From positions 1 to 45,838 of the forward strand of contig CANIRZ010000012.1 of the NCBI GenBank assembly GCA_947470185.1: a DNA stretch of 45,838 nucleotides. Direction: 5' to 3'. Source of the stretch: Sphingomonadales bacterium (GTDB lineage Bacteria; Pseudomonadota; Alphaproteobacteria; Sphingomonadales; Sphingomonadaceae). The notes beneath the pieces were generated by a model. The model had not been told where the DNA came from. It made no database searches and saw nothing but the letters and a program-made list of their open reading frames with translations. Positions 1 through 45,838 of the stretch are shown here, piece after piece. The position numbers and the translations under genes are program-made. How positions within the stretch are numbered: position 1 is the first letter of the stretch; every line of letters starts with the position of its first letter.

Positions 1-1668
1 CCAATGCTGATCCACACCGACAGCGACCTGATCAAACGCGCCATCCGCGATATCTATAACAAGGACATTGACGAAGTCTTTGTTGAAGGACCGGATGGTT
101 ACAAGGCCGCGAAAGACTTCATGAGATTACTGATGCCAAGCCACGCCAAGCGTGTGCAGCATTATGCTGATCCGGTGCCGTTGTTCCAGCGCTACCATGT
201 CGAGGATCAGCTGAATGCTATGTATCAGCCGATCGTCCAGCTGAAATCAGGTGGCTATATTGTCATCAACCCGACCGAAGCGTTGGTATCAATCGACATC
301 AACTCAGGCCGTTCGACCAAAGAACATGGCATTGAACAGACGGCGCTTTCGACAAACTTAGAAGCCGCGCGCGAGATTGCCCGCCAACTGCGTTTGCGCG
401 ACATGGCTGGCCTTGTTGTCATCGACTTTATCGACATGGAGCATCATTCAAACGCGCGCAAAGTAGAGCGTGCAATGAAAGAAGCGTTGAAGCACGACCG
501 CGCCCGTATTCAGGTCGGTCGCATTTCAAGCTTTGGCCTCATGGAGATGAGCCGTCAGCGTCTACGCACTGGTGTGCTCGAGGCATCAACTCGCGAATGT
601 CCGCATTGCGAGGGCACTGGTCTGGTGCGCACGGCATCGTCCGCCGCGTTGTCCGCATTACGGCTTATCGAAGAAGAGTCCGCTAAGGGTAATGGCAGCC
701 AGATCGTGCTGCAAGCTAGCCAAGAGGCAACAATATATTGCCTCAACAACAAGCGTGCAGAACTCGCAGCGATTGAAGATCGCTACCATGTCCGCGTTCT
801 GATCGTCCCCAATGGCGAGACCGAGGGCGCAAAGCTTGCGGTTTCAAGCTCCGGCCCACGTCCGGAGCGTCCTGTCGAATTACCGCCGATTATTGATCTC
901 GACGATGACGATATCGAAGATGAAATCGACGATTTCGACGACGAAGTTGATGAAGTTGAAGAAACTACTCGCGAACCGCGCCGCGCCCGCGAGGAGCGTC
1001 CACGCGAAGAAGGTGAAGGCGGCGAAGGTCGCAAGCGCAAGCGTCGCCGTGGCCGCCGTGGTGGCAAGGGACGCGAGCGTGATGGACGGCCTGAAGGCGA
1101 AGATGCAGTTGCGGGCGAAAACGAGGCTACGTCGGAACGTCCTGAAAGCGATGCCGCAGTTGAAGCACCGGAAGCAGATGCAGAAGCCAAGCCAAAAGCA
1201 CGTCGCGGACGTCGCGGCGGCAGAGGTCGCGACCGTCAGGAAGCAGGCCTAGACACAGTAGCCGAAGCTTCAGCACCTACCGAAACGGAAGTGTCAGCGG
1301 TTCCGGTCGAAGTAAGCGAAGAAGCAGACACGAAGCCAAAGCGCCGCAGCCGTGCGAAGCCGAAGGCAGAAACTGTTGCGGTTGAGGCAGCGGAAAAAGC
1401 TCCCGGTGCCAATGCAACGGCTGCGACCGACGAAGCGCCTGTCGCCAAGGCGAAGGCGCCGGCCAAGCCACGCGCGAAGGCAAAGGACAAGGCACCGGCA
1501 ATAGCTGAAGCTGCAACCGAGGTGCCTGCCGAGGCGCCAAAGGCGAAAGCCCCTCGCAAGAAAGCCGTTGCAAAGGGTGCGACGCAAGGCGTAGCATCCA
1601 CGGATGCAGATGGCGTCAATGAGGACGGTACGCCACGCACTGGATGGTGGCAGCGCACATTCGGATAA
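1..1668 (+). CDS. rne: Ribonuclease E/G, 3' part (5' end outside window)
   Basis: Endoribonuclease of mRNA decay and rRNA/tRNA processing, in the cytoplasm and degradosome. The frame is open at base 1, so the S1 domain and early catalytic part lie outside the window. Counting from the Met at base 4, the DNase I-like catalytic part shows SIDINSGRST (about 96-105) and LVVIDFIDM (137-145), carrying the two metal-binding Asp residues, followed by the zinc-link motif CPHCEGTG (199-206). After residue 290 the protein becomes a disordered tail: an acidic stretch, two Arg/Gly/Lys-rich RNA-binding-like patches (about 340-365 and 400-415) and a long Ala/Lys/Glu-rich segment, as is usual for alphaproteobacterial RNase E scaffolds. 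It ends just before a strong terminator. Identification is secure; the tail is family-typical and not individually assignable. Confidence 0.95.
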   Translation, partial: PMLIHTDSDLIKRAIRDIYNKDIDEVFVEGPDGYKAAKDFMRLLMPSHAKRVQHYADPVPLFQRYHVEDQLNAMYQPIVQLKSGGYIVINPTEALVSIDINSGRSTKEHGIEQTALSTNLEAAREIARQLRLRDMAGLVVIDFIDMEHHSNARKVERAMKEALKHDRARIQVGRISSFGLMEMSRQRLRTGVLEASTRECPHCEGTGLVRTASSAALSALRLIEEESAKGNGSQIVLQASQEATIYCLNNKRAELAAIEDRYHVRVLIVPNGETEGAKLAVSSSGPRPERPVELPPIIDLDDDDIEDEIDDFDDEVDEVEETTREPRRAREERPREEGEGGEGRKRKRRRGRRGGKGRERDGRPEGEDAVAGENEATSERPESDAAVEAPEADAEAKPKARRGRRGGRGRDRQEAGLDTVAEASAPTETEVSAVPVEVSEEADTKPKRRSRAKPKAETVAVEAAEKAPGANATAATDEAPVAKAKAPAKPRAKAKDKAPAIAEAATEVPAEAPKAKAPRKKAVAKGATQGVASTDADGVNEDGTPRTGWWQRTFG

Positions 1669-1693
1669 GAAGCAGCGAAATTGAAAACAACAT

Positions 1694-1730
1694 AGCCCCG
1701 CTGGTCATCGACTGGCGGGGCTTTGTTTGT
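1694..1730 (+). terminator. Rho-independent terminator after rne
   Basis: An 8-bp GC-rich stem (AGCCCCGC at 1694-1701 pairing with GCGGGGCT at 1715-1722) is followed by a T-rich run. It lies 25 bases after the rne stop codon and before the next plus-strand gene, so it most likely ends the rne transcript. Confidence 0.85.
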
Positions 1731-1777
1731 AAAACTTCTTCATTGCGCGTTCATCAAGATCGGGCCATTCATCGCAT

Positions 1778-3145
1778 ATGAGCATCACCGTGTTTCGCGC
1801 CATCCGTACGGCGTTCATTCTGTTTCTAGCCGTGTTGGTTTCGGCGCGACCGGTGATGGCACAATCAATCTTGCGCGACGCAGAAACTGAAGCATTTTTC
1901 GACGAAATTTCGGCGCCCTTGATCGCAGCAGCAGGTCTTGATCCCAACAATGTCGAAATCATCCTCATCAATGACAAATCCATTAATGCGTTCGTAGCCG
2001 GCGGCCAAGCTGTCTACATCCACAGCGGTTTAATCGATGCCGCAACCTCCGCAAACGAAGTACAAGGCGTGATCGCACATGAGCTTGGACACGTCGCGGG
2101 AGGTCACGCCGTCCGTTTTGACGAAGGCGCCTCTGCGGCTAGCGGCATCAGCATCGCTAGCCTTATACTTGCGGCAGCCGCTATTGCGGCGGGGGCCGGT
2201 GAAGCTGGTATGGGCATTTTATCGGCGGGCCAGCAAGCCGCTATGGGCAAGTTTCTAGCCTTCAGCCGCGGACAAGAGGGTACAGCCGACGCGGCGGGCG
2301 CGCAGTATCTTTCCAAGGCAGGCATATCAGGTCGCGGCTCCATTAACTTTTTCAAGAAGCTCCAGAATTTTGAATTCCGCCTCGGCATTCCCCAAGAGGA
2401 CAGCTACGGGCGGACACACCCTTTGTCAGGCGAGCGCATTGCAGTTCTTCAGGACACATACTCGGTTGATCCTGCATGGAGCGCGCCATTAAACCCGAAA
2501 TGGGAGAGTGATTTTAAACGCATCAAGGCCAAGCTCACAGGTTATCTTGCTGATCCCACTGCCACACTGCGTGACTATCCGGAAACTGACAAGTCAGTAC
2601 CGGGGCGTTATGCACGGGCTTATGCATGGCATAAATCGGCCTATCCGCAAAAGGCATTAGATGAATCTTCGACCCTTGTCGCTTCCGCACCTGATGACCC
2701 GTATTTCTTGGAGCTCTACGGACAAATCTTGTTGGAATCGGGTCACCCTACTGAGGCGATTGTTCCGTTACGCAAGGCAGTTAGCCTTACAGGTAATCAA
2801 CCATTGATTGCGGCAATATTCGGACATGCATTGATCGCGACCGACGATAAGGCACAGCTGGATGAGGCCGCGCAGGTGTTGAAGGCAGCAGTTACCAAGG
2901 ATAACCAAAATCCCTTCGCTTGGTATCAACTTGGCGTTGTCTATGAACAAAAAGGCGATACCGCGCGCGCCGCCCTTGCCAGCGCCGAACGTTATTTGAT
3001 GGAAGGCGCGCCGCAACTTGCGTTGCCCAACGCGCAAACCGCGATGGCGGGATTGCCGGAATATTCGCCAGACTGGATCCGCGCGCAGGATATCAACATG
3101 GTGGCTGAAGCAAAGCTTGCGTCCTTGAAGAAGCGACGTCGCTAA
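1778..3145 (+). CDS. Periplasmic M48 metalloprotease with TPR repeats (BepA-like)
   Basis: Zinc metalloprotease, 455 aa, predicted periplasmic. A signal peptide covers about residues 1-29 (hydrophobic core, then PVMAQ). The zinc motif HELGH is at 101-105, in the context IAHELGHVAGGH, and the downstream EGTADAAGAQYL segment supplies the third ligand Glu, as in M48 peptidases. The C-terminal half contains helical TPR-like repeats (about 260-430). This M48-TPR arrangement matches BepA/YfgC, which helps outer-membrane protein and LptD assembly and degrades misfolded barrels; that role is inferred from family. The start ATG has only a weak Shine-Dalgarno. It is followed 40 bases later by a DsbA-like oxidoreductase, a sensible partner for envelope protein folding. 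Confidence 0.88.
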   Translation: MSITVFRAIRTAFILFLAVLVSARPVMAQSILRDAETEAFFDEISAPLIAAAGLDPNNVEIILINDKSINAFVAGGQAVYIHSGLIDAATSANEVQGVIAHELGHVAGGHAVRFDEGASAASGISIASLILAAAAIAAGAGEAGMGILSAGQQAAMGKFLAFSRGQEGTADAAGAQYLSKAGISGRGSINFFKKLQNFEFRLGIPQEDSYGRTHPLSGERIAVLQDTYSVDPAWSAPLNPKWESDFKRIKAKLTGYLADPTATLRDYPETDKSVPGRYARAYAWHKSAYPQKALDESSTLVASAPDDPYFLELYGQILLESGHPTEAIVPLRKAVSLTGNQPLIAAIFGHALIATDDKAQLDEAAQVLKAAVTKDNQNPFAWYQLGVVYEQKGDTARAALASAERYLMEGAPQLALPNAQTAMAGLPEYSPDWIRAQDINMVAEAKLASLKKRRR

Positions 3146-3185
3146 AATGCTGGCCGAATGCCCGCGTTGCCGCTAACCAAACCGC

Positions 3186-4010
3186 ATGAATGAACACGCA
3201 CAAAGCCGCCGGATCATAATCGCCACTGTCGTTGCGGGTTTGATCATACTGGTTATGTTAGCAGCCTATATCTTCTGGCCACCATCTGCGGCAGATCGCC
3301 CTTTTGACGCCACACCAACCGCAGAGGGCGCAACCAAATCTGCGGATGCGGCTGTGGCTGCTGCAGGCATGTCCCCCGCGGATCGCAGGGCAACCGAGGC
3401 GCTGGTGAAGGCCTATATCCTCGAAAACCCGGAAATTATCACCGACGCCATAGCCATTTTGCAGCGGCGTGAAGTTACAGAGCGGCTGTCGGCAGCCGGA
3501 AATGAAATCGCAAAACCTTTCCCCGGCGCGGAGGCAGGCAATCCCAAAGGTGACGTGACGATTGTCGAGTTTACTGACTATAATTGCGGTTTCTGCCGGG
3601 CGAGTCTGCCGGACATACAACGCTTGTTGAAGAGCGACGGCAATATCCGTCTTGTCTATCGCGAATTGCCTATTCTAAGCGAAACGAGCCGCACTGCCGC
3701 ATTGTGGGCACTCGCCGCTGCACGTCAAGGCAAACACAAGGCATTTCACGACGCGCTGTTTGCCCTTGGGCGGGCGGATGAACCCAACATAGCCGCAGCA
3801 GCGCAGACCGCAGGACTAAATATCACCGCGGCCCGCAGCTTCGCGGCCTCACCACAAGCCAATCAAGAAATTGAACGCAACCTTGCGATGATGCACCAGA
3901 TTGGTTTCAATGGCACACCAACCTTTATCATTGGCGATCAGATATTAGAGGGCGCTCTGGGGTATGAGGCCTTAAAGAGCGCCATCGAAAAGGCGCGCGC
4001 GAAAAGCTGA
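3186..4010 (+). CDS. DsbA/Com1-like thiol:disulfide oxidoreductase
   Basis: Envelope thioredoxin-fold oxidoreductase, 274 aa. The N-terminus has one membrane anchor or uncleaved signal (about residues 9-31), followed by a low-complexity linker and a helical segment before the thioredoxin domain. The redox motif is CGFC (134-137), in the context FTDYNCGFCRASLPD, and the cis-Pro region GTPTFIIGDQ lies near the C-terminus. This order is typical of alphaproteobacterial DsbA-family proteins (Com1/ScsC-like) that oxidise or isomerise periplasmic disulfides. It lies 40 bases after the BepA-like protease and is probably cotranscribed. Its stop codon directly abuts the stop codon of rlmE on the other strand, with no room for a terminator. 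Confidence 0.88.
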   Translation: MNEHAQSRRIIIATVVAGLIILVMLAAYIFWPPSAADRPFDATPTAEGATKSADAAVAAAGMSPADRRATEALVKAYILENPEIITDAIAILQRREVTERLSAAGNEIAKPFPGAEAGNPKGDVTIVEFTDYNCGFCRASLPDIQRLLKSDGNIRLVYRELPILSETSRTAALWALAAARQGKHKAFHDALFALGRADEPNIAAAAQTAGLNITAARSFAASPQANQEIERNLAMMHQIGFNGTPTFIIGDQILEGALGYEALKSAIEKARAKS

Positions 4011-4697
4011 TCAGCCCTTTTTGCCTTGGGCAATCACATACCATTCCACCGAGCCCTTGCGGCTGGCTGGCGGCTTTGCGTGTTTAACTGTTGTAAAGTT
4101 CGATTTGAGGATGCTGAGCATCGCCGGATCGGTACCTCCAGCAAATACTTTGGCAACAAAATCGCCGCCAGGCATCAGCACTTTGACTGCAAAATCCACC
4201 GCGGCCTCGACCAGACCCATGGTGCGCAGATGGTCTGTCTGCTTATGCCCAACCGTATTCGCCGCCATGTCTGACAATATCAAGTCCGGCGCGCTGCCAA
4301 GCTCGGCAATGAGCTTATCAGGCGCGCTATCATGCATAAAATCCATCTCGAGCAGAACCACACCCTCAAGCGGATCCACGGGCAACAAATCGATGCCAAC
4401 AATCGCTGCCTTTGGCTGTTGTCTGCGTACAACCTGCGCCCAGCCGCCAGGCGCAACGCCCAAATCGACAATGGCCCTTTTGCCGCGCAAGATGTGGAAT
4501 TTCTCGTCGAGCTCAACAAGCTTATAGGCCGCTCGGCTGCGATAGCCTTCGCCATGCGCGCGTTTGACATAGGGGTCATTCAATTGACGCTCAAGCCAGC
4601 GTGTAGACCCGGCCGTTCGGCGTTTTGCGGTCTTGACCTTTTGTTTTCCGGCCAGTGTCCGGCCTGAATTTTTACCACCAAAAAGATTGTCTGCCAT
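4011..4697 (-). CDS. rlmE: 23S rRNA 2'-O-ribose methyltransferase RlmE (FtsJ)
   Basis: SAM-dependent methyltransferase that 2'-O-methylates U2552 (E. coli numbering) in the 23S rRNA A-loop during late 50S assembly. At 228 aa it has a normal length plus a basic N-terminal tail. The SAM-binding loop DLGVAPGGW is at 78-86, and the K-D-K-E catalytic tetrad is visible as K59 (AAYKL), D143 (LSDMAAN), K183 (VAKVFAGG) and E218 (SVEWYV). The start at 4697 lies three bases after the ppx/gppA stop codon, so the two form an operon and are probably translationally coupled. This ppx/gppA-rlmE pairing is common in sphingomonads from what I recall. Confidence 0.95.
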   Translation of the reverse strand: MADNLFGGKNSGRTLAGKQKVKTAKRRTAGSTRWLERQLNDPYVKRAHGEGYRSRAAYKLVELDEKFHILRGKRAIVDLGVAPGGWAQVVRRQQPKAAIVGIDLLPVDPLEGVVLLEMDFMHDSAPDKLIAELGSAPDLILSDMAANTVGHKQTDHLRTMGLVEAAVDFAVKVLMPGGDFVAKVFAGGTDPAMLSILKSNFTTVKHAKPPASRKGSVEWYVIAQGKKG

Positions 4698-4700
4698 GCT

Positions 4701-5885
4701 TCAATTCCGCCGATTACGCCGATTGGCGTCGCTGGCCATCAGCGCGCGCAAGATACCCTCGCGAATGCCGCGATCAGCAACGCCCAACCGTTCACCGGGC
4801 CATATGTCAAAAATGGATTCAAGTATCGCACAACCGGCCACTACCAAATCGGCACGTTCATGACCAATGGTTGGAAACTCTGCGCGCCCTTGAATGTTGC
4901 GATGCGCGAGTTTCTGGCTGATGTCTCGCATCGCAGAAGTAGGAAGATGCAGCCCGTCCACGGCCCGCCTGTCGTAGCTGTTGAGTTTCAAATAGACGCT
5001 GGCCAAAGTGGTGACTGTACCTGACGTACCCAATAGACGGCGGTCGCCGCCCTCGTCCGGAAGACGGGCCGCGAAGTCAGCGAAGCTTAGCATAACCTTA
5101 TCGCGCATCACTTGGTAACTTGCCTTTAATTGCTCCGGGCTGTCGCCCTCTACCCGTTCGCTCTCGGTGAGTGAAACCACACCCCATGGGACGCTCACCC
5201 AATCCAGAATTTCAGGCACTGGACCGCTCGTCGACACAAGCACCAATTCCGTAGAGCCGCCGCCAATGTCAAATATAAGGGCTGGCCCGTCGCCGTTTTC
5301 AAGCAACGCGTGGCAGCCCATCATCGCCAACCTGGCCTCTTCCTTGGGGCTTATGATATCGAGGTGAATTCCGGTCTCGCGCTTCACCCGTTCTATGAAT
5401 TGGGCCCCGTTCACCGCCTGACGACAGGCTTCGGTTGCTACGGAACGGGCAAGGACGACATTGCGCTTCTTCAACTTCTCGGCGCATACCGATAGCGCTT
5501 CGACCGCTCGGTCCATCGCCTCATCGCTCATCCGGCCAGTTGATGTGAGCCCCTCCCCCAAGCGGACAACGCGCGAAAAAGCATCCACCACGGTAAAATC
5601 GTCGCCGCCTGCACGCGCTATGAGCAACCGACAATTGTTGGTACCAAGGTCAAGCGCGGCATAGGCTGTCCGCTCGAGCCAATTGCGGCGCGAAGCTGCC
5701 TGTGCGCCCCCTGTCGCGCTATTTCTGGCGTTCGCTGATACATTAGCAGCATCGGGACGCGCTGCGCCATCGACCGAAGTCTGCTGCAAGGTTGCAGCCT
5801 TGGGTGCCGCATTTTTGCGACGGGGCGGCTTTTTACGTTTTCGCCCGCGTCCCTTTTGCGGCGATGGCGCGACATTCTCGCCCAT
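4701..5885 (-). CDS. Ppx/GppA family exopolyphosphatase/pppGpp phosphatase
   Basis: ASKHA-fold phosphatase (394 aa) that hydrolyses polyphosphate and/or pppGpp, so it touches phosphate storage and the stringent response; sequence alone does not separate the two activities. Phosphate-loop motifs are ALDLGTNNCRLLIA (about 76-89) and FDIGGGSTEL (about 208-217), with the catalytic Glu in the ATEACR segment between them. Residues 1-70 are an unusual low-complexity extension that starts with a Lys/Arg/Pro-rich patch (GRGRKRKKPPRRK) and continues Ala/Asn-rich; it precedes the conserved domain and probably contacts nucleic acid or polyphosphate. The C-terminus again ends in Arg/Asn. First gene of the operon with rlmE. 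Confidence 0.9.
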   Translation of the reverse strand: MGENVAPSPQKGRGRKRKKPPRRKNAAPKAATLQQTSVDGAARPDAANVSANARNSATGGAQAASRRNWLERTAYAALDLGTNNCRLLIARAGGDDFTVVDAFSRVVRLGEGLTSTGRMSDEAMDRAVEALSVCAEKLKKRNVVLARSVATEACRQAVNGAQFIERVKRETGIHLDIISPKEEARLAMMGCHALLENGDGPALIFDIGGGSTELVLVSTSGPVPEILDWVSVPWGVVSLTESERVEGDSPEQLKASYQVMRDKVMLSFADFAARLPDEGGDRRLLGTSGTVTTLASVYLKLNSYDRRAVDGLHLPTSAMRDISQKLAHRNIQGRAEFPTIGHERADLVVAGCAILESIFDIWPGERLGVADRGIREGILRALMASDANRRNRRN

Positions 5886-6054
5886 AGCCGTAAACTCACT
5901 TTTTATTTTCTATCCGAGCGGGTGTGCCGCCGGTACCTGAAAACGGCGTTACGCGCTGGCGCGCAGAAATTCAAGATTTTTGAATATTGGCGACAAGACG
6001 CAGATACACCGGCTTGACCACGCACAACCACACGCATATAGGCCCATCCCCTGT

Positions 6055-6128
6055 TCCCCGGTCGTCTAACGGTAAGACTACGGACTCTGACTCCGTCTAT
6101 TGAGGTTCGAATCCTTACCGGGGAACCA
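6055..6128 (+). tRNA. tRNA-Gln (anticodon CTG)
   Basis: A full cloverleaf can be drawn by hand. The acceptor stem TCCCCGG (6055-6061) pairs with CCGGGGA (6118-6124). The D arm is GTC/GAC, the anticodon stem ACGGA/TCCGT encloses the loop CTCTGAC with anticodon CTG, and the T arm has the invariant TTCGAAT loop. The discriminator is A and CCA is encoded (6126-6128). CTG reads CAG codons, so the tRNA carries glutamine. No integrase or repeated 3' tRNA end is seen nearby, so there is no sign that it serves as an attachment site. Confidence 0.95.
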
Positions 6129-6406
6129 TCATAACATATTGATGTTATTGCGTCTTATGACCGAATGGCGATAGAAATATCTCGCATTTGTGTCACTTCG
6201 CCAATCCACGAAATTCCACACCATTTCGGGCATTCACGTCTGTTCTCTGCAGCTTCGCGCAGCAGCGAAGTGAATAGGATCAAATTGTCAGTCGCACTTT
6301 GCCCACCGTGTCTCCATCAATTTACCCACATTTGCTTCATATCACTGATGTGGCGATGATGGTACGTGTATGCTAGGAAATTGGCTTAAGGCGGAAGGCT
6401 CAAAAA

Positions 6407-7012
6407 ATGGCTGAAATATTGCTCGCCTTTGTTGTGTTGATCATTTTGATCTTTGTCCTCAACCTGATCCCGGTATTTGCGCCCCCGACATGGATGGCTT
6501 TAGCCTTTGTGGGGTTCCAATTTCCGGAAACCAACCCTTGGGCTTTGGCATTGGTTGGCGCTGTGGCCGCCACCTTGGGTCGGCTTACACTAGCACTGTT
6601 GTCGCATAAAATCATCGGCAAGAAGCTGTTAAGTCAAGCGCAACGCGCCAATATTGATGTTATCAAACAGCGCCTTAGAAAACGTAAGACGCTGACCTTT
6701 AGTGTATTTCTATCTTATGCCTTCAGTCCGCTGCCATCGAATTTCTTGTTCATTGCATATGGCTTAACTGGTCTGCCGTTACCGCGCGTAGCGCTGCCGT
6801 TTTTTCTGGGGCGTTTTGTGAGCTACGCATTTTTCATTCTCGGTGGACAGGCAGCGGGCCGGCATTTTCAGATCGATTCCCTTGAATCGACACTTTACGC
6901 TGGCGGCTATTTTATCGCCACCCAGCTCACCGTCATTGCCGCATTATATGCAATCACGCGGATTGATTGGGCTGTTTTGCTGGATCAGCATCGCTTTGTG
7001 TGGAGGCGTTAA
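6407..7012 (+). CDS. Small VTT/DedA-like integral membrane protein
   Basis: 201 aa and strongly hydrophobic, with about five likely membrane segments: N-terminal (4-27), 40-66, a central segment, about 120-150 and C-terminal (170-190). The internal pattern of a basic loop followed by SPLPSNFLFIAYGLTGLP and an FFLGRFVSYAFF helix resembles VTT-domain (SNARE-associated/DedA/YqaA) proteins, some of which act in lipid scrambling or small-solute transport. No function can be assigned to this member. A good ribosome-binding site (AAGGCGGAAGG) precedes the ATG. It sits alone after the tRNA gene; the 278-base gap before it (6129-6406) shows no convincing gene. Confidence 0.6.
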   Translation: MAEILLAFVVLIILIFVLNLIPVFAPPTWMALAFVGFQFPETNPWALALVGAVAATLGRLTLALLSHKIIGKKLLSQAQRANIDVIKQRLRKRKTLTFSVFLSYAFSPLPSNFLFIAYGLTGLPLPRVALPFFLGRFVSYAFFILGGQAAGRHFQIDSLESTLYAGGYFIATQLTVIAALYAITRIDWAVLLDQHRFVWRR

Positions 7013-7066
7013 AAAGAGACGGATAAGGAAATGCTGCCGCAAATCAATACACAGCTCCCAAACTGA

Positions 7067-8347
7067 CTAACGCATTGCGGCCAAAACGTCATTGATGGCC
7101 ACAAAGGCAAAACATACCGAACTGTCGGCGACGCCATATGGCAGGAAAAGATCGTCTCCGACCCGGATTGCGCCGCACGTGTAGACCACGTTTGGAACAT
7201 ATCCCTCACGGTCTTCGTCAGCAGCGGACAAGATCGGGTTGGGCGTGCGGCCGATGACCTTTGAAGGGTCAGATTTGTCGAGCAATGCAGCACCGATTGC
7301 ATATTTTCGCATCGCGCCAACGCCATGGGTCAGCACGAGCCAGCCTTGGTCGAGTTCAATCGGTGCACCGCAGTTCCCGATCTGGACGAGCTCCCAAGGG
7401 AAACATGGCTCCAATAAGAGTTCTCCGCCATCCCAGCAATCAATCGAGTCCGAGCGGAGCAGATACAGATTCTTCCCATCCTGACGCCCTATCATGCAAT
7501 ATTTGCCATCAATCTTACTCGGAAAAAGAGCCATGCCCTTGTTACGGCCAGCCCCACCCTTGATCGGTGTCAGGGTGAAGTTTCGAAAATTACGAGTGCG
7601 AAGAAGTTCGGAGCGAATATCATGCCCGCTGTAGGCGGTATATGTTCCAATCCATTCACGATCCCCTCCTTCATGCTGAAACTCTACGAGCCGGAGATCT
7701 TCAAGCCCGTTGCGCTGTGCCTCAGTCACAGGAAAAATAACCGTGCCAGATATACTGCTGTCCCGATGGCAATCGAGTGTAGACACGTCATCCGGCTTGC
7801 CTGGCTTGTGCTTTCCTAACGTTGCCGCCGTTGCAAAGGATGGCTGCGGCATCAAAACGAGGTGCCGGCCCGTTGAAACAATGCCCTCGCGAAACGCGAT
7901 CGTTGAGATGTGGCCTTCTCCAACAGCCCGGAGCGACAGAAGTATTCGAACGCTGCCGGGTTGCAAACCGGTCTGGTCTGGATGAGGTACAACGCTGGGG
8001 TTCATTAAAGCTGCGGCCGCAAAACTATATTCGTGACAAAAATATGCACCGATCAATTGGCGCATTTCTTTTTTAAATGGTCCTGACAGTCCTAACCGGG
8101 GCTCAATTTCGTTGAATCGTTCCTCAAATACCTTTTCAATCTGCCAATGCCGGTCAGCAAAATCACGCAGTACCACGCTGAGTTCAGCACGAACTGTTCG
8201 CGCGTCCAGCGCAAGAATATCGCGCGCTAATTTTTGGACTCTTTCAAGGTCAGGTCCAGACGCTTGCCACGCCAGATGGAACGGCCGGACAACAACCCGT
8301 GATGGATCAGCATGCAGCCGTAACTCATGTAGAGTGAGTTCTAAAAT
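7067..8347 (-). CDS. Glycoside hydrolase family 130 protein (beta-mannoside phosphorylase/hydrolase-like), start non-standard
   Basis: Five-bladed beta-propeller enzyme of the GH130 type, a family acting on beta-mannosides by phosphorolysis or hydrolysis. Typical blocks include GVGAMRKYAIGAALLD and PNPILSAADEDREGYVPNVVYTCGA...LPYGVADS near the C-terminus. The first ordinary start in this frame is GTG at 8176 (369 aa), but the frame stays open for 60 codons upstream, and the residues encoded there (ELRLHADPSRVVVRPFH and a following helical region) look like the usual GH130 N-terminus, so GTG 8176 would truncate the protein. No ATG, GTG or TTG occurs in those codons. I placed the start at ATT 8347, which has AGGG seven bases upstream overlapping the TAG stop of the glycosyltransferase gene; this is inference. 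CTG 8317 or stop readthrough are alternatives. Confidence 0.75.
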   Translation of the reverse strand: MLELTLHELRLHADPSRVVVRPFHLAWQASGPDLERVQKLARDILALDARTVRAELSVVLRDFADRHWQIEKVFEERFNEIEPRLGLSGPFKKEMRQLIGAYFCHEYSFAAAALMNPSVVPHPDQTGLQPGSVRILLSLRAVGEGHISTIAFREGIVSTGRHLVLMPQPSFATAATLGKHKPGKPDDVSTLDCHRDSSISGTVIFPVTEAQRNGLEDLRLVEFQHEGGDREWIGTYTAYSGHDIRSELLRTRNFRNFTLTPIKGGAGRNKGMALFPSKIDGKYCMIGRQDGKNLYLLRSDSIDCWDGGELLLEPCFPWELVQIGNCGAPIELDQGWLVLTHGVGAMRKYAIGAALLDKSDPSKVIGRTPNPILSAADEDREGYVPNVVYTCGAIRVGDDLFLPYGVADSSVCFAFVAINDVLAAMR

Positions 8348-8356
8348 AACGTTGCC

Positions 8357-10621
8357 CTAGCCGGCTTTAGCGATAAAGTTTTTAATTGCGATTGTTGCAT
8401 GTTGGAAGGCCAGAACGGACTCGGCTCCCTCATTGAGATTGACGCCACGAGGATTTATTCCGTCATGGCTGGTACCAGATACCGGATCGGCAACCGCGAC
8501 CCCGCGGTCATTGGCACCTAGAAACCAATCATAAGCGTGTGTTGCCTGCGTCAGCCAGCTTAAATCCCCGGTTAGATCATATGCCGCCGAGGCAGCATCA
8601 ATGGCTGCCCAAATTTCTACAGGCTGTTGATCGAAGGGATTTGGCTTTACATATGGCCTTCCAAAACTGCTCGAGCCAACAGGGCGGAAATGGCCGCCAG
8701 GTGCTTTTTGCATATTGCTGATCCAGCGTAATGTTTCGATCCCGCAATCGCGGATATCAGGGCGATCCAAACGCATCCCGGCGCGGATCATCGCTTCCGA
8801 AAGTCGGCAATTATCATAAGCCAAGACGTCTTCAAACCATGTCCAATCTTTCCTGCTGGACATATTGAAAAGCGATAACATCTGCTCAGCGCCATTGCTT
8901 AGTATGGACAATGATACCTTGTGCCGATTGTCCATTTCTAAGACATCATCTGCACCAAGCATTGCAAAGGCGATAGCGCGCGGCGATCCAAATGTTTCTG
9001 CAGACGACGAAGTCCGGTCGAACAAGCCGAGTGCCCAATGCCGAAGTCCAGCGGACGGTGCCCAACGCACGGTCGAACCCAGTGCCCATAATGTGCGCCC
9101 GCAGCTATCCTCTGATCCTATTTCTTCAAGCCAGTTTCGCCCGAAATCCATGAAATTTCTAAATTCGCGGCGGTCTTCGTTCCAGGCGCTTTGAACAAAT
9201 GCGGCAAAGTTAGTAGCCAATTGACGTAATGGTGCAGATTGACCGTTGAGCCTGTTGGTTAGCATCAACGCCCGGGCATTATCGTCGACGCAATATCCAT
9301 GCGCTCGGTCAGGAACATTGCTAATGCTATGCTGCAATATTCCAGTATCATCGCAGATTCTTAGCAGGCCTTGAGTGCCGACAGCCGCAGGTATTGGCGC
9401 CGTTTTTATAGAGACCCGCACCGCATTCATTACATCTAGACAACGCCCGGCAAAAGCCGGCCAAATCATATCTCGATTGCGATTGTAAGCACGTTGCTGA
9501 ACATCCAAAAGTCTGTCTGGGTCGTTGAAAAGGCCGATAACTTCGGTTGCGATTGCTGGGCTGTCATTGAACGGTACAATGATACCATGGTTATCGGAAA
9601 GCAGCTCAACAGCATGAACATAGGGGGTCGAGACGACCGCTTTCCCAAGTGCTAATGCATAGGATAATGTCCCTGACGTCGATTGGTCGACCCCAGTATA
9701 TGGCGTAACATACACATCCGTTGCTTCAATAAGGTCAAGTAGCGTTTCTGTTTCAAGAAATGCGTCCAGCCAATGGAGATGTTGCTCAACGCCCAGCGAC
9801 GCCGCCAGTGCTTTAAGGCTTTCTCTGTAAGATTCGCCTTCCACTGCAAGCAAATTGGGGTGCGTCGCGCCCGCGATGCAGTAAAGTAAATTTGGATATT
9901 TCGCTGTGATGGCGGGCATAGCTGCGATCACTGCTTCAATTCCCTTACCCGGCGAAAGAAGCCCAAATGTTAACAGGACGTCCCGACCTTCAAACCCAAG
10001 TTTTGACTTGAATTCTTCGGATCGGCCAAAGGGCCTATCTGGAACTCCGTGCGGAATAAGGACTATTTGCGCGCTATCGGCGCCGTAAATGCTGCCAAGC
10101 AAGTCGCGCGATCGTTCCGACATAATGACCAGCTTGCTGGCATGCGCAATTAATCTACGCATCACCCGCATTTGGTCGGGGTTAGGGTTGGCCAACACGG
10201 TATGCAATGTAATGATCAGAGGCGCCGCGATCCGATCGATTAATTCCAGAACCATATCGCCAGCTGGTCCGCCAAATAGGCCAAATTCATGTTGGAGCCA
10301 CACAACATCTGCGCCGCTCGTATCGATTTGTTGCGCGGCGTTGATATAACTCTGGGGATCGCTCTCCGTTATCGTTGTGCTGACCGAAGCGTCGAACGCA
10401 ATTGCGGAGGGCGCGGGGGTCATTGCGTAAACGTCTATCTGCAGATCAGGCTGAGCGACCCTGAGCGAGGCATGAATGTCGGCAGTAAACGTCGCAATGC
10501 CACATCTGCGCGGTGTAAAACCGCCGATAAGTGCCAGGATATTCGATTTAGCAGCTGTTTTCGTTGCAAGGACAGACTTAATCTCATCTGTAAACGTCGC
10601 ACGCTCGATAAATTCCAGCAC
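8357..10621 (-). CDS. Two-domain glycosyltransferase (GT-B, family 4-like) with C-terminal alpha-helical glycosidase-like domain
   Basis: About 754 aa. The N-terminal half is a GT-B transferase: GGFTPRRCGIATFTADI near the start, a donor-side segment LLTFGLLSPGKGIEAVIAAMP, and an acceptor/E-loop region VYVTPYTGVDQSTSGTLSYALALGKAVVSTPY. The C-terminal half (from about RAHGYCVDDNARALML) has the repeated Trp/Gly-rich pattern of an (alpha/alpha)6-type domain. Glycosyltransferases of this form often neighbour GH130 genes, suggesting synthesis and turnover of a mannoside-like glycan; the substrate is unknown. The longest frame starts at ATG 10729 without a Shine-Dalgarno. GTG at 10621 has AAGGG six bases upstream and sits well downstream of a candidate EcfG promoter, so I prefer it. 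The stop is TAG, in frame with the GH130 gene. Confidence 0.82.
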   Translation of the reverse strand: MLEFIERATFTDEIKSVLATKTAAKSNILALIGGFTPRRCGIATFTADIHASLRVAQPDLQIDVYAMTPAPSAIAFDASVSTTITESDPQSYINAAQQIDTSGADVVWLQHEFGLFGGPAGDMVLELIDRIAAPLIITLHTVLANPNPDQMRVMRRLIAHASKLVIMSERSRDLLGSIYGADSAQIVLIPHGVPDRPFGRSEEFKSKLGFEGRDVLLTFGLLSPGKGIEAVIAAMPAITAKYPNLLYCIAGATHPNLLAVEGESYRESLKALAASLGVEQHLHWLDAFLETETLLDLIEATDVYVTPYTGVDQSTSGTLSYALALGKAVVSTPYVHAVELLSDNHGIIVPFNDSPAIATEVIGLFNDPDRLLDVQQRAYNRNRDMIWPAFAGRCLDVMNAVRVSIKTAPIPAAVGTQGLLRICDDTGILQHSISNVPDRAHGYCVDDNARALMLTNRLNGQSAPLRQLATNFAAFVQSAWNEDRREFRNFMDFGRNWLEEIGSEDSCGRTLWALGSTVRWAPSAGLRHWALGLFDRTSSSAETFGSPRAIAFAMLGADDVLEMDNRHKVSLSILSNGAEQMLSLFNMSSRKDWTWFEDVLAYDNCRLSEAMIRAGMRLDRPDIRDCGIETLRWISNMQKAPGGHFRPVGSSSFGRPYVKPNPFDQQPVEIWAAIDAASAAYDLTGDLSWLTQATHAYDWFLGANDRGVAVADPVSGTSHDGINPRGVNLNEGAESVLAFQHATIAIKNFIAKAG

Positions 10622-10746
10622 AGAAAACCCTTCTATAATTTCAAAACACCCCGATAATGCGTGGATGTTGGAGAGAGCCAAGGGCCATTGTATCGGAGTA
10701 ATGTTATCGAGCGCGACACTGGTTCGCATCGCGCTATCGGAACAAG

Positions 10747-10772
10747 AACGGCTGTTACCGCTTTTATGTTCC
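10747..10772 (-). promoter_or_regulatory. Candidate EcfG (general stress response) promoter for the glycosyltransferase-GH130 operon
   Basis: On the minus strand GGAAC (10772-10768) is followed after exactly 17 bases by CGTT (10750-10747). This matches the GGAAC-N16/17-CGTT consensus of the alphaproteobacterial general stress sigma factor EcfG. A start site about 6-7 bases downstream (near 10741) would give a leader of roughly 120 bases to GTG 10621. Motif match seen directly; function inferred. Confidence 0.55.
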
Positions 10773-10945
10773 TGAAAATGTTTATCGACAATCCACTGCT
10801 CACCGCCATCCGAAACGCCACTTGCTTGAAATCCTGTTCATACGTGGTCGCAATGATCGAACTTCTTCACTGAGGTATCAGGAACCAGGCCGTTATAAGC
10901 CCATTATGACGCTCGGGTTAACGCAGTTTTCAAGGACAATTGCCA

Positions 10946-11719
10946 ATGCTTGCCTCCTCTCCCAACGCACATTCAAACCGGAAAGAAGCTGTTATCTATC
11001 GCATGGCGTTAGCGGACCATGTCTGCCCTTATGGGTTAAAGGCGCTGGATCTTCTGAAGCGAAAGGGCTTCACCGTCGATGATCGCTTGCTGACAACGCG
11101 AGAGGAGGTAGACGCTTTCAAAGCAAAGCACGGGGTGGAGACGACGCCGCAAATCTTCATAGACGGCAGCCGCATCGGCGGTCACGATGACCTACGGCGT
11201 CACTTGGGTCTAAAGGTTGCTGACCCAAAGGCTACTTCGTACCTGGCTGTCATCGCGCTCTTCTGCATGGCGGGCCTTATGGCAGTTGCAGCAAGCTATG
11301 CCGTCTATGGCTCGCCCTTTACCATACGCGCTGGCGAGTGGTTTATTGCCTTTAGCATGTCCATTCTTGCTATGCTCAAACTCCAGAATGTCGACAAATT
11401 TGCGACCATGTTCTTGGGCTATGACCTGCTTGCACGTCGATGGGTGCCCTATGGACGTATATACCCGTTTGCCGAGGGGGTAGCAGGGGTGTTGATGATC
11501 GCCGGCGCGCTCAACTGGCTATCGATTCCCATCGCCTTGTTCATCGGCACTATCGGCGCGGTATCCGTGTTCAAAGCCGTATATATCGACAAACGTGCAA
11601 TCAAATGCGCCTGCGTTGGCGGCGACAGTAACGTGCCGCTTGGATTTGTGTCGCTGACGGAGAACCTGATGATGATATCGATGGCCCTGTGGATGTGGTT
11701 TGCCCCCAGCCATCAATGA
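10946..11719 (+). CDS. Glutaredoxin-MauE fusion membrane protein
   Basis: Two domains in 257 aa. Residues about 12-85 are glutaredoxin-like, with the active site CPYG (27-30), a cis-Pro TTPQIFIDG segment and the glutathione-site GG (RIGGHDDL). The second Cys of the classical CPYC is replaced by Gly, so it would act as a monothiol enzyme. From about residue 95 there are four membrane segments of the MauE/DoxX-like type, ending with a CAC motif (KCACVGGDSN) on a loop. MauE-like domains are linked to disulfide formation or electron transfer in the envelope; the exact substrate is unknown. I chose ATG 10946 because AAGGA (10932-10936) lies nine bases upstream; a TTG at 10940 is too close. Divergent from the glycosyltransferase operon. 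Confidence 0.8.
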   Translation: MLASSPNAHSNRKEAVIYRMALADHVCPYGLKALDLLKRKGFTVDDRLLTTREEVDAFKAKHGVETTPQIFIDGSRIGGHDDLRRHLGLKVADPKATSYLAVIALFCMAGLMAVAASYAVYGSPFTIRAGEWFIAFSMSILAMLKLQNVDKFATMFLGYDLLARRWVPYGRIYPFAEGVAGVLMIAGALNWLSIPIALFIGTIGAVSVFKAVYIDKRAIKCACVGGDSNVPLGFVSLTENLMMISMALWMWFAPSHQ

Positions 11720-11840
11720 ATGCCGTGCATCAGATAAGGATACGAGGCCAGGACTGCAGCGCACCCATGGAGCGAACATTTGGTCCGCCCCACAGATGTT
11801 TAGCAACTGACCGAGAACCCAAAGTCTCTACCGGCCGATT

Positions 11841-12515
11841 TTAAAGCAACTCAAGCAACTTGCGCGCCGCTTCTTCGGATGAAGCCGGGTTTTGGCCTGT
11901 CACCAGCTTGCCGTCAGTAACCACGAAAGACGACCAATCCGGACCCTTTTGATAATTGCCGCCATTGGCTTTCAACATATCTTCGACAAGGAAGGGCACC
12001 ACGTCAGTCAGGCCAACGCCTTCCTCTTCGCTGTTCGTAAAACCCGTCACATTCTTGCCGGATACCAACGGGTCGCCGCCCGCACCCTTTGTATGCTTGA
12101 ACACGGCGGGCGCATGGCAGACGGCACCAATCGGACGGTCGCTGGACGCGAAGGTTTCTATCAGCCTTATGCTATCGGCATCTTCCGCCAAGTCCCATAA
12201 TGGTCCATGTCCGCCAGGGAAAAATATTGCATCAAACCCGTCTGGCGACACGGTTGCCAGCACGGCTGTATGCGCAAGTTCGTCTTGTGCGGCTTGGTCA
12301 TCATTGAAACGCTTTGTAGCATCCGTCAGCGCACTTTCGGCTGCACTATTTGGATCAAGCGGGGGTTGGTCACCCTTGGGCGAGGCAAGCGTCAATTCGG
12401 CGCCTGCATCCTTGAACACATAATAAGGCGCGGCAAACTCCTCGAGCCAGAAGCCGGTCTTTTTCCCAGTGCCGCCAAGTCTGTCATGCGATGTCAAAAC
12501 GATGAGAATTTTCAT
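11841..12515 (-). CDS. DJ-1/PfpI (Hsp31-like) family protein
   Basis: Class I glutamine amidotransferase-like fold, 224 aa. The nucleophile elbow AVCHAPAVF gives Cys133-His134, an acidic residue (Glu25 or Glu26 in GFWLEEFAAP) is in the usual place, and the PGGHGPLWDL loop (100-109) is conserved. Members of this branch act as Hsp31-like chaperones, glyoxalase III or protein/nucleotide deglycases; the specific activity cannot be chosen from sequence. A longer frame reaches 12548, but ATG 12515 has a clear AAGGAAA ribosome-binding site and begins MKILIVLTSHD as family members do. It lies 81 bases after the nitronate monooxygenase gene on the same strand, so it may have its own promoter. Confidence 0.88.
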   Translation of the reverse strand: MKILIVLTSHDRLGGTGKKTGFWLEEFAAPYYVFKDAGAELTLASPKGDQPPLDPNSAAESALTDATKRFNDDQAAQDELAHTAVLATVSPDGFDAIFFPGGHGPLWDLAEDADSIRLIETFASSDRPIGAVCHAPAVFKHTKGAGGDPLVSGKNVTGFTNSEEEGVGLTDVVPFLVEDMLKANGGNYQKGPDWSSFVVTDGKLVTGQNPASSEEAARKLLELL

Positions 12516-12596
12516 GTGGGTTTCCTTTTTTGGCGCAGAGGGCACCAAGACGGGGGTTTAAGTGATAGAATGGGACAAAGTTCCCGTTGTTCGCGT

Positions 12597-13664
12597 TTAA
12601 GTAACCGTTGCAGTCGGCACGGTTGCCTCTTGCCATAAAAGGTTCACGAGCGCGGCTGCCGTCATAGGTCGAAGGAGTGGGCCACCTTGGCCAGCCCATT
12701 GCGCGCCATATCCGCTTTCACCCAAAGCTTTCGCTGCAGCATTCAATGCCTTTCCTGCATCATAAGCGAACGGATAAGCTGGAATGTCCGCAGGTGCGCC
12801 CGCCTCCCCCCAATTGGTAAATGCATTTGCCAAACAACGCGCAGGTCGCCCTGAGATAGCCGCAGTCATAATTGTGTGTTTGGCCCCTGCCCCCGCCAGT
12901 GCCGCCCGATAAGCTTCATCAGCATTGCTTTCGGGACAGGCTATAAATGCTGTCCCAAGCTGTGCCGCAACTGCGCCGAGGGCGCGCACAGCATTGATGC
13001 CAGCACCGTCCATGATGCCGCCTGCCGCGATGACAGGCAGACGCGACTGCTTCACCAACAAATGGGTTAATGCAAATGTGCCAAGGCGTTCGTCAGGCGC
13101 GGCCGGGTTGAATATTCCGCGATGTCCACCTGCCTCCCACCCTTGGGCAATCACAATGTCGATACCTGCATCCGCGACTGCATGCGCCTCGGCCAAGCTC
13201 GTCGCAGTTGCCATTAAAACGCAACCAGCCTGCCGCAGCGCCTGAATATGGTCTGCGCCGGGCAGCCCAAAGTGGAAGCTCACAATCTTTGGCCTAACTT
13301 CGAGCACCAGCGAGAGCATTTCGTCATCCACAGCAAAGCTTTTGTAAATCTTACGCAAGGTCGCTGGCGGCTCAGCTCCATGAATTTGGAACAGCGGCCG
13401 TAATGCGCTCAACCAATTTTGCGCCCGCGCTTCATCCGCTTTGGGTTCAGCATGGACAAACAGATTAACATTAAAAGGGCGGCCGGTTAGTGCGCGGGTT
13501 TCGGTTATCATGGAGCGCGCGCCCGCAACGTCCGTGGCGCCAATGGCAATCGAACCAAGCCCTCCCGCATTGGACACCGCGGCTGCCATCGTGGGGGTGG
13601 AAATGCCAGCCATAGGGGCTTGCACAATCGGTATGGTTATTCCGAGCCTTTGTAAGGTCGTCAT
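12597..13664 (-). CDS. Nitronate monooxygenase family FMN enzyme
   Basis: FMN-dependent TIM-barrel oxidoreductase, 355 aa, of the 2-nitropropane dioxygenase/nitronate monooxygenase family, which oxidises nitronates such as propionate 3-nitronate. Visible motifs are QAPMAGISTPTMAAAVSNAGGLGSIA spread over about residues 14-39 (FMN phosphate end), SFHFGLP, the AQGWEAGGHRG loop containing the catalytic-type His region, and AAGGIMDG followed by GAVAAQLGTAF. The open frame extends to 13883, but the upstream 73 residues are unlike the family; ATG 13664 (MTTLQRLGITIPIVQAPMAG) is the proper start. Only ten bases separate it from the galM stop codon, so the two are cotranscribed. Substrate is inferred from family only. 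Confidence 0.9.
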   Translation of the reverse strand: MTTLQRLGITIPIVQAPMAGISTPTMAAAVSNAGGLGSIAIGATDVAGARSMITETRALTGRPFNVNLFVHAEPKADEARAQNWLSALRPLFQIHGAEPPATLRKIYKSFAVDDEMLSLVLEVRPKIVSFHFGLPGADHIQALRQAGCVLMATATSLAEAHAVADAGIDIVIAQGWEAGGHRGIFNPAAPDERLGTFALTHLLVKQSRLPVIAAGGIMDGAGINAVRALGAVAAQLGTAFIACPESNADEAYRAALAGAGAKHTIMTAAISGRPARCLANAFTNWGEAGAPADIPAYPFAYDAGKALNAAAKALGESGYGAQWAGQGGPLLRPMTAAALVNLLWQEATVPTATVT

Positions 13665-13674
13665 GAGAGCATGA

Positions 13675-14757
13675 TCACGCACCCGCTGTTGTGCCAAACT
13701 GCCACACGATGACATTCTCGTAAACATCCCCTGGGTGCAGTGCAACCGATGCAAAGGATGGCTGGTTGGGCGCGTCTGGAAACATTTGTGGCTCCAGTGC
13801 AATGGCATCGCCGATGTGATAACTTTTACCAGCCTTGCCCGTGGTTGAACCATCAAAAAAGTTACTTGCGTAAAATTGCACACCGGGCTGGTTCGATAGC
13901 AACGTCATCGTCCGTCCCGAATATGGATCTTTCAATTCAGCCAGAATTCTAGGTTCTAAGGCGACGACCTCATCGATGATCCAATGATGATCATAGCCGC
14001 GCCCGAGCCTTAATTGTGCGTCAGCAAAATCGCGGACATGATCACGGATTGGCTTAGGCGTCCGAAAATCAAACACGCTGCCCGCGACGCTCCGGCGCTC
14101 TCCGGTTGGAATAAGGCCACTGTCTACCGGCAAATAATGCTCTGCCTGTATTGTCAGAAGATGGTCCATCGCATCATGCGCCGCGCCCTCACCGCTCAAG
14201 TGCCAATATGCATGATTGGTCAGATTAACGCACGTGGGGGCATCAGTCGTCGCGCGATAGGTTACCGAAAGCGCGTTATCTGCGCTCAACTGATAGGTTG
14301 CGGTCACGTTCAAATTGCCGGGATAGCCTTGATCGCCATGGAGGCTAAAATGCCGCAGCGTGACCGACAACGCGGCCGCGTCGCACGTCGTCACTGTCCA
14401 GTTCGCCTTATCAAATCCCACATCGCCGCCATGCAATGAATTGGTGCCATCATTGGCAGGAACAATATATTCTTCGTCGTCTAGAGTGAAGCGCGCGTGC
14501 GCAATCCGGTTGGCAACGCGCCCAATGGTGGCCCCGTAAAAATGCGGCTGGGCAACATACTCATCCAGCGTTGCATAACCAGTGGTTACATCTGCAAACC
14601 GACCTTGCGCATCGGGTACGCAAACGGACTGAATGGAGGCGCCATAGCTGATAATTTTAACCGACATACCATTGGCGTTTGTTAAGGTGACCGCTTCCAC
14701 AGTTTCGCCGTTGGCAAGTGTGCCGAAAATTTCTGTCTTCAGCCCTGACCGATCCAA
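13675..14757 (-). CDS. galM: Aldose 1-epimerase (galactose mutarotase)
   Basis: Interconverts alpha and beta anomers of galactose/glucose and related sugars. About 360 aa of galactose mutarotase fold. Catalytic residues are visible: the acid His in LTNHAYWHL and the base Glu in ALEPQMFPDAPNQPS, plus the sugar-binding block GRVANRIAHARFTLD and the following NDGTNSLHGG. The open frame begins at 14820 but the first 21 residues are not family-like. TTG 14757 has AAGGGGA six bases upstream and starts LDRSGLKTEIFG, so I take it as the start. It sits between xpaC-like and nitronate monooxygenase genes on the same strand with short gaps. There is no secretion signal in this version, so it should be cytoplasmic. 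Confidence 0.9.
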   Translation of the reverse strand: MDRSGLKTEIFGTLANGETVEAVTLTNANGMSVKIISYGASIQSVCVPDAQGRFADVTTGYATLDEYVAQPHFYGATIGRVANRIAHARFTLDDEEYIVPANDGTNSLHGGDVGFDKANWTVTTCDAAALSVTLRHFSLHGDQGYPGNLNVTATYQLSADNALSVTYRATTDAPTCVNLTNHAYWHLSGEGAAHDAMDHLLTIQAEHYLPVDSGLIPTGERRSVAGSVFDFRTPKPIRDHVRDFADAQLRLGRGYDHHWIIDEVVALEPRILAELKDPYSGRTMTLLSNQPGVQFYASNFFDGSTTGKAGKSYHIGDAIALEPQMFPDAPNQPSFASVALHPGDVYENVIVWQFGTTAGA

Positions 14758-14847
14758 AAGCTGTCCCCTTTTCCTATGATATGATCGATCGGACGAAGCG
14801 ACCGATAGAGGCAACGGCACAACCGTTGGTGGCGAATAGTATTTAGC

Positions 14848-15573
14848 TTAAACCACGCGCCCGCTTGCATCCGGATCATCGTAGCGCATTTCCAGGTAGC
14901 GGCCACGCACTGCTAGTTTATCCAGTTCCCCCCGCGAAATCTGCCCGGTCATAGTTTCAATTTCACGGTCGATGGTTTTAAGTCCGTCAACGAGCTGCTG
15001 TACTGGCGTTTTACCCGCATATTCCTTGTTTTTCAGGCTGTCGGGAATTTTCTTATAGCCGTTGATCAGCTCAGGCAGATGCTCCCCCACCAGCTTGCGC
15101 ACTTCGCGCGCCGCGGGGTCGTTTTCGTCTAATGTCTGCAACTGCGGCGCAAGCTGGTCCAGCCGTAAACCGATGTCCTGCATCAACGTTACCGCTGGCG
15201 CTGGCAAAGCGGGTCGCTGTGCCTCAAGCCAGATTTCGGTCTTGCCGGCTAAAGTCGCGAGATCGGTTTGGCGCAGGCTTTCGATCGTCGGCATTGGCAT
15301 TTCGGGATAGCGCATCATGAGATAAGCAGCGGCAGCGCCAACAATCACGGTGATCATCACACCCCAAAAGCCAATGCCGTCGATGATTGCACCGACAATT
15401 CCGGCACCGATCATAACGGCGCCGACCGCGATCACGGCCTTGCTGAGTTTCCCCCAGTAATGCGCTCGGCGCAGCGCCTGCGACTTCGAGCCTATGGGCG
15501 TCATCCGCACTTTGCGCAGCGATCGTGCCGCTGCGGTTAGTGTTTCATTTGCGTTGGATGCTGGATTGTTCAT
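14848..15573 (-). CDS. XpaC-like membrane protein
   Basis: 241 aa. Two closely spaced membrane segments (about residues 47-90) follow a basic N-terminus, and a long charged helical domain follows. This layout and its position 25 bases after a TelA family gene match the XpaC family (named for 5-bromo-4-chloroindolyl phosphate hydrolysis in Bacillus), whose genes are routinely adjacent to telA. The biochemical role of XpaC is not established; the pair is associated with tolerance to tellurite and some cell-envelope agents. Operon with telA is strongly suggested by spacing. Function is by association. Confidence 0.75.
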   Translation of the reverse strand: MNNPASNANETLTAAARSLRKVRMTPIGSKSQALRRAHYWGKLSKAVIAVGAVMIGAGIVGAIIDGIGFWGVMITVIVGAAAAYLMMRYPEMPMPTIESLRQTDLATLAGKTEIWLEAQRPALPAPAVTLMQDIGLRLDQLAPQLQTLDENDPAAREVRKLVGEHLPELINGYKKIPDSLKNKEYAGKTPVQQLVDGLKTIDREIETMTGQISRGELDKLAVRGRYLEMRYDDPDASGRVV

Positions 15574-15598
15574 ATTTTACCTTGTACGACGAAGACGC

Positions 15599-16807
15599 TC
15601 ACGCCTCCAACGCCGCGAGCAAACCGCTGCCCTGCGTTGCCTCGACCGCTTGGGCCTGACCTTCGGCGCGGGCAATATAGCCTTTGGACTTTTCGACTTC
15701 CTTCTCGAGCGCTTCGGACGTCTGCTTCATGCTGTCCAACGCCTTCAACTTGAACGTGTCGATGGCGTCCATAGTGTCGTAAATATTCTGGAACGCGCGG
15801 CTTAAGGTTTCCAAAGGAATAGTCGCGCCCGCCGCCTGTTCATGAATTCGCGCAGTATTGTCGCGCAGCAACTGGCCGGTGCTGTCGATGATGTTGGCGG
15901 TCGTGGTGTTCAGCGCCGTAATCTGGTCCAGCACAAGCTTTTGATTGGTCATAGCCTGCGCGACGGTCACAGCTGTTCGCAACGCACCAACGGTCGTTGT
16001 CGATGCGCGGTCCACGCCCTTGACCAACTCGACATTGTTCTTCTTCACCAGATCAAGCGCGAGATAGCCTTGAACTGTCACCGCCATTTGCGTCAGCAAA
16101 TCCTGCGTGCGCTGGCGCACATAAAATAAAGCGCTTTCCTTAATTGCCCGCGATTTTGCCGGGTCGGACAGCTCAAGTTCGCCGGCCTTGTCCTCAAGCT
16201 TTGTATCAAGCTGCTTGGACATTATAATCATCTGTTCAAGCTTGCCCATCGCAACCCACAGATTTTGCCGTTCCACATCAATCGCGGCGTTATCCATCAA
16301 TAGCTCATCTTTGCCATTGCCAAGCCGACCGAGGATCGATCCGATATGCGTTTGCGAACTTTGGTAGCTGTCGAAATAATTACGCAATTTGTTGCCAAAG
16401 GGAATGATGCCAAACAGCTTCTGCTTGGTCATAAGATTACCCTTTTTTGAAGGGTCGAGATCTTCGACAACGCGGCGCAATTCGGCAAGGTCCGCGCCAA
16501 CACCAGAGTCGGCATCCATCCGGCGGATAGGTTTATCCAAGAAGCGGTTCGACTGTGCCGATGCTTCCATAATCTCCTTGCGGCCCATATTTGTTAATTG
16601 GTCGACCCGCTTGCCAAATTCAGGGCTGTTAACGTCCTGTGCGACCAAATCGGCGACATAAGCCTCTACACGCTGCGCAAGCTTGCTTTGTTGCTCCTCG
16701 GTCACGGGAACCAACCCCATTGCCTGTTGCGGGGCAACGGTGGGCACGGGATCTGGCGGGGTAAGCTTCAGCTCTTGAAATGTCTGGGTTACGGTTTCAG
16801 TCGACAT
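15599..16807 (-). CDS. TelA-like toxic anion resistance family protein
   Basis: 402 aa, almost entirely alpha-helical and charged, with long predicted coiled-coil stretches and no membrane segment or signal. Blocks such as SGVGADLAELRRVVEDLDPS, LFGIIPFGNKLRNYFDSYQSS and a Q/E-rich helical centre are typical of the TelA family (KlaA in plasmid RK2), linked to tellurite and other anion or envelope-stress tolerance without a known mechanism. ATG 16807 is preceded by AGGGA at good spacing; a TTG six bases upstream is not supported. First gene of a probable telA-xpaC-galM-nitronate monooxygenase unit. No tellurite reductase or terB/terD genes are seen here. Confidence 0.85.
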   Translation of the reverse strand: MSTETVTQTFQELKLTPPDPVPTVAPQQAMGLVPVTEEQQSKLAQRVEAYVADLVAQDVNSPEFGKRVDQLTNMGRKEIMEASAQSNRFLDKPIRRMDADSGVGADLAELRRVVEDLDPSKKGNLMTKQKLFGIIPFGNKLRNYFDSYQSSQTHIGSILGRLGNGKDELLMDNAAIDVERQNLWVAMGKLEQMIIMSKQLDTKLEDKAGELELSDPAKSRAIKESALFYVRQRTQDLLTQMAVTVQGYLALDLVKKNNVELVKGVDRASTTTVGALRTAVTVAQAMTNQKLVLDQITALNTTTANIIDSTGQLLRDNTARIHEQAAGATIPLETLSRAFQNIYDTMDAIDTFKLKALDSMKQTSEALEKEVEKSKGYIARAEGQAQAVEATQGSGLLAALEA

Positions 16808-16890
16808 GGCCAAAAATCCCTCAGTCCTTAAATATTACAACAGATGGAACCAGTGCCCGACCATTTCAAGCACTTCTATCCCCAACTGTA

Positions 16891-17595
16891 TTATTTTTCT
16901 AATACAGCTTCTTTGTTATCCTTCAAAGCAGCTTCTACCAGCGGCGATAATCCTTCGACAACCCGCGTTACGCCCTTGGCATTGGGATGAATGTTGTCCG
17001 GCAGCATCAATGCCGCGTCCGTCACCACGCCATCGAGGAAGAAAGGGTAAAGCTTCGCGTCATATTGTTTCGACAATGCAGGAAATATTCCATTAAAAGA
17101 TTTTCCATAATCCTGACCCATGTTGGGCGAAGCCAGCATGCCGGTGAGCACAACCGGAATACCGCGCCGTTTCAATTCGTCCATCATCGTCGTCATGTTT
17201 GTTTTGGTTTCTGTGGGCTTAATCCCCCGCAACATGTCGTTGCCACCCAGGCCAAGCACAACCAGATCAGGCTTTCGGTCGAGATTATTGAGCACGAAGG
17301 CGAGCCGGTCTTTTCCGGCTGCCGTGGTATCACCGGACACGCCAGCATTATGAACGCGCGCGTTAATGCCTGATGCCTGCAACGCTGCCTGCAACTGCGG
17401 CGCAAGCCCGTCGCCAGGGGCAAGGCGGTATCCGGCGTAAAGGCTGTCGCCGAACGCGACGACCAGCCGGTCATATTGCGCGACCTTTGTGGTGTTGGTC
17501 ACTTCGGTCTTAGTTTCTACTACAGGATTAGACCCGCATCCCGACAGCCCTTGGATTGCGACACATAACGCACCATATAGCCAAAAACTTCTCAT
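16891..17595 (-). CDS. TesA-like SGNH/GDSL esterase, predicted lipoprotein
   Basis: SGNH-hydrolase of the TesA/arylesterase type (thioesterase I, protease I, lysophospholipase L1 activities in E. coli TesA). 234 aa. The N-terminus is a lipoprotein signal with lipobox LSGC (Cys20), so unlike E. coli TesA it is probably membrane-anchored. Catalytic blocks: FGDSLYAGY (Ser51), the Gly/Asn blocks (SGDTTA and LGGND), and the DNIHP segment (Asp/His). ATG 17595 has AAGGA nine bases upstream; an earlier TTG is unlikely. The start is only 12 bases from that of the divergent ABC transporter gene, the same neighbourhood as tesA-ybbA-ybbP in E. coli. Confidence 0.9.
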   Translation of the reverse strand: MRSFWLYGALCVAIQGLSGCGSNPVVETKTEVTNTTKVAQYDRLVVAFGDSLYAGYRLAPGDGLAPQLQAALQASGINARVHNAGVSGDTTAAGKDRLAFVLNNLDRKPDLVVLGLGGNDMLRGIKPTETKTNMTTMMDELKRRGIPVVLTGMLASPNMGQDYGKSFNGIFPALSKQYDAKLYPFFLDGVVTDAALMLPDNIHPNAKGVTRVVEGLSPLVEAALKDNKEAVLEK

Positions 17596-17609
17596 AAGGA
17601 TTTTTCCTT
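17596..17609. promoter_or_regulatory. Palindromic ribosome-binding site shared by divergent genes
   Basis: AAGGATTTTTCCTT is a 5-4-5 inverted repeat. Read on the plus strand its AAGGA lies seven bases before TTG 17608 of the ABC ATPase; read on the minus strand its AAGGA lies nine bases before ATG 17595 of the esterase. Each transcript must start inside the other gene. Confidence 0.6.
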
Positions 17610-18309
17610 GCACGCTCCGGTCAATAACAAAGTGGATATGGCAATCCGCGCGGCAAATGTCACCCTTAGCCTTGGCAGCAACGACGCATCGGTGTCGATT
17701 TTACGCGGGGTAGACCTTGAGGTGCCCTATGACAGAAGTGTGGCATTGCTTGGGCCATCGGGGTCAGGCAAATCGTCGCTGATGGCTGTGCTTGCCGGGT
17801 TGGAGCAGGCAAGCGGTGGAACTGTGCTGGTCGATGGCCTTGATTTCACCAAGTTGGATGAAGACGAACTCGCGCGCGCGCGCCGCGGACGCATTGGTAT
17901 TGTGTTGCAGGCATTTCATTTGCTGCCGACGATGACGGCGCTTGAGAACGTGGCCATCCCGTTGGAGTTAGCTGGTCTCGAAGACCCTTTTGGGCGGGCG
18001 CAAAGCGAACTTGAAGCCGTTGGGCTTGGCCATCGTCTGACGCATTATCCATCGCAATTATCCGGCGGCGAACAACAACGCGTCGCCATTGCCCGCGCAA
18101 TGGCCGCTGGGCCAAAGATCATCTTTGCGGATGAACCGACGGGCAATCTGGATGGGTCGACCGGTACGTCGATTATCGACCTTTTGTTCGCCCGCCGCGC
18201 CGCCTTGGGCGCGACATTATTGATCATCACGCATGACCCCGAACTTGCACGCAAATGTGACCGCGTAATCTCCATGCAGGACGGCCATGTCGTGGAGAGC
18301 GCGGCTTGA
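17608..18309 (+). CDS. ABC transporter ATP-binding protein (YbbA/LolD-like)
   Basis: Nucleotide-binding subunit of a MacB/FtsX-type ABC system, 233 aa. Walker A GPSGSGKSS, Q-loop QAFHLLP, signature LSGGEQQRVAIARA, Walker B IIFADEPTGNLDG and the switch His in IITHD are all present. Synteny with tesA on one side and a YbbP-like permease on the other identifies it as the YbbA counterpart rather than LolD. The TTG start is supported by AAGGA (17596-17600) at seven bases; ATG at 17638 is the alternative. Four-base overlap with the permease gene shows translational coupling. The substrate of YbbAP systems is not settled; lipid or peptide extraction from the membrane is the usual proposal. Confidence 0.93.
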   Translation: MHAPVNNKVDMAIRAANVTLSLGSNDASVSILRGVDLEVPYDRSVALLGPSGSGKSSLMAVLAGLEQASGGTVLVDGLDFTKLDEDELARARRGRIGIVLQAFHLLPTMTALENVAIPLELAGLEDPFGRAQSELEAVGLGHRLTHYPSQLSGGEQQRVAIARAMAAGPKIIFADEPTGNLDGSTGTSIIDLLFARRAALGATLLIITHDPELARKCDRVISMQDGHVVESAA

Positions 18310-20816
18310 GCCTGCCGCTCGCTGCCATTTGGCGTATATCGCGTCGTGATTTGTCCGCACATATTCGCGGGCTACGTTTGCTTGCGATTTGCTTGTTTTT
18401 GGGCGTGGCGACCCTCGCAGCCATTGGTAGCCTGACCGCTGGCATAGCCGATGAACTGTCGCGGCGTGGCCAGACCATTCTTGGCGGCGACGTCGAAATC
18501 GGCATCGCACAACGTGAAGCGACGCAAGCCGAAATGGCGGCAATGCGCAAAGCTGGCCAAGTCTCCCAAACCGTCCGGTTGCGCGCGATGGCCATTGCTG
18601 GTGAAGCGGGCGGAGACAGCCTGCTTGCCGAATTAAAGGCCGTAGACAGTATATATCCCCATTATGGCGCTTTAACCTTGCGTGGGGGCGGTAGCGTCAG
18701 GGCACCAGCCAAAGGCGAAATTTACATCGGACCAACCTTGTCCGAACGGCTCGGCATTAAAATCGGTGGTACCGTCCGTTTTGGGGAGGAACGGTTCAAG
18801 GTATTGGGTATTATTGACCAAGAACCTGACCGTTTGGGCGAAGGCTTCACGCTTGGTCCAGTTGCCATCATCAACATGGCCTCGTTACCGGACACCGCTT
18901 TGATCCAACCGGGCAGCATGTATGAGGCGAAGTACCGCATAAAACTATCCGCAAACGAAGACGCCGCCGCCGTCGCAAAAACGCTTGAGGCGCAGTTCCC
19001 TTCGGCGGGTTGGGACATTACGGATCGCTCCAACGGCGCACCCGGCACAAGGCGCTTTATTGAGCGTATGGGCCAGTTCCTTACGCTGGTTGGCCTTGCC
19101 GCATTGGTCATTGCAGGCATTGGCGTCGGCAATGGCGTGAGCAGTTACCTCGCAAGCAAGCGCGCAAGCATTGCCACGCTGAAAGTGACAGGCGCCGACA
19201 GCGGGACAATATTCCGCATCTATATGCTCCAAATCCTGGCTGTTTCCGCAGGTGCGGTTATCGCTGGCCTTGCGGTGGGCAGTGTCATGCCTTCGGTCAT
19301 TGGCTGGGTTGCTGGCGACATTTTGCCGGTCGCACCGGGCTTTAACCTGCATCCCTTGCCGTTGCTCGTCAGCGCGATCTACGGCCTGTTAATCGCCATT
19401 GCCTTTGCCCTTCCCCCTTTGGCCCGCGCACGCACAGTTCCCGCCGCTGGCCTGTTCCGTGCCATTGTAGAAGGCAATGCCCGCATCGACCGACGCAGCG
19501 CATTTTGGGTCGTGTCCGCAATCATCGCGATCATCGCGCTCGCGGTTCTGACTGCGCGAGAGCCTTTATTCTCGCTGGCATTTATCGGCGCGGCCTTTGG
19601 CTTGTTGCTGTTGCTAACCGGAATTGCGTGGCTGCTGCGTGCGATCGCCGTGCATATCCCTCGGCCCACGGCACCGCTGCCGCGTTTGGCGCTTGCAAAC
19701 CTGCACCGCCCCGGCGCGCAGACGCAGGCATTGGTGGTGGCGCTTGGCCTTGGCCTCACCTTATTTGTGACGCTCGCTGCCATCCAAACGAGCATTAACA
19801 ACGAAATCAAGAATAGCGTGCCCGACCGCGCGCCAAGCTTCTTTGCACTGGACATCCCGCGTGAAGGTGCAGCCCAATTCACGCAGATGGTCAAAGAAGC
19901 CGATCCTAAGGCCACCATCAACATGATACCTGCCTTACGCGGCACTATCATCGAATATGGCGGACAGCGCGTTGACCAGCTGGAGGAACTGCCCGAAGGC
20001 GCATGGGTCCTGAACGGTGATCGCGGTCTAACCTATAGCAGTGCATTGCCCAATGGCAGCGAGATCGTGGCGGGGCAATGGTGGCCCGCCGATTACAGCG
20101 GCCCGGCATTGGTTAGCCTTGAGGCCGAAGTGGCCAAAACATTGGGCATCGGGGTTGGGGATAGCCTGACTATCAGCCTTCTTGGTGTCGAAGTTCCCGC
20201 CAGAATTGCATCCTTGCGCACTGTCAAATGGGACAATTTCGGCCTGAATTATGTCATGGTGTTTTCGCCGGGAAGCCTTGACGCCGCGCCGCACAACATG
20301 GTGGCGACATTAACGGTGTCAAAACCGGCCGAGCGCATATTGGCAAAATCGATCCCGCCGACCTTCCCGTCCTCGTCTTTGATTGAGGTTGGGGAAGTCA
20401 CCGCACAGATCACCGTCCTGTTAACCCAAATGGCGCAGGCGATTGCCGCTGCGGCGTCCATCGCTATCTTGGCTGGTATTGCGGTGCTTGTGGGTGCAAT
20501 CGCCGCCGCGCGGCAGTCGCGCATTTACGACAGCGTCATCATGAAAATGTTGGGCAGCACAAGAGGGCAGATTTTGGGCGCTCAGGCACTTGAATATGGC
20601 ATATTGGCGGTCGTGCTGGGTCTGGTGTCGCTGTTGCTTGGCATGTTGGCGGCTTATTATGTTGTGGTCCAAATCTTCGATTTCAGCTTCATGCCGGATT
20701 ATTCGATTTTGGCGCTCACGCTCATTGGCGGCGCTGGATTGACCTTTGTTCTTGGCATCATCGGCTCGCTACCCATATTGGCCGCAAGGCCTTCAGAGGC
20801 ATTACGCAGCCTCTAA
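18306..20816 (+). CDS. ABC transporter permease, FtsX/MacB superfamily (YbbP-like)
   Basis: 836 aa with the duplicated FtsX layout: an N-terminal membrane helix (about 20-45), a large periplasmic domain, three helices around 255-365, further paired helices around 395-440, a second periplasmic domain (about 490-690) and three C-terminal helices (about 705-830). That ten-helix pattern is the YbbP form. It works with the upstream ATPase as an extracytoplasmic mechanotransmission-type ABC system. Start is TTG overlapping the ATPase stop (TTGA). Its TAA stop overlaps the TAG stop of the opposite-strand transporter gene by three bases within CTAA, so the two convergent transcripts have no intergenic terminator. 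Confidence 0.9.
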   Translation: MSLPLAAIWRISRRDLSAHIRGLRLLAICLFLGVATLAAIGSLTAGIADELSRRGQTILGGDVEIGIAQREATQAEMAAMRKAGQVSQTVRLRAMAIAGEAGGDSLLAELKAVDSIYPHYGALTLRGGGSVRAPAKGEIYIGPTLSERLGIKIGGTVRFGEERFKVLGIIDQEPDRLGEGFTLGPVAIINMASLPDTALIQPGSMYEAKYRIKLSANEDAAAVAKTLEAQFPSAGWDITDRSNGAPGTRRFIERMGQFLTLVGLAALVIAGIGVGNGVSSYLASKRASIATLKVTGADSGTIFRIYMLQILAVSAGAVIAGLAVGSVMPSVIGWVAGDILPVAPGFNLHPLPLLVSAIYGLLIAIAFALPPLARARTVPAAGLFRAIVEGNARIDRRSAFWVVSAIIAIIALAVLTAREPLFSLAFIGAAFGLLLLLTGIAWLLRAIAVHIPRPTAPLPRLALANLHRPGAQTQALVVALGLGLTLFVTLAAIQTSINNEIKNSVPDRAPSFFALDIPREGAAQFTQMVKEADPKATINMIPALRGTIIEYGGQRVDQLEELPEGAWVLNGDRGLTYSSALPNGSEIVAGQWWPADYSGPALVSLEAEVAKTLGIGVGDSLTISLLGVEVPARIASLRTVKWDNFGLNYVMVFSPGSLDAAPHNMVATLTVSKPAERILAKSIPPTFPSSSLIEVGEVTAQITVLLTQMAQAIAAAASIAILAGIAVLVGAIAAARQSRIYDSVIMKMLGSTRGQILGAQALEYGILAVVLGLVSLLLGMLAAYYVVVQIFDFSFMPDYSILALTLIGGAGLTFVLGIIGSLPILAARPSEALRSL

Positions 20817-21766
20817 TCTCGTGCCAAATGCGTGGCGAGTGGCGCTGATAAGATCAGTTGCGCCATATGATATATAAGCGTCGGCAGCAGCACCATGCCG
20901 GCAATCGCTGGCGGAAATATCGTCGCGGCGAGCGGTGCGCCGATGGCGATGCTTTTCTGCCCGCCGGAAAACAGCATCGTAATCCGGTCACCGCGTGCAA
21001 GCTTCATAACCCCACCCAATGCCCACGCGCCGCCAAAGCCGACCAGCAGCATGCCCGACACAGCAAGCGCCAACCAAGCCAATTCATCGCCGCGCACAAT
21101 GCTCCAGATGCCTGCAACAACTGCGCCTGAAAACGCTACATAGACTGCGATAGCAATCGATATGCGGTCCATCCACGTCGCCAAGTCCCTATGGGCATCA
21201 ACCCATGGCTTGCACCAACGTTGCGCCATTTGGCCCAGCGCAAAGGGCAGAAGCAGGATGAGCGCAATGCGACCGACGGCTTGGCCAGAGACGGTCGCCT
21301 CCCCCACATGCGCCAGCAGCGCAAACAGCAAAGGCGACAGCACAACGCCGATCAAGTTGACCAAAGCCGCGGCAACAACGGACGCTGCAACATTGCCCCG
21401 CGCAAGCGCGCAGTAGGCCGCCGCTGATTGCACGGTTGAGGGCAATATTCCTGTAAACAGCAAGCCCAAAGCAAGTATCGGCGGCAATATATTGTCAAAA
21501 AGATGTGACATGGCCAATCCCGCAGCAGACATCACGCCAAATACGAACAGGAAAATGGCCCCCTGCAACTGCCAATTGCGTACGCCACTGACAACTTCAT
21601 GACGCGGCAAACGCACGCCGTTCAGGAAAAACAAAAGGAATATCGCCGCCGATGAGATAAGCGCCGCAACCTCCGCCGCGTGACCGCGCACGGGTATAAA
21701 ACTCGCCAGCAATATCGTGGCGAGTAACAAAAGGACAAAGCGATCAGCGAAGATACGAGCGAACAT
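20813..21766 (-). CDS. Bile acid:sodium symporter-like (SBF/YfeH type) membrane transporter
   Basis: 317 aa and ten likely transmembrane helices. The sequence has the SBF-like pattern LGLLFTGILPSTVQSAAAYCALARGNVAASV in the middle and FSGGQKSIAIGAPLAATIF near the C-terminus, the two crossover regions that bind sodium and substrate in this fold. This is the YfeH/PF13593-like branch, whose substrates are mostly unknown. The frame is open up to 21901, but the first 45 residues are not hydrophobic or family-like; ATG 21766 (MFARIFADRF) is the sensible start. Divergent from typA with about 135 bases between starts. Confidence 0.85.
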   Translation of the reverse strand: MFARIFADRFVLLLLATILLASFIPVRGHAAEVAALISSAAIFLLFFLNGVRLPRHEVVSGVRNWQLQGAIFLFVFGVMSAAGLAMSHLFDNILPPILALGLLFTGILPSTVQSAAAYCALARGNVAASVVAAALVNLIGVVLSPLLFALLAHVGEATVSGQAVGRIALILLLPFALGQMAQRWCKPWVDAHRDLATWMDRISIAIAVYVAFSGAVVAGIWSIVRGDELAWLALAVSGMLLVGFGGAWALGGVMKLARGDRITMLFSGGQKSIAIGAPLAATIFPPAIAGMVLLPTLIYHMAQLILSAPLATHLARD

Positions 21767-21901
21767 CCGAGCGCTTTGACCGTTGCAATCGCGTATTGCA
21801 ACACCAGCGATGTTGCGCTGCAGCGGATATTGCGTTAGTGGCGCGCGAGAATCTGGTGGCGTGTGGCTGCTATGAAGACCTTCCAAAAGGCCCATTTCCA
21901 A

Positions 21902-23737
21902 ATGTCATTGCGTAACATCGCCATTATCGCGCACGTCGATCACGGCAAAACCACCCTCGTTGACCAACTGTTCCGTCAGTCTGGCACATTCCGCGACAAC
22001 CAGCGCATCGAAGAGCGCGCGATGGATTCAAACGACCTCGAAAAAGAACGCGGAATCACTATTCTTGCCAAATGCACATCGGTAGAGTGGGATGATCACA
22101 AGGGTGAAAAAACCCGCATCAACATCGTCGATACACCGGGTCACGCGGACTTTGGCGGCGAAGTTGAACGCATCTTGTCGATGGTCGACGGCGTTATCCT
22201 TCTGGTCGATTCTTCTGAAGGCGCGATGCCGCAAACGAAGTTTGTTACCGGCAAGGCCCTCGCTTTGGGACTTCGCCCAATCGTTGTCGTCAACAAGGTA
22301 GACCGTCCTGACGAGCGCATTCAGGAAGTGTTGGACGAAGTGTTCGACCTTTTCGTGTCACTCGATGCCACAGACGAGCAGCTTGATTTCCCAGTGCTCT
22401 ATGCATCGGGCCGTAACGGCTATGCATCGACCGACCCAAGCGCTCGCGAAGGCACGCTGACGCCGATGTTTGAAACGATCGTCAGCCATGTGCGTGAACC
22501 AAAGGCAGATGTTGACGGCGAATTCAAAATGCTGGTTACTTTGCTTGACCGTGACAACTTCCTTGGCCGTATTCTTACCGGTCTGGTATTGTCTGGCACC
22601 GTCAAGGTGAACCAGCAAATTCATGCGCTGAACCCTGACGGCAAGATCGTCGAAACCGGCCGCGCATCTAAGATTATGTCCTTCCGTGGCCTGGAGCGCG
22701 TTCCAGTGGAAGAGGCCAAGGCAGGCGACATCATCTCTATCGCCGGTATGACCACCGCGACCGTCGCAGATACGATCGCCGAGCCGTCCGTGACTGAGCC
22801 GCTTCAGGCGCAGCCAATCGATCCGCCAACATTGTCGATGCGCTTTTCGGTGAACGACAGCCCAATGGCTGGCCGTGAAGGTACAAAAGTCACAAGCCGC
22901 ATGATCCGCGACCGCCTGATGCGCGAAGCCGAAAGCAATGTGGCCGTCCGCATCACGGAAGCAGAAGACAAGGATAGCTTTGAAGTTGCTGGCCGCGGCG
23001 AACTGCAATTGGGCGTTCTCATCGAAACGATGCGCCGCGAAGGCTTTGAGCTTGGCATCAGCCGCCCACGCGTGCTGTTCCGCGAAGACGAAAAGGGCCA
23101 ACCGACCGAGCCTTATGAAACCGTCGTAATCGACGTCGACGATGAATATGCGGGCACCGTTGTCGAGAAAATGGCCGTTCGCAAAGGTGACATGACCGAT
23201 ATGCGTCCTTCGGGTGGTGGCAAGACGCGCATCACCTTCAGCGCCCCTTCACGCGGCCTAATCGGCTATCATGGCGAATTCCTGTCCGACACGCGCGGCA
23301 CCGGCATCATGAACCGCTTGTTCGAAAAATATGGCCCGCATCGTGGTCCGATTGAAGGCCGCAAAAATGGCGTACTGATTTCCAATGGCGCGGGCGAAGC
23401 GGTGGCTTACGCCCTTGGCCCATTGGAGGAACGCGGCATCCTGATGGTCTCGCCGGGTGAAGCTCTATATGAAGGCATGATTATTGGCGAAAATGCCAAA
23501 CCAGATGACCTTGAAGTCAACCCGATGAAGTCGAAGCAGCTGACGAACTTCCGTTCGACCGGCAAGGACGACGCCATTCGCCTCACCCCGCCAAAGCGTC
23601 TGACGCTTGAGCAAGCCATTGCATATATCGACAACGATGAAATGGTGGAGGTTACGCCGAAGAACATTCGTTTGCGTAAGCGCTTACTTGACCCCAATGA
23701 GCGGAAAAAAGCATCACGCGCCAAGCAGGCCGCATAA
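21902..23737 (+). CDS. typA: Ribosome-associated GTPase BipA/TypA
   Basis: Translational GTPase of the EF-G/LepA group that helps 50S assembly and growth at low temperature or under stress. 611 aa, the normal length. GTPase motifs: AHVDHGKTT (10-18), DTPGHADF and NKVDR; switch residues ERGITI are intact. Domains II, III, V and the BipA-specific C-terminal domain are all complete, with the region [15 protein letters not shown] conserved. A longer frame reaches 21863 but ATG 21902 gives the invariant start [18 protein letters not shown]. The Shine-Dalgarno is weak. A strong terminator follows the stop codon. Confidence 0.97.
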
Positions 23738-23742
23738 ATCAG

Positions 23743-23772
23743 AAAAGGGCGTCGGTTTCGACGCCCTTTTTC
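23743..23772 (+). terminator. Rho-independent terminator after typA
   Basis: GGGCGTCG (23747-23754) pairs with CGACGCCC (23759-23766) around a GTTT loop, preceded by four A and followed by five T. The A/T flanks make it usable on both strands, so it may also end the transcript of the opposite-strand flavoprotein gene. Confidence 0.92.
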
Positions 23773-23799
23773 TTTGGGCAACGGCCCTCGGTTCTGACC

Positions 23800-25011
23800 C
23801 TAAATGGCTTCCCCTGCTGCAACGCCGCTGGCCCAAGCCCATTGGAAGTTGTAACCACCGAGCCAACCCGTGACGTCCACCGCCTCGCCCACACAGAATA
23901 AGCGCGGCATCTTCTTCGCCTCCATCGTCTTTTGCGACAGGCCATCGGTGCTAATCCCACCCAGCGTCACCTCCGCCTTGGCATAGCCCTCACTGCCATT
24001 GGGCACGAATGGCCAGTTGCCGAGTAGCGCGCCCGCACCCACCAATTTCCGGTCGTTTTGGTCGGCGAGGTTGCCGAGTAGCCCAATTTTGGCAGCAAGC
24101 GCTTCAGCCAACCGCGCAGGCAAGACGCGGTCCAATGTTGACCGCAATGTCGCGCGCGGCCGCGCGCGTTTTTCTGCCAAAAGCAACTCGGTTGCATCCA
24201 GCGATGGCAGAAAATCAATTTCGACTTGATCGCCTGGCCGCCAATAGCTGCTGATTTGTAGAACCGCAGGACCGCTGAGGCCACGATGGGTAAACAACGC
24301 GGCTTCACGGAACGCGGTCTTCTGATGTCGAGCAACAACCTCTGCCGACACCCCCGACAACTCACGAAACAATATGTCGTCACCCCCAAGTGTTAACGGC
24401 ACGAGCGCGGGCCTAGGTTCCACAATCTTCAGGCCAAACTGGCGACCAAGATCATAAGCAAAGGCAGTTGCGCCCATTTTGGGAATGCTTGCCCCCCCCG
24501 TTGCGATCACCAATGCTCCACCGTGCGCACGAACGCCATTATATGTAACGTGATAGTCGCTTCCATCATATGTGACTTCCCCCACGGGCGCGTCAAACAC
24601 GAAATCGACATGCCCCCCCGCAGCAGCAGACTTGTCGCATTCGGCCATCAGCATTGCGACAATCTGCCGCGCTGACCCGTCGCAGAATAATTGCCCCAGC
24701 GTTTTTTCATGAAACGCGATATTGTGGCTGCGCACGAGTTCGATAAAATCCTGCGGCGTATAACGTCCAAGCGCCGACTTCGCGAAATGTAGGTTTGCGG
24801 ACAAATAGCGTTCCTGCGCATGTGTCGTCGTCGCATTCACATTGGTGAAGTTGCACCGCCCGCCGCCCGAAATTAGGATTTTCTTACCCGGACCGGATGC
24901 ATGATCGATCACCAGTACGCGTTTTCCGCGTTGCCCGGCGGTCAATGCGCACATGAGCCCAGCCCCACCGCCACCAAGAATAATTGCGTCATATCTATTT
25001 GAAAGTGCCAT
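23800..25011 (-). CDS. BaiN/HI0933-type NAD(P)/FAD-dependent oxidoreductase
   Basis: Flavoprotein of the HI0933/YhiN/BaiN family, 403 aa. The FAD-binding Rossmann motif AIILGGGGAGLMCALTAGQRG is at about residues 9-29, followed by the family signature GPGKKILISGGGRCNFTN, an inner domain, and the C-terminal FAD block GEAVDVTGWLGGYNFQWAWASG. Some members reduce bile acid intermediates, but in most bacteria the substrate is unknown. The frame extends to 25110 but ATG 25011 has a GGGGGA ribosome-binding site and starts at the Rossmann fold. Divergent from the DUF3297 gene, with 64 bases between starts. Confidence 0.92.
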   Translation of the reverse strand: MALSNRYDAIILGGGGAGLMCALTAGQRGKRVLVIDHASGPGKKILISGGGRCNFTNVNATTTHAQERYLSANLHFAKSALGRYTPQDFIELVRSHNIAFHEKTLGQLFCDGSARQIVAMLMAECDKSAAAGGHVDFVFDAPVGEVTYDGSDYHVTYNGVRAHGGALVIATGGASIPKMGATAFAYDLGRQFGLKIVEPRPALVPLTLGGDDILFRELSGVSAEVVARHQKTAFREAALFTHRGLSGPAVLQISSYWRPGDQVEIDFLPSLDATELLLAEKRARPRATLRSTLDRVLPARLAEALAAKIGLLGNLADQNDRKLVGAGALLGNWPFVPNGSEGYAKAEVTLGGISTDGLSQKTMEAKKMPRLFCVGEAVDVTGWLGGYNFQWAWASGVAAGEAI

Positions 25012-25075
25012 TTCGTCCCCCTGCACTGCCTGCGCTATATTGCCAAGCGCTATGCTTTGCGGCAAAGCGCCGTTC

Positions 25076-25366
25076 ATGACTGAAGACACCAAATCCGCGG
25101 GTACCGACACCCCACCCGATCACCTATCGATTAACCCGACGAGCCCGCATTTCGATGGCGACCTTTTGTCGCGCGGCATCGGCATTCGTTTTAAGGGCGC
25201 AACCCGCACCACGGTTGAGGAATATTGTATTTCCGAAAGCTGGATTAAGGTGCAAGCGGGCAAGGCGCGCGACCGCAAGGGCAATCCGTTGCTTATTAAA
25301 TTAAGCGGTCCAGTCGAAGCATGGTTCGAGGACCTTGGGGACGACGCGCCTGTCGCGAAGCTCTGA
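25076..25366 (+). CDS. DUF3297 family protein
   Basis: 96 aa, soluble, no signal or membrane segment. After a short variable N-terminus the protein reads HLSINPTSPHFDGDLLSRG followed by GIGIRFKG...TTVEEYCISESWIKV and KARDRKGNPLLIKLSGPVEAWFED, which I recognise as the DUF3297 family found in proteobacteria; the function is unknown. ATG 25076 gives the usual family length; an in-frame ATG at 25052 and a longer frame from 24953 (which would overlap the flavoprotein gene) are less likely. The ribosome-binding site is weak. It ends a dozen bases before the stop codon of the convergent serine-hydrolase gene. Confidence 0.85.
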   Translation: MTEDTKSAGTDTPPDHLSINPTSPHFDGDLLSRGIGIRFKGATRTTVEEYCISESWIKVQAGKARDRKGNPLLIKLSGPVEAWFEDLGDDAPVAKL

Positions 25367-25378
25367 CGTTCGCTTAAC

Positions 25379-26518
25379 TTACCGTTTAGGGAAAACCGAA
25401 ATCAGCTTCGCCAGTTGATCGTCAATTGGGTTGAGTTTATCATCGGGTGTGTTCCCAAGCCGCACGATCGTCAACCGATGCTGCGGTGAAACCACAACAA
25501 ACTGCCCAAGATGGCCCAAAGCGGCAAAGACGTCGGATGGTGCCTTTCCGGGAAACAGCACCTGATCCCGGCCGTCATTGCGCTTATGATTCAACCACAG
25601 ATGCGCACCATAGCTTTTGTCATTGGGGCTTTGCGTTTTCATAAAGCGCGTCCAACTGGTTGGCATCATTTGCGCCGACCGAACTGCGCCATTGTTCCGC
25701 AAAAATTCCCCAAACTTTGCCCAGTCACGCGCCGTTGCATGGATCATGCTTCCCCCCAACATTGTGCCGTTGCGGTCAAATTGAGGTATCGCGTTCGTCA
25801 TGCCAAGCGGTTCAAACAAACGGCCACGGGCATATTCCAACATCGCATCACGGCGCACGGTCGGATCTTTGCTGTCGGTCAAGGATCTGGTCATAATGTC
25901 GGAAAGGATATGGCTGGTAGCCGTGCTATATTCAAATTTTTCACCGGGAATGGCCTCCAACGGCCTGGTCTCGGCATAGCGCGCAACATTTTCCCGACCA
26001 TCAAGAAACAACATGCGCGGTGTATCGGCATCAAAAATCTCGACCCCGCCTTCCGCCATTTCGGTATGGTCTAGCCCCGATGACATATGCAGCAAATGGC
26101 GCAGCGTTATTTTGGCACGTCCATCGCGCGGCGTTTGCCACTCGGGGACAATCGCTGGCGTATCCAAGGCCAGCCGCCCGTCTGCGACCATCATACCGAC
26201 CAACACGGCAGTAACACTCTTGGCCATCGACCAGCTGATCAGCCGTGTGTCCGGTCCATATCCCGGCGCGTAACGTTCAGCGACCACACGACCGCCTTCC
26301 ATCACCACCAAGGCGCGGGTTTCGGAAAGCGCGGGATCCTCAAAAAATGGCGCAATGACTTTTGATAGCTTTTCTTCGCTAACAGATGCGTCGTCAACAA
26401 TCATCGTAAAGCCTGGCCCAGCAGGCTTTTTGGGTTGTTCGGCAGCACATCCGGCAAGTGCCAGAGCAAAGAAGGCGCAAAAAGCGGTTGCGGCGGGACG
26501 GAATTTGTTTCTAGGCAT
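25379..26518 (-). CDS. Serine hydrolase (beta-lactamase/class C PBP-like), predicted lipoprotein
   Basis: 379 aa. Lipoprotein signal with lipobox LAGC (Cys24). The penicillin-binding-protein fold is shown by S97-M-A-K100 (in LISWSMAKSVTAVLVGMM), the Tyr motif YST in KFEYSTATSHIL, and an HLG motif near the C-terminus (ALGHLGQFVVVSP) in place of KTG. Such proteins are esterases, D-aminopeptidases or carboxypeptidases; true class C beta-lactamase activity is unlikely with HLG. A longer frame runs to 26674 but only ATG 26518 gives a signal peptide. Divergent from the next gene with 31 bases between starts. Confidence 0.88.
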   Translation of the reverse strand: MPRNKFRPAATAFCAFFALALAGCAAEQPKKPAGPGFTMIVDDASVSEEKLSKVIAPFFEDPALSETRALVVMEGGRVVAERYAPGYGPDTRLISWSMAKSVTAVLVGMMVADGRLALDTPAIVPEWQTPRDGRAKITLRHLLHMSSGLDHTEMAEGGVEIFDADTPRMLFLDGRENVARYAETRPLEAIPGEKFEYSTATSHILSDIMTRSLTDSKDPTVRRDAMLEYARGRLFEPLGMTNAIPQFDRNGTMLGGSMIHATARDWAKFGEFLRNNGAVRSAQMMPTSWTRFMKTQSPNDKSYGAHLWLNHKRNDGRDQVLFPGKAPSDVFAALGHLGQFVVVSPQHRLTIVRLGNTPDDKLNPIDDQLAKLISVFPKR

Positions 26519-26549
26519 AGTGTGCTTCGATGCACCAAATGGAGGGCCC

Positions 26550-26924
26550 ATGGCAACCGCAACTTCGACCCAAATTACAAAAGAAACCCCACGCCGGTTT
26601 AAAACGCTGAAGATTGTGGGTGCAATCCTATTCGGCGTTGCTGCCGTGTGGTTGCTATGGAACTGGAACAGCATAACGGGGCAAGCGCGGGTTGCTGCGG
26701 CTTATGGTGCGCACATTACATGCGCGTGCCGTTATATCGAAGGGCGCGACATGGCATCTTGCGAAACCGATAAGGAAAAAGGGATGGAGATTGTGCGGCT
26801 AAGCGACGATCCCGAAAACAAACGCATCTATGCCTCGGTACCCTTTTTGGCGAAGGCGGTTGCCGAACGGCGCGGTGCCTTTGGCTGTCTGCAGTTGAAT
26901 GAGGCAGAGATCGAAGCGCTTTAA
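26550..26924 (+). CDS. Small membrane-anchored protein with conserved-looking cysteines, unknown function
   Basis: 124 aa that I do not recognise as a named family. One membrane helix (about 21-38) follows a short basic cytoplasmic N-terminus, and an extracytoplasmic domain of about 85 residues contains Cys58, Cys60, Cys71 and Cys113 (CAC, then SCETD, then FGCLQ), which could form two disulfides. The longer open frame from 26355 is antisense to the neighbouring hydrolase. ATG 26550 follows GGAGGG closely (spacing three to four bases). It is divergently paired with the lipoprotein serine hydrolase, so the two may share a promoter region and an envelope role; that is inference. Confidence 0.65.
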   Translation: MATATSTQITKETPRRFKTLKIVGAILFGVAAVWLLWNWNSITGQARVAAAYGAHITCACRYIEGRDMASCETDKEKGMEIVRLSDDPENKRIYASVPFLAKAVAERRGAFGCLQLNEAEIEAL

Positions 26925-26964
26925 GCTGCCTCTGCGCGATCGCTGGATTTGATAGGTCCTGACC

Positions 26965-28089
26965 CTAGCTGGCTAAGGCTAACTCGACCGCCACTGTTTC
27001 CTCAATCCAACCTCCACCAAGAACCCGGTCACCGTCGTACAAAACAGCTGCCTGCCCGGGCGCGACGCCATATTCAGGCACGTCAAAACGCAGCCATTCA
27101 CCCTCAAGTTGGGCGGCCACCGGGCGCGACATGGACCGTACCTTTGCCATCACTGGCCGGTTTCCAATACTGGTTAGCCAGTTGGAGTCGATGATGCGCG
27201 CTGCCTGAACCGCAAGCGCCGCGCGCGGACCGACAATCACGCGCTGCGTCGCTGGATCAAGGCGGATCACATATAAGGGCACTGGCTGCCCCCCAACCTC
27301 AAGACCTTTGCGCTGACCAACTGTGTAATGGATAAGGCCCTTGTGCTGACCAAGTACGCGACCATCGAGATGTACGATGTCACCGCCGATTTCAGCATCG
27401 GGCCGAATTTTACGCACTACGCTGGCATAATCACCGTCTGGTACAAAACAGATGTCCTGACTGTCGGGCTTCATAGCCACGATTAGCCCCATTTCTTGCG
27501 CAATAGCGCGAACCTGAGGCTTGGGCATACCGCCCAAGGGGAAACGCAAATAATCGAGCTGGTCTTGCGTAGTCGCAAACAGGAAATAACTTTGATCACG
27601 CGCAGGGTCGGCAGCGCGATGAAGTTCTGCGCCCGCAGCGCCCTCGACGCGGCGGACATAATGGCCAGTCGCAAGGCAATCGGCACCAAGCTCGCGTGCA
27701 AGTCGGAACAGGTCAGTGAACTTTACGCCCATGTTGCAGCGCACGCAGGGAATTGGGGTTCGTCCTGCCATATACTCATCCGCGAAATGGTCGATGACCG
27801 ATTCGCGGAACCGGCTCTCATGGTCGAACACATAATGCGCAATGCCAAGCTTATCCGCCACGGCGCGCGCATCGCGGATATCCTGACCGGCGCAGCATGC
27901 CCCTGCGCGCTTTACAGCGCTGCCATGGTCATAAAGTTGCAAGGTAACACCGATCGTTTCTGCGCCCGTCCTGGCGGCAAGGGCAGCTACTACAGACGAA
28001 TCGACGCCACCCGACATGGCAACGACGATTCGCTTGCCGCTTAAGTCAGGACCCAGTTGAAAATCGGAATGATATATGTCGTCGGTCAT
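26965..28089 (-). CDS. mnmA: tRNA-specific 2-thiouridylase MnmA
   Basis: ATP-dependent thiolation of U34 in tRNA-Lys, -Glu and -Gln (s2U34), using sulfur relayed from IscS. 374 aa. PP-loop SGGVDSS at 26-32; catalytic Cys118 in [10 protein letters not shown] and the second catalytic Cys214 in [12 protein letters not shown]-terminal beta-barrel domain ending in [13 protein letters not shown]. The residue three before Cys118 is Cys115 where E. coli has Asp99, as in many alphaproteobacterial homologues as far as I recall. ATG 28089 has AGGA about ten bases upstream. Monocistronic here; a tRNA-Gln gene elsewhere in this window has anticodon CTG and so would not be its substrate. Confidence 0.95.
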
Positions 28090-28256
28090 AAGAAGGTGTT
28101 CCTAAAAGCTTAACCAACAAATAGCCAGTTTTCTCATGAGTTTCCGGATGCGGACGCATTGCCAACGGTGTTGAAAAGGCACTGGCAGGTAATTCCACTT
28201 GGCATCATCTGGACGACATATTTACCTCATATTAGAATTTAGGCGTGTAGCTTGAA

Positions 28257-28634
28257 GTGATGGAAATGAATTTTCCCCACGGCGCGATTAGCACACACCC
28301 CGACCTCTCGGAGGAAAATCGCGAGTCGGTGCTGGAAGCTGCGCGTACGCGGCAGGCAAAAAGCCGGACCGTCCGCGCAATGCGTCTTGCTGCACATGGT
28401 AACGTAAACGATGGCGGCGGTCTTGCTGCGCGCATTCAGTGTTTCGCAGCGGAGCCCAACCCGGAAATTGAGATACGCGGCTCCTTTTGGCAAAAAACGG
28501 CGGCGGCAGAAGTGAATGAAGAGCCCATATACCATTCGACTTCAGCTAATAATAAGAACCACATCTTATCTCCTTCCAGAACAGGCGCAGAATTGAACAT
28601 CAAGGCGCATGGAGCAGAAAAAAATCATGATTGA
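28257..28634 (+). CDS. Possible small hypothetical ORF upstream of sciP (doubtful)
   Basis: The 537-base stretch 28090-28626 holds no gene I can name. The only candidate is this 125-codon frame: Ala/Arg/Glu-rich in its first 90 codons with reasonable third-position GC, then degrading into Asn/Ser/Lys-rich residues. It overlaps the sciP start by eight bases. No domain, signal or membrane segment is visible, and a similar-sized frame exists on the opposite strand. It could equally be the long leader of sciP. A TTAACCAA element at 28110-28117 resembles a CtrA half-site but is far from sciP. Confidence 0.22.
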   Translation: MMEMNFPHGAISTHPDLSEENRESVLEAARTRQAKSRTVRAMRLAAHGNVNDGGGLAARIQCFAAEPNPEIEIRGSFWQKTAAAEVNEEPIYHSTSANNKNHILSPSRTGAELNIKAHGAEKNHD

Positions 28635-28926
28635 AAATCAGAAATTCCGCCCCTCGCAGGTCGTTGGCCCGTTGGGCGAGCCACTTACCCTAAATAGCCT
28701 GCCACCTCCTGGCACGACGCGCTGGGTCGTGCGCCGCAAGGCAGAGGTTGTCGCGGCCGTCAATGGTGGGTTATTGTCGATAAATGATGTCTGCGAACGT
28801 TACAACCTAACGCTTGAAGAATTTGCGTCATGGCAACGGGCGGTTGACAGGTCCGGGATGCCTGGCCTGCGTGTGACACGTATCCAGCATTATCGTGATC
28901 TTTACGAGCGGCAGCAGAAATACTGA
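28627..28926 (+). CDS. sciP: SciP-type CtrA inhibitor (DUF1153)
   Basis: 99 aa. Small helix-turn-helix protein of the DUF1153 family. In Caulobacter, SciP binds the master cell-cycle regulator CtrA and blocks its activation of target promoters. The conserved core is complete: VVGPLGEPLTL, then TTRWVVRRKAEVVAAVNGGLLS, the HTH-like CERYNLTLEEFASWQ, and the C-terminal GLRVTRIQHYRDLY. The frame reaches ATG 28609, but ATG 28627 (MIENQKFRPSQVVGP) fits the family N-terminus. Its presence is a strong marker of an alphaproteobacterial chromosome. A weak hairpin follows at 28966-29000. In sphingomonads CtrA circuits mostly control motility and envelope functions, so the exact role here is inferred. Confidence 0.9.
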   Translation: MIENQKFRPSQVVGPLGEPLTLNSLPPPGTTRWVVRRKAEVVAAVNGGLLSINDVCERYNLTLEEFASWQRAVDRSGMPGLRVTRIQHYRDLYERQQKY

Positions 28927-28965
28927 CGTTAACATAGTTTCGATTAGACGTGTTGATCAGATAAC

Positions 28966-29000
28966 GAGAAAGGTCGGCCGCGTGCGGGGCCTTTCTTAAT
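28966..29000 (+). terminator. Probable terminator after sciP
   Basis: GAAAGGTC (28968-28975) pairs with GGCCTTTC (28988-28995), including one G-T wobble, and is followed by a short, imperfect T-rich run. The rest of the 429-base gap (28927-29355) shows no convincing gene; it holds the candidate efflux promoter described separately. Confidence 0.5.
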
Positions 29001-29263
29001 CGTGTTTGGGCTTTGCCCGACAGCGCAAGATCAATTTTTGGTAACTCCATGCCAAACGCTTCGGAATGGTGCGTACCGCCATTGAATTTTCGTTCTTCGA
29101 GGATGTTCTGACGCTTAATAAATCCACGCAGTCACCTTCTCCATCGCTTTTTAGTTTATGCCGTTTGTCGAAACATATGAGGCATCAGTCTGTATTGTTA
29201 CCCGCAGGGTTTCAGGCTACTCTACATCATAAATCTTCTTTTAACCCTTTGACGTTCCGCGCC

Positions 29264-29303
29264 TTGCGACAAGTGACTTATTAGGGTAATACAGCTACAT
29301 TAC
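29264..29303 (+). promoter_or_regulatory. Candidate sigma-70 promoter and operator of the RND efflux operon
   Basis: TTGCGA (29264-29269) and TAATAC (29287-29292) are separated by exactly 17 bases, a good housekeeping promoter. The inverted repeat GTAAT-N8-ATTAC (29286-29290 and 29299-29303) overlaps the -10 box and the start site, where a TetR-type repressor would act. No regulator gene is adjacent. Motifs seen directly; regulation inferred. Confidence 0.4.
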
Positions 29304-29355
29304 GGATATTAAGGGGAAGCCCACGCTCCCACGACACTGAACTTGGAAAACCAGT

Positions 29356-30540
29356 ATGAATTACGAGACAACGATGAGCGGCGCGCTGAATGACGAAATG
29401 CTAGACGATAACGCGGATCGCAACCGGCGTCGGATAATCATTGCGGCGGTGATAGCGGCGATATTGATTGTAGCCGGCGGCGCGTATTATTTTTTCGGTC
29501 AGGGTAAGGAAGCTGCAGCAGCCTCAGCCGAAGCCGAGAAAGCAGCGCAGGCGCAGACCGTTTCGGTTGTCGTCCCTGGCCGCGATACGGTTGCTCAGAC
29601 TATTAATGCCACCGGCACCTTGGCAGCGCGCCGAGAAATACCCGTTGGTGTTGTTGGTGAAGGTGGCCGCGTGCTTCAGGTTTACGCAGATGCTGGCGAC
29701 TGGGTAAGCCAGGGTGATATTCTAGTGAGCGTTGATCGTTCAGTCCAAGCCCAACAAGCGGCAGCACTTGAGGCGCAAATCGGCGTTACCCGCGCTGACT
29801 TGCAGTTGGCCCAAAACGAGCTCGATCGTGCCATGCAGCTGGTTGAGCGCGGGTTCATTTCAAAGGCCGATGTCGATCGCAAAACTGCCACACGGGACGC
29901 AACCCGTGCCCGCGTTAACGTCGCTAATGCCCAGCTTGCCGAAACGCGTGCGCGTAACGCCCGGTTGGACATCCGCGCCCCTGTTGCTGGTTATGTGCTC
30001 GAACGTAATGTCGAAACTGGCCAGACGGTATCTGCTGGTAGCGGCATCCTGTTCCGGATTGCCAAGGACGGCCAGCTTGAGCTTCAAGCTAAGCTGAGCG
30101 AAGATGATCTGGCACAGATTGATGTTGGCATTCCCGCGACAGTCACCCCCGTTGGGACTGATCGCGTTTTCAGCGGAAACATCTGGCAGATTTCCCCAAT
30201 GATCGATGCACAAAGCCGCCAAGGGATGGCCCGCGTGGCTTTGCCCTTTGACAAGGCTCTGCGCCCCGGCGGTTTTGCGTCTGTGGAGCTAAAATCCGGC
30301 GCCATGACAGCGCCCGTTCTGCCTGAGTCCGCGGTTCAAACCGGCCCTAACGGCAGTTTTGTGTATGTCGTTGGTAAAGACAATAAGGTGAAGCAGCGGC
30401 CCATCAAGGTTGGACCAGTCACCGCAAACGGCCTGATCATCCAAGAAGGACTTGATGGTACTGAACGCGTAGTCCTTTACGCTGGCGGCTTCCTAAATCC
30501 GGACGAAACGATCAATCCTAAACTTCTGAAAAAGAAGTAA
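29356..30540 (+). CDS. RND efflux periplasmic adaptor (AcrA/HlyD family)
   Basis: Membrane fusion protein, 394 aa, linking an inner-membrane RND pump to an outer-membrane channel. A cytoplasmic N-terminus of about 25 residues precedes one membrane helix (27-48). Then come the lipoyl half-motif (VGVVGEGGRVLQVYADAGDWVSQGDILVSVD, split by the alpha-hairpin at about 130-205), a second half-lipoyl (RAPVAGYVLERNVETGQTVSAG), the beta-barrel and the membrane-proximal domain. The anchor is a transmembrane helix rather than a lipid, as in HlyD/MexE-like variants. It is 27 bases upstream of the pump gene; no outer-membrane factor gene follows, so a shared TolC/OprM-type channel must be encoded elsewhere. 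Confidence 0.93.
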   Translation: MNYETTMSGALNDEMLDDNADRNRRRIIIAAVIAAILIVAGGAYYFFGQGKEAAAASAEAEKAAQAQTVSVVVPGRDTVAQTINATGTLAARREIPVGVVGEGGRVLQVYADAGDWVSQGDILVSVDRSVQAQQAAALEAQIGVTRADLQLAQNELDRAMQLVERGFISKADVDRKTATRDATRARVNVANAQLAETRARNARLDIRAPVAGYVLERNVETGQTVSAGSGILFRIAKDGQLELQAKLSEDDLAQIDVGIPATVTPVGTDRVFSGNIWQISPMIDAQSRQGMARVALPFDKALRPGGFASVELKSGAMTAPVLPESAVQTGPNGSFVYVVGKDNKVKQRPIKVGPVTANGLIIQEGLDGTERVVLYAGGFLNPDETINPKLLKKK

Positions 30541-30567
30541 TTTTTTGGGATATTCGGGACATAAAAA

Positions 30568-33500
30568 ATGAATTTTAACAATATCTCTGCATGGTCCATC
30601 CGTAACCCAGTGGTGCCAATCGTCTTGTTCGTCGCGCTTACCCTTGCCGGTATCATGGCGTTCATAAATATGGACGTTCAGAATGATCCCGATATCGAAT
30701 TTCCCGTTGTCGTTGTCTCCATTTCTCAACCAGGCGCTGCGCCTACAGAAATCACAACGCAGATTACGCAGAAGGTTGAATCTGCCATTCGCAGTGTTCA
30801 AGGCGTTCGTAACATTGATGCCACCTCAACCGAGGGCAACACCACGATTAGCGCTGAATTTGAAATTGGCGATGACATCAACGCCGCGGTCAGTGAAGTA
30901 AAGAACGCCGTTGACCAGATCCGCAGCGATTTGCCCGATGGCATCTTGGAACCACAAATTTTCAAGGTTGCCACGTCCAGCGATCCAATCGCCTATTTCG
31001 CGGTTGAAGCGAGCGACATGACACTTGAGCAATTGAGCTGGTTCGTCGACGATAGCGTAGCCCGTCGCTTGCTTGCCGTCGAAGGCATGGCGTCGGTTAG
31101 CCGGAATGGCGGCGTAAACCGCGAAATTCGCGTCGTACTTGATCCTGCAAAAATGCAGTCACTTGGTGTTAGCGCCAGCCAGATCAACGCTGTGCTCCGC
31201 CAGCAAAATATCAACGCGTCCGGCGGCCAATCGCAAATCGCGGGTTCACGTCAGTCTGTGCGCGTTCTCGGCAACGCGACCAACGCTTTTGAACTGAGCC
31301 AAACGCAAATTAGCCTCAGCGGCGGGCGTTCAATCAAATTGGCCGATGTGGCTGCAGTGACCGACGGCTTCAGCGAGCAGAAATCCATGGCCTTTGCCGG
31401 CGGCAAACAAGTTGTCACGTTCGGCATGTCCCGCGCAAAGGGCGCGTCCGATGTCACCGTCTTTGATGATGCGATGGTCAAAATCGCGGAAATAAAAAAA
31501 GAAAATCCAGGCATTAACTTCATCACGCTGTTCAACAGCGTCGATTACACCAAGGGCCAGTATAAAAGCTCGATGGCAGCGATGATTGAAGGCGCTCTTC
31601 TTGCCATCGTTGTGGTTTTCCTGTTCCTGCGCGATTGGCGTGCGACGATTATATCGGCGATTGCTATCCCATTGTCGGCCATTCCAACTTTCTGGTTTTT
31701 GGACCTGATGGGCTTCACGCTGAACACCATGTCGCTGTTGGCGCTTGGTCTTGTAGCCGGGGTCCTGGTCGATGACGCCATTGTGGAAATTGAAAATATC
31801 GTTCGCCATATGCGGATGGGCAAATCCGCTTATCAGGCATCCATTGACGCTGCAGATGAGATTGGGCTTGCTGTGGTTGCGACCACATTTTCGATTGTCG
31901 CAGTGTTTTTGCCAGTTGGCCTGATGCCCGGGGTTGCGGGACAGTTTTTTAAGAATTTTGGCCTGACCGTTGTCGCCTCTGTTCTGATGAGCCTTGCCGT
32001 GGCCCGAATGATCACGCCGATGATTGCGGCTTATTTCCTAAAATCCGATGGAATGGCCGAACATGGCGAGGCCAGCTGGATCGATCGATATATGAAAATT
32101 CTGCGCTGGTCACTTGGTCACCGCCGTTGGATGATGGGTATCGGCGCGGTAGCTTTGGCACTCACGGTGGCGTTGCTGGTTGTCCTGCCAAAACAGTTTT
32201 TCCCCGACGGGGATACCGATTTTAGCCGGGTCCGTATAGAAATGGTTCCGGGAACCACGTTGGAACGCACGCGCGAAATCACCAGCGAGGCTGCTGCGAT
32301 TATCGAAAAGCAGCCCGAGGTTGAAACGGCCTTGCAGAGCCTGCGCGAAGGCGGCGCCAGCATGTTCATCACCTTGAAAAAGGACAGGGCGCGGACCAGC
32401 CAACAGTTTGAGGAAGACCTCACGCCCTTGCTAACCAAAATCGCAGATGCGCGAGTCACATTTCAGGTTAACGGCCCCGGCGGCGGTGGCGGTGGCGGTT
32501 CCGGCCGTGATGTTTCGGTTATGCTATCAGGATCAGATCCAAAGATGCTCGACAAGACCGCGGCAACGCTGGTCGAACAAATGAAGGGTTTGCCCGAGCT
32601 GCGTGCGCCCCGTATCTCCGCCGATTTGCAGCGTCCTGAGTTGATTATAAAGCCGCGTAATGACATCGCGTCACAGCTTGGCGTATCAACTGTAGCGCTG
32701 AGCCAAACTATACGCATCGCAACGCTGGGCGATATCGACCAGAATAGCGCAAAATTCTCGCTGTCCGATCGTCAGATCCCGATCCGCGTAATGCTCGCGA
32801 AAGAGTCACGTCAAAGCCTTGATGTCATCCGAAACTTGCCAGTGCCATTGGCGACCGGCGGATCTGTGCCGTTATCGCGTGTGGCGGACATCAGCTTTGG
32901 CGCAGGCCCAACTTCCGTCCAGCGCCGTAATCAGAATTTCCGCACCTTTGTTGGTGCAGACTTTGCTCCTGGGGTAGTCGCTTCACAAGCAGACACGATA
33001 ATTAACGCGCTTCCCATCATGAAAAACCTACCAACTGGCGTGTCACGTGCACCCTTTGGTAGTCAGGAGTGGGAACTGGAAATGCAGCAGAACTTCTTGG
33101 TTGCATTAGTTTCAGGAACCTTACTGGTGTTTGCGGTACTGGTTCTTCTTTACCATCGCTTCATGTCACCTCTGGTCAATATGGGGTCACTCTTGCTCGC
33201 GCCGTTAGGCGGCTTGGTTGCGCTTGCACTGGTTGGTCAGCCGATTTCAATGCCTGTCTTCATCGGCATCTTAATGCTCTTTGGTATCGTGGCGAAAAAC
33301 TCGATCCTGTTAATCGACTTTGCAATTGAGGAAATGGCGCGCGGCGTTCCAAAGTTTCAGGCAATTATGGAAGCTGGCCATAAGCGTGCCCAGCCAATCG
33401 TTATGACCACCGTTGCCATGACAGCTGGCATGGTCCCCACGGCACTGTCCTTGGGTGGTGATGGCCAATGGCGCTCGCCCATGGGCACGGTCGTGATCGG

Positions 33501-33714
33501 CGGCCTCATTGTCTCGACCTTGCTAACCTTGCTTATCGTCCCTGCCGGCTTCAGCCTGGCTGACGGCTTTGAAAAGCGTGTTGGCCCATGGTTGCGTTCG
33601 CGGTTGCTGACCTATGATCCCCAAGCGAATGTTGCAGATACTGGCACGGCAGCAAAAGCCTCCGGCAAGCTATCGAGCAAAGACGGCCTAGACGGACTTC
33701 AGCCGGCAGAGTGA
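30568..33714 (+). CDS. RND efflux pump inner-membrane transporter (AcrB/MexB/MdtB-like)
   Basis: 1048 aa with the complete hydrophobe/amphiphile efflux RND pattern: TM1 at about 12-30, porter domain I, TM2-6, the proton-relay pair in VAGVLVDDAIVEIEN (two Asp in TM4), TM7, porter domain II, TM8-12 with the relay Lys in GIVAKNSILLIDFA (TM10). A Gly-rich linker (GGGGGGSG) occurs in the second porter domain. It exports drugs, detergents or metabolites using the proton gradient; the substrate profile cannot be told. The short C-terminal tail is Ala/Lys-rich. Operon with the adaptor gene. Confidence 0.95.
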   Translation: MNFNNISAWSIRNPVVPIVLFVALTLAGIMAFINMDVQNDPDIEFPVVVVSISQPGAAPTEITTQITQKVESAIRSVQGVRNIDATSTEGNTTISAEFEIGDDINAAVSEVKNAVDQIRSDLPDGILEPQIFKVATSSDPIAYFAVEASDMTLEQLSWFVDDSVARRLLAVEGMASVSRNGGVNREIRVVLDPAKMQSLGVSASQINAVLRQQNINASGGQSQIAGSRQSVRVLGNATNAFELSQTQISLSGGRSIKLADVAAVTDGFSEQKSMAFAGGKQVVTFGMSRAKGASDVTVFDDAMVKIAEIKKENPGINFITLFNSVDYTKGQYKSSMAAMIEGALLAIVVVFLFLRDWRATIISAIAIPLSAIPTFWFLDLMGFTLNTMSLLALGLVAGVLVDDAIVEIENIVRHMRMGKSAYQASIDAADEIGLAVVATTFSIVAVFLPVGLMPGVAGQFFKNFGLTVVASVLMSLAVARMITPMIAAYFLKSDGMAEHGEASWIDRYMKILRWSLGHRRWMMGIGAVALALTVALLVVLPKQFFPDGDTDFSRVRIEMVPGTTLERTREITSEAAAIIEKQPEVETALQSLREGGASMFITLKKDRARTSQQFEEDLTPLLTKIADARVTFQVNGPGGGGGGGSGRDVSVMLSGSDPKMLDKTAATLVEQMKGLPELRAPRISADLQRPELIIKPRNDIASQLGVSTVALSQTIRIATLGDIDQNSAKFSLSDRQIPIRVMLAKESRQSLDVIRNLPVPLATGGSVPLSRVADISFGAGPTSVQRRNQNFRTFVGADFAPGVVASQADTIINALPIMKNLPTGVSRAPFGSQEWELEMQQNFLVALVSGTLLVFAVLVLLYHRFMSPLVNMGSLLLAPLGGLVALALVGQPISMPVFIGILMLFGIVAKNSILLIDFAIEEMARGVPKFQAIMEAGHKRAQPIVMTTVAMTAGMVPTALSLGGDGQWRSPMGTVVIGGLIVSTLLTLLIVPAGFSLADGFEKRVGPWLRSRLLTYDPQANVADTGTAAKASGKLSSKDGLDGLQPAE

Positions 33715-33757
33715 CGCTGTGCTTGGCAGCATGGCGCGCCTTGGCTAAGGCAATGAT

Positions 33758-35038
33758 GTGAAATCTGCCAATCAACTGGGCCTGTCGGAAAAAGTCCGTT
33801 ACGCCGAACGCGACGCCGAACTGCGCCAAATGCGCATTATCGCAACGGCATTGCTGTTGTGCATGGCGGCATTGTTTGTTTTCGGCAAATATATGGAAAC
33901 CCGTTACGTCGGCTATTGGGGCTTTTTAAGGGCCTTTGCCGAGGCCGGGATGGTTGGTGGCCTAGCCGACTGGTTTGCCGTCACAGCGCTCTTCAGGCAC
34001 CCTTTAGGCATACCCATTCCGCACACCGCGATCATTCCGAATAACAAGGAACGGCTTGGCCGCACATTGGCCAGTTTCCTGCGCACCAATTTCCTGACGA
34101 CAAAGGTCGTTGCCCGCCGTGTGCAGCGCATGGATGTGGCAGGCGCAATGGGCAAATTCCTCAGTGCCCCCTCAGGCGGCGAAGGTCGCATGCGCATGGG
34201 GGCATCGCGGCTGATGGGTGATATAATCGCCGCGTTGGATGATGAGCGCCTGGGCGGCGTTGCCAAGGGCGCGATCCGCAAACAACTTGATAAGCTGGAT
34301 ATCGCGCCTTTGCTTGGGCAGCTATTGAGCGCGATGATCCGCGAACGGCGCCATATCCCCGTGCTCGACAGTATCATAAAATGGGCGTCGGCAACGTTGG
34401 AGGCCAATGAACATCTCATCCGCGAAATGGTTGAGGAACGGGCCAACACGATCATGCGCTGGACGGGCCTTGACGAAAAACTGGCTAATGCCATCGTCAA
34501 TGGCTTGAATAAGCTGTTGCACGAAATGGTGGAAGACCCCGACCATCCGTTGCGGGAAAAGGGCGAAGAAGGACTTGCAAAGCTTGCCCACGACCTGCGT
34601 CATGACAAGGAATTGCAAGCCAAGGTCGCGCATTGGAAGGGACAATTGCTCGAAAACCCTGCGATGAGCAAATGGATCAACAGCCTGTGGGATCAAGGCC
34701 GCGATGGCCTGTTAAAGGCGGCCCGCAACCCCGACGCGGCGCTGGCGGGAAGCTTTGGCGATGCGCTGATTAAACTTGGCGGGACTTTGCAAGAAGACGC
34801 ACGGCTCAAGCATCAAATCAACCGCTTTGCCCGCCGCGCCATTGTTGGTACGACCGAGAATTACGGCGACAATATCGTCAAGCTAGTGTCCGAAACCATT
34901 GCCCGCTGGGATGCATCCACCATTACGGATCGCGTGGAAAATGCGGTTGGCAGCGACCTTCAGTTCATCCGCATCAACGGCACTTTGGTAGGCGGCATGG
35001 CAGGCATCATCATCCATGCCGTAGGATTGCTAATTTAG
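33758..35038 (+). CDS. DUF445 family membrane protein
   Basis: 426 aa with one N-terminal membrane helix (about 28-45), the conserved block GLADWFAVTALFRHPLGIPIPHTAIIP, a long alpha-helical middle rich in charged residues, and a C-terminal hydrophobic segment (GGMAGIIIHAVGLLI). This is the DUF445 family; its function is unknown, with membrane-shape or envelope roles suggested for some members. The start is GTG with AAGG eight bases upstream; an ATG just before runs into a stop. It lies 43 bases after the RND pump gene and may be read from the same promoter. Its TAG stop overlaps the convergent nucleosidase stop within TTAG. Confidence 0.88.
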   Translation: MKSANQLGLSEKVRYAERDAELRQMRIIATALLLCMAALFVFGKYMETRYVGYWGFLRAFAEAGMVGGLADWFAVTALFRHPLGIPIPHTAIIPNNKERLGRTLASFLRTNFLTTKVVARRVQRMDVAGAMGKFLSAPSGGEGRMRMGASRLMGDIIAALDDERLGGVAKGAIRKQLDKLDIAPLLGQLLSAMIRERRHIPVLDSIIKWASATLEANEHLIREMVEERANTIMRWTGLDEKLANAIVNGLNKLLHEMVEDPDHPLREKGEEGLAKLAHDLRHDKELQAKVAHWKGQLLENPAMSKWINSLWDQGRDGLLKAARNPDAALAGSFGDALIKLGGTLQEDARLKHQINRFARRAIVGTTENYGDNIVKLVSETIARWDASTITDRVENAVGSDLQFIRINGTLVGGMAGIIIHAVGLLI

Positions 35039-35715
35039 CCCTGCGGTAAATCGGCAATCATGCGCTGTGTTGCCTCTGCCGCCAATCGTGCAGCATATTT
35101 TAAATTGGCCTGAAAATCGCCAGCGCTCTTGCCATTGGCATCATCGCTGACGGCCTTTATCGCGGCCCACGGAATGTCCATGCGCGCAGCTGCCTGTGCT
35201 ACGGCGGCAGTTTCCATATCGACAATATCACCGCTCAACGCCTTATGCAGCCGTTCGCCATGGTCAGCGCTTTCCATAAAGCAATCACTGGTAATGACAC
35301 GCACCTTGGGTAGCCCCGTCTCCGGCATGATAGCGGCGTAGAAAGGTTCGGCATGCGCCTCTCCAATTGGCCATGCCCCTGCCCTATAATGCACAAAGCC
35401 GTCGGACCGTGATGCGCCATAATCGCCCTGCACGGCCTCCACGATCTGAAAGCAAGCCCCGTCGCGGCCATTCAATTTACCCGCCGTGCCAACAACAATC
35501 AAAAGGTCGGCATGATAATGTTCAACCAGCATCATTGCGGCCATTGCCGCATTTACCTTGCCAATGCCGCTGCACGTAATGGCAATTTTACGGTCCGCAA
35601 ATTGCACCTGCCGAACCATAAAGCCGTGCAGCGCCTCAACATTTGCGCTTTGACCGGGGAACAGGGCAGCCGCTTCGGCATCCACGCCAGCGATAACACC
35701 AATAGTCTTAAACAT
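35035..35715 (-). CDS. 5'-methylthioadenosine/S-adenosylhomocysteine nucleosidase-like protein
   Basis: PNP/UDP-family nucleosidase, 226 aa. It probably cleaves MTA, SAH and 5'-deoxyadenosine to adenine and the sugar, in methionine salvage and removal of SAM by-products. Visible are SGIGKVNAAMAAM (glycine loop), VVGTAGKLN, DMETAAVAQAA (substrate-ribose Glu and Met) and KAVSDDANG (the general-acid Asp). The frame runs to 35928, overlapping the phaZ gene, but ATG 35715 (MFKTIGVIAGVDAEAAAL) is the proper N-terminus with an AGGCG-like ribosome-binding site. Confidence 0.9.
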   Translation of the reverse strand: MFKTIGVIAGVDAEAAALFPGQSANVEALHGFMVRQVQFADRKIAITCSGIGKVNAAMAAMMLVEHYHADLLIVVGTAGKLNGRDGACFQIVEAVQGDYGASRSDGFVHYRAGAWPIGEAHAEPFYAAIMPETGLPKVRVITSDCFMESADHGERLHKALSGDIVDMETAAVAQAAARMDIPWAAIKAVSDDANGKSAGDFQANLKYAARLAAEATQRMIADLPQG

Positions 35716-35854
35716 ACTGCGCCTGCCCCTGTTTTGAGTAAGATATTGTTCTAGCAGGTGAATTGCGAAGTTATCATGACAATTCAAAACTAAGGAAAAA
35801 CGCGTTATCGCGACATTATCGTATCGCTTGCGGCATCCGGAACACAGCCGGAAA

Positions 35855-36688
35855 TCACGCTGCCTTGCGTGCCTTGCCCGCATCGCGATCAAGGAATGCC
35901 CGAATAGCTGTGATGCTTTCTTCGACATGGCTCAACAGGAACAAATGCCCACCATTTTTGACCACGAACAATTCGCTGTTGGGGATCAGGAGATTTAAAA
36001 ACTTACCATTCGCCAACGGTACAATCTGATCATCATCGCCCATCATGATCAATGTTTCAGTTTTCAAAAAAGGCAGGAATGGCGCGCTGGTCCATCCCAT
36101 CATCGCCATCAACTGGTAGAAATATCCGGTCTTCGACGGCGGCGTGATCCGGCCAATATGCTCCGACTTGTTGCCCACCATACCGCCGTACAGCGTCTTG
36201 AAATGCTTCGCCATGAAGTCGGGGTCTATATAACGTCGCGGGTCGGCCATTTTGGCCAAAGCGGCCGGATTACCAGGAACCATCAACATGCCTGCGCTGG
36301 TTGCGCACAGGATGAGTTTGTTAGTGCGCCCTGTATTCTGCAACGCAAATTGCTGCGCCATCGCGCCGCCCCAACTGACGCCCATTACGTCGACAACGGG
36401 CATTTCAAACCGATCAAGCAGCAACGCCGCAATCCGTGACATGAGGAGCGCATTATACGGCACAACCGGATCTGGAGATCCGCCAATACCCGGCATATCA
36501 AAAGTGATAAAGTCGCGGTCATCCAACAGCTCGGCCATCGGCGCCATCGCCTCAATATTCGCGCCAATGCCGTTAAAGAACAATATCGGCAGATTATGAG
36601 TTGGCGCGCTGGCACGCCAAACCGCGACCCGCAATACGCGGCCATCAACGGTTTCCATGCTGAATGTCGGCGCGCGTTTTTTGGTCAT
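35855..36688 (-). CDS. phaZ: Intracellular poly(3-hydroxyalkanoate) depolymerase
   Basis: Alpha/beta-hydrolase, 277 aa, very like Pseudomonas-type PhaZ, which degrades stored PHA granules. Signatures: FFNGIGANIE (39-46), FDMPGIGGS, the nucleophile elbow GVSWGGAMAQQFA (Ser105), MVPGNPAALAKMADPRRYI, GYFYQLMAMMGWTS, the acid Asp in MMGDDDQIVPL and the catalytic His in NGGHLFLL (His248). It lies about 105 bases after phaC on the same strand, so synthesis and degradation genes are together. The medium-chain PhaZ-like sequence paired with a class I synthase is worth noting. Its upstream half is clearly conserved relative to the Pseudomonas enzyme as I remember it. Confidence 0.9.
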   Translation of the reverse strand: MTKKRAPTFSMETVDGRVLRVAVWRASAPTHNLPILFFNGIGANIEAMAPMAELLDDRDFITFDMPGIGGSPDPVVPYNALLMSRIAALLLDRFEMPVVDVMGVSWGGAMAQQFALQNTGRTNKLILCATSAGMLMVPGNPAALAKMADPRRYIDPDFMAKHFKTLYGGMVGNKSEHIGRITPPSKTGYFYQLMAMMGWTSAPFLPFLKTETLIMMGDDDQIVPLANGKFLNLLIPNSELFVVKNGGHLFLLSHVEESITAIRAFLDRDAGKARKAA

Positions 36689-36793
36689 ATCTGTTCCTTT
36701 GCCGTGCCTATCGCGGGCGTTGCAGTCAGTCTAGCGGCTGGTCCCCTACACGCAAGGAAGAATAAGCCATGCCACAACACCTAATCAAACGCG

Positions 36794-38551
36794 TCACTCC
36801 AAAACGTACAGGCCAGGTGCGGGTTCCATAGCTGGATACTTTTTGCTCCCCTGCGTTGCTGGGGCAATGACTTCAGCGCCGGAGCGGGCGTGGAGCCACT
36901 CCATCCAATATGGCCACCAGCTTCCGGCGACTTCTTCGGTGCCTTTCATCCATTCTGTGACGTCGGCTGGGGTCTTGCCGTTCGAATGCTTCCAGTATTT
37001 CGCCTTGGGGTTGCCCGGCGGGTTTAAGATCGCTTGCATATGGCCAGCCTGGCTCAGGATGAATTCGACATTTTTGCTGCCGAACAATTGCGTCGAACGG
37101 TAACATGCGCGCCATGGCGTAATGTGGTCGGTTGTCCCGCCCAAAACGAACAAATCGCCCGTCACCTTGGTCAGGTCAAGCGTATGTCCGGCAATGTCGA
37201 GCGCACCCGGCGCAGCATAGGCATTGGCCTCAAAAAGCTCCAAAAAGTCGCCCATCAGCGCCGATGATAGGTTGGTCGCATCGGCATTCCAGAACAGGAT
37301 ATCAAATGCGGGCGGATCATCGCCGAGCAGATAATTGTTGATGACATAGTTCCAGATCAGATCATTGGGCCGCAACCAAGCAAAGCCACGCGCGAGGCTG
37401 CTGCCCTCAATCACGCCCTTTTTCGCGGCGCGTTGCCGTGCCAGCGCAATGCCATTGTGCGACACAAGGCTCGCCGCCTCAGTGTCGCCGGGCCTGGGTT
37501 CGAGAACACACACCATCATCGTGATGGCGTTAGCGCGCGTGTCCCCCATCGATGCGAGTTTGGAGAGCAGCACCGACATCGTCTGCCCGCCGGAACAGCC
37601 GCCGGAAATGTTGACCTTGTCGCTGCCGGTAATCTCACACACGACATCAAGTGCCTTGATGCAGCTTTCGATATATTCGGCCATGCCCCAAACGCCCATG
37701 TCGTGGGTCGGGTTACGCCATGAAATCATGAATGGCTGAATTCCGTGGTCGGTCTGCCATTTGATGATCGATTTTTCCGGCGACAGATCATTGATATACA
37801 TTTTGTTGATCTGCGGCGGAATGGTGAGTTGTGGCGTTGCGAACACCTTGTCGGTCGTGGGCGCATATTGGATAAGTTCAAAACGTTCATCGCGATACAC
37901 CACCGCACCCTTTGCGGTCGCGACATTCTCGCCAAGCTTGAACGGCTTTTTGTTGACCTGGCTCACCATCATATCGTTGTGGACCATGTCATTATATGCG
38001 TTTTTCAGGCCCTTCACGAGGCTAAGGCCGCCAGAGTCTACAAGCCGTTTCTGTGCGGTCGGGTTACCGATCAAGCTGTTCGTTGGCGACATCGCGTCGA
38101 TGATGATCTGCGAAATGAAGTTTGCGCGGTCGCGCTCCAGCGCATCGAGGTCTAAATCCTCAATATAGCTTTTGACGCCCTTTTGCACCGCGAGATAATA
38201 TTGCGCGCCTGCCTTGAAAAACGGATTGAAAGTCCATGCCGGGTCCATGAAACGCTTGTCTTTGGGGTCAGGCGCAAGGTCGGACTTTCCAGTTATGATC
38301 TTAACAACATCTTCGGAGAAGTTGGTTGTCGCCTTCCAGGCCTTATCGGGGTTGGTCGCGGTTTGGCGGAGCATTAGGCCAATTGCGCCAATGAAATCTT
38401 CCCGCGCCAAACCGGCGAGCGGGCCGAGCGCCATTGTGGCATCATTAGCAGCATCAAATGCCCCTGCAATCCCCGAAAAAGGCGCGCCTTTCTTTTGCGA
38501 TTTCTTTTTGCCCGTTTTCGCGTTTCCGCCCGTTTCCGCCTTGCTTGCCAT
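36794..38551 (-). CDS. phaC: Class I poly(R)-hydroxyalkanoate synthase
   Basis: Polymerises (R)-3-hydroxyacyl-CoA into PHA storage granules. 585 aa, the normal class I length. The modified lipase box GGCSGG carries the catalytic Cys319; Asp475 (GGTTDHITPW) and His504 (SQAGHMQAILNPP) complete the triad. The N-terminal domain (about 50-200) with NPFFKAGAQYYL and the AQKRLVDSGGLSLVKGLKN block is typical. Residues 1-25 form a Lys/Gly-rich tail. The frame extends to 38641 but ATG 38551 has an excellent AAAGGAGAGG ribosome-binding site. No phasin, phaA, phaB or phaR gene is in the window. Confidence 0.96.
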   Translation of the reverse strand: MASKAETGGNAKTGKKKSQKKGAPFSGIAGAFDAANDATMALGPLAGLAREDFIGAIGLMLRQTATNPDKAWKATTNFSEDVVKIITGKSDLAPDPKDKRFMDPAWTFNPFFKAGAQYYLAVQKGVKSYIEDLDLDALERDRANFISQIIIDAMSPTNSLIGNPTAQKRLVDSGGLSLVKGLKNAYNDMVHNDMMVSQVNKKPFKLGENVATAKGAVVYRDERFELIQYAPTTDKVFATPQLTIPPQINKMYINDLSPEKSIIKWQTDHGIQPFMISWRNPTHDMGVWGMAEYIESCIKALDVVCEITGSDKVNISGGCSGGQTMSVLLSKLASMGDTRANAITMMVCVLEPRPGDTEAASLVSHNGIALARQRAAKKGVIEGSSLARGFAWLRPNDLIWNYVINNYLLGDDPPAFDILFWNADATNLSSALMGDFLELFEANAYAAPGALDIAGHTLDLTKVTGDLFVLGGTTDHITPWRACYRSTQLFGSKNVEFILSQAGHMQAILNPPGNPKAKYWKHSNGKTPADVTEWMKGTEEVAGSWWPYWMEWLHARSGAEVIAPATQGSKKYPAMEPAPGLYVLE

Positions 38552-38764
38552 GGTCCTCTCCTTTGCCCTCCTGCGCAGAATTACACGGCCCGACCATTTG
38601 GTCAAACACTCCTCGCAATGTGAACAATTGCAAACACGCATATCTAAACTGGAGACAAGCCGCCACCTGTCTTAATACCGATCGTTCAGGAACAAGTTTA
38701 CGTCATCCTTCGACCGGTCCAATGGCGCATTCACGTTTCAAAACAAGGTCAATGGCCATTAAAA

Positions 38765-39226
38765 ATGACAGCTAAGGTAAAGCAGCTTGAGGGCCTTGGG
38801 CGGCTACTGAAAGCCGCTGGCGTTAAGCCTGCAAGCGCGGAACAGATGATCCGTGAGCATCTGGACAGCATCCAGGATGGCACGCAGCAGCGACATGCTG
38901 AAATCGTAAAAACGGTTCGGGAGCTAAAGAAAGAGTTGGTCGAATTGCGCCAGAGCCACAGTCTTTCCGTATCAGAAATCCGCATCACGACAGATCTTAT
39001 TCACCATGAATTTGAGGCGAACAGCATTGTTGTTGCCCAAATGCTTCGCCACGCAAAGGCTTGGATAGCTATCATTGTTCTGATCCAGATCGCGATACTC
39101 TCCATCCTGCTTGCGACCGCAGCCAGTGACTCGCGTTGGCTCGATTTCGGCTCCACGCCAGCCACGGTAAAATCTCCGATGAAGGCTGGCATACCAACCG
39201 CTGCCCCGGCTCAAACAAAAAATTAG
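38765..39226 (+). CDS. Hypothetical coiled-coil tail-anchored-like membrane protein
   Basis: 153 aa with no family I recognise. An N-terminal amphipathic helix (MTAKVKQLEGLGRLLKAAG) is followed by a coiled-coil-like stretch with heptad spacing (about 44-68), one membrane helix (99-120) and a short Pro/Ala-rich periplasmic-side or C-terminal tail. It is followed six bases later by the class A beta-lactamase-like gene, so the two are cotranscribed. It could be a scaffold; the function is unknown. The ATG has only a weak ribosome-binding site. Confidence 0.6.
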   Translation: MTAKVKQLEGLGRLLKAAGVKPASAEQMIREHLDSIQDGTQQRHAEIVKTVRELKKELVELRQSHSLSVSEIRITTDLIHHEFEANSIVVAQMLRHAKAWIAIIVLIQIAILSILLATAASDSRWLDFGSTPATVKSPMKAGIPTAAPAQTKN

Positions 39227-39231
39227 ATATC

Positions 39232-40278
39232 ATGCGCGGTTATATAAAGGCTATCGCCATCGCGCTCGGCGTATCGGCATTTACGGCAACAGCTTTAGCC
39301 GGTGAGGCTTCCCCCATTAAAGCGACCAATGCCATTGCTGCAGCCGATGCCAAGCTTCAGTCTGAAATTGATGCGCTCTGGAAGAAGTTTCCGGGCCGCG
39401 TTGGTATTGCCATCTATCCCCCACTTTCCAAAGAGATTATCGGCAAGCGACAGACCGAACGCTTTCCGCAGCAAAGCGTTTCCAAAATGTGGGTTGCGCT
39501 GACGATCTTGGAACAGGAGGCTGCGGGCAAGTTATCGCTGGATAAGCGCATCCGGGTCAGCGGCGACGACGTAGTTGTCTTCAGCCAGCCTTTAAAGCGT
39601 TATCTCGACGGTCGGGACTCATTCGAAATGCCTATACGCGAACTGCTCGCGCACGCCATTAATGCCAGTGACAATCTGGCGAACAGCGTGTTGTTGCACT
39701 TAGCTGGTGGTCCAAAATCGATCAACAAGATGCTCGACCGGCGCAAGGTAACGTCCATTCGCTTCGGTCCGGGCGAAGTCCTGCTGCAAAGCGCAATCGC
39801 TGGCGTTGAGTGGAAACCACAATATAGACAAGGCAATGCATTCAAGGCGCAGCGGTCGCGTATTCCGATGGAAAAGCGTGAGGCAGCATTGGCGGCCTAT
39901 CTGGAAGCGCCACTTGATGGCGCCGCGCCCGGGACTATTGTTCTGGTACTAAAGCGCTTCAGTGAACGTGGCCCCAATGACCCCGGTGCAAAATTGCTAA
40001 AGCTCATGGAAGGCACATACACCGGCAAATCCCGACTGCGCTCAGGGCTCGCCCCGCACTGGAGCCTCGCGCATAAAACGGGGACCGGACAAGTCCTTGG
40101 TTCGACGTCGACAGCGATTAACGATGTAGGCGTAATGAAGGCACCGGATGGTTGCCTTTATCCGGTAGCTGTCATGATCGCGCAGACACGTTCCGATATG
40201 CAGGTGACGAACGGCCTGATGCAAAATGTTGCCCGCGCGATCATCCACCACCACAACGAAATTCACCCGAAGACATAA
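39232..40278 (+). CDS. Class A beta-lactamase-like serine hydrolase with signal peptide
   Basis: 348 aa. A Sec signal peptide (about 1-23, cleavage after ALA) precedes the transpeptidase fold. All three class A motifs are present: S82-V-S-K85, S146-D-N148 and K282-T-G284. The spacing between SDN and KTG is about 30 residues longer than in TEM-type enzymes, and no clear ExxLN omega-loop Glu can be seen; the insertion falls near EWKPQYRQGNAFKAQRSRIP. So it may be a divergent penicillinase or a D,D-peptidase-type enzyme. ATG 39232 is chosen because the longer frame from 39136 lacks a signal peptide and overlaps the previous gene. Confidence 0.85.
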   Translation: MRGYIKAIAIALGVSAFTATALAGEASPIKATNAIAAADAKLQSEIDALWKKFPGRVGIAIYPPLSKEIIGKRQTERFPQQSVSKMWVALTILEQEAAGKLSLDKRIRVSGDDVVVFSQPLKRYLDGRDSFEMPIRELLAHAINASDNLANSVLLHLAGGPKSINKMLDRRKVTSIRFGPGEVLLQSAIAGVEWKPQYRQGNAFKAQRSRIPMEKREAALAAYLEAPLDGAAPGTIVLVLKRFSERGPNDPGAKLLKLMEGTYTGKSRLRSGLAPHWSLAHKTGTGQVLGSTSTAINDVGVMKAPDGCLYPVAVMIAQTRSDMQVTNGLMQNVARAIIHHHNEIHPKT

Positions 40279-40384
40279 ACAACTTCAATCATGCGGCGTC
40301 ATTCCGTATCTCTAAAAAAGCAATAAAGTCAGTATTCTGGAATACAAAACTGCATTGACGGTGTCAGCCTCCCCCCAACTGGCA

Positions 40385-40532
40385 ACACACATGTCGCGCG
40401 GCTCCGCAAGAACCTGAACCCGACCCGGCATTTGGCACTAGCCTCAACGCATTATACGGCTTTAGATATATGTTGCAGGCCGATGTACACGCCATAAAAA
40501 CCCTGCTCGAGCCGCTTGCCATGCCAGCTTAG
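40385..40532 (+). pseudogene. Remnant 3' end of a duplicated OmpR-type response regulator gene
   Basis: These 148 bases align by eye with the last 149 bases of the intact regulator gene (42059-42207) at about 85% identity. They encode THVARLRKN, then after a one-base deletion the original frame resumes as DPAFGTSLNALYG...LQADVHA...EPLAMPA and the same stop. Most differences are silent or conservative, so the copy evolved under selection before losing its 5' part. The rest of 40279-40384 holds only a small perfect palindrome (GTATTC-TG-GAATAC, 40332-40345). Confidence 0.88.
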
Positions 40533-40575
40533 TTCAGACTATGTTAACGCGCTTTCCTTAACAAGACAGTCGCTT

Positions 40576-41283
40576 ATGCCAATTATTCCAGAGCAATTGT
40601 CCTTGCTCGATGTTGTCGATGACGTTCCATCATCACCGGCGACTTCGATCATTGCATCACGGCCTGTTGTCGATCTGCTCAATAGTCAGGTCATGGCCTA
40701 TGAATATATGGCCTGCGACCAATATAGCTTTCTACCCAACCGGAATATTTTGTCGGAGCTTGACCTGCAGCACATATTGGATACAGCGGGTTTGCTGTCC
40801 TTGTCTGAAATCTTTTTATCGGTTCCGACTAACATTTTCGTGGCTTTAGACCTGTCGAACCAAATGGCATGGGCGTTGCGTTCGCTACTGTCCAAAGGAA
40901 CGCATATCAGTGTTTTGTTGGCTGCAACAGACAATGACGCGGCCAACAATGCTGTCAGCAGCGCAATGCAAAACTGGCGCCGAGCCGGCTGTAGCGTAGG
41001 GATTGACGGATTTGGCTACGCTGCCGTCCCGGCGCTTTGGCCATTGGTACATAATGTTGACGTAGTCCGCTTTGACCCACGCCTAATTGGCATGGTCCGC
41101 GCGCAAGTTATTCCCGTATCCCCCACCCAGAAACTCGTTAATCTGGTGGCCTCAATGGGTATTTCGCGCATCCTCGTGGACGGATGCCTTTCCATTGATG
41201 ATGCCATGATGTTTCAGGAAGCCGGAGCTACACATGGCCAAGGCCCCGTGTTTGGTGAGTTCAGCCTTACACAACCGCACTGA
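40576..41283 (+). CDS. Degenerate EAL-domain protein (probably no phosphodiesterase activity)
   Basis: 235 aa, a stand-alone EAL-like domain. Family landmarks can be placed but nearly every catalytic residue differs: EAL is EYM (43-45), the NLS block reads LDLS (91-94), DDFG is DGFG (144-147), KID is RFD (165-167) and the AEGVE region reads VDGCLS; the final QG (222-223) remains. It therefore probably binds c-di-GMP weakly or not at all and may act through protein contacts. A TTG at 40516 would start inside the regulator remnant, so ATG 40576 is chosen. It lies just after the remnant and 186 bases before the intact regulator; a hairpin follows its stop (41295-41322). Confidence 0.7.
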   Translation: MPIIPEQLSLLDVVDDVPSSPATSIIASRPVVDLLNSQVMAYEYMACDQYSFLPNRNILSELDLQHILDTAGLLSLSEIFLSVPTNIFVALDLSNQMAWALRSLLSKGTHISVLLAATDNDAANNAVSSAMQNWRRAGCSVGIDGFGYAAVPALWPLVHNVDVVRFDPRLIGMVRAQVIPVSPTQKLVNLVASMGISRILVDGCLSIDDAMMFQEAGATHGQGPVFGEFSLTQPH

Positions 41284-41294
41284 CGCGCTCCCCT

Positions 41295-41322
41295 GCGTCC
41301 CAGTATTGGGCCGCGTAGACGC
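41295..41322 (+). terminator. Hairpin after the EAL-like gene
   Basis: CCCA-GTAT-TGGG (41299-41310) is nested in an outer GCGTC/GACGC pair (41295-41299 and 41318-41322, sharing one C). No clean T run follows directly. The GCGTCCC part recurs at 42296 in the second duplicate, which supports a functional 3' structure. Confidence 0.4.
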
Positions 41323-41469
41323 AAAGGGAAAATTTACCTTAGTTTACATAAGCATTGATGTCGTTTTCATCCGTTTCGGGGGAGATTGGCGATGTATTTG
41401 TACGCGAGCAGCGTAATAAATCCGCCAAATACTGATATCAGATCTTAAACCACTCAAAAGGGCCGCGCG

Positions 41470-42207
41470 GTGAACAATTATCACATTGCCGTAGTTGAAG
41501 ACGACCCGTTGTTTGCGGCTGAGCTCGAAGAATTTTTAAGTGGATTGGGATATGGCGTAACCAGCTATAGCTCAGCACAAAAGTTTTTGACCGATATTCG
41601 TCAAAAAGAATGCGATCTTTTAATCGTCGATTGGTCACTACCTGACCTGACGGGGATTGAGGTTCTTGAGTATGCCCGGAAATTTCATCCTGACATGCCA
41701 TCAATCATGCTTACGGCACGCAATGATCGCGGAGACGTCATTCGCGGGTTTGAAGCCGGTGCGGATGATTTCGTGTCGAAGCCGGTTGACCCCGAAATTC
41801 TTCGCCTGCGGATTAAATCGGTTTTACGCCGCTATAATGGCAATGTGCGTACCCGTCCGGAATCGGTTGTGCTTGGCCCATATTTGTTGCGTCCATCGAC
41901 ATCGACGGTGTATTTTGACGACGAAGCCATGATTTTGCCAAAGCGCGAATTCGACATGGCTATGCTGTTCTTCACCAACCCCAATCGGTTGTTGTCGCGC
42001 CAATATCTCGCGGCGACTTTGTGGGGCAAGGTGGTGGATTATCAGTCGCGGACTATCGACACACATGTCGCGCGGCTCCGCAAGAACCTGAAACTCGACC
42101 CGGCATGTGGCATTAGCCTCAGCGCGTTATACGGCTTTGGATATACGTTGCAGGCCGATGTGCACGCAATGAACCCCGCGCGCGAGCCACTTGCTATGTC
42201 TGCTTAG
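41470..42207 (+). CDS. OmpR/PhoB-family response regulator
   Basis: 245 aa DNA-binding regulator. Receiver domain (about 1-120): acidic E10-D11-D12, phospho-acceptor D54 (LLIVDWSLPDLTG), T82 (IMLTAR) and K104 (FVSKPVD) are intact. The C-terminal winged helix (about 130-225) has the recognition helix region SRQYLAATLWGKVVDYQSRTIDTHVARLRKNL. No histidine kinase gene is in the window. The GTG start at 41470 has AAAAGGG about eight bases upstream. Its last 149 bases are duplicated as a remnant at 40385, and an EAL remnant follows it, which shows that it belonged to a tandemly duplicated [regulator - EAL] unit. Confidence 0.92.
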   Translation: MNNYHIAVVEDDPLFAAELEEFLSGLGYGVTSYSSAQKFLTDIRQKECDLLIVDWSLPDLTGIEVLEYARKFHPDMPSIMLTARNDRGDVIRGFEAGADDFVSKPVDPEILRLRIKSVLRRYNGNVRTRPESVVLGPYLLRPSTSTVYFDDEAMILPKREFDMAMLFFTNPNRLLSRQYLAATLWGKVVDYQSRTIDTHVARLRKNLKLDPACGISLSALYGFGYTLQADVHAMNPAREPLAMSA

Positions 42208-42256
42208 TTTAGGACCAATGGCAAGGGGCGCCCATGTCATTGGCGTTAGAATTACC

Positions 42257-42303
42257 GAATTTAGCGTTACTTAACCGCACTGATGCACGGCACTTGCGTC
42301 CCG
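42257..42303 (+). pseudogene. Remnant 3' tail of a duplicated EAL-like gene
   Basis: The segment up to the TGA at 42281-42283 matches the last 27 bases of the EAL-like gene and its TGA (41257-41283) with only a few differences and no gap, and the match continues into the 3' flank (TGCGTCCC). Weaker similarity to the HGQGPVFGEF codons may extend back to about 42214. Only this tail of the second EAL copy remains. Confidence 0.65.
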
Positions 42304-42315
42304 CGACCGGGACGC
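42296..42315 (+). terminator. Perfect 7-bp hairpin upstream of pnuC
   Basis: GCGTCCC (42296-42302) pairs with GGGACGC (42309-42315) around GCGACC, followed by TAAATC. It sits 14 bases before the pnuC start. It is best read as the inherited 3' hairpin of the deleted EAL copy, now acting as a terminator or attenuator ahead of pnuC; it lacks a clear T run. Confidence 0.45.
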
Positions 42316-42328
42316 TAAATCACCGAGC

Positions 42329-42886
42329 ATGAGCTTACTTGAAATCCTTGCCGTTCTGCTTGGCATTGCCAATATATTATTGATTATTAAGCGATCGGTG
42401 TGGAATTTCCCCGTCGCGATAATCATGGTGTCGCTGTATTTCGTCATTTTCCGAGATGCCAAGCTGTACAGCGATGCAGGGCTACAGATATTTTTTGCGG
42501 CTGTGAACCTGTACGGTTGGTGGAGCTGGACGCGGAACAAGGCAGACAGCGGAGACATCATTGTCCGTCGAATTTCTGTTATGGGCTATGGCTTGTGGAT
42601 ATTGGGCGCTATTGCCGCGATTTGGGCATGGGGCGCCGTAATGCATGCTGAAACCGATGCTACCTATCCATATTGGGACGCATCGGTCGCAATGCTCTCT
42701 ATTGCCGGACAGATATTGATGGCACGGCGCTTTGTAGAAAACTGGCATTTCTGGATCATCGTCAACCTGATTTCCATTCCCTTATATGCGATGAAGGAAT
42801 TGTATCTGACTGCAGGCCTTTATGGGCTATTCCTTGTCCTAGCTGTTGCCGGACTGATCGCATGGCGCAAGGCGGAACAAAAATGA
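42329..42886 (+). CDS. pnuC: Nicotinamide riboside/mononucleotide transporter PnuC
   Basis: Inner-membrane facilitator for nicotinamide riboside, 185 aa, about seven helices. PnuC marks are visible: NLYGWWSWTR at the second helix pair, and the C-terminal signature DASVAMLSIAGQILMARRFVENWHFWIIVNLISIPLYAMKELYLTA spread over residues about 111-158 with the conserved Trp/Asn substrate pocket. Its stop overlaps the next gene start (ATGA), so transporter and kinase are translated together: import is driven by phosphorylation of the riboside. The ribosome-binding site is weak, and a hairpin lies directly upstream. Confidence 0.93.
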   Translation: MSLLEILAVLLGIANILLIIKRSVWNFPVAIIMVSLYFVIFRDAKLYSDAGLQIFFAAVNLYGWWSWTRNKADSGDIIVRRISVMGYGLWILGAIAAIWAWGAVMHAETDATYPYWDASVAMLSIAGQILMARRFVENWHFWIIVNLISIPLYAMKELYLTAGLYGLFLVLAVAGLIAWRKAEQK

Positions 42887-43419
42887 AGCGTATCTGCCTT
42901 CACGGCCCCGAAAGTACCGGAAAATCGACGTTGGGCACTCGGCTCGCGGCGGAACTCGGATGCGAAGTCGTACCCGAATATGGCCGTGCATATTGTGAGG
43001 CGCATGGCACTGACATTGGCAGACAAGAACTGATCCACATCGCGCAAACGCAAGACGCCATGAACCGCGCCGCCGCTGCGCGCGCAGGCGAACTGGGCGC
43101 TGGCTTTGTGCTGTTTGACACAGACCCACTCATCACCGCCGTCTGGGCGGATATGATGTTCGGCGCAACGCCGGGCTATCTGCGCGACGGCTATTTCGAC
43201 AGCTTTAGAGGCTTTTCTGACCTTTATCTTTTGCTCGATATCGACCTCCCCTTCGTAGATGATGGCCTTCGCGTCTATGCGCAACCTGCTGAGCGACGGC
43301 AATTTTTTGACCTGTGCACATTGGAACTCGACAGAAATGATGTACATTACGTCCGCATTCAGGGGCTCGGCGAAACCCGCTTCGCGGCGGCAAAGGCCGC
43401 GATATTAGGGGCCGAATGA
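42883..43419 (+). CDS. NadR-like ribosylnicotinamide kinase / AAA family ATPase
   Basis: 178 aa. P-loop GPESTGKST at about 8-16, then EVVPEYGRAYCEAHG, the DTDPLITAVWADMMFG block and an LLLDIDLPFVDDGLR lid region match the kinase domain of NadR, which phosphorylates nicotinamide riboside to NMN. The NMN adenylyltransferase and DNA-binding domains of E. coli NadR are absent. ATG 42883 overlaps the pnuC stop; upstream in-frame residues belong to the pnuC shadow frame. Together with PnuC it makes a minimal NAD salvage operon. Confidence 0.88.
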   Translation: MKRICLHGPESTGKSTLGTRLAAELGCEVVPEYGRAYCEAHGTDIGRQELIHIAQTQDAMNRAAAARAGELGAGFVLFDTDPLITAVWADMMFGATPGYLRDGYFDSFRGFSDLYLLLDIDLPFVDDGLRVYAQPAERRQFFDLCTLELDRNDVHYVRIQGLGETRFAAAKAAILGAE

Positions 43420-43687
43420 ACCGAAATATGCTGCTTTGATATCCGCATGGAATGATGCGCCTGCAAAGCGGTCTTCTGAACCATGCACACACAAGCAAAA
43501 CTGTAATAGTTGGATCGTAAAGGTGCAAATGGGCTAAATCGCTTTAGACTGCACCAGAACCGGCGATATTTGCATCCGTTTCGGAGATAAATTAGCAATA
43601 AAGGTGTGCGAGGCCGGCGCCAATTTGCGCAGAGCTACTGTGGCTGAAATTACGCCATTGAGAACAGTGAAATTGGAAGCTTGCGCC

Positions 43688-45556
43688 CTAAGAGACCTTC
43701 TCCAACGCCTCACCCGCCGCAACCCAGCGAGCCTCGGCAGCTTCCTGCGCAGCGATTATTTTGCCACGCCGTTGCGACAGTTCACCCATCGTCAGGTTCT
43801 TATACTCGTTTGCTGCCGACGCAGGGTCGAACATCGCACGGTCAATCGCGCTCAACACAACCTCAAGCTTGGCCAAGTCAGCCTCGGCATCACTCACATC
43901 CCGCTTAAGCTTGGCTTGCGCCTCACGTGCGGCAGCCGCAGCTTTCTTGTCGTCCTTGCGGTCAGCCTTTGATACCTTCTCCTTCGCTGGCCCCTTGCCC
44001 AGGATGAAGTCGGTATAATCCTCAATCGTGCCGGAAAATTCGGTCGCAGTCCCGCCGTCGACGAGCACCAGCCGGTCCGCCGTCAGCTCAAGCATATGGC
44101 GGTCATGGCTGACCAGCACTACTGTGCCTTCATATTCATTCAGCGCCTGCACCAATGCCTCACGCGCATCGACATCCAAGTGGTTCGTTGGCTCATCGAG
44201 GATGAGCATATGCGGCGCATCGCGGGTGATCAGCGCCAGCGCGAGCCGCGCACGTTCGCCGCCCGACAATTTGCCAACCTTCGTCGTCGCCTTTGCGCCC
44301 GAAAAGCCAAAGCGCCCCAGTTGCGCGCGCACCGCGCCGGGGTTCGCACCCTTCATCTGATGGGTCATATGCTCAAGCGGGGTATCGTCGCCGTCAAGCT
44401 CCTCGACCTGATATTGGGTGAAATAACCGACGCGCATCTTGCCGGAGGAACTCATCTGCCCTTCCATTGGCGTCAGTTGCGCCGCGAGCAATCGCGCCAG
44501 CGTGGTCTTGCCGTTCCCGTTGCGGCCCAGCAAAGCGATCCGGTCATCGGGGTCAATCCGCAAGTTCAACCGCTCTAAAATCGGGTTGCCTTCGGTATAG
44601 CCGACACTCGCCAGATCCAGCGTCACCAATGGCGGTTTCAATTCATCTGGGCTTGGAAAGTCAAAGCTCAATGTCGGATCTTCGGCCATTGCGGCAATCG
44701 GCTGCATCCGCGCCAGCGCCTTGGCTCTGGACTGCGCCTGCTTGGCGGTGGAGGCACGCGCCGAGTTGCGCGCGACATAATCCTGCAGCTTGGCGCGTTG
44801 CGCGTCTTGGCTTGCCTTGGCCGCCGCCAGCTGCGCTGCACGCTCGGCACGTTGGCGCTCGAACGAGTCATAGCCGCCGGAATACAAAGTCACCTGCCCG
44901 CCCTCCAGATGCAGGATATGGTCGACGACATTGTTTAACAGATCGCGTTCATGGCTGATCACCACCATCATCGCGGGATAGCCCTTAAGGAAGTTTTCCA
45001 GCCACAAGGTCGCTTCCAAGTCCAAGTGGTTGGAAGGTTCATCCAGCAACAGCAAATCCGGCTGCGAAAACAATAAGGACGCCAGCGCCACGCGCATTTT
45101 CCAACCACCCGAGAAGCTATCGAGCGGCCGCCCCTGCATATCTTCGTCAAAGCCAAGGCCAACAAGGATACGCGACGCGCGCGCAGGCGCGGTGTAAGCG
45201 TCAATCGCGATCAGGCGTTCATGCACTTCGGCCATGCGGTCATGGTCAAGGCCCTCTTGCTCGCTTTCGATCATCAACGCCGCGCGCTCCGTATCCGCCG
45301 CCAACACCGTGTCAAACGGCGTAGAATCGCCCGCAGGCGCCTCTTGCGCGATATAGCCGATCCGCGTGCCCTTTGGCATCTCAAGGCTGCCGTCATCAGC
45401 CTCCAGCGAGCCAATCATCACCTTCATCAGCGTCGATTTACCCGCGCCATTGCGCCCGATTAGGCCGATGCGGCTATAAGGAGGCAACGCCGCCGTGGCG
45501 CGGTCAAGGATAGTGCGTCCGCCAAGGCGCACGGTGATACCGTTCAGGTTAAGCAT
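43688..45556 (-). CDS. ABC-F family ATP-binding protein (YheS/Uup-like)
   Basis: 622 aa with two ABC domains and no membrane segment, as in ABC-F proteins that act on the ribosome. First domain: Walker A GRNGAGKST, signature FSGGWKMRVALA, Walker B LLLLDEPSNHLD. The interdomain linker (about 240-300) is rich in Ala/Gln/Arg (QDYVARNSARASTAKQAQSR). Second domain: GRNGNGKTT, LSGGERARLALA, ILDEPTNHLD. The C-terminal extension (about 530-620) is a charged coiled coil. This fits the YheS/Uup class rather than EttA. Function in translation quality control is inferred. The 268-base gap before it (43420-43687) on the nrk side shows no gene. Confidence 0.93.
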   Translation of the reverse strand: MLNLNGITVRLGGRTILDRATAALPPYSRIGLIGRNGAGKSTLMKVMIGSLEADDGSLEMPKGTRIGYIAQEAPAGDSTPFDTVLAADTERAALMIESEQEGLDHDRMAEVHERLIAIDAYTAPARASRILVGLGFDEDMQGRPLDSFSGGWKMRVALASLLFSQPDLLLLDEPSNHLDLEATLWLENFLKGYPAMMVVISHERDLLNNVVDHILHLEGGQVTLYSGGYDSFERQRAERAAQLAAAKASQDAQRAKLQDYVARNSARASTAKQAQSRAKALARMQPIAAMAEDPTLSFDFPSPDELKPPLVTLDLASVGYTEGNPILERLNLRIDPDDRIALLGRNGNGKTTLARLLAAQLTPMEGQMSSSGKMRVGYFTQYQVEELDGDDTPLEHMTHQMKGANPGAVRAQLGRFGFSGAKATTKVGKLSGGERARLALALITRDAPHMLILDEPTNHLDVDAREALVQALNEYEGTVVLVSHDRHMLELTADRLVLVDGGTATEFSGTIEDYTDFILGKGPAKEKVSKADRKDDKKAAAAAREAQAKLKRDVSDAEADLAKLEVVLSAIDRAMFDPASAANEYKNLTMGELSQRRGKIIAAQEAAEARWVAAGEALEKVS

Positions 45557-45582
45557 GCGCGCCGCCTAGCAGAGCGAAACGC

Positions 45583-45838
45583 CTATGTCACCGCATACCG
45601 CACAGCAAATTCCGGCGCACGAAAACTGCCGCTGGCGACTATCTCGCGCAGCATCTCGCCCGCACGCCAAATGTCGGCATGGCGGAGCATCAACGGCGTC
45701 AGGCCAAAGCGCATGATGTCGGGATCGCGGAAATCGCCGATGACGCCGCGCGCGATCAGTGCTTGCACAATTTCGTACGCGTTCGGATGGCGGAAGGAGA
45801 TGTGGCTGCCGCGTTGCTTTGGGTCCGAAGGTGTGACG
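45583..45838 (-). CDS. kynU: Kynureninase, C-terminal end (5' part outside window)
   Basis: PLP-dependent enzyme of tryptophan catabolism, cleaving kynurenine to anthranilate and alanine. Only about 84 C-terminal residues lie here; the frame is open to the window edge. The residues [19 protein letters not shown] followed by [25 protein letters not shown] are the characteristic C-terminal kynureninase block containing the substrate-contacting Arg. It starts upstream of the ABC-F gene on the same strand, 26 bases apart, so the two may be cotranscribed. Confidence 0.9.

Follow-up and report, generated by a model that had tools for sequence, protein, structure and literature searches.

Tandem duplication followed by random loss (TDRL) is known from animal mitochondrial genomes as a route by which gene order changes. 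Duplication with reciprocal loss is also invoked for shuffled bacterial gene order and, to our knowledge, the full series of steps has seldom been shown. For bacteria, a change in gene order of this kind is formulated in the SNAP hypothesis (PMC7055797), whose authors describe duplications, 8-355 kb in size, in isolates and found two of fourteen to be diverging.

The locus described here lies in a window of 45,838 nucleotides (the whole stretch of DNA that was analysed), which is contig 12 of a 1.48 Mb draft genome estimated to be 63% complete. It resembles TDRL in having an adjacent copy, complementary losses, a new gene order and remnants at the expected places; the ancestral single-unit order occurs in relatives, and remnants of both lost genes lie where they were predicted. 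It differs from TDRL in that the unit is a bacterial pair of genes, earlier and later states are present in relatives and the later loss takes both genes. As in the SNAP hypothesis, in which duplication is followed by inactivation of different genes in each copy and a rearranged order (PMC7055797), different genes have been lost from the two copies. In comparison with the duplications reported in the SNAP study, the tandem unit is small (approximately 1.7 kb), reciprocal loss has gone to completion and two relatives have apparently undone the outcome by deleting the block.

The principle is already known from TDRL and, for bacteria, from SNAP; as far as our searches reach, what is new is this locus and a near-complete series of states that includes loss of the whole block. 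Within one genus, this one locus occurs as a single pair, with two regulators, in reversed order carrying both scars, and with both genes gone; the route between gene orders can be read almost step by step from the earlier and later states in relatives. Should the crossover reading set out below hold, an order reached in this way would not be fixed for good.

The locus and its two remnants

From left to right the locus comprises a beta-lactamase-like gene, the 3' remnant of a response regulator gene (RR; RR1 and RR2 denote the first and second copies), an EAL-like gene, an intact RR, a 3' EAL scar, pnuC and a nadR-like gene. The class A beta-lactamase-like gene of the left flank (39136..40278, forward strand) is given as the longest ORF, and its true start may be more internal; it scored 92.6 bits against PF13354 and 159.1 bits against NF033103, the latter under the cut-off of 200. 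It is followed by a spacer (40279..40377) immediately before the RR1 remnant, to which strong matches among 45 genomes of the genus were found only in the window, G018, G068 and G017; no alignment above chance was obtained with the spacers of G006 or G034. The RR1 remnant (40385..40532, forward) retains the 3' end only. The EAL-like gene (40576..41283, forward; PF00563) is intact and encodes 235 aa with altered active-site motifs. Beyond the EAL-RR2 spacer (41284..41469) lies RR2 (41470..42207, forward), an intact OmpR/PhoB-type response regulator gene with a GTG start encoding 245 aa (PF00072, PF00486). The right flank is formed by pnuC (42329..42886, forward), a nicotinamide riboside transporter gene, and then the nadR-like kinase gene.

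The first-pass annotation had interpreted 40385-40532 as the decayed 3' end of the regulator gene, stop codon included, and its reading was borne out with coordinates correct to within a few bases. Comparison of 40279-40575 with 41284-42207 by blastn gave 129/149 identities with one gap (E 2e-48), and both members of the alignment end at the stop codon. A repeat search recovered the RR1 remnant and RR2 as well, and the remnant may begin at 40378. The frame-breaking indels differ between the RR1 remnants of the window and G018, that of the window being a one-base deletion.

The second stretch, 42257-42303 (forward), had been taken for the 3' end of a lost EAL-like gene with its flank. Alignment of 42208-42328 with the EAL-like gene and its flank yielded 35/46 identities with one gap (E 8e-5), a score reached by none of 500 dinucleotide shuffles and so above chance. 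The same stretch matches the EAL-pnuC junction of G064, a genome with a single pair (0/500 shuffles), which places the scar at the original EAL-pnuC junction. The left part of the EAL-RR2 spacer (to about 41318) copies the EAL-pnuC flank and is joined to the upstream region of RR, a combination of flank copy and RR box that is as expected for a duplication junction.

A candidate 5' scar of the second EAL copy, covering the start codon region (42234..42242, forward), is weak. In comparison with the RR1-EAL start of G006, the window's own sequence stands at chance level, with 364/500 shuffles as good; equally good shuffles numbered 15/500 for G018, 27/1000 for G068 and 19/1000 for G017. A short open frame extends from this possible EAL start codon to a TGA overlapping the pnuC start codon (42234-42332) and, judged by eye, is also open in G018.

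The remnants, the flanks, the relatives with a single pair, a relative with two RRs and purifying selection on the surviving genes are all observed, and it is very probable that the RR-EAL unit was duplicated in tandem and underwent reciprocal loss with reversal of gene order. The reciprocal decay and swapped order proposed earlier thus hold, since both remnants were found and the single-pair relatives have the order RR-EAL. The ancestor would have carried one box-RR-EAL pair between the beta-lactamase-like gene and pnuC, the box being a conserved element upstream of RR. Tandem duplication of the unit of box, RR, EAL and flank would have been followed by loss of the second EAL through internal deletion, and RR1 would have been stripped of its promoter and of the greater part of the gene. 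The outcome would be the order RR remnant, EAL, RR and EAL scar, in which EAL is not behind RR and its box. We infer both the order of these losses and that EAL now has another promoter.

Gene order in relatives and the number of duplications

A search for RR in 45 genomes of the genus (E up to 1e-45) yielded 20 RR genes in 19 genomes. Five relatives are MAGs, labelled Sphingomonadales (2), Sphingomonadaceae (2) and Sphingorhabdus sp. EL138 (1). An intact EAL-like gene is present in 9 of the 19 RR-bearing genomes (window, G018, G006, G003, G021, G066, G025, G063 and G064). The prediction that relatives would preserve a single RR-EAL pair as the ancestral state was confirmed by G025, G063 and G064, where such a pair lies between the same two flanks; G003, G021 and G066 have RR-EAL without pnuC within the stretch fetched. 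G018 has the same arrangement as the window, from RR remnant to EAL scar. In G006 the order is RR-EAL-RR, both RRs being intact; of a second EAL just the final codons are left in front of pnuC, and this tail matches the junction of G064 (0/500 shuffles).

EAL survives only in pieces in three further genomes with a single copy of the locus (G007, locus L042; G035, L047; G014, L051), as end fragments or lost, with RR kept, and no EAL match was found in seven (G034, G010, G004, G020, G015, G008 and G024). With 10 of 19 RR-bearing genomes lacking an intact copy, EAL is frequently lost while RR persists. Of the 19, 18 have a beta-lactamase-like homologue on the left side of RR, the exception being the stretch from G003, and 10 have a pnuC homologue to the right of the locus, some stretches stopping at a contig end. 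Among 298 genomes sampled from the family, matches at E up to 1e-8 were restricted to the window, G063 and a weak match in G194, of another genus (E 1.6e-10). Two genomes from another family gave matches at E 8e-4, and no relative of EAL was found in viral contigs.

The other state that had been hoped for, two intact pairs, occurred nowhere among the 19; G006 comes with both RRs whole and a single EAL. Besides this absence, the points against the duplication account are the RR tree, the MAG status of five relatives, the 63% completeness of the window's genome and contamination of the G068 assembly (7%). The earlier suggestion that both copies were once functional is supported, and better by the two intact RRs of G006, between which dN/dS is 0.19, than by the changes in the remnant.

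A common origin of the duplications in G006 and the window is likely, if contested. Their RR2 leaders can be aligned (0/500 shuffles) about a 20-nt element, of which only 3 of 45 genus genomes carry an exact copy: the window, G018 and G006, each in its RR2 leader. Some match is present in 17 of 45 when up to 3 mismatches are allowed. Within G006 the element is found once, at RR2, and not at RR1. The RR1 leader of G006 also keeps the single-copy spacing from box to start (72 nt, where single-copy leaders with a box have 69-75 nt); in the window and G018 the spacing is 120 nt. Both observations speak against independent duplications in G006 and in the lineage of the window, G018, G017 and G068, by which G006 would be an analogue and not an intermediate. 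This alternative draws its strength from the RR tree, in which RR1 and RR2 of G006 are sisters (100/99) and pairing of G006 RR2 with RR2 of the window and G018 is rejected (AU p 7.5e-7). Along the whole gene there are 59 sites at which the two G006 copies share a state that differs from RR2 in the window and G018. The RR1 remnant leans towards RR2 of the window and G018 (93/83), although the test does not reject a placement with G006 (p 0.14). The EAL scar in G006 and that in the window stop at different points. Taken alone, the RR tree favours either separate duplications in two lineages or gene conversion. One duplication with later conversion of the whole gene in G006 would fit leader and RR tree alike, whereas the leader element is not easily accounted for by two duplications; independent origin is accordingly considered unlikely, while still deserving some weight. 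The window's own history is independent of this question. The branch of G006 RR2 (L038), at 0.13, is longer than that of RR1, at 0.02; RR2 has no box, and its function may have diverged.

Probable loss of the block in G068 and G017

Among the 26 genus genomes without this RR, examination for a later state covered G017 and G068. Neither has an RR at E up to 1e-45 or an EAL. In both the order is beta-lactamase-like gene, window-type spacer, one RR 3' fragment, the window's EAL scar and pnuC, and the spacer before the RR1 remnant is matched at 98% in G068 and 91% in G017. The left flank is that of the first copy and the right end that of the second. Informative sites within the G068 fragment comprise, from left to right, one gap, two remnant-like sites (2/2) and then RR2-like sites (12/12), and the flank past the fragment is that of RR2; sites to the left of the repeat were excluded, the flanks of the two copies being non-homologous. 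The G017 fragment starts at RR residue 180 and extends further into RR than the window's remnant. Against the window's RR2, the left 74 bases of this fragment show 18 differences over 72 aligned sites, with 6 gap columns, and the right part 7 over 149.

The simplest reading is that a single crossover, joining the RR1 remnant to RR2, removed EAL and most of RR2 in each genome, the RR repeats left by the duplication having presumably allowed deletion by homologous recombination. Two separate events are favoured because the switch points differ and a clade of G017 and G068 is rejected by the flanking genes (AU p 0.012). In the flanking-gene tree G006 falls outside the window, G018, G068 and G017 (100/100), and G017 outside the other three (99/99; 100/98 in a second analysis). 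The closest kin of the window may be either G068 (75-77/82) or G018, a grouping that is not rejected (p 0.16).

The scars of G017 and G068 might instead be decayed single-copy loci or assembly collapses, with no deletion between repeats. Both genomes are drafts, and their scars have in common a CATGG state that is foreign to the copies of the window and G018 and is unexplained. This explanation is improbable, given that both loci have the window's EAL scar before pnuC as well as its left spacer, that G068 exhibits a single switch from remnant-like to RR2-like within the gene, that private changes are present in both scars and that the double-RR G006 falls outside all four genomes in the flanking-gene tree.

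By a narrow preference, the reversed order is seen as a metastable stage toward losing the signalling pair, in which the leftover repeat makes the EAL-RR block removable by one crossover, as would have happened at least twice (G068 and G017, with different crossover points), and in which coexisting copies may be homogenised by gene conversion, as in G006.

That the window has only the 3' end of the first RR might also suggest a duplication that never included the whole gene. The first copy in G006 is whole, however, and the G017 scar reaches further into RR, from residue 180; a tandem duplication would leave the left side of the first copy whole, so that its 5' truncation requires a later deletion. 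We regard a partial duplication as very doubtful. Transposition or insertion of EAL in front of RR without duplication would account for the order being swapped relative to relatives, is contradicted by both remnants, leaving the RR 3' end before EAL and the EAL tail before pnuC unexplained along with the two RRs of G006, and has next to no claim to belief.

Retained genes and upstream DNA

Both genes retained after the duplication and reciprocal loss, RR and EAL, are under purifying selection, with dN/dS between the window and G018 of 0.10 for RR and 0.12 for EAL. The RR product (41470-42204) contains Response_reg and Trans_reg_C domains (90.8 and 54.9 bits, both above cut-off), the architecture of the OmpR/PhoB type. 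The EAL-like protein matches PF00563 with 38.3 bits against a cut-off of 31.3, over profile positions 87-234 only. Its motifs were referred to the one full EAL domain located elsewhere in the window's genome. In all nine aligned proteins the E of EAL is kept and followed by YM or YI, DDFGTG is replaced by DGFGYA, and EGVE by DG followed by CL, SL or CQ. Intact EAL and DDFGTG motifs, which are required for activity (PMC7148300), are thus lacking, and because the alteration extends to 9/9 proteins the EAL-like protein is probably not a phosphodiesterase. The altered motifs are shared by the single-pair genomes and so predate the duplication. FimX, as described in the same report (PMC7148300), is likewise a member of the EAL family with changed EAL and DDFGTG motifs; unlike FimX-type degenerate EAL proteins, the protein described here is a stand-alone one of 235 aa whose Pfam match is confined to the later part of the domain. 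A PDB sequence search at E up to 0.1 returned no match, and an AlphaFold2 model had a mean pLDDT of 34 and was unusable. A partial literature search returned no paper combining Sphingorhabdus and 'EAL domain'.

A 17-base direct-repeat box, TTYACATTAGTTYACAT, is found 5' of RR within 2 mismatches in 18 of 20 leaders, and at that threshold is missing from those of G006 RR2 and G064. The window's copy of this conserved box is TTTACCTTAGTTTACAT (41333..41349, forward). The distance from box to RR is 69-75 nt in 16 of 20 leaders and 120 nt in two (window and G018). At up to 1 mismatch, in seven genomes searched, the box occurs once, at RR, in four (G000, G018, G006 and G003), is absent from G063 and G017 and has one copy elsewhere in G068; it is single-copy in the sequence searched from the window's genome. 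OmpR-type regulators often bind direct repeats, for which reason the box is read as RR's own site, a candidate for autoregulation with a very small regulon.

In single-pair genomes EAL begins a few tens of bases after the RR stop (43 bases in G003, 24 in G064), which suggests that RR and EAL probably form one transcript under the box. In the window EAL is no longer located behind RR's box and is, on this sequence evidence, probably uncoupled from RR's promoter. The first-pass claim that EAL came under a different promoter is supported to the extent that the box is absent from roughly 300 nt upstream of EAL at up to 5 mismatches; the new promoter itself is conjectural. Four promoter-like sites were counted in 40200-42400, against 2.6 expected, with no EAL promoter identified among them, and four terminator-like sites against 2.7.

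The EAL-RR2 spacer differs between the window and G018 at 37/186 sites, yet 39 nt within the leader (41363..41401, forward), which include the 20-nt element exact in the RR2 leaders of three genomes, are unchanged. A conserved leader RNA at RR2 was considered and dropped: folding z was -2.85 and -3.31 in the window, near zero in G018 (-0.05) and -1.61 in G006, and values for leaders without the duplication went as low as -2.46 (G066) and -5.60 (G034). Rfam gave no match at gathering scores across 38000-44000. A leader peptide from a short ORF at 41358-41432, across the conserved leader element, was likewise dropped, with matches at E up to 0.1 in 2 of 45 genomes (window and G018) and not in G006. 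To the left of the RR1 remnant, the segment 40308-40376 is kept even where EAL and RR are both missing (G068 and G017), and is for that reason probably not an EAL promoter. Over its 69 nt it has one substitution between the window and G018, and it contains the palindrome GTATTC-N2-GAATAC.
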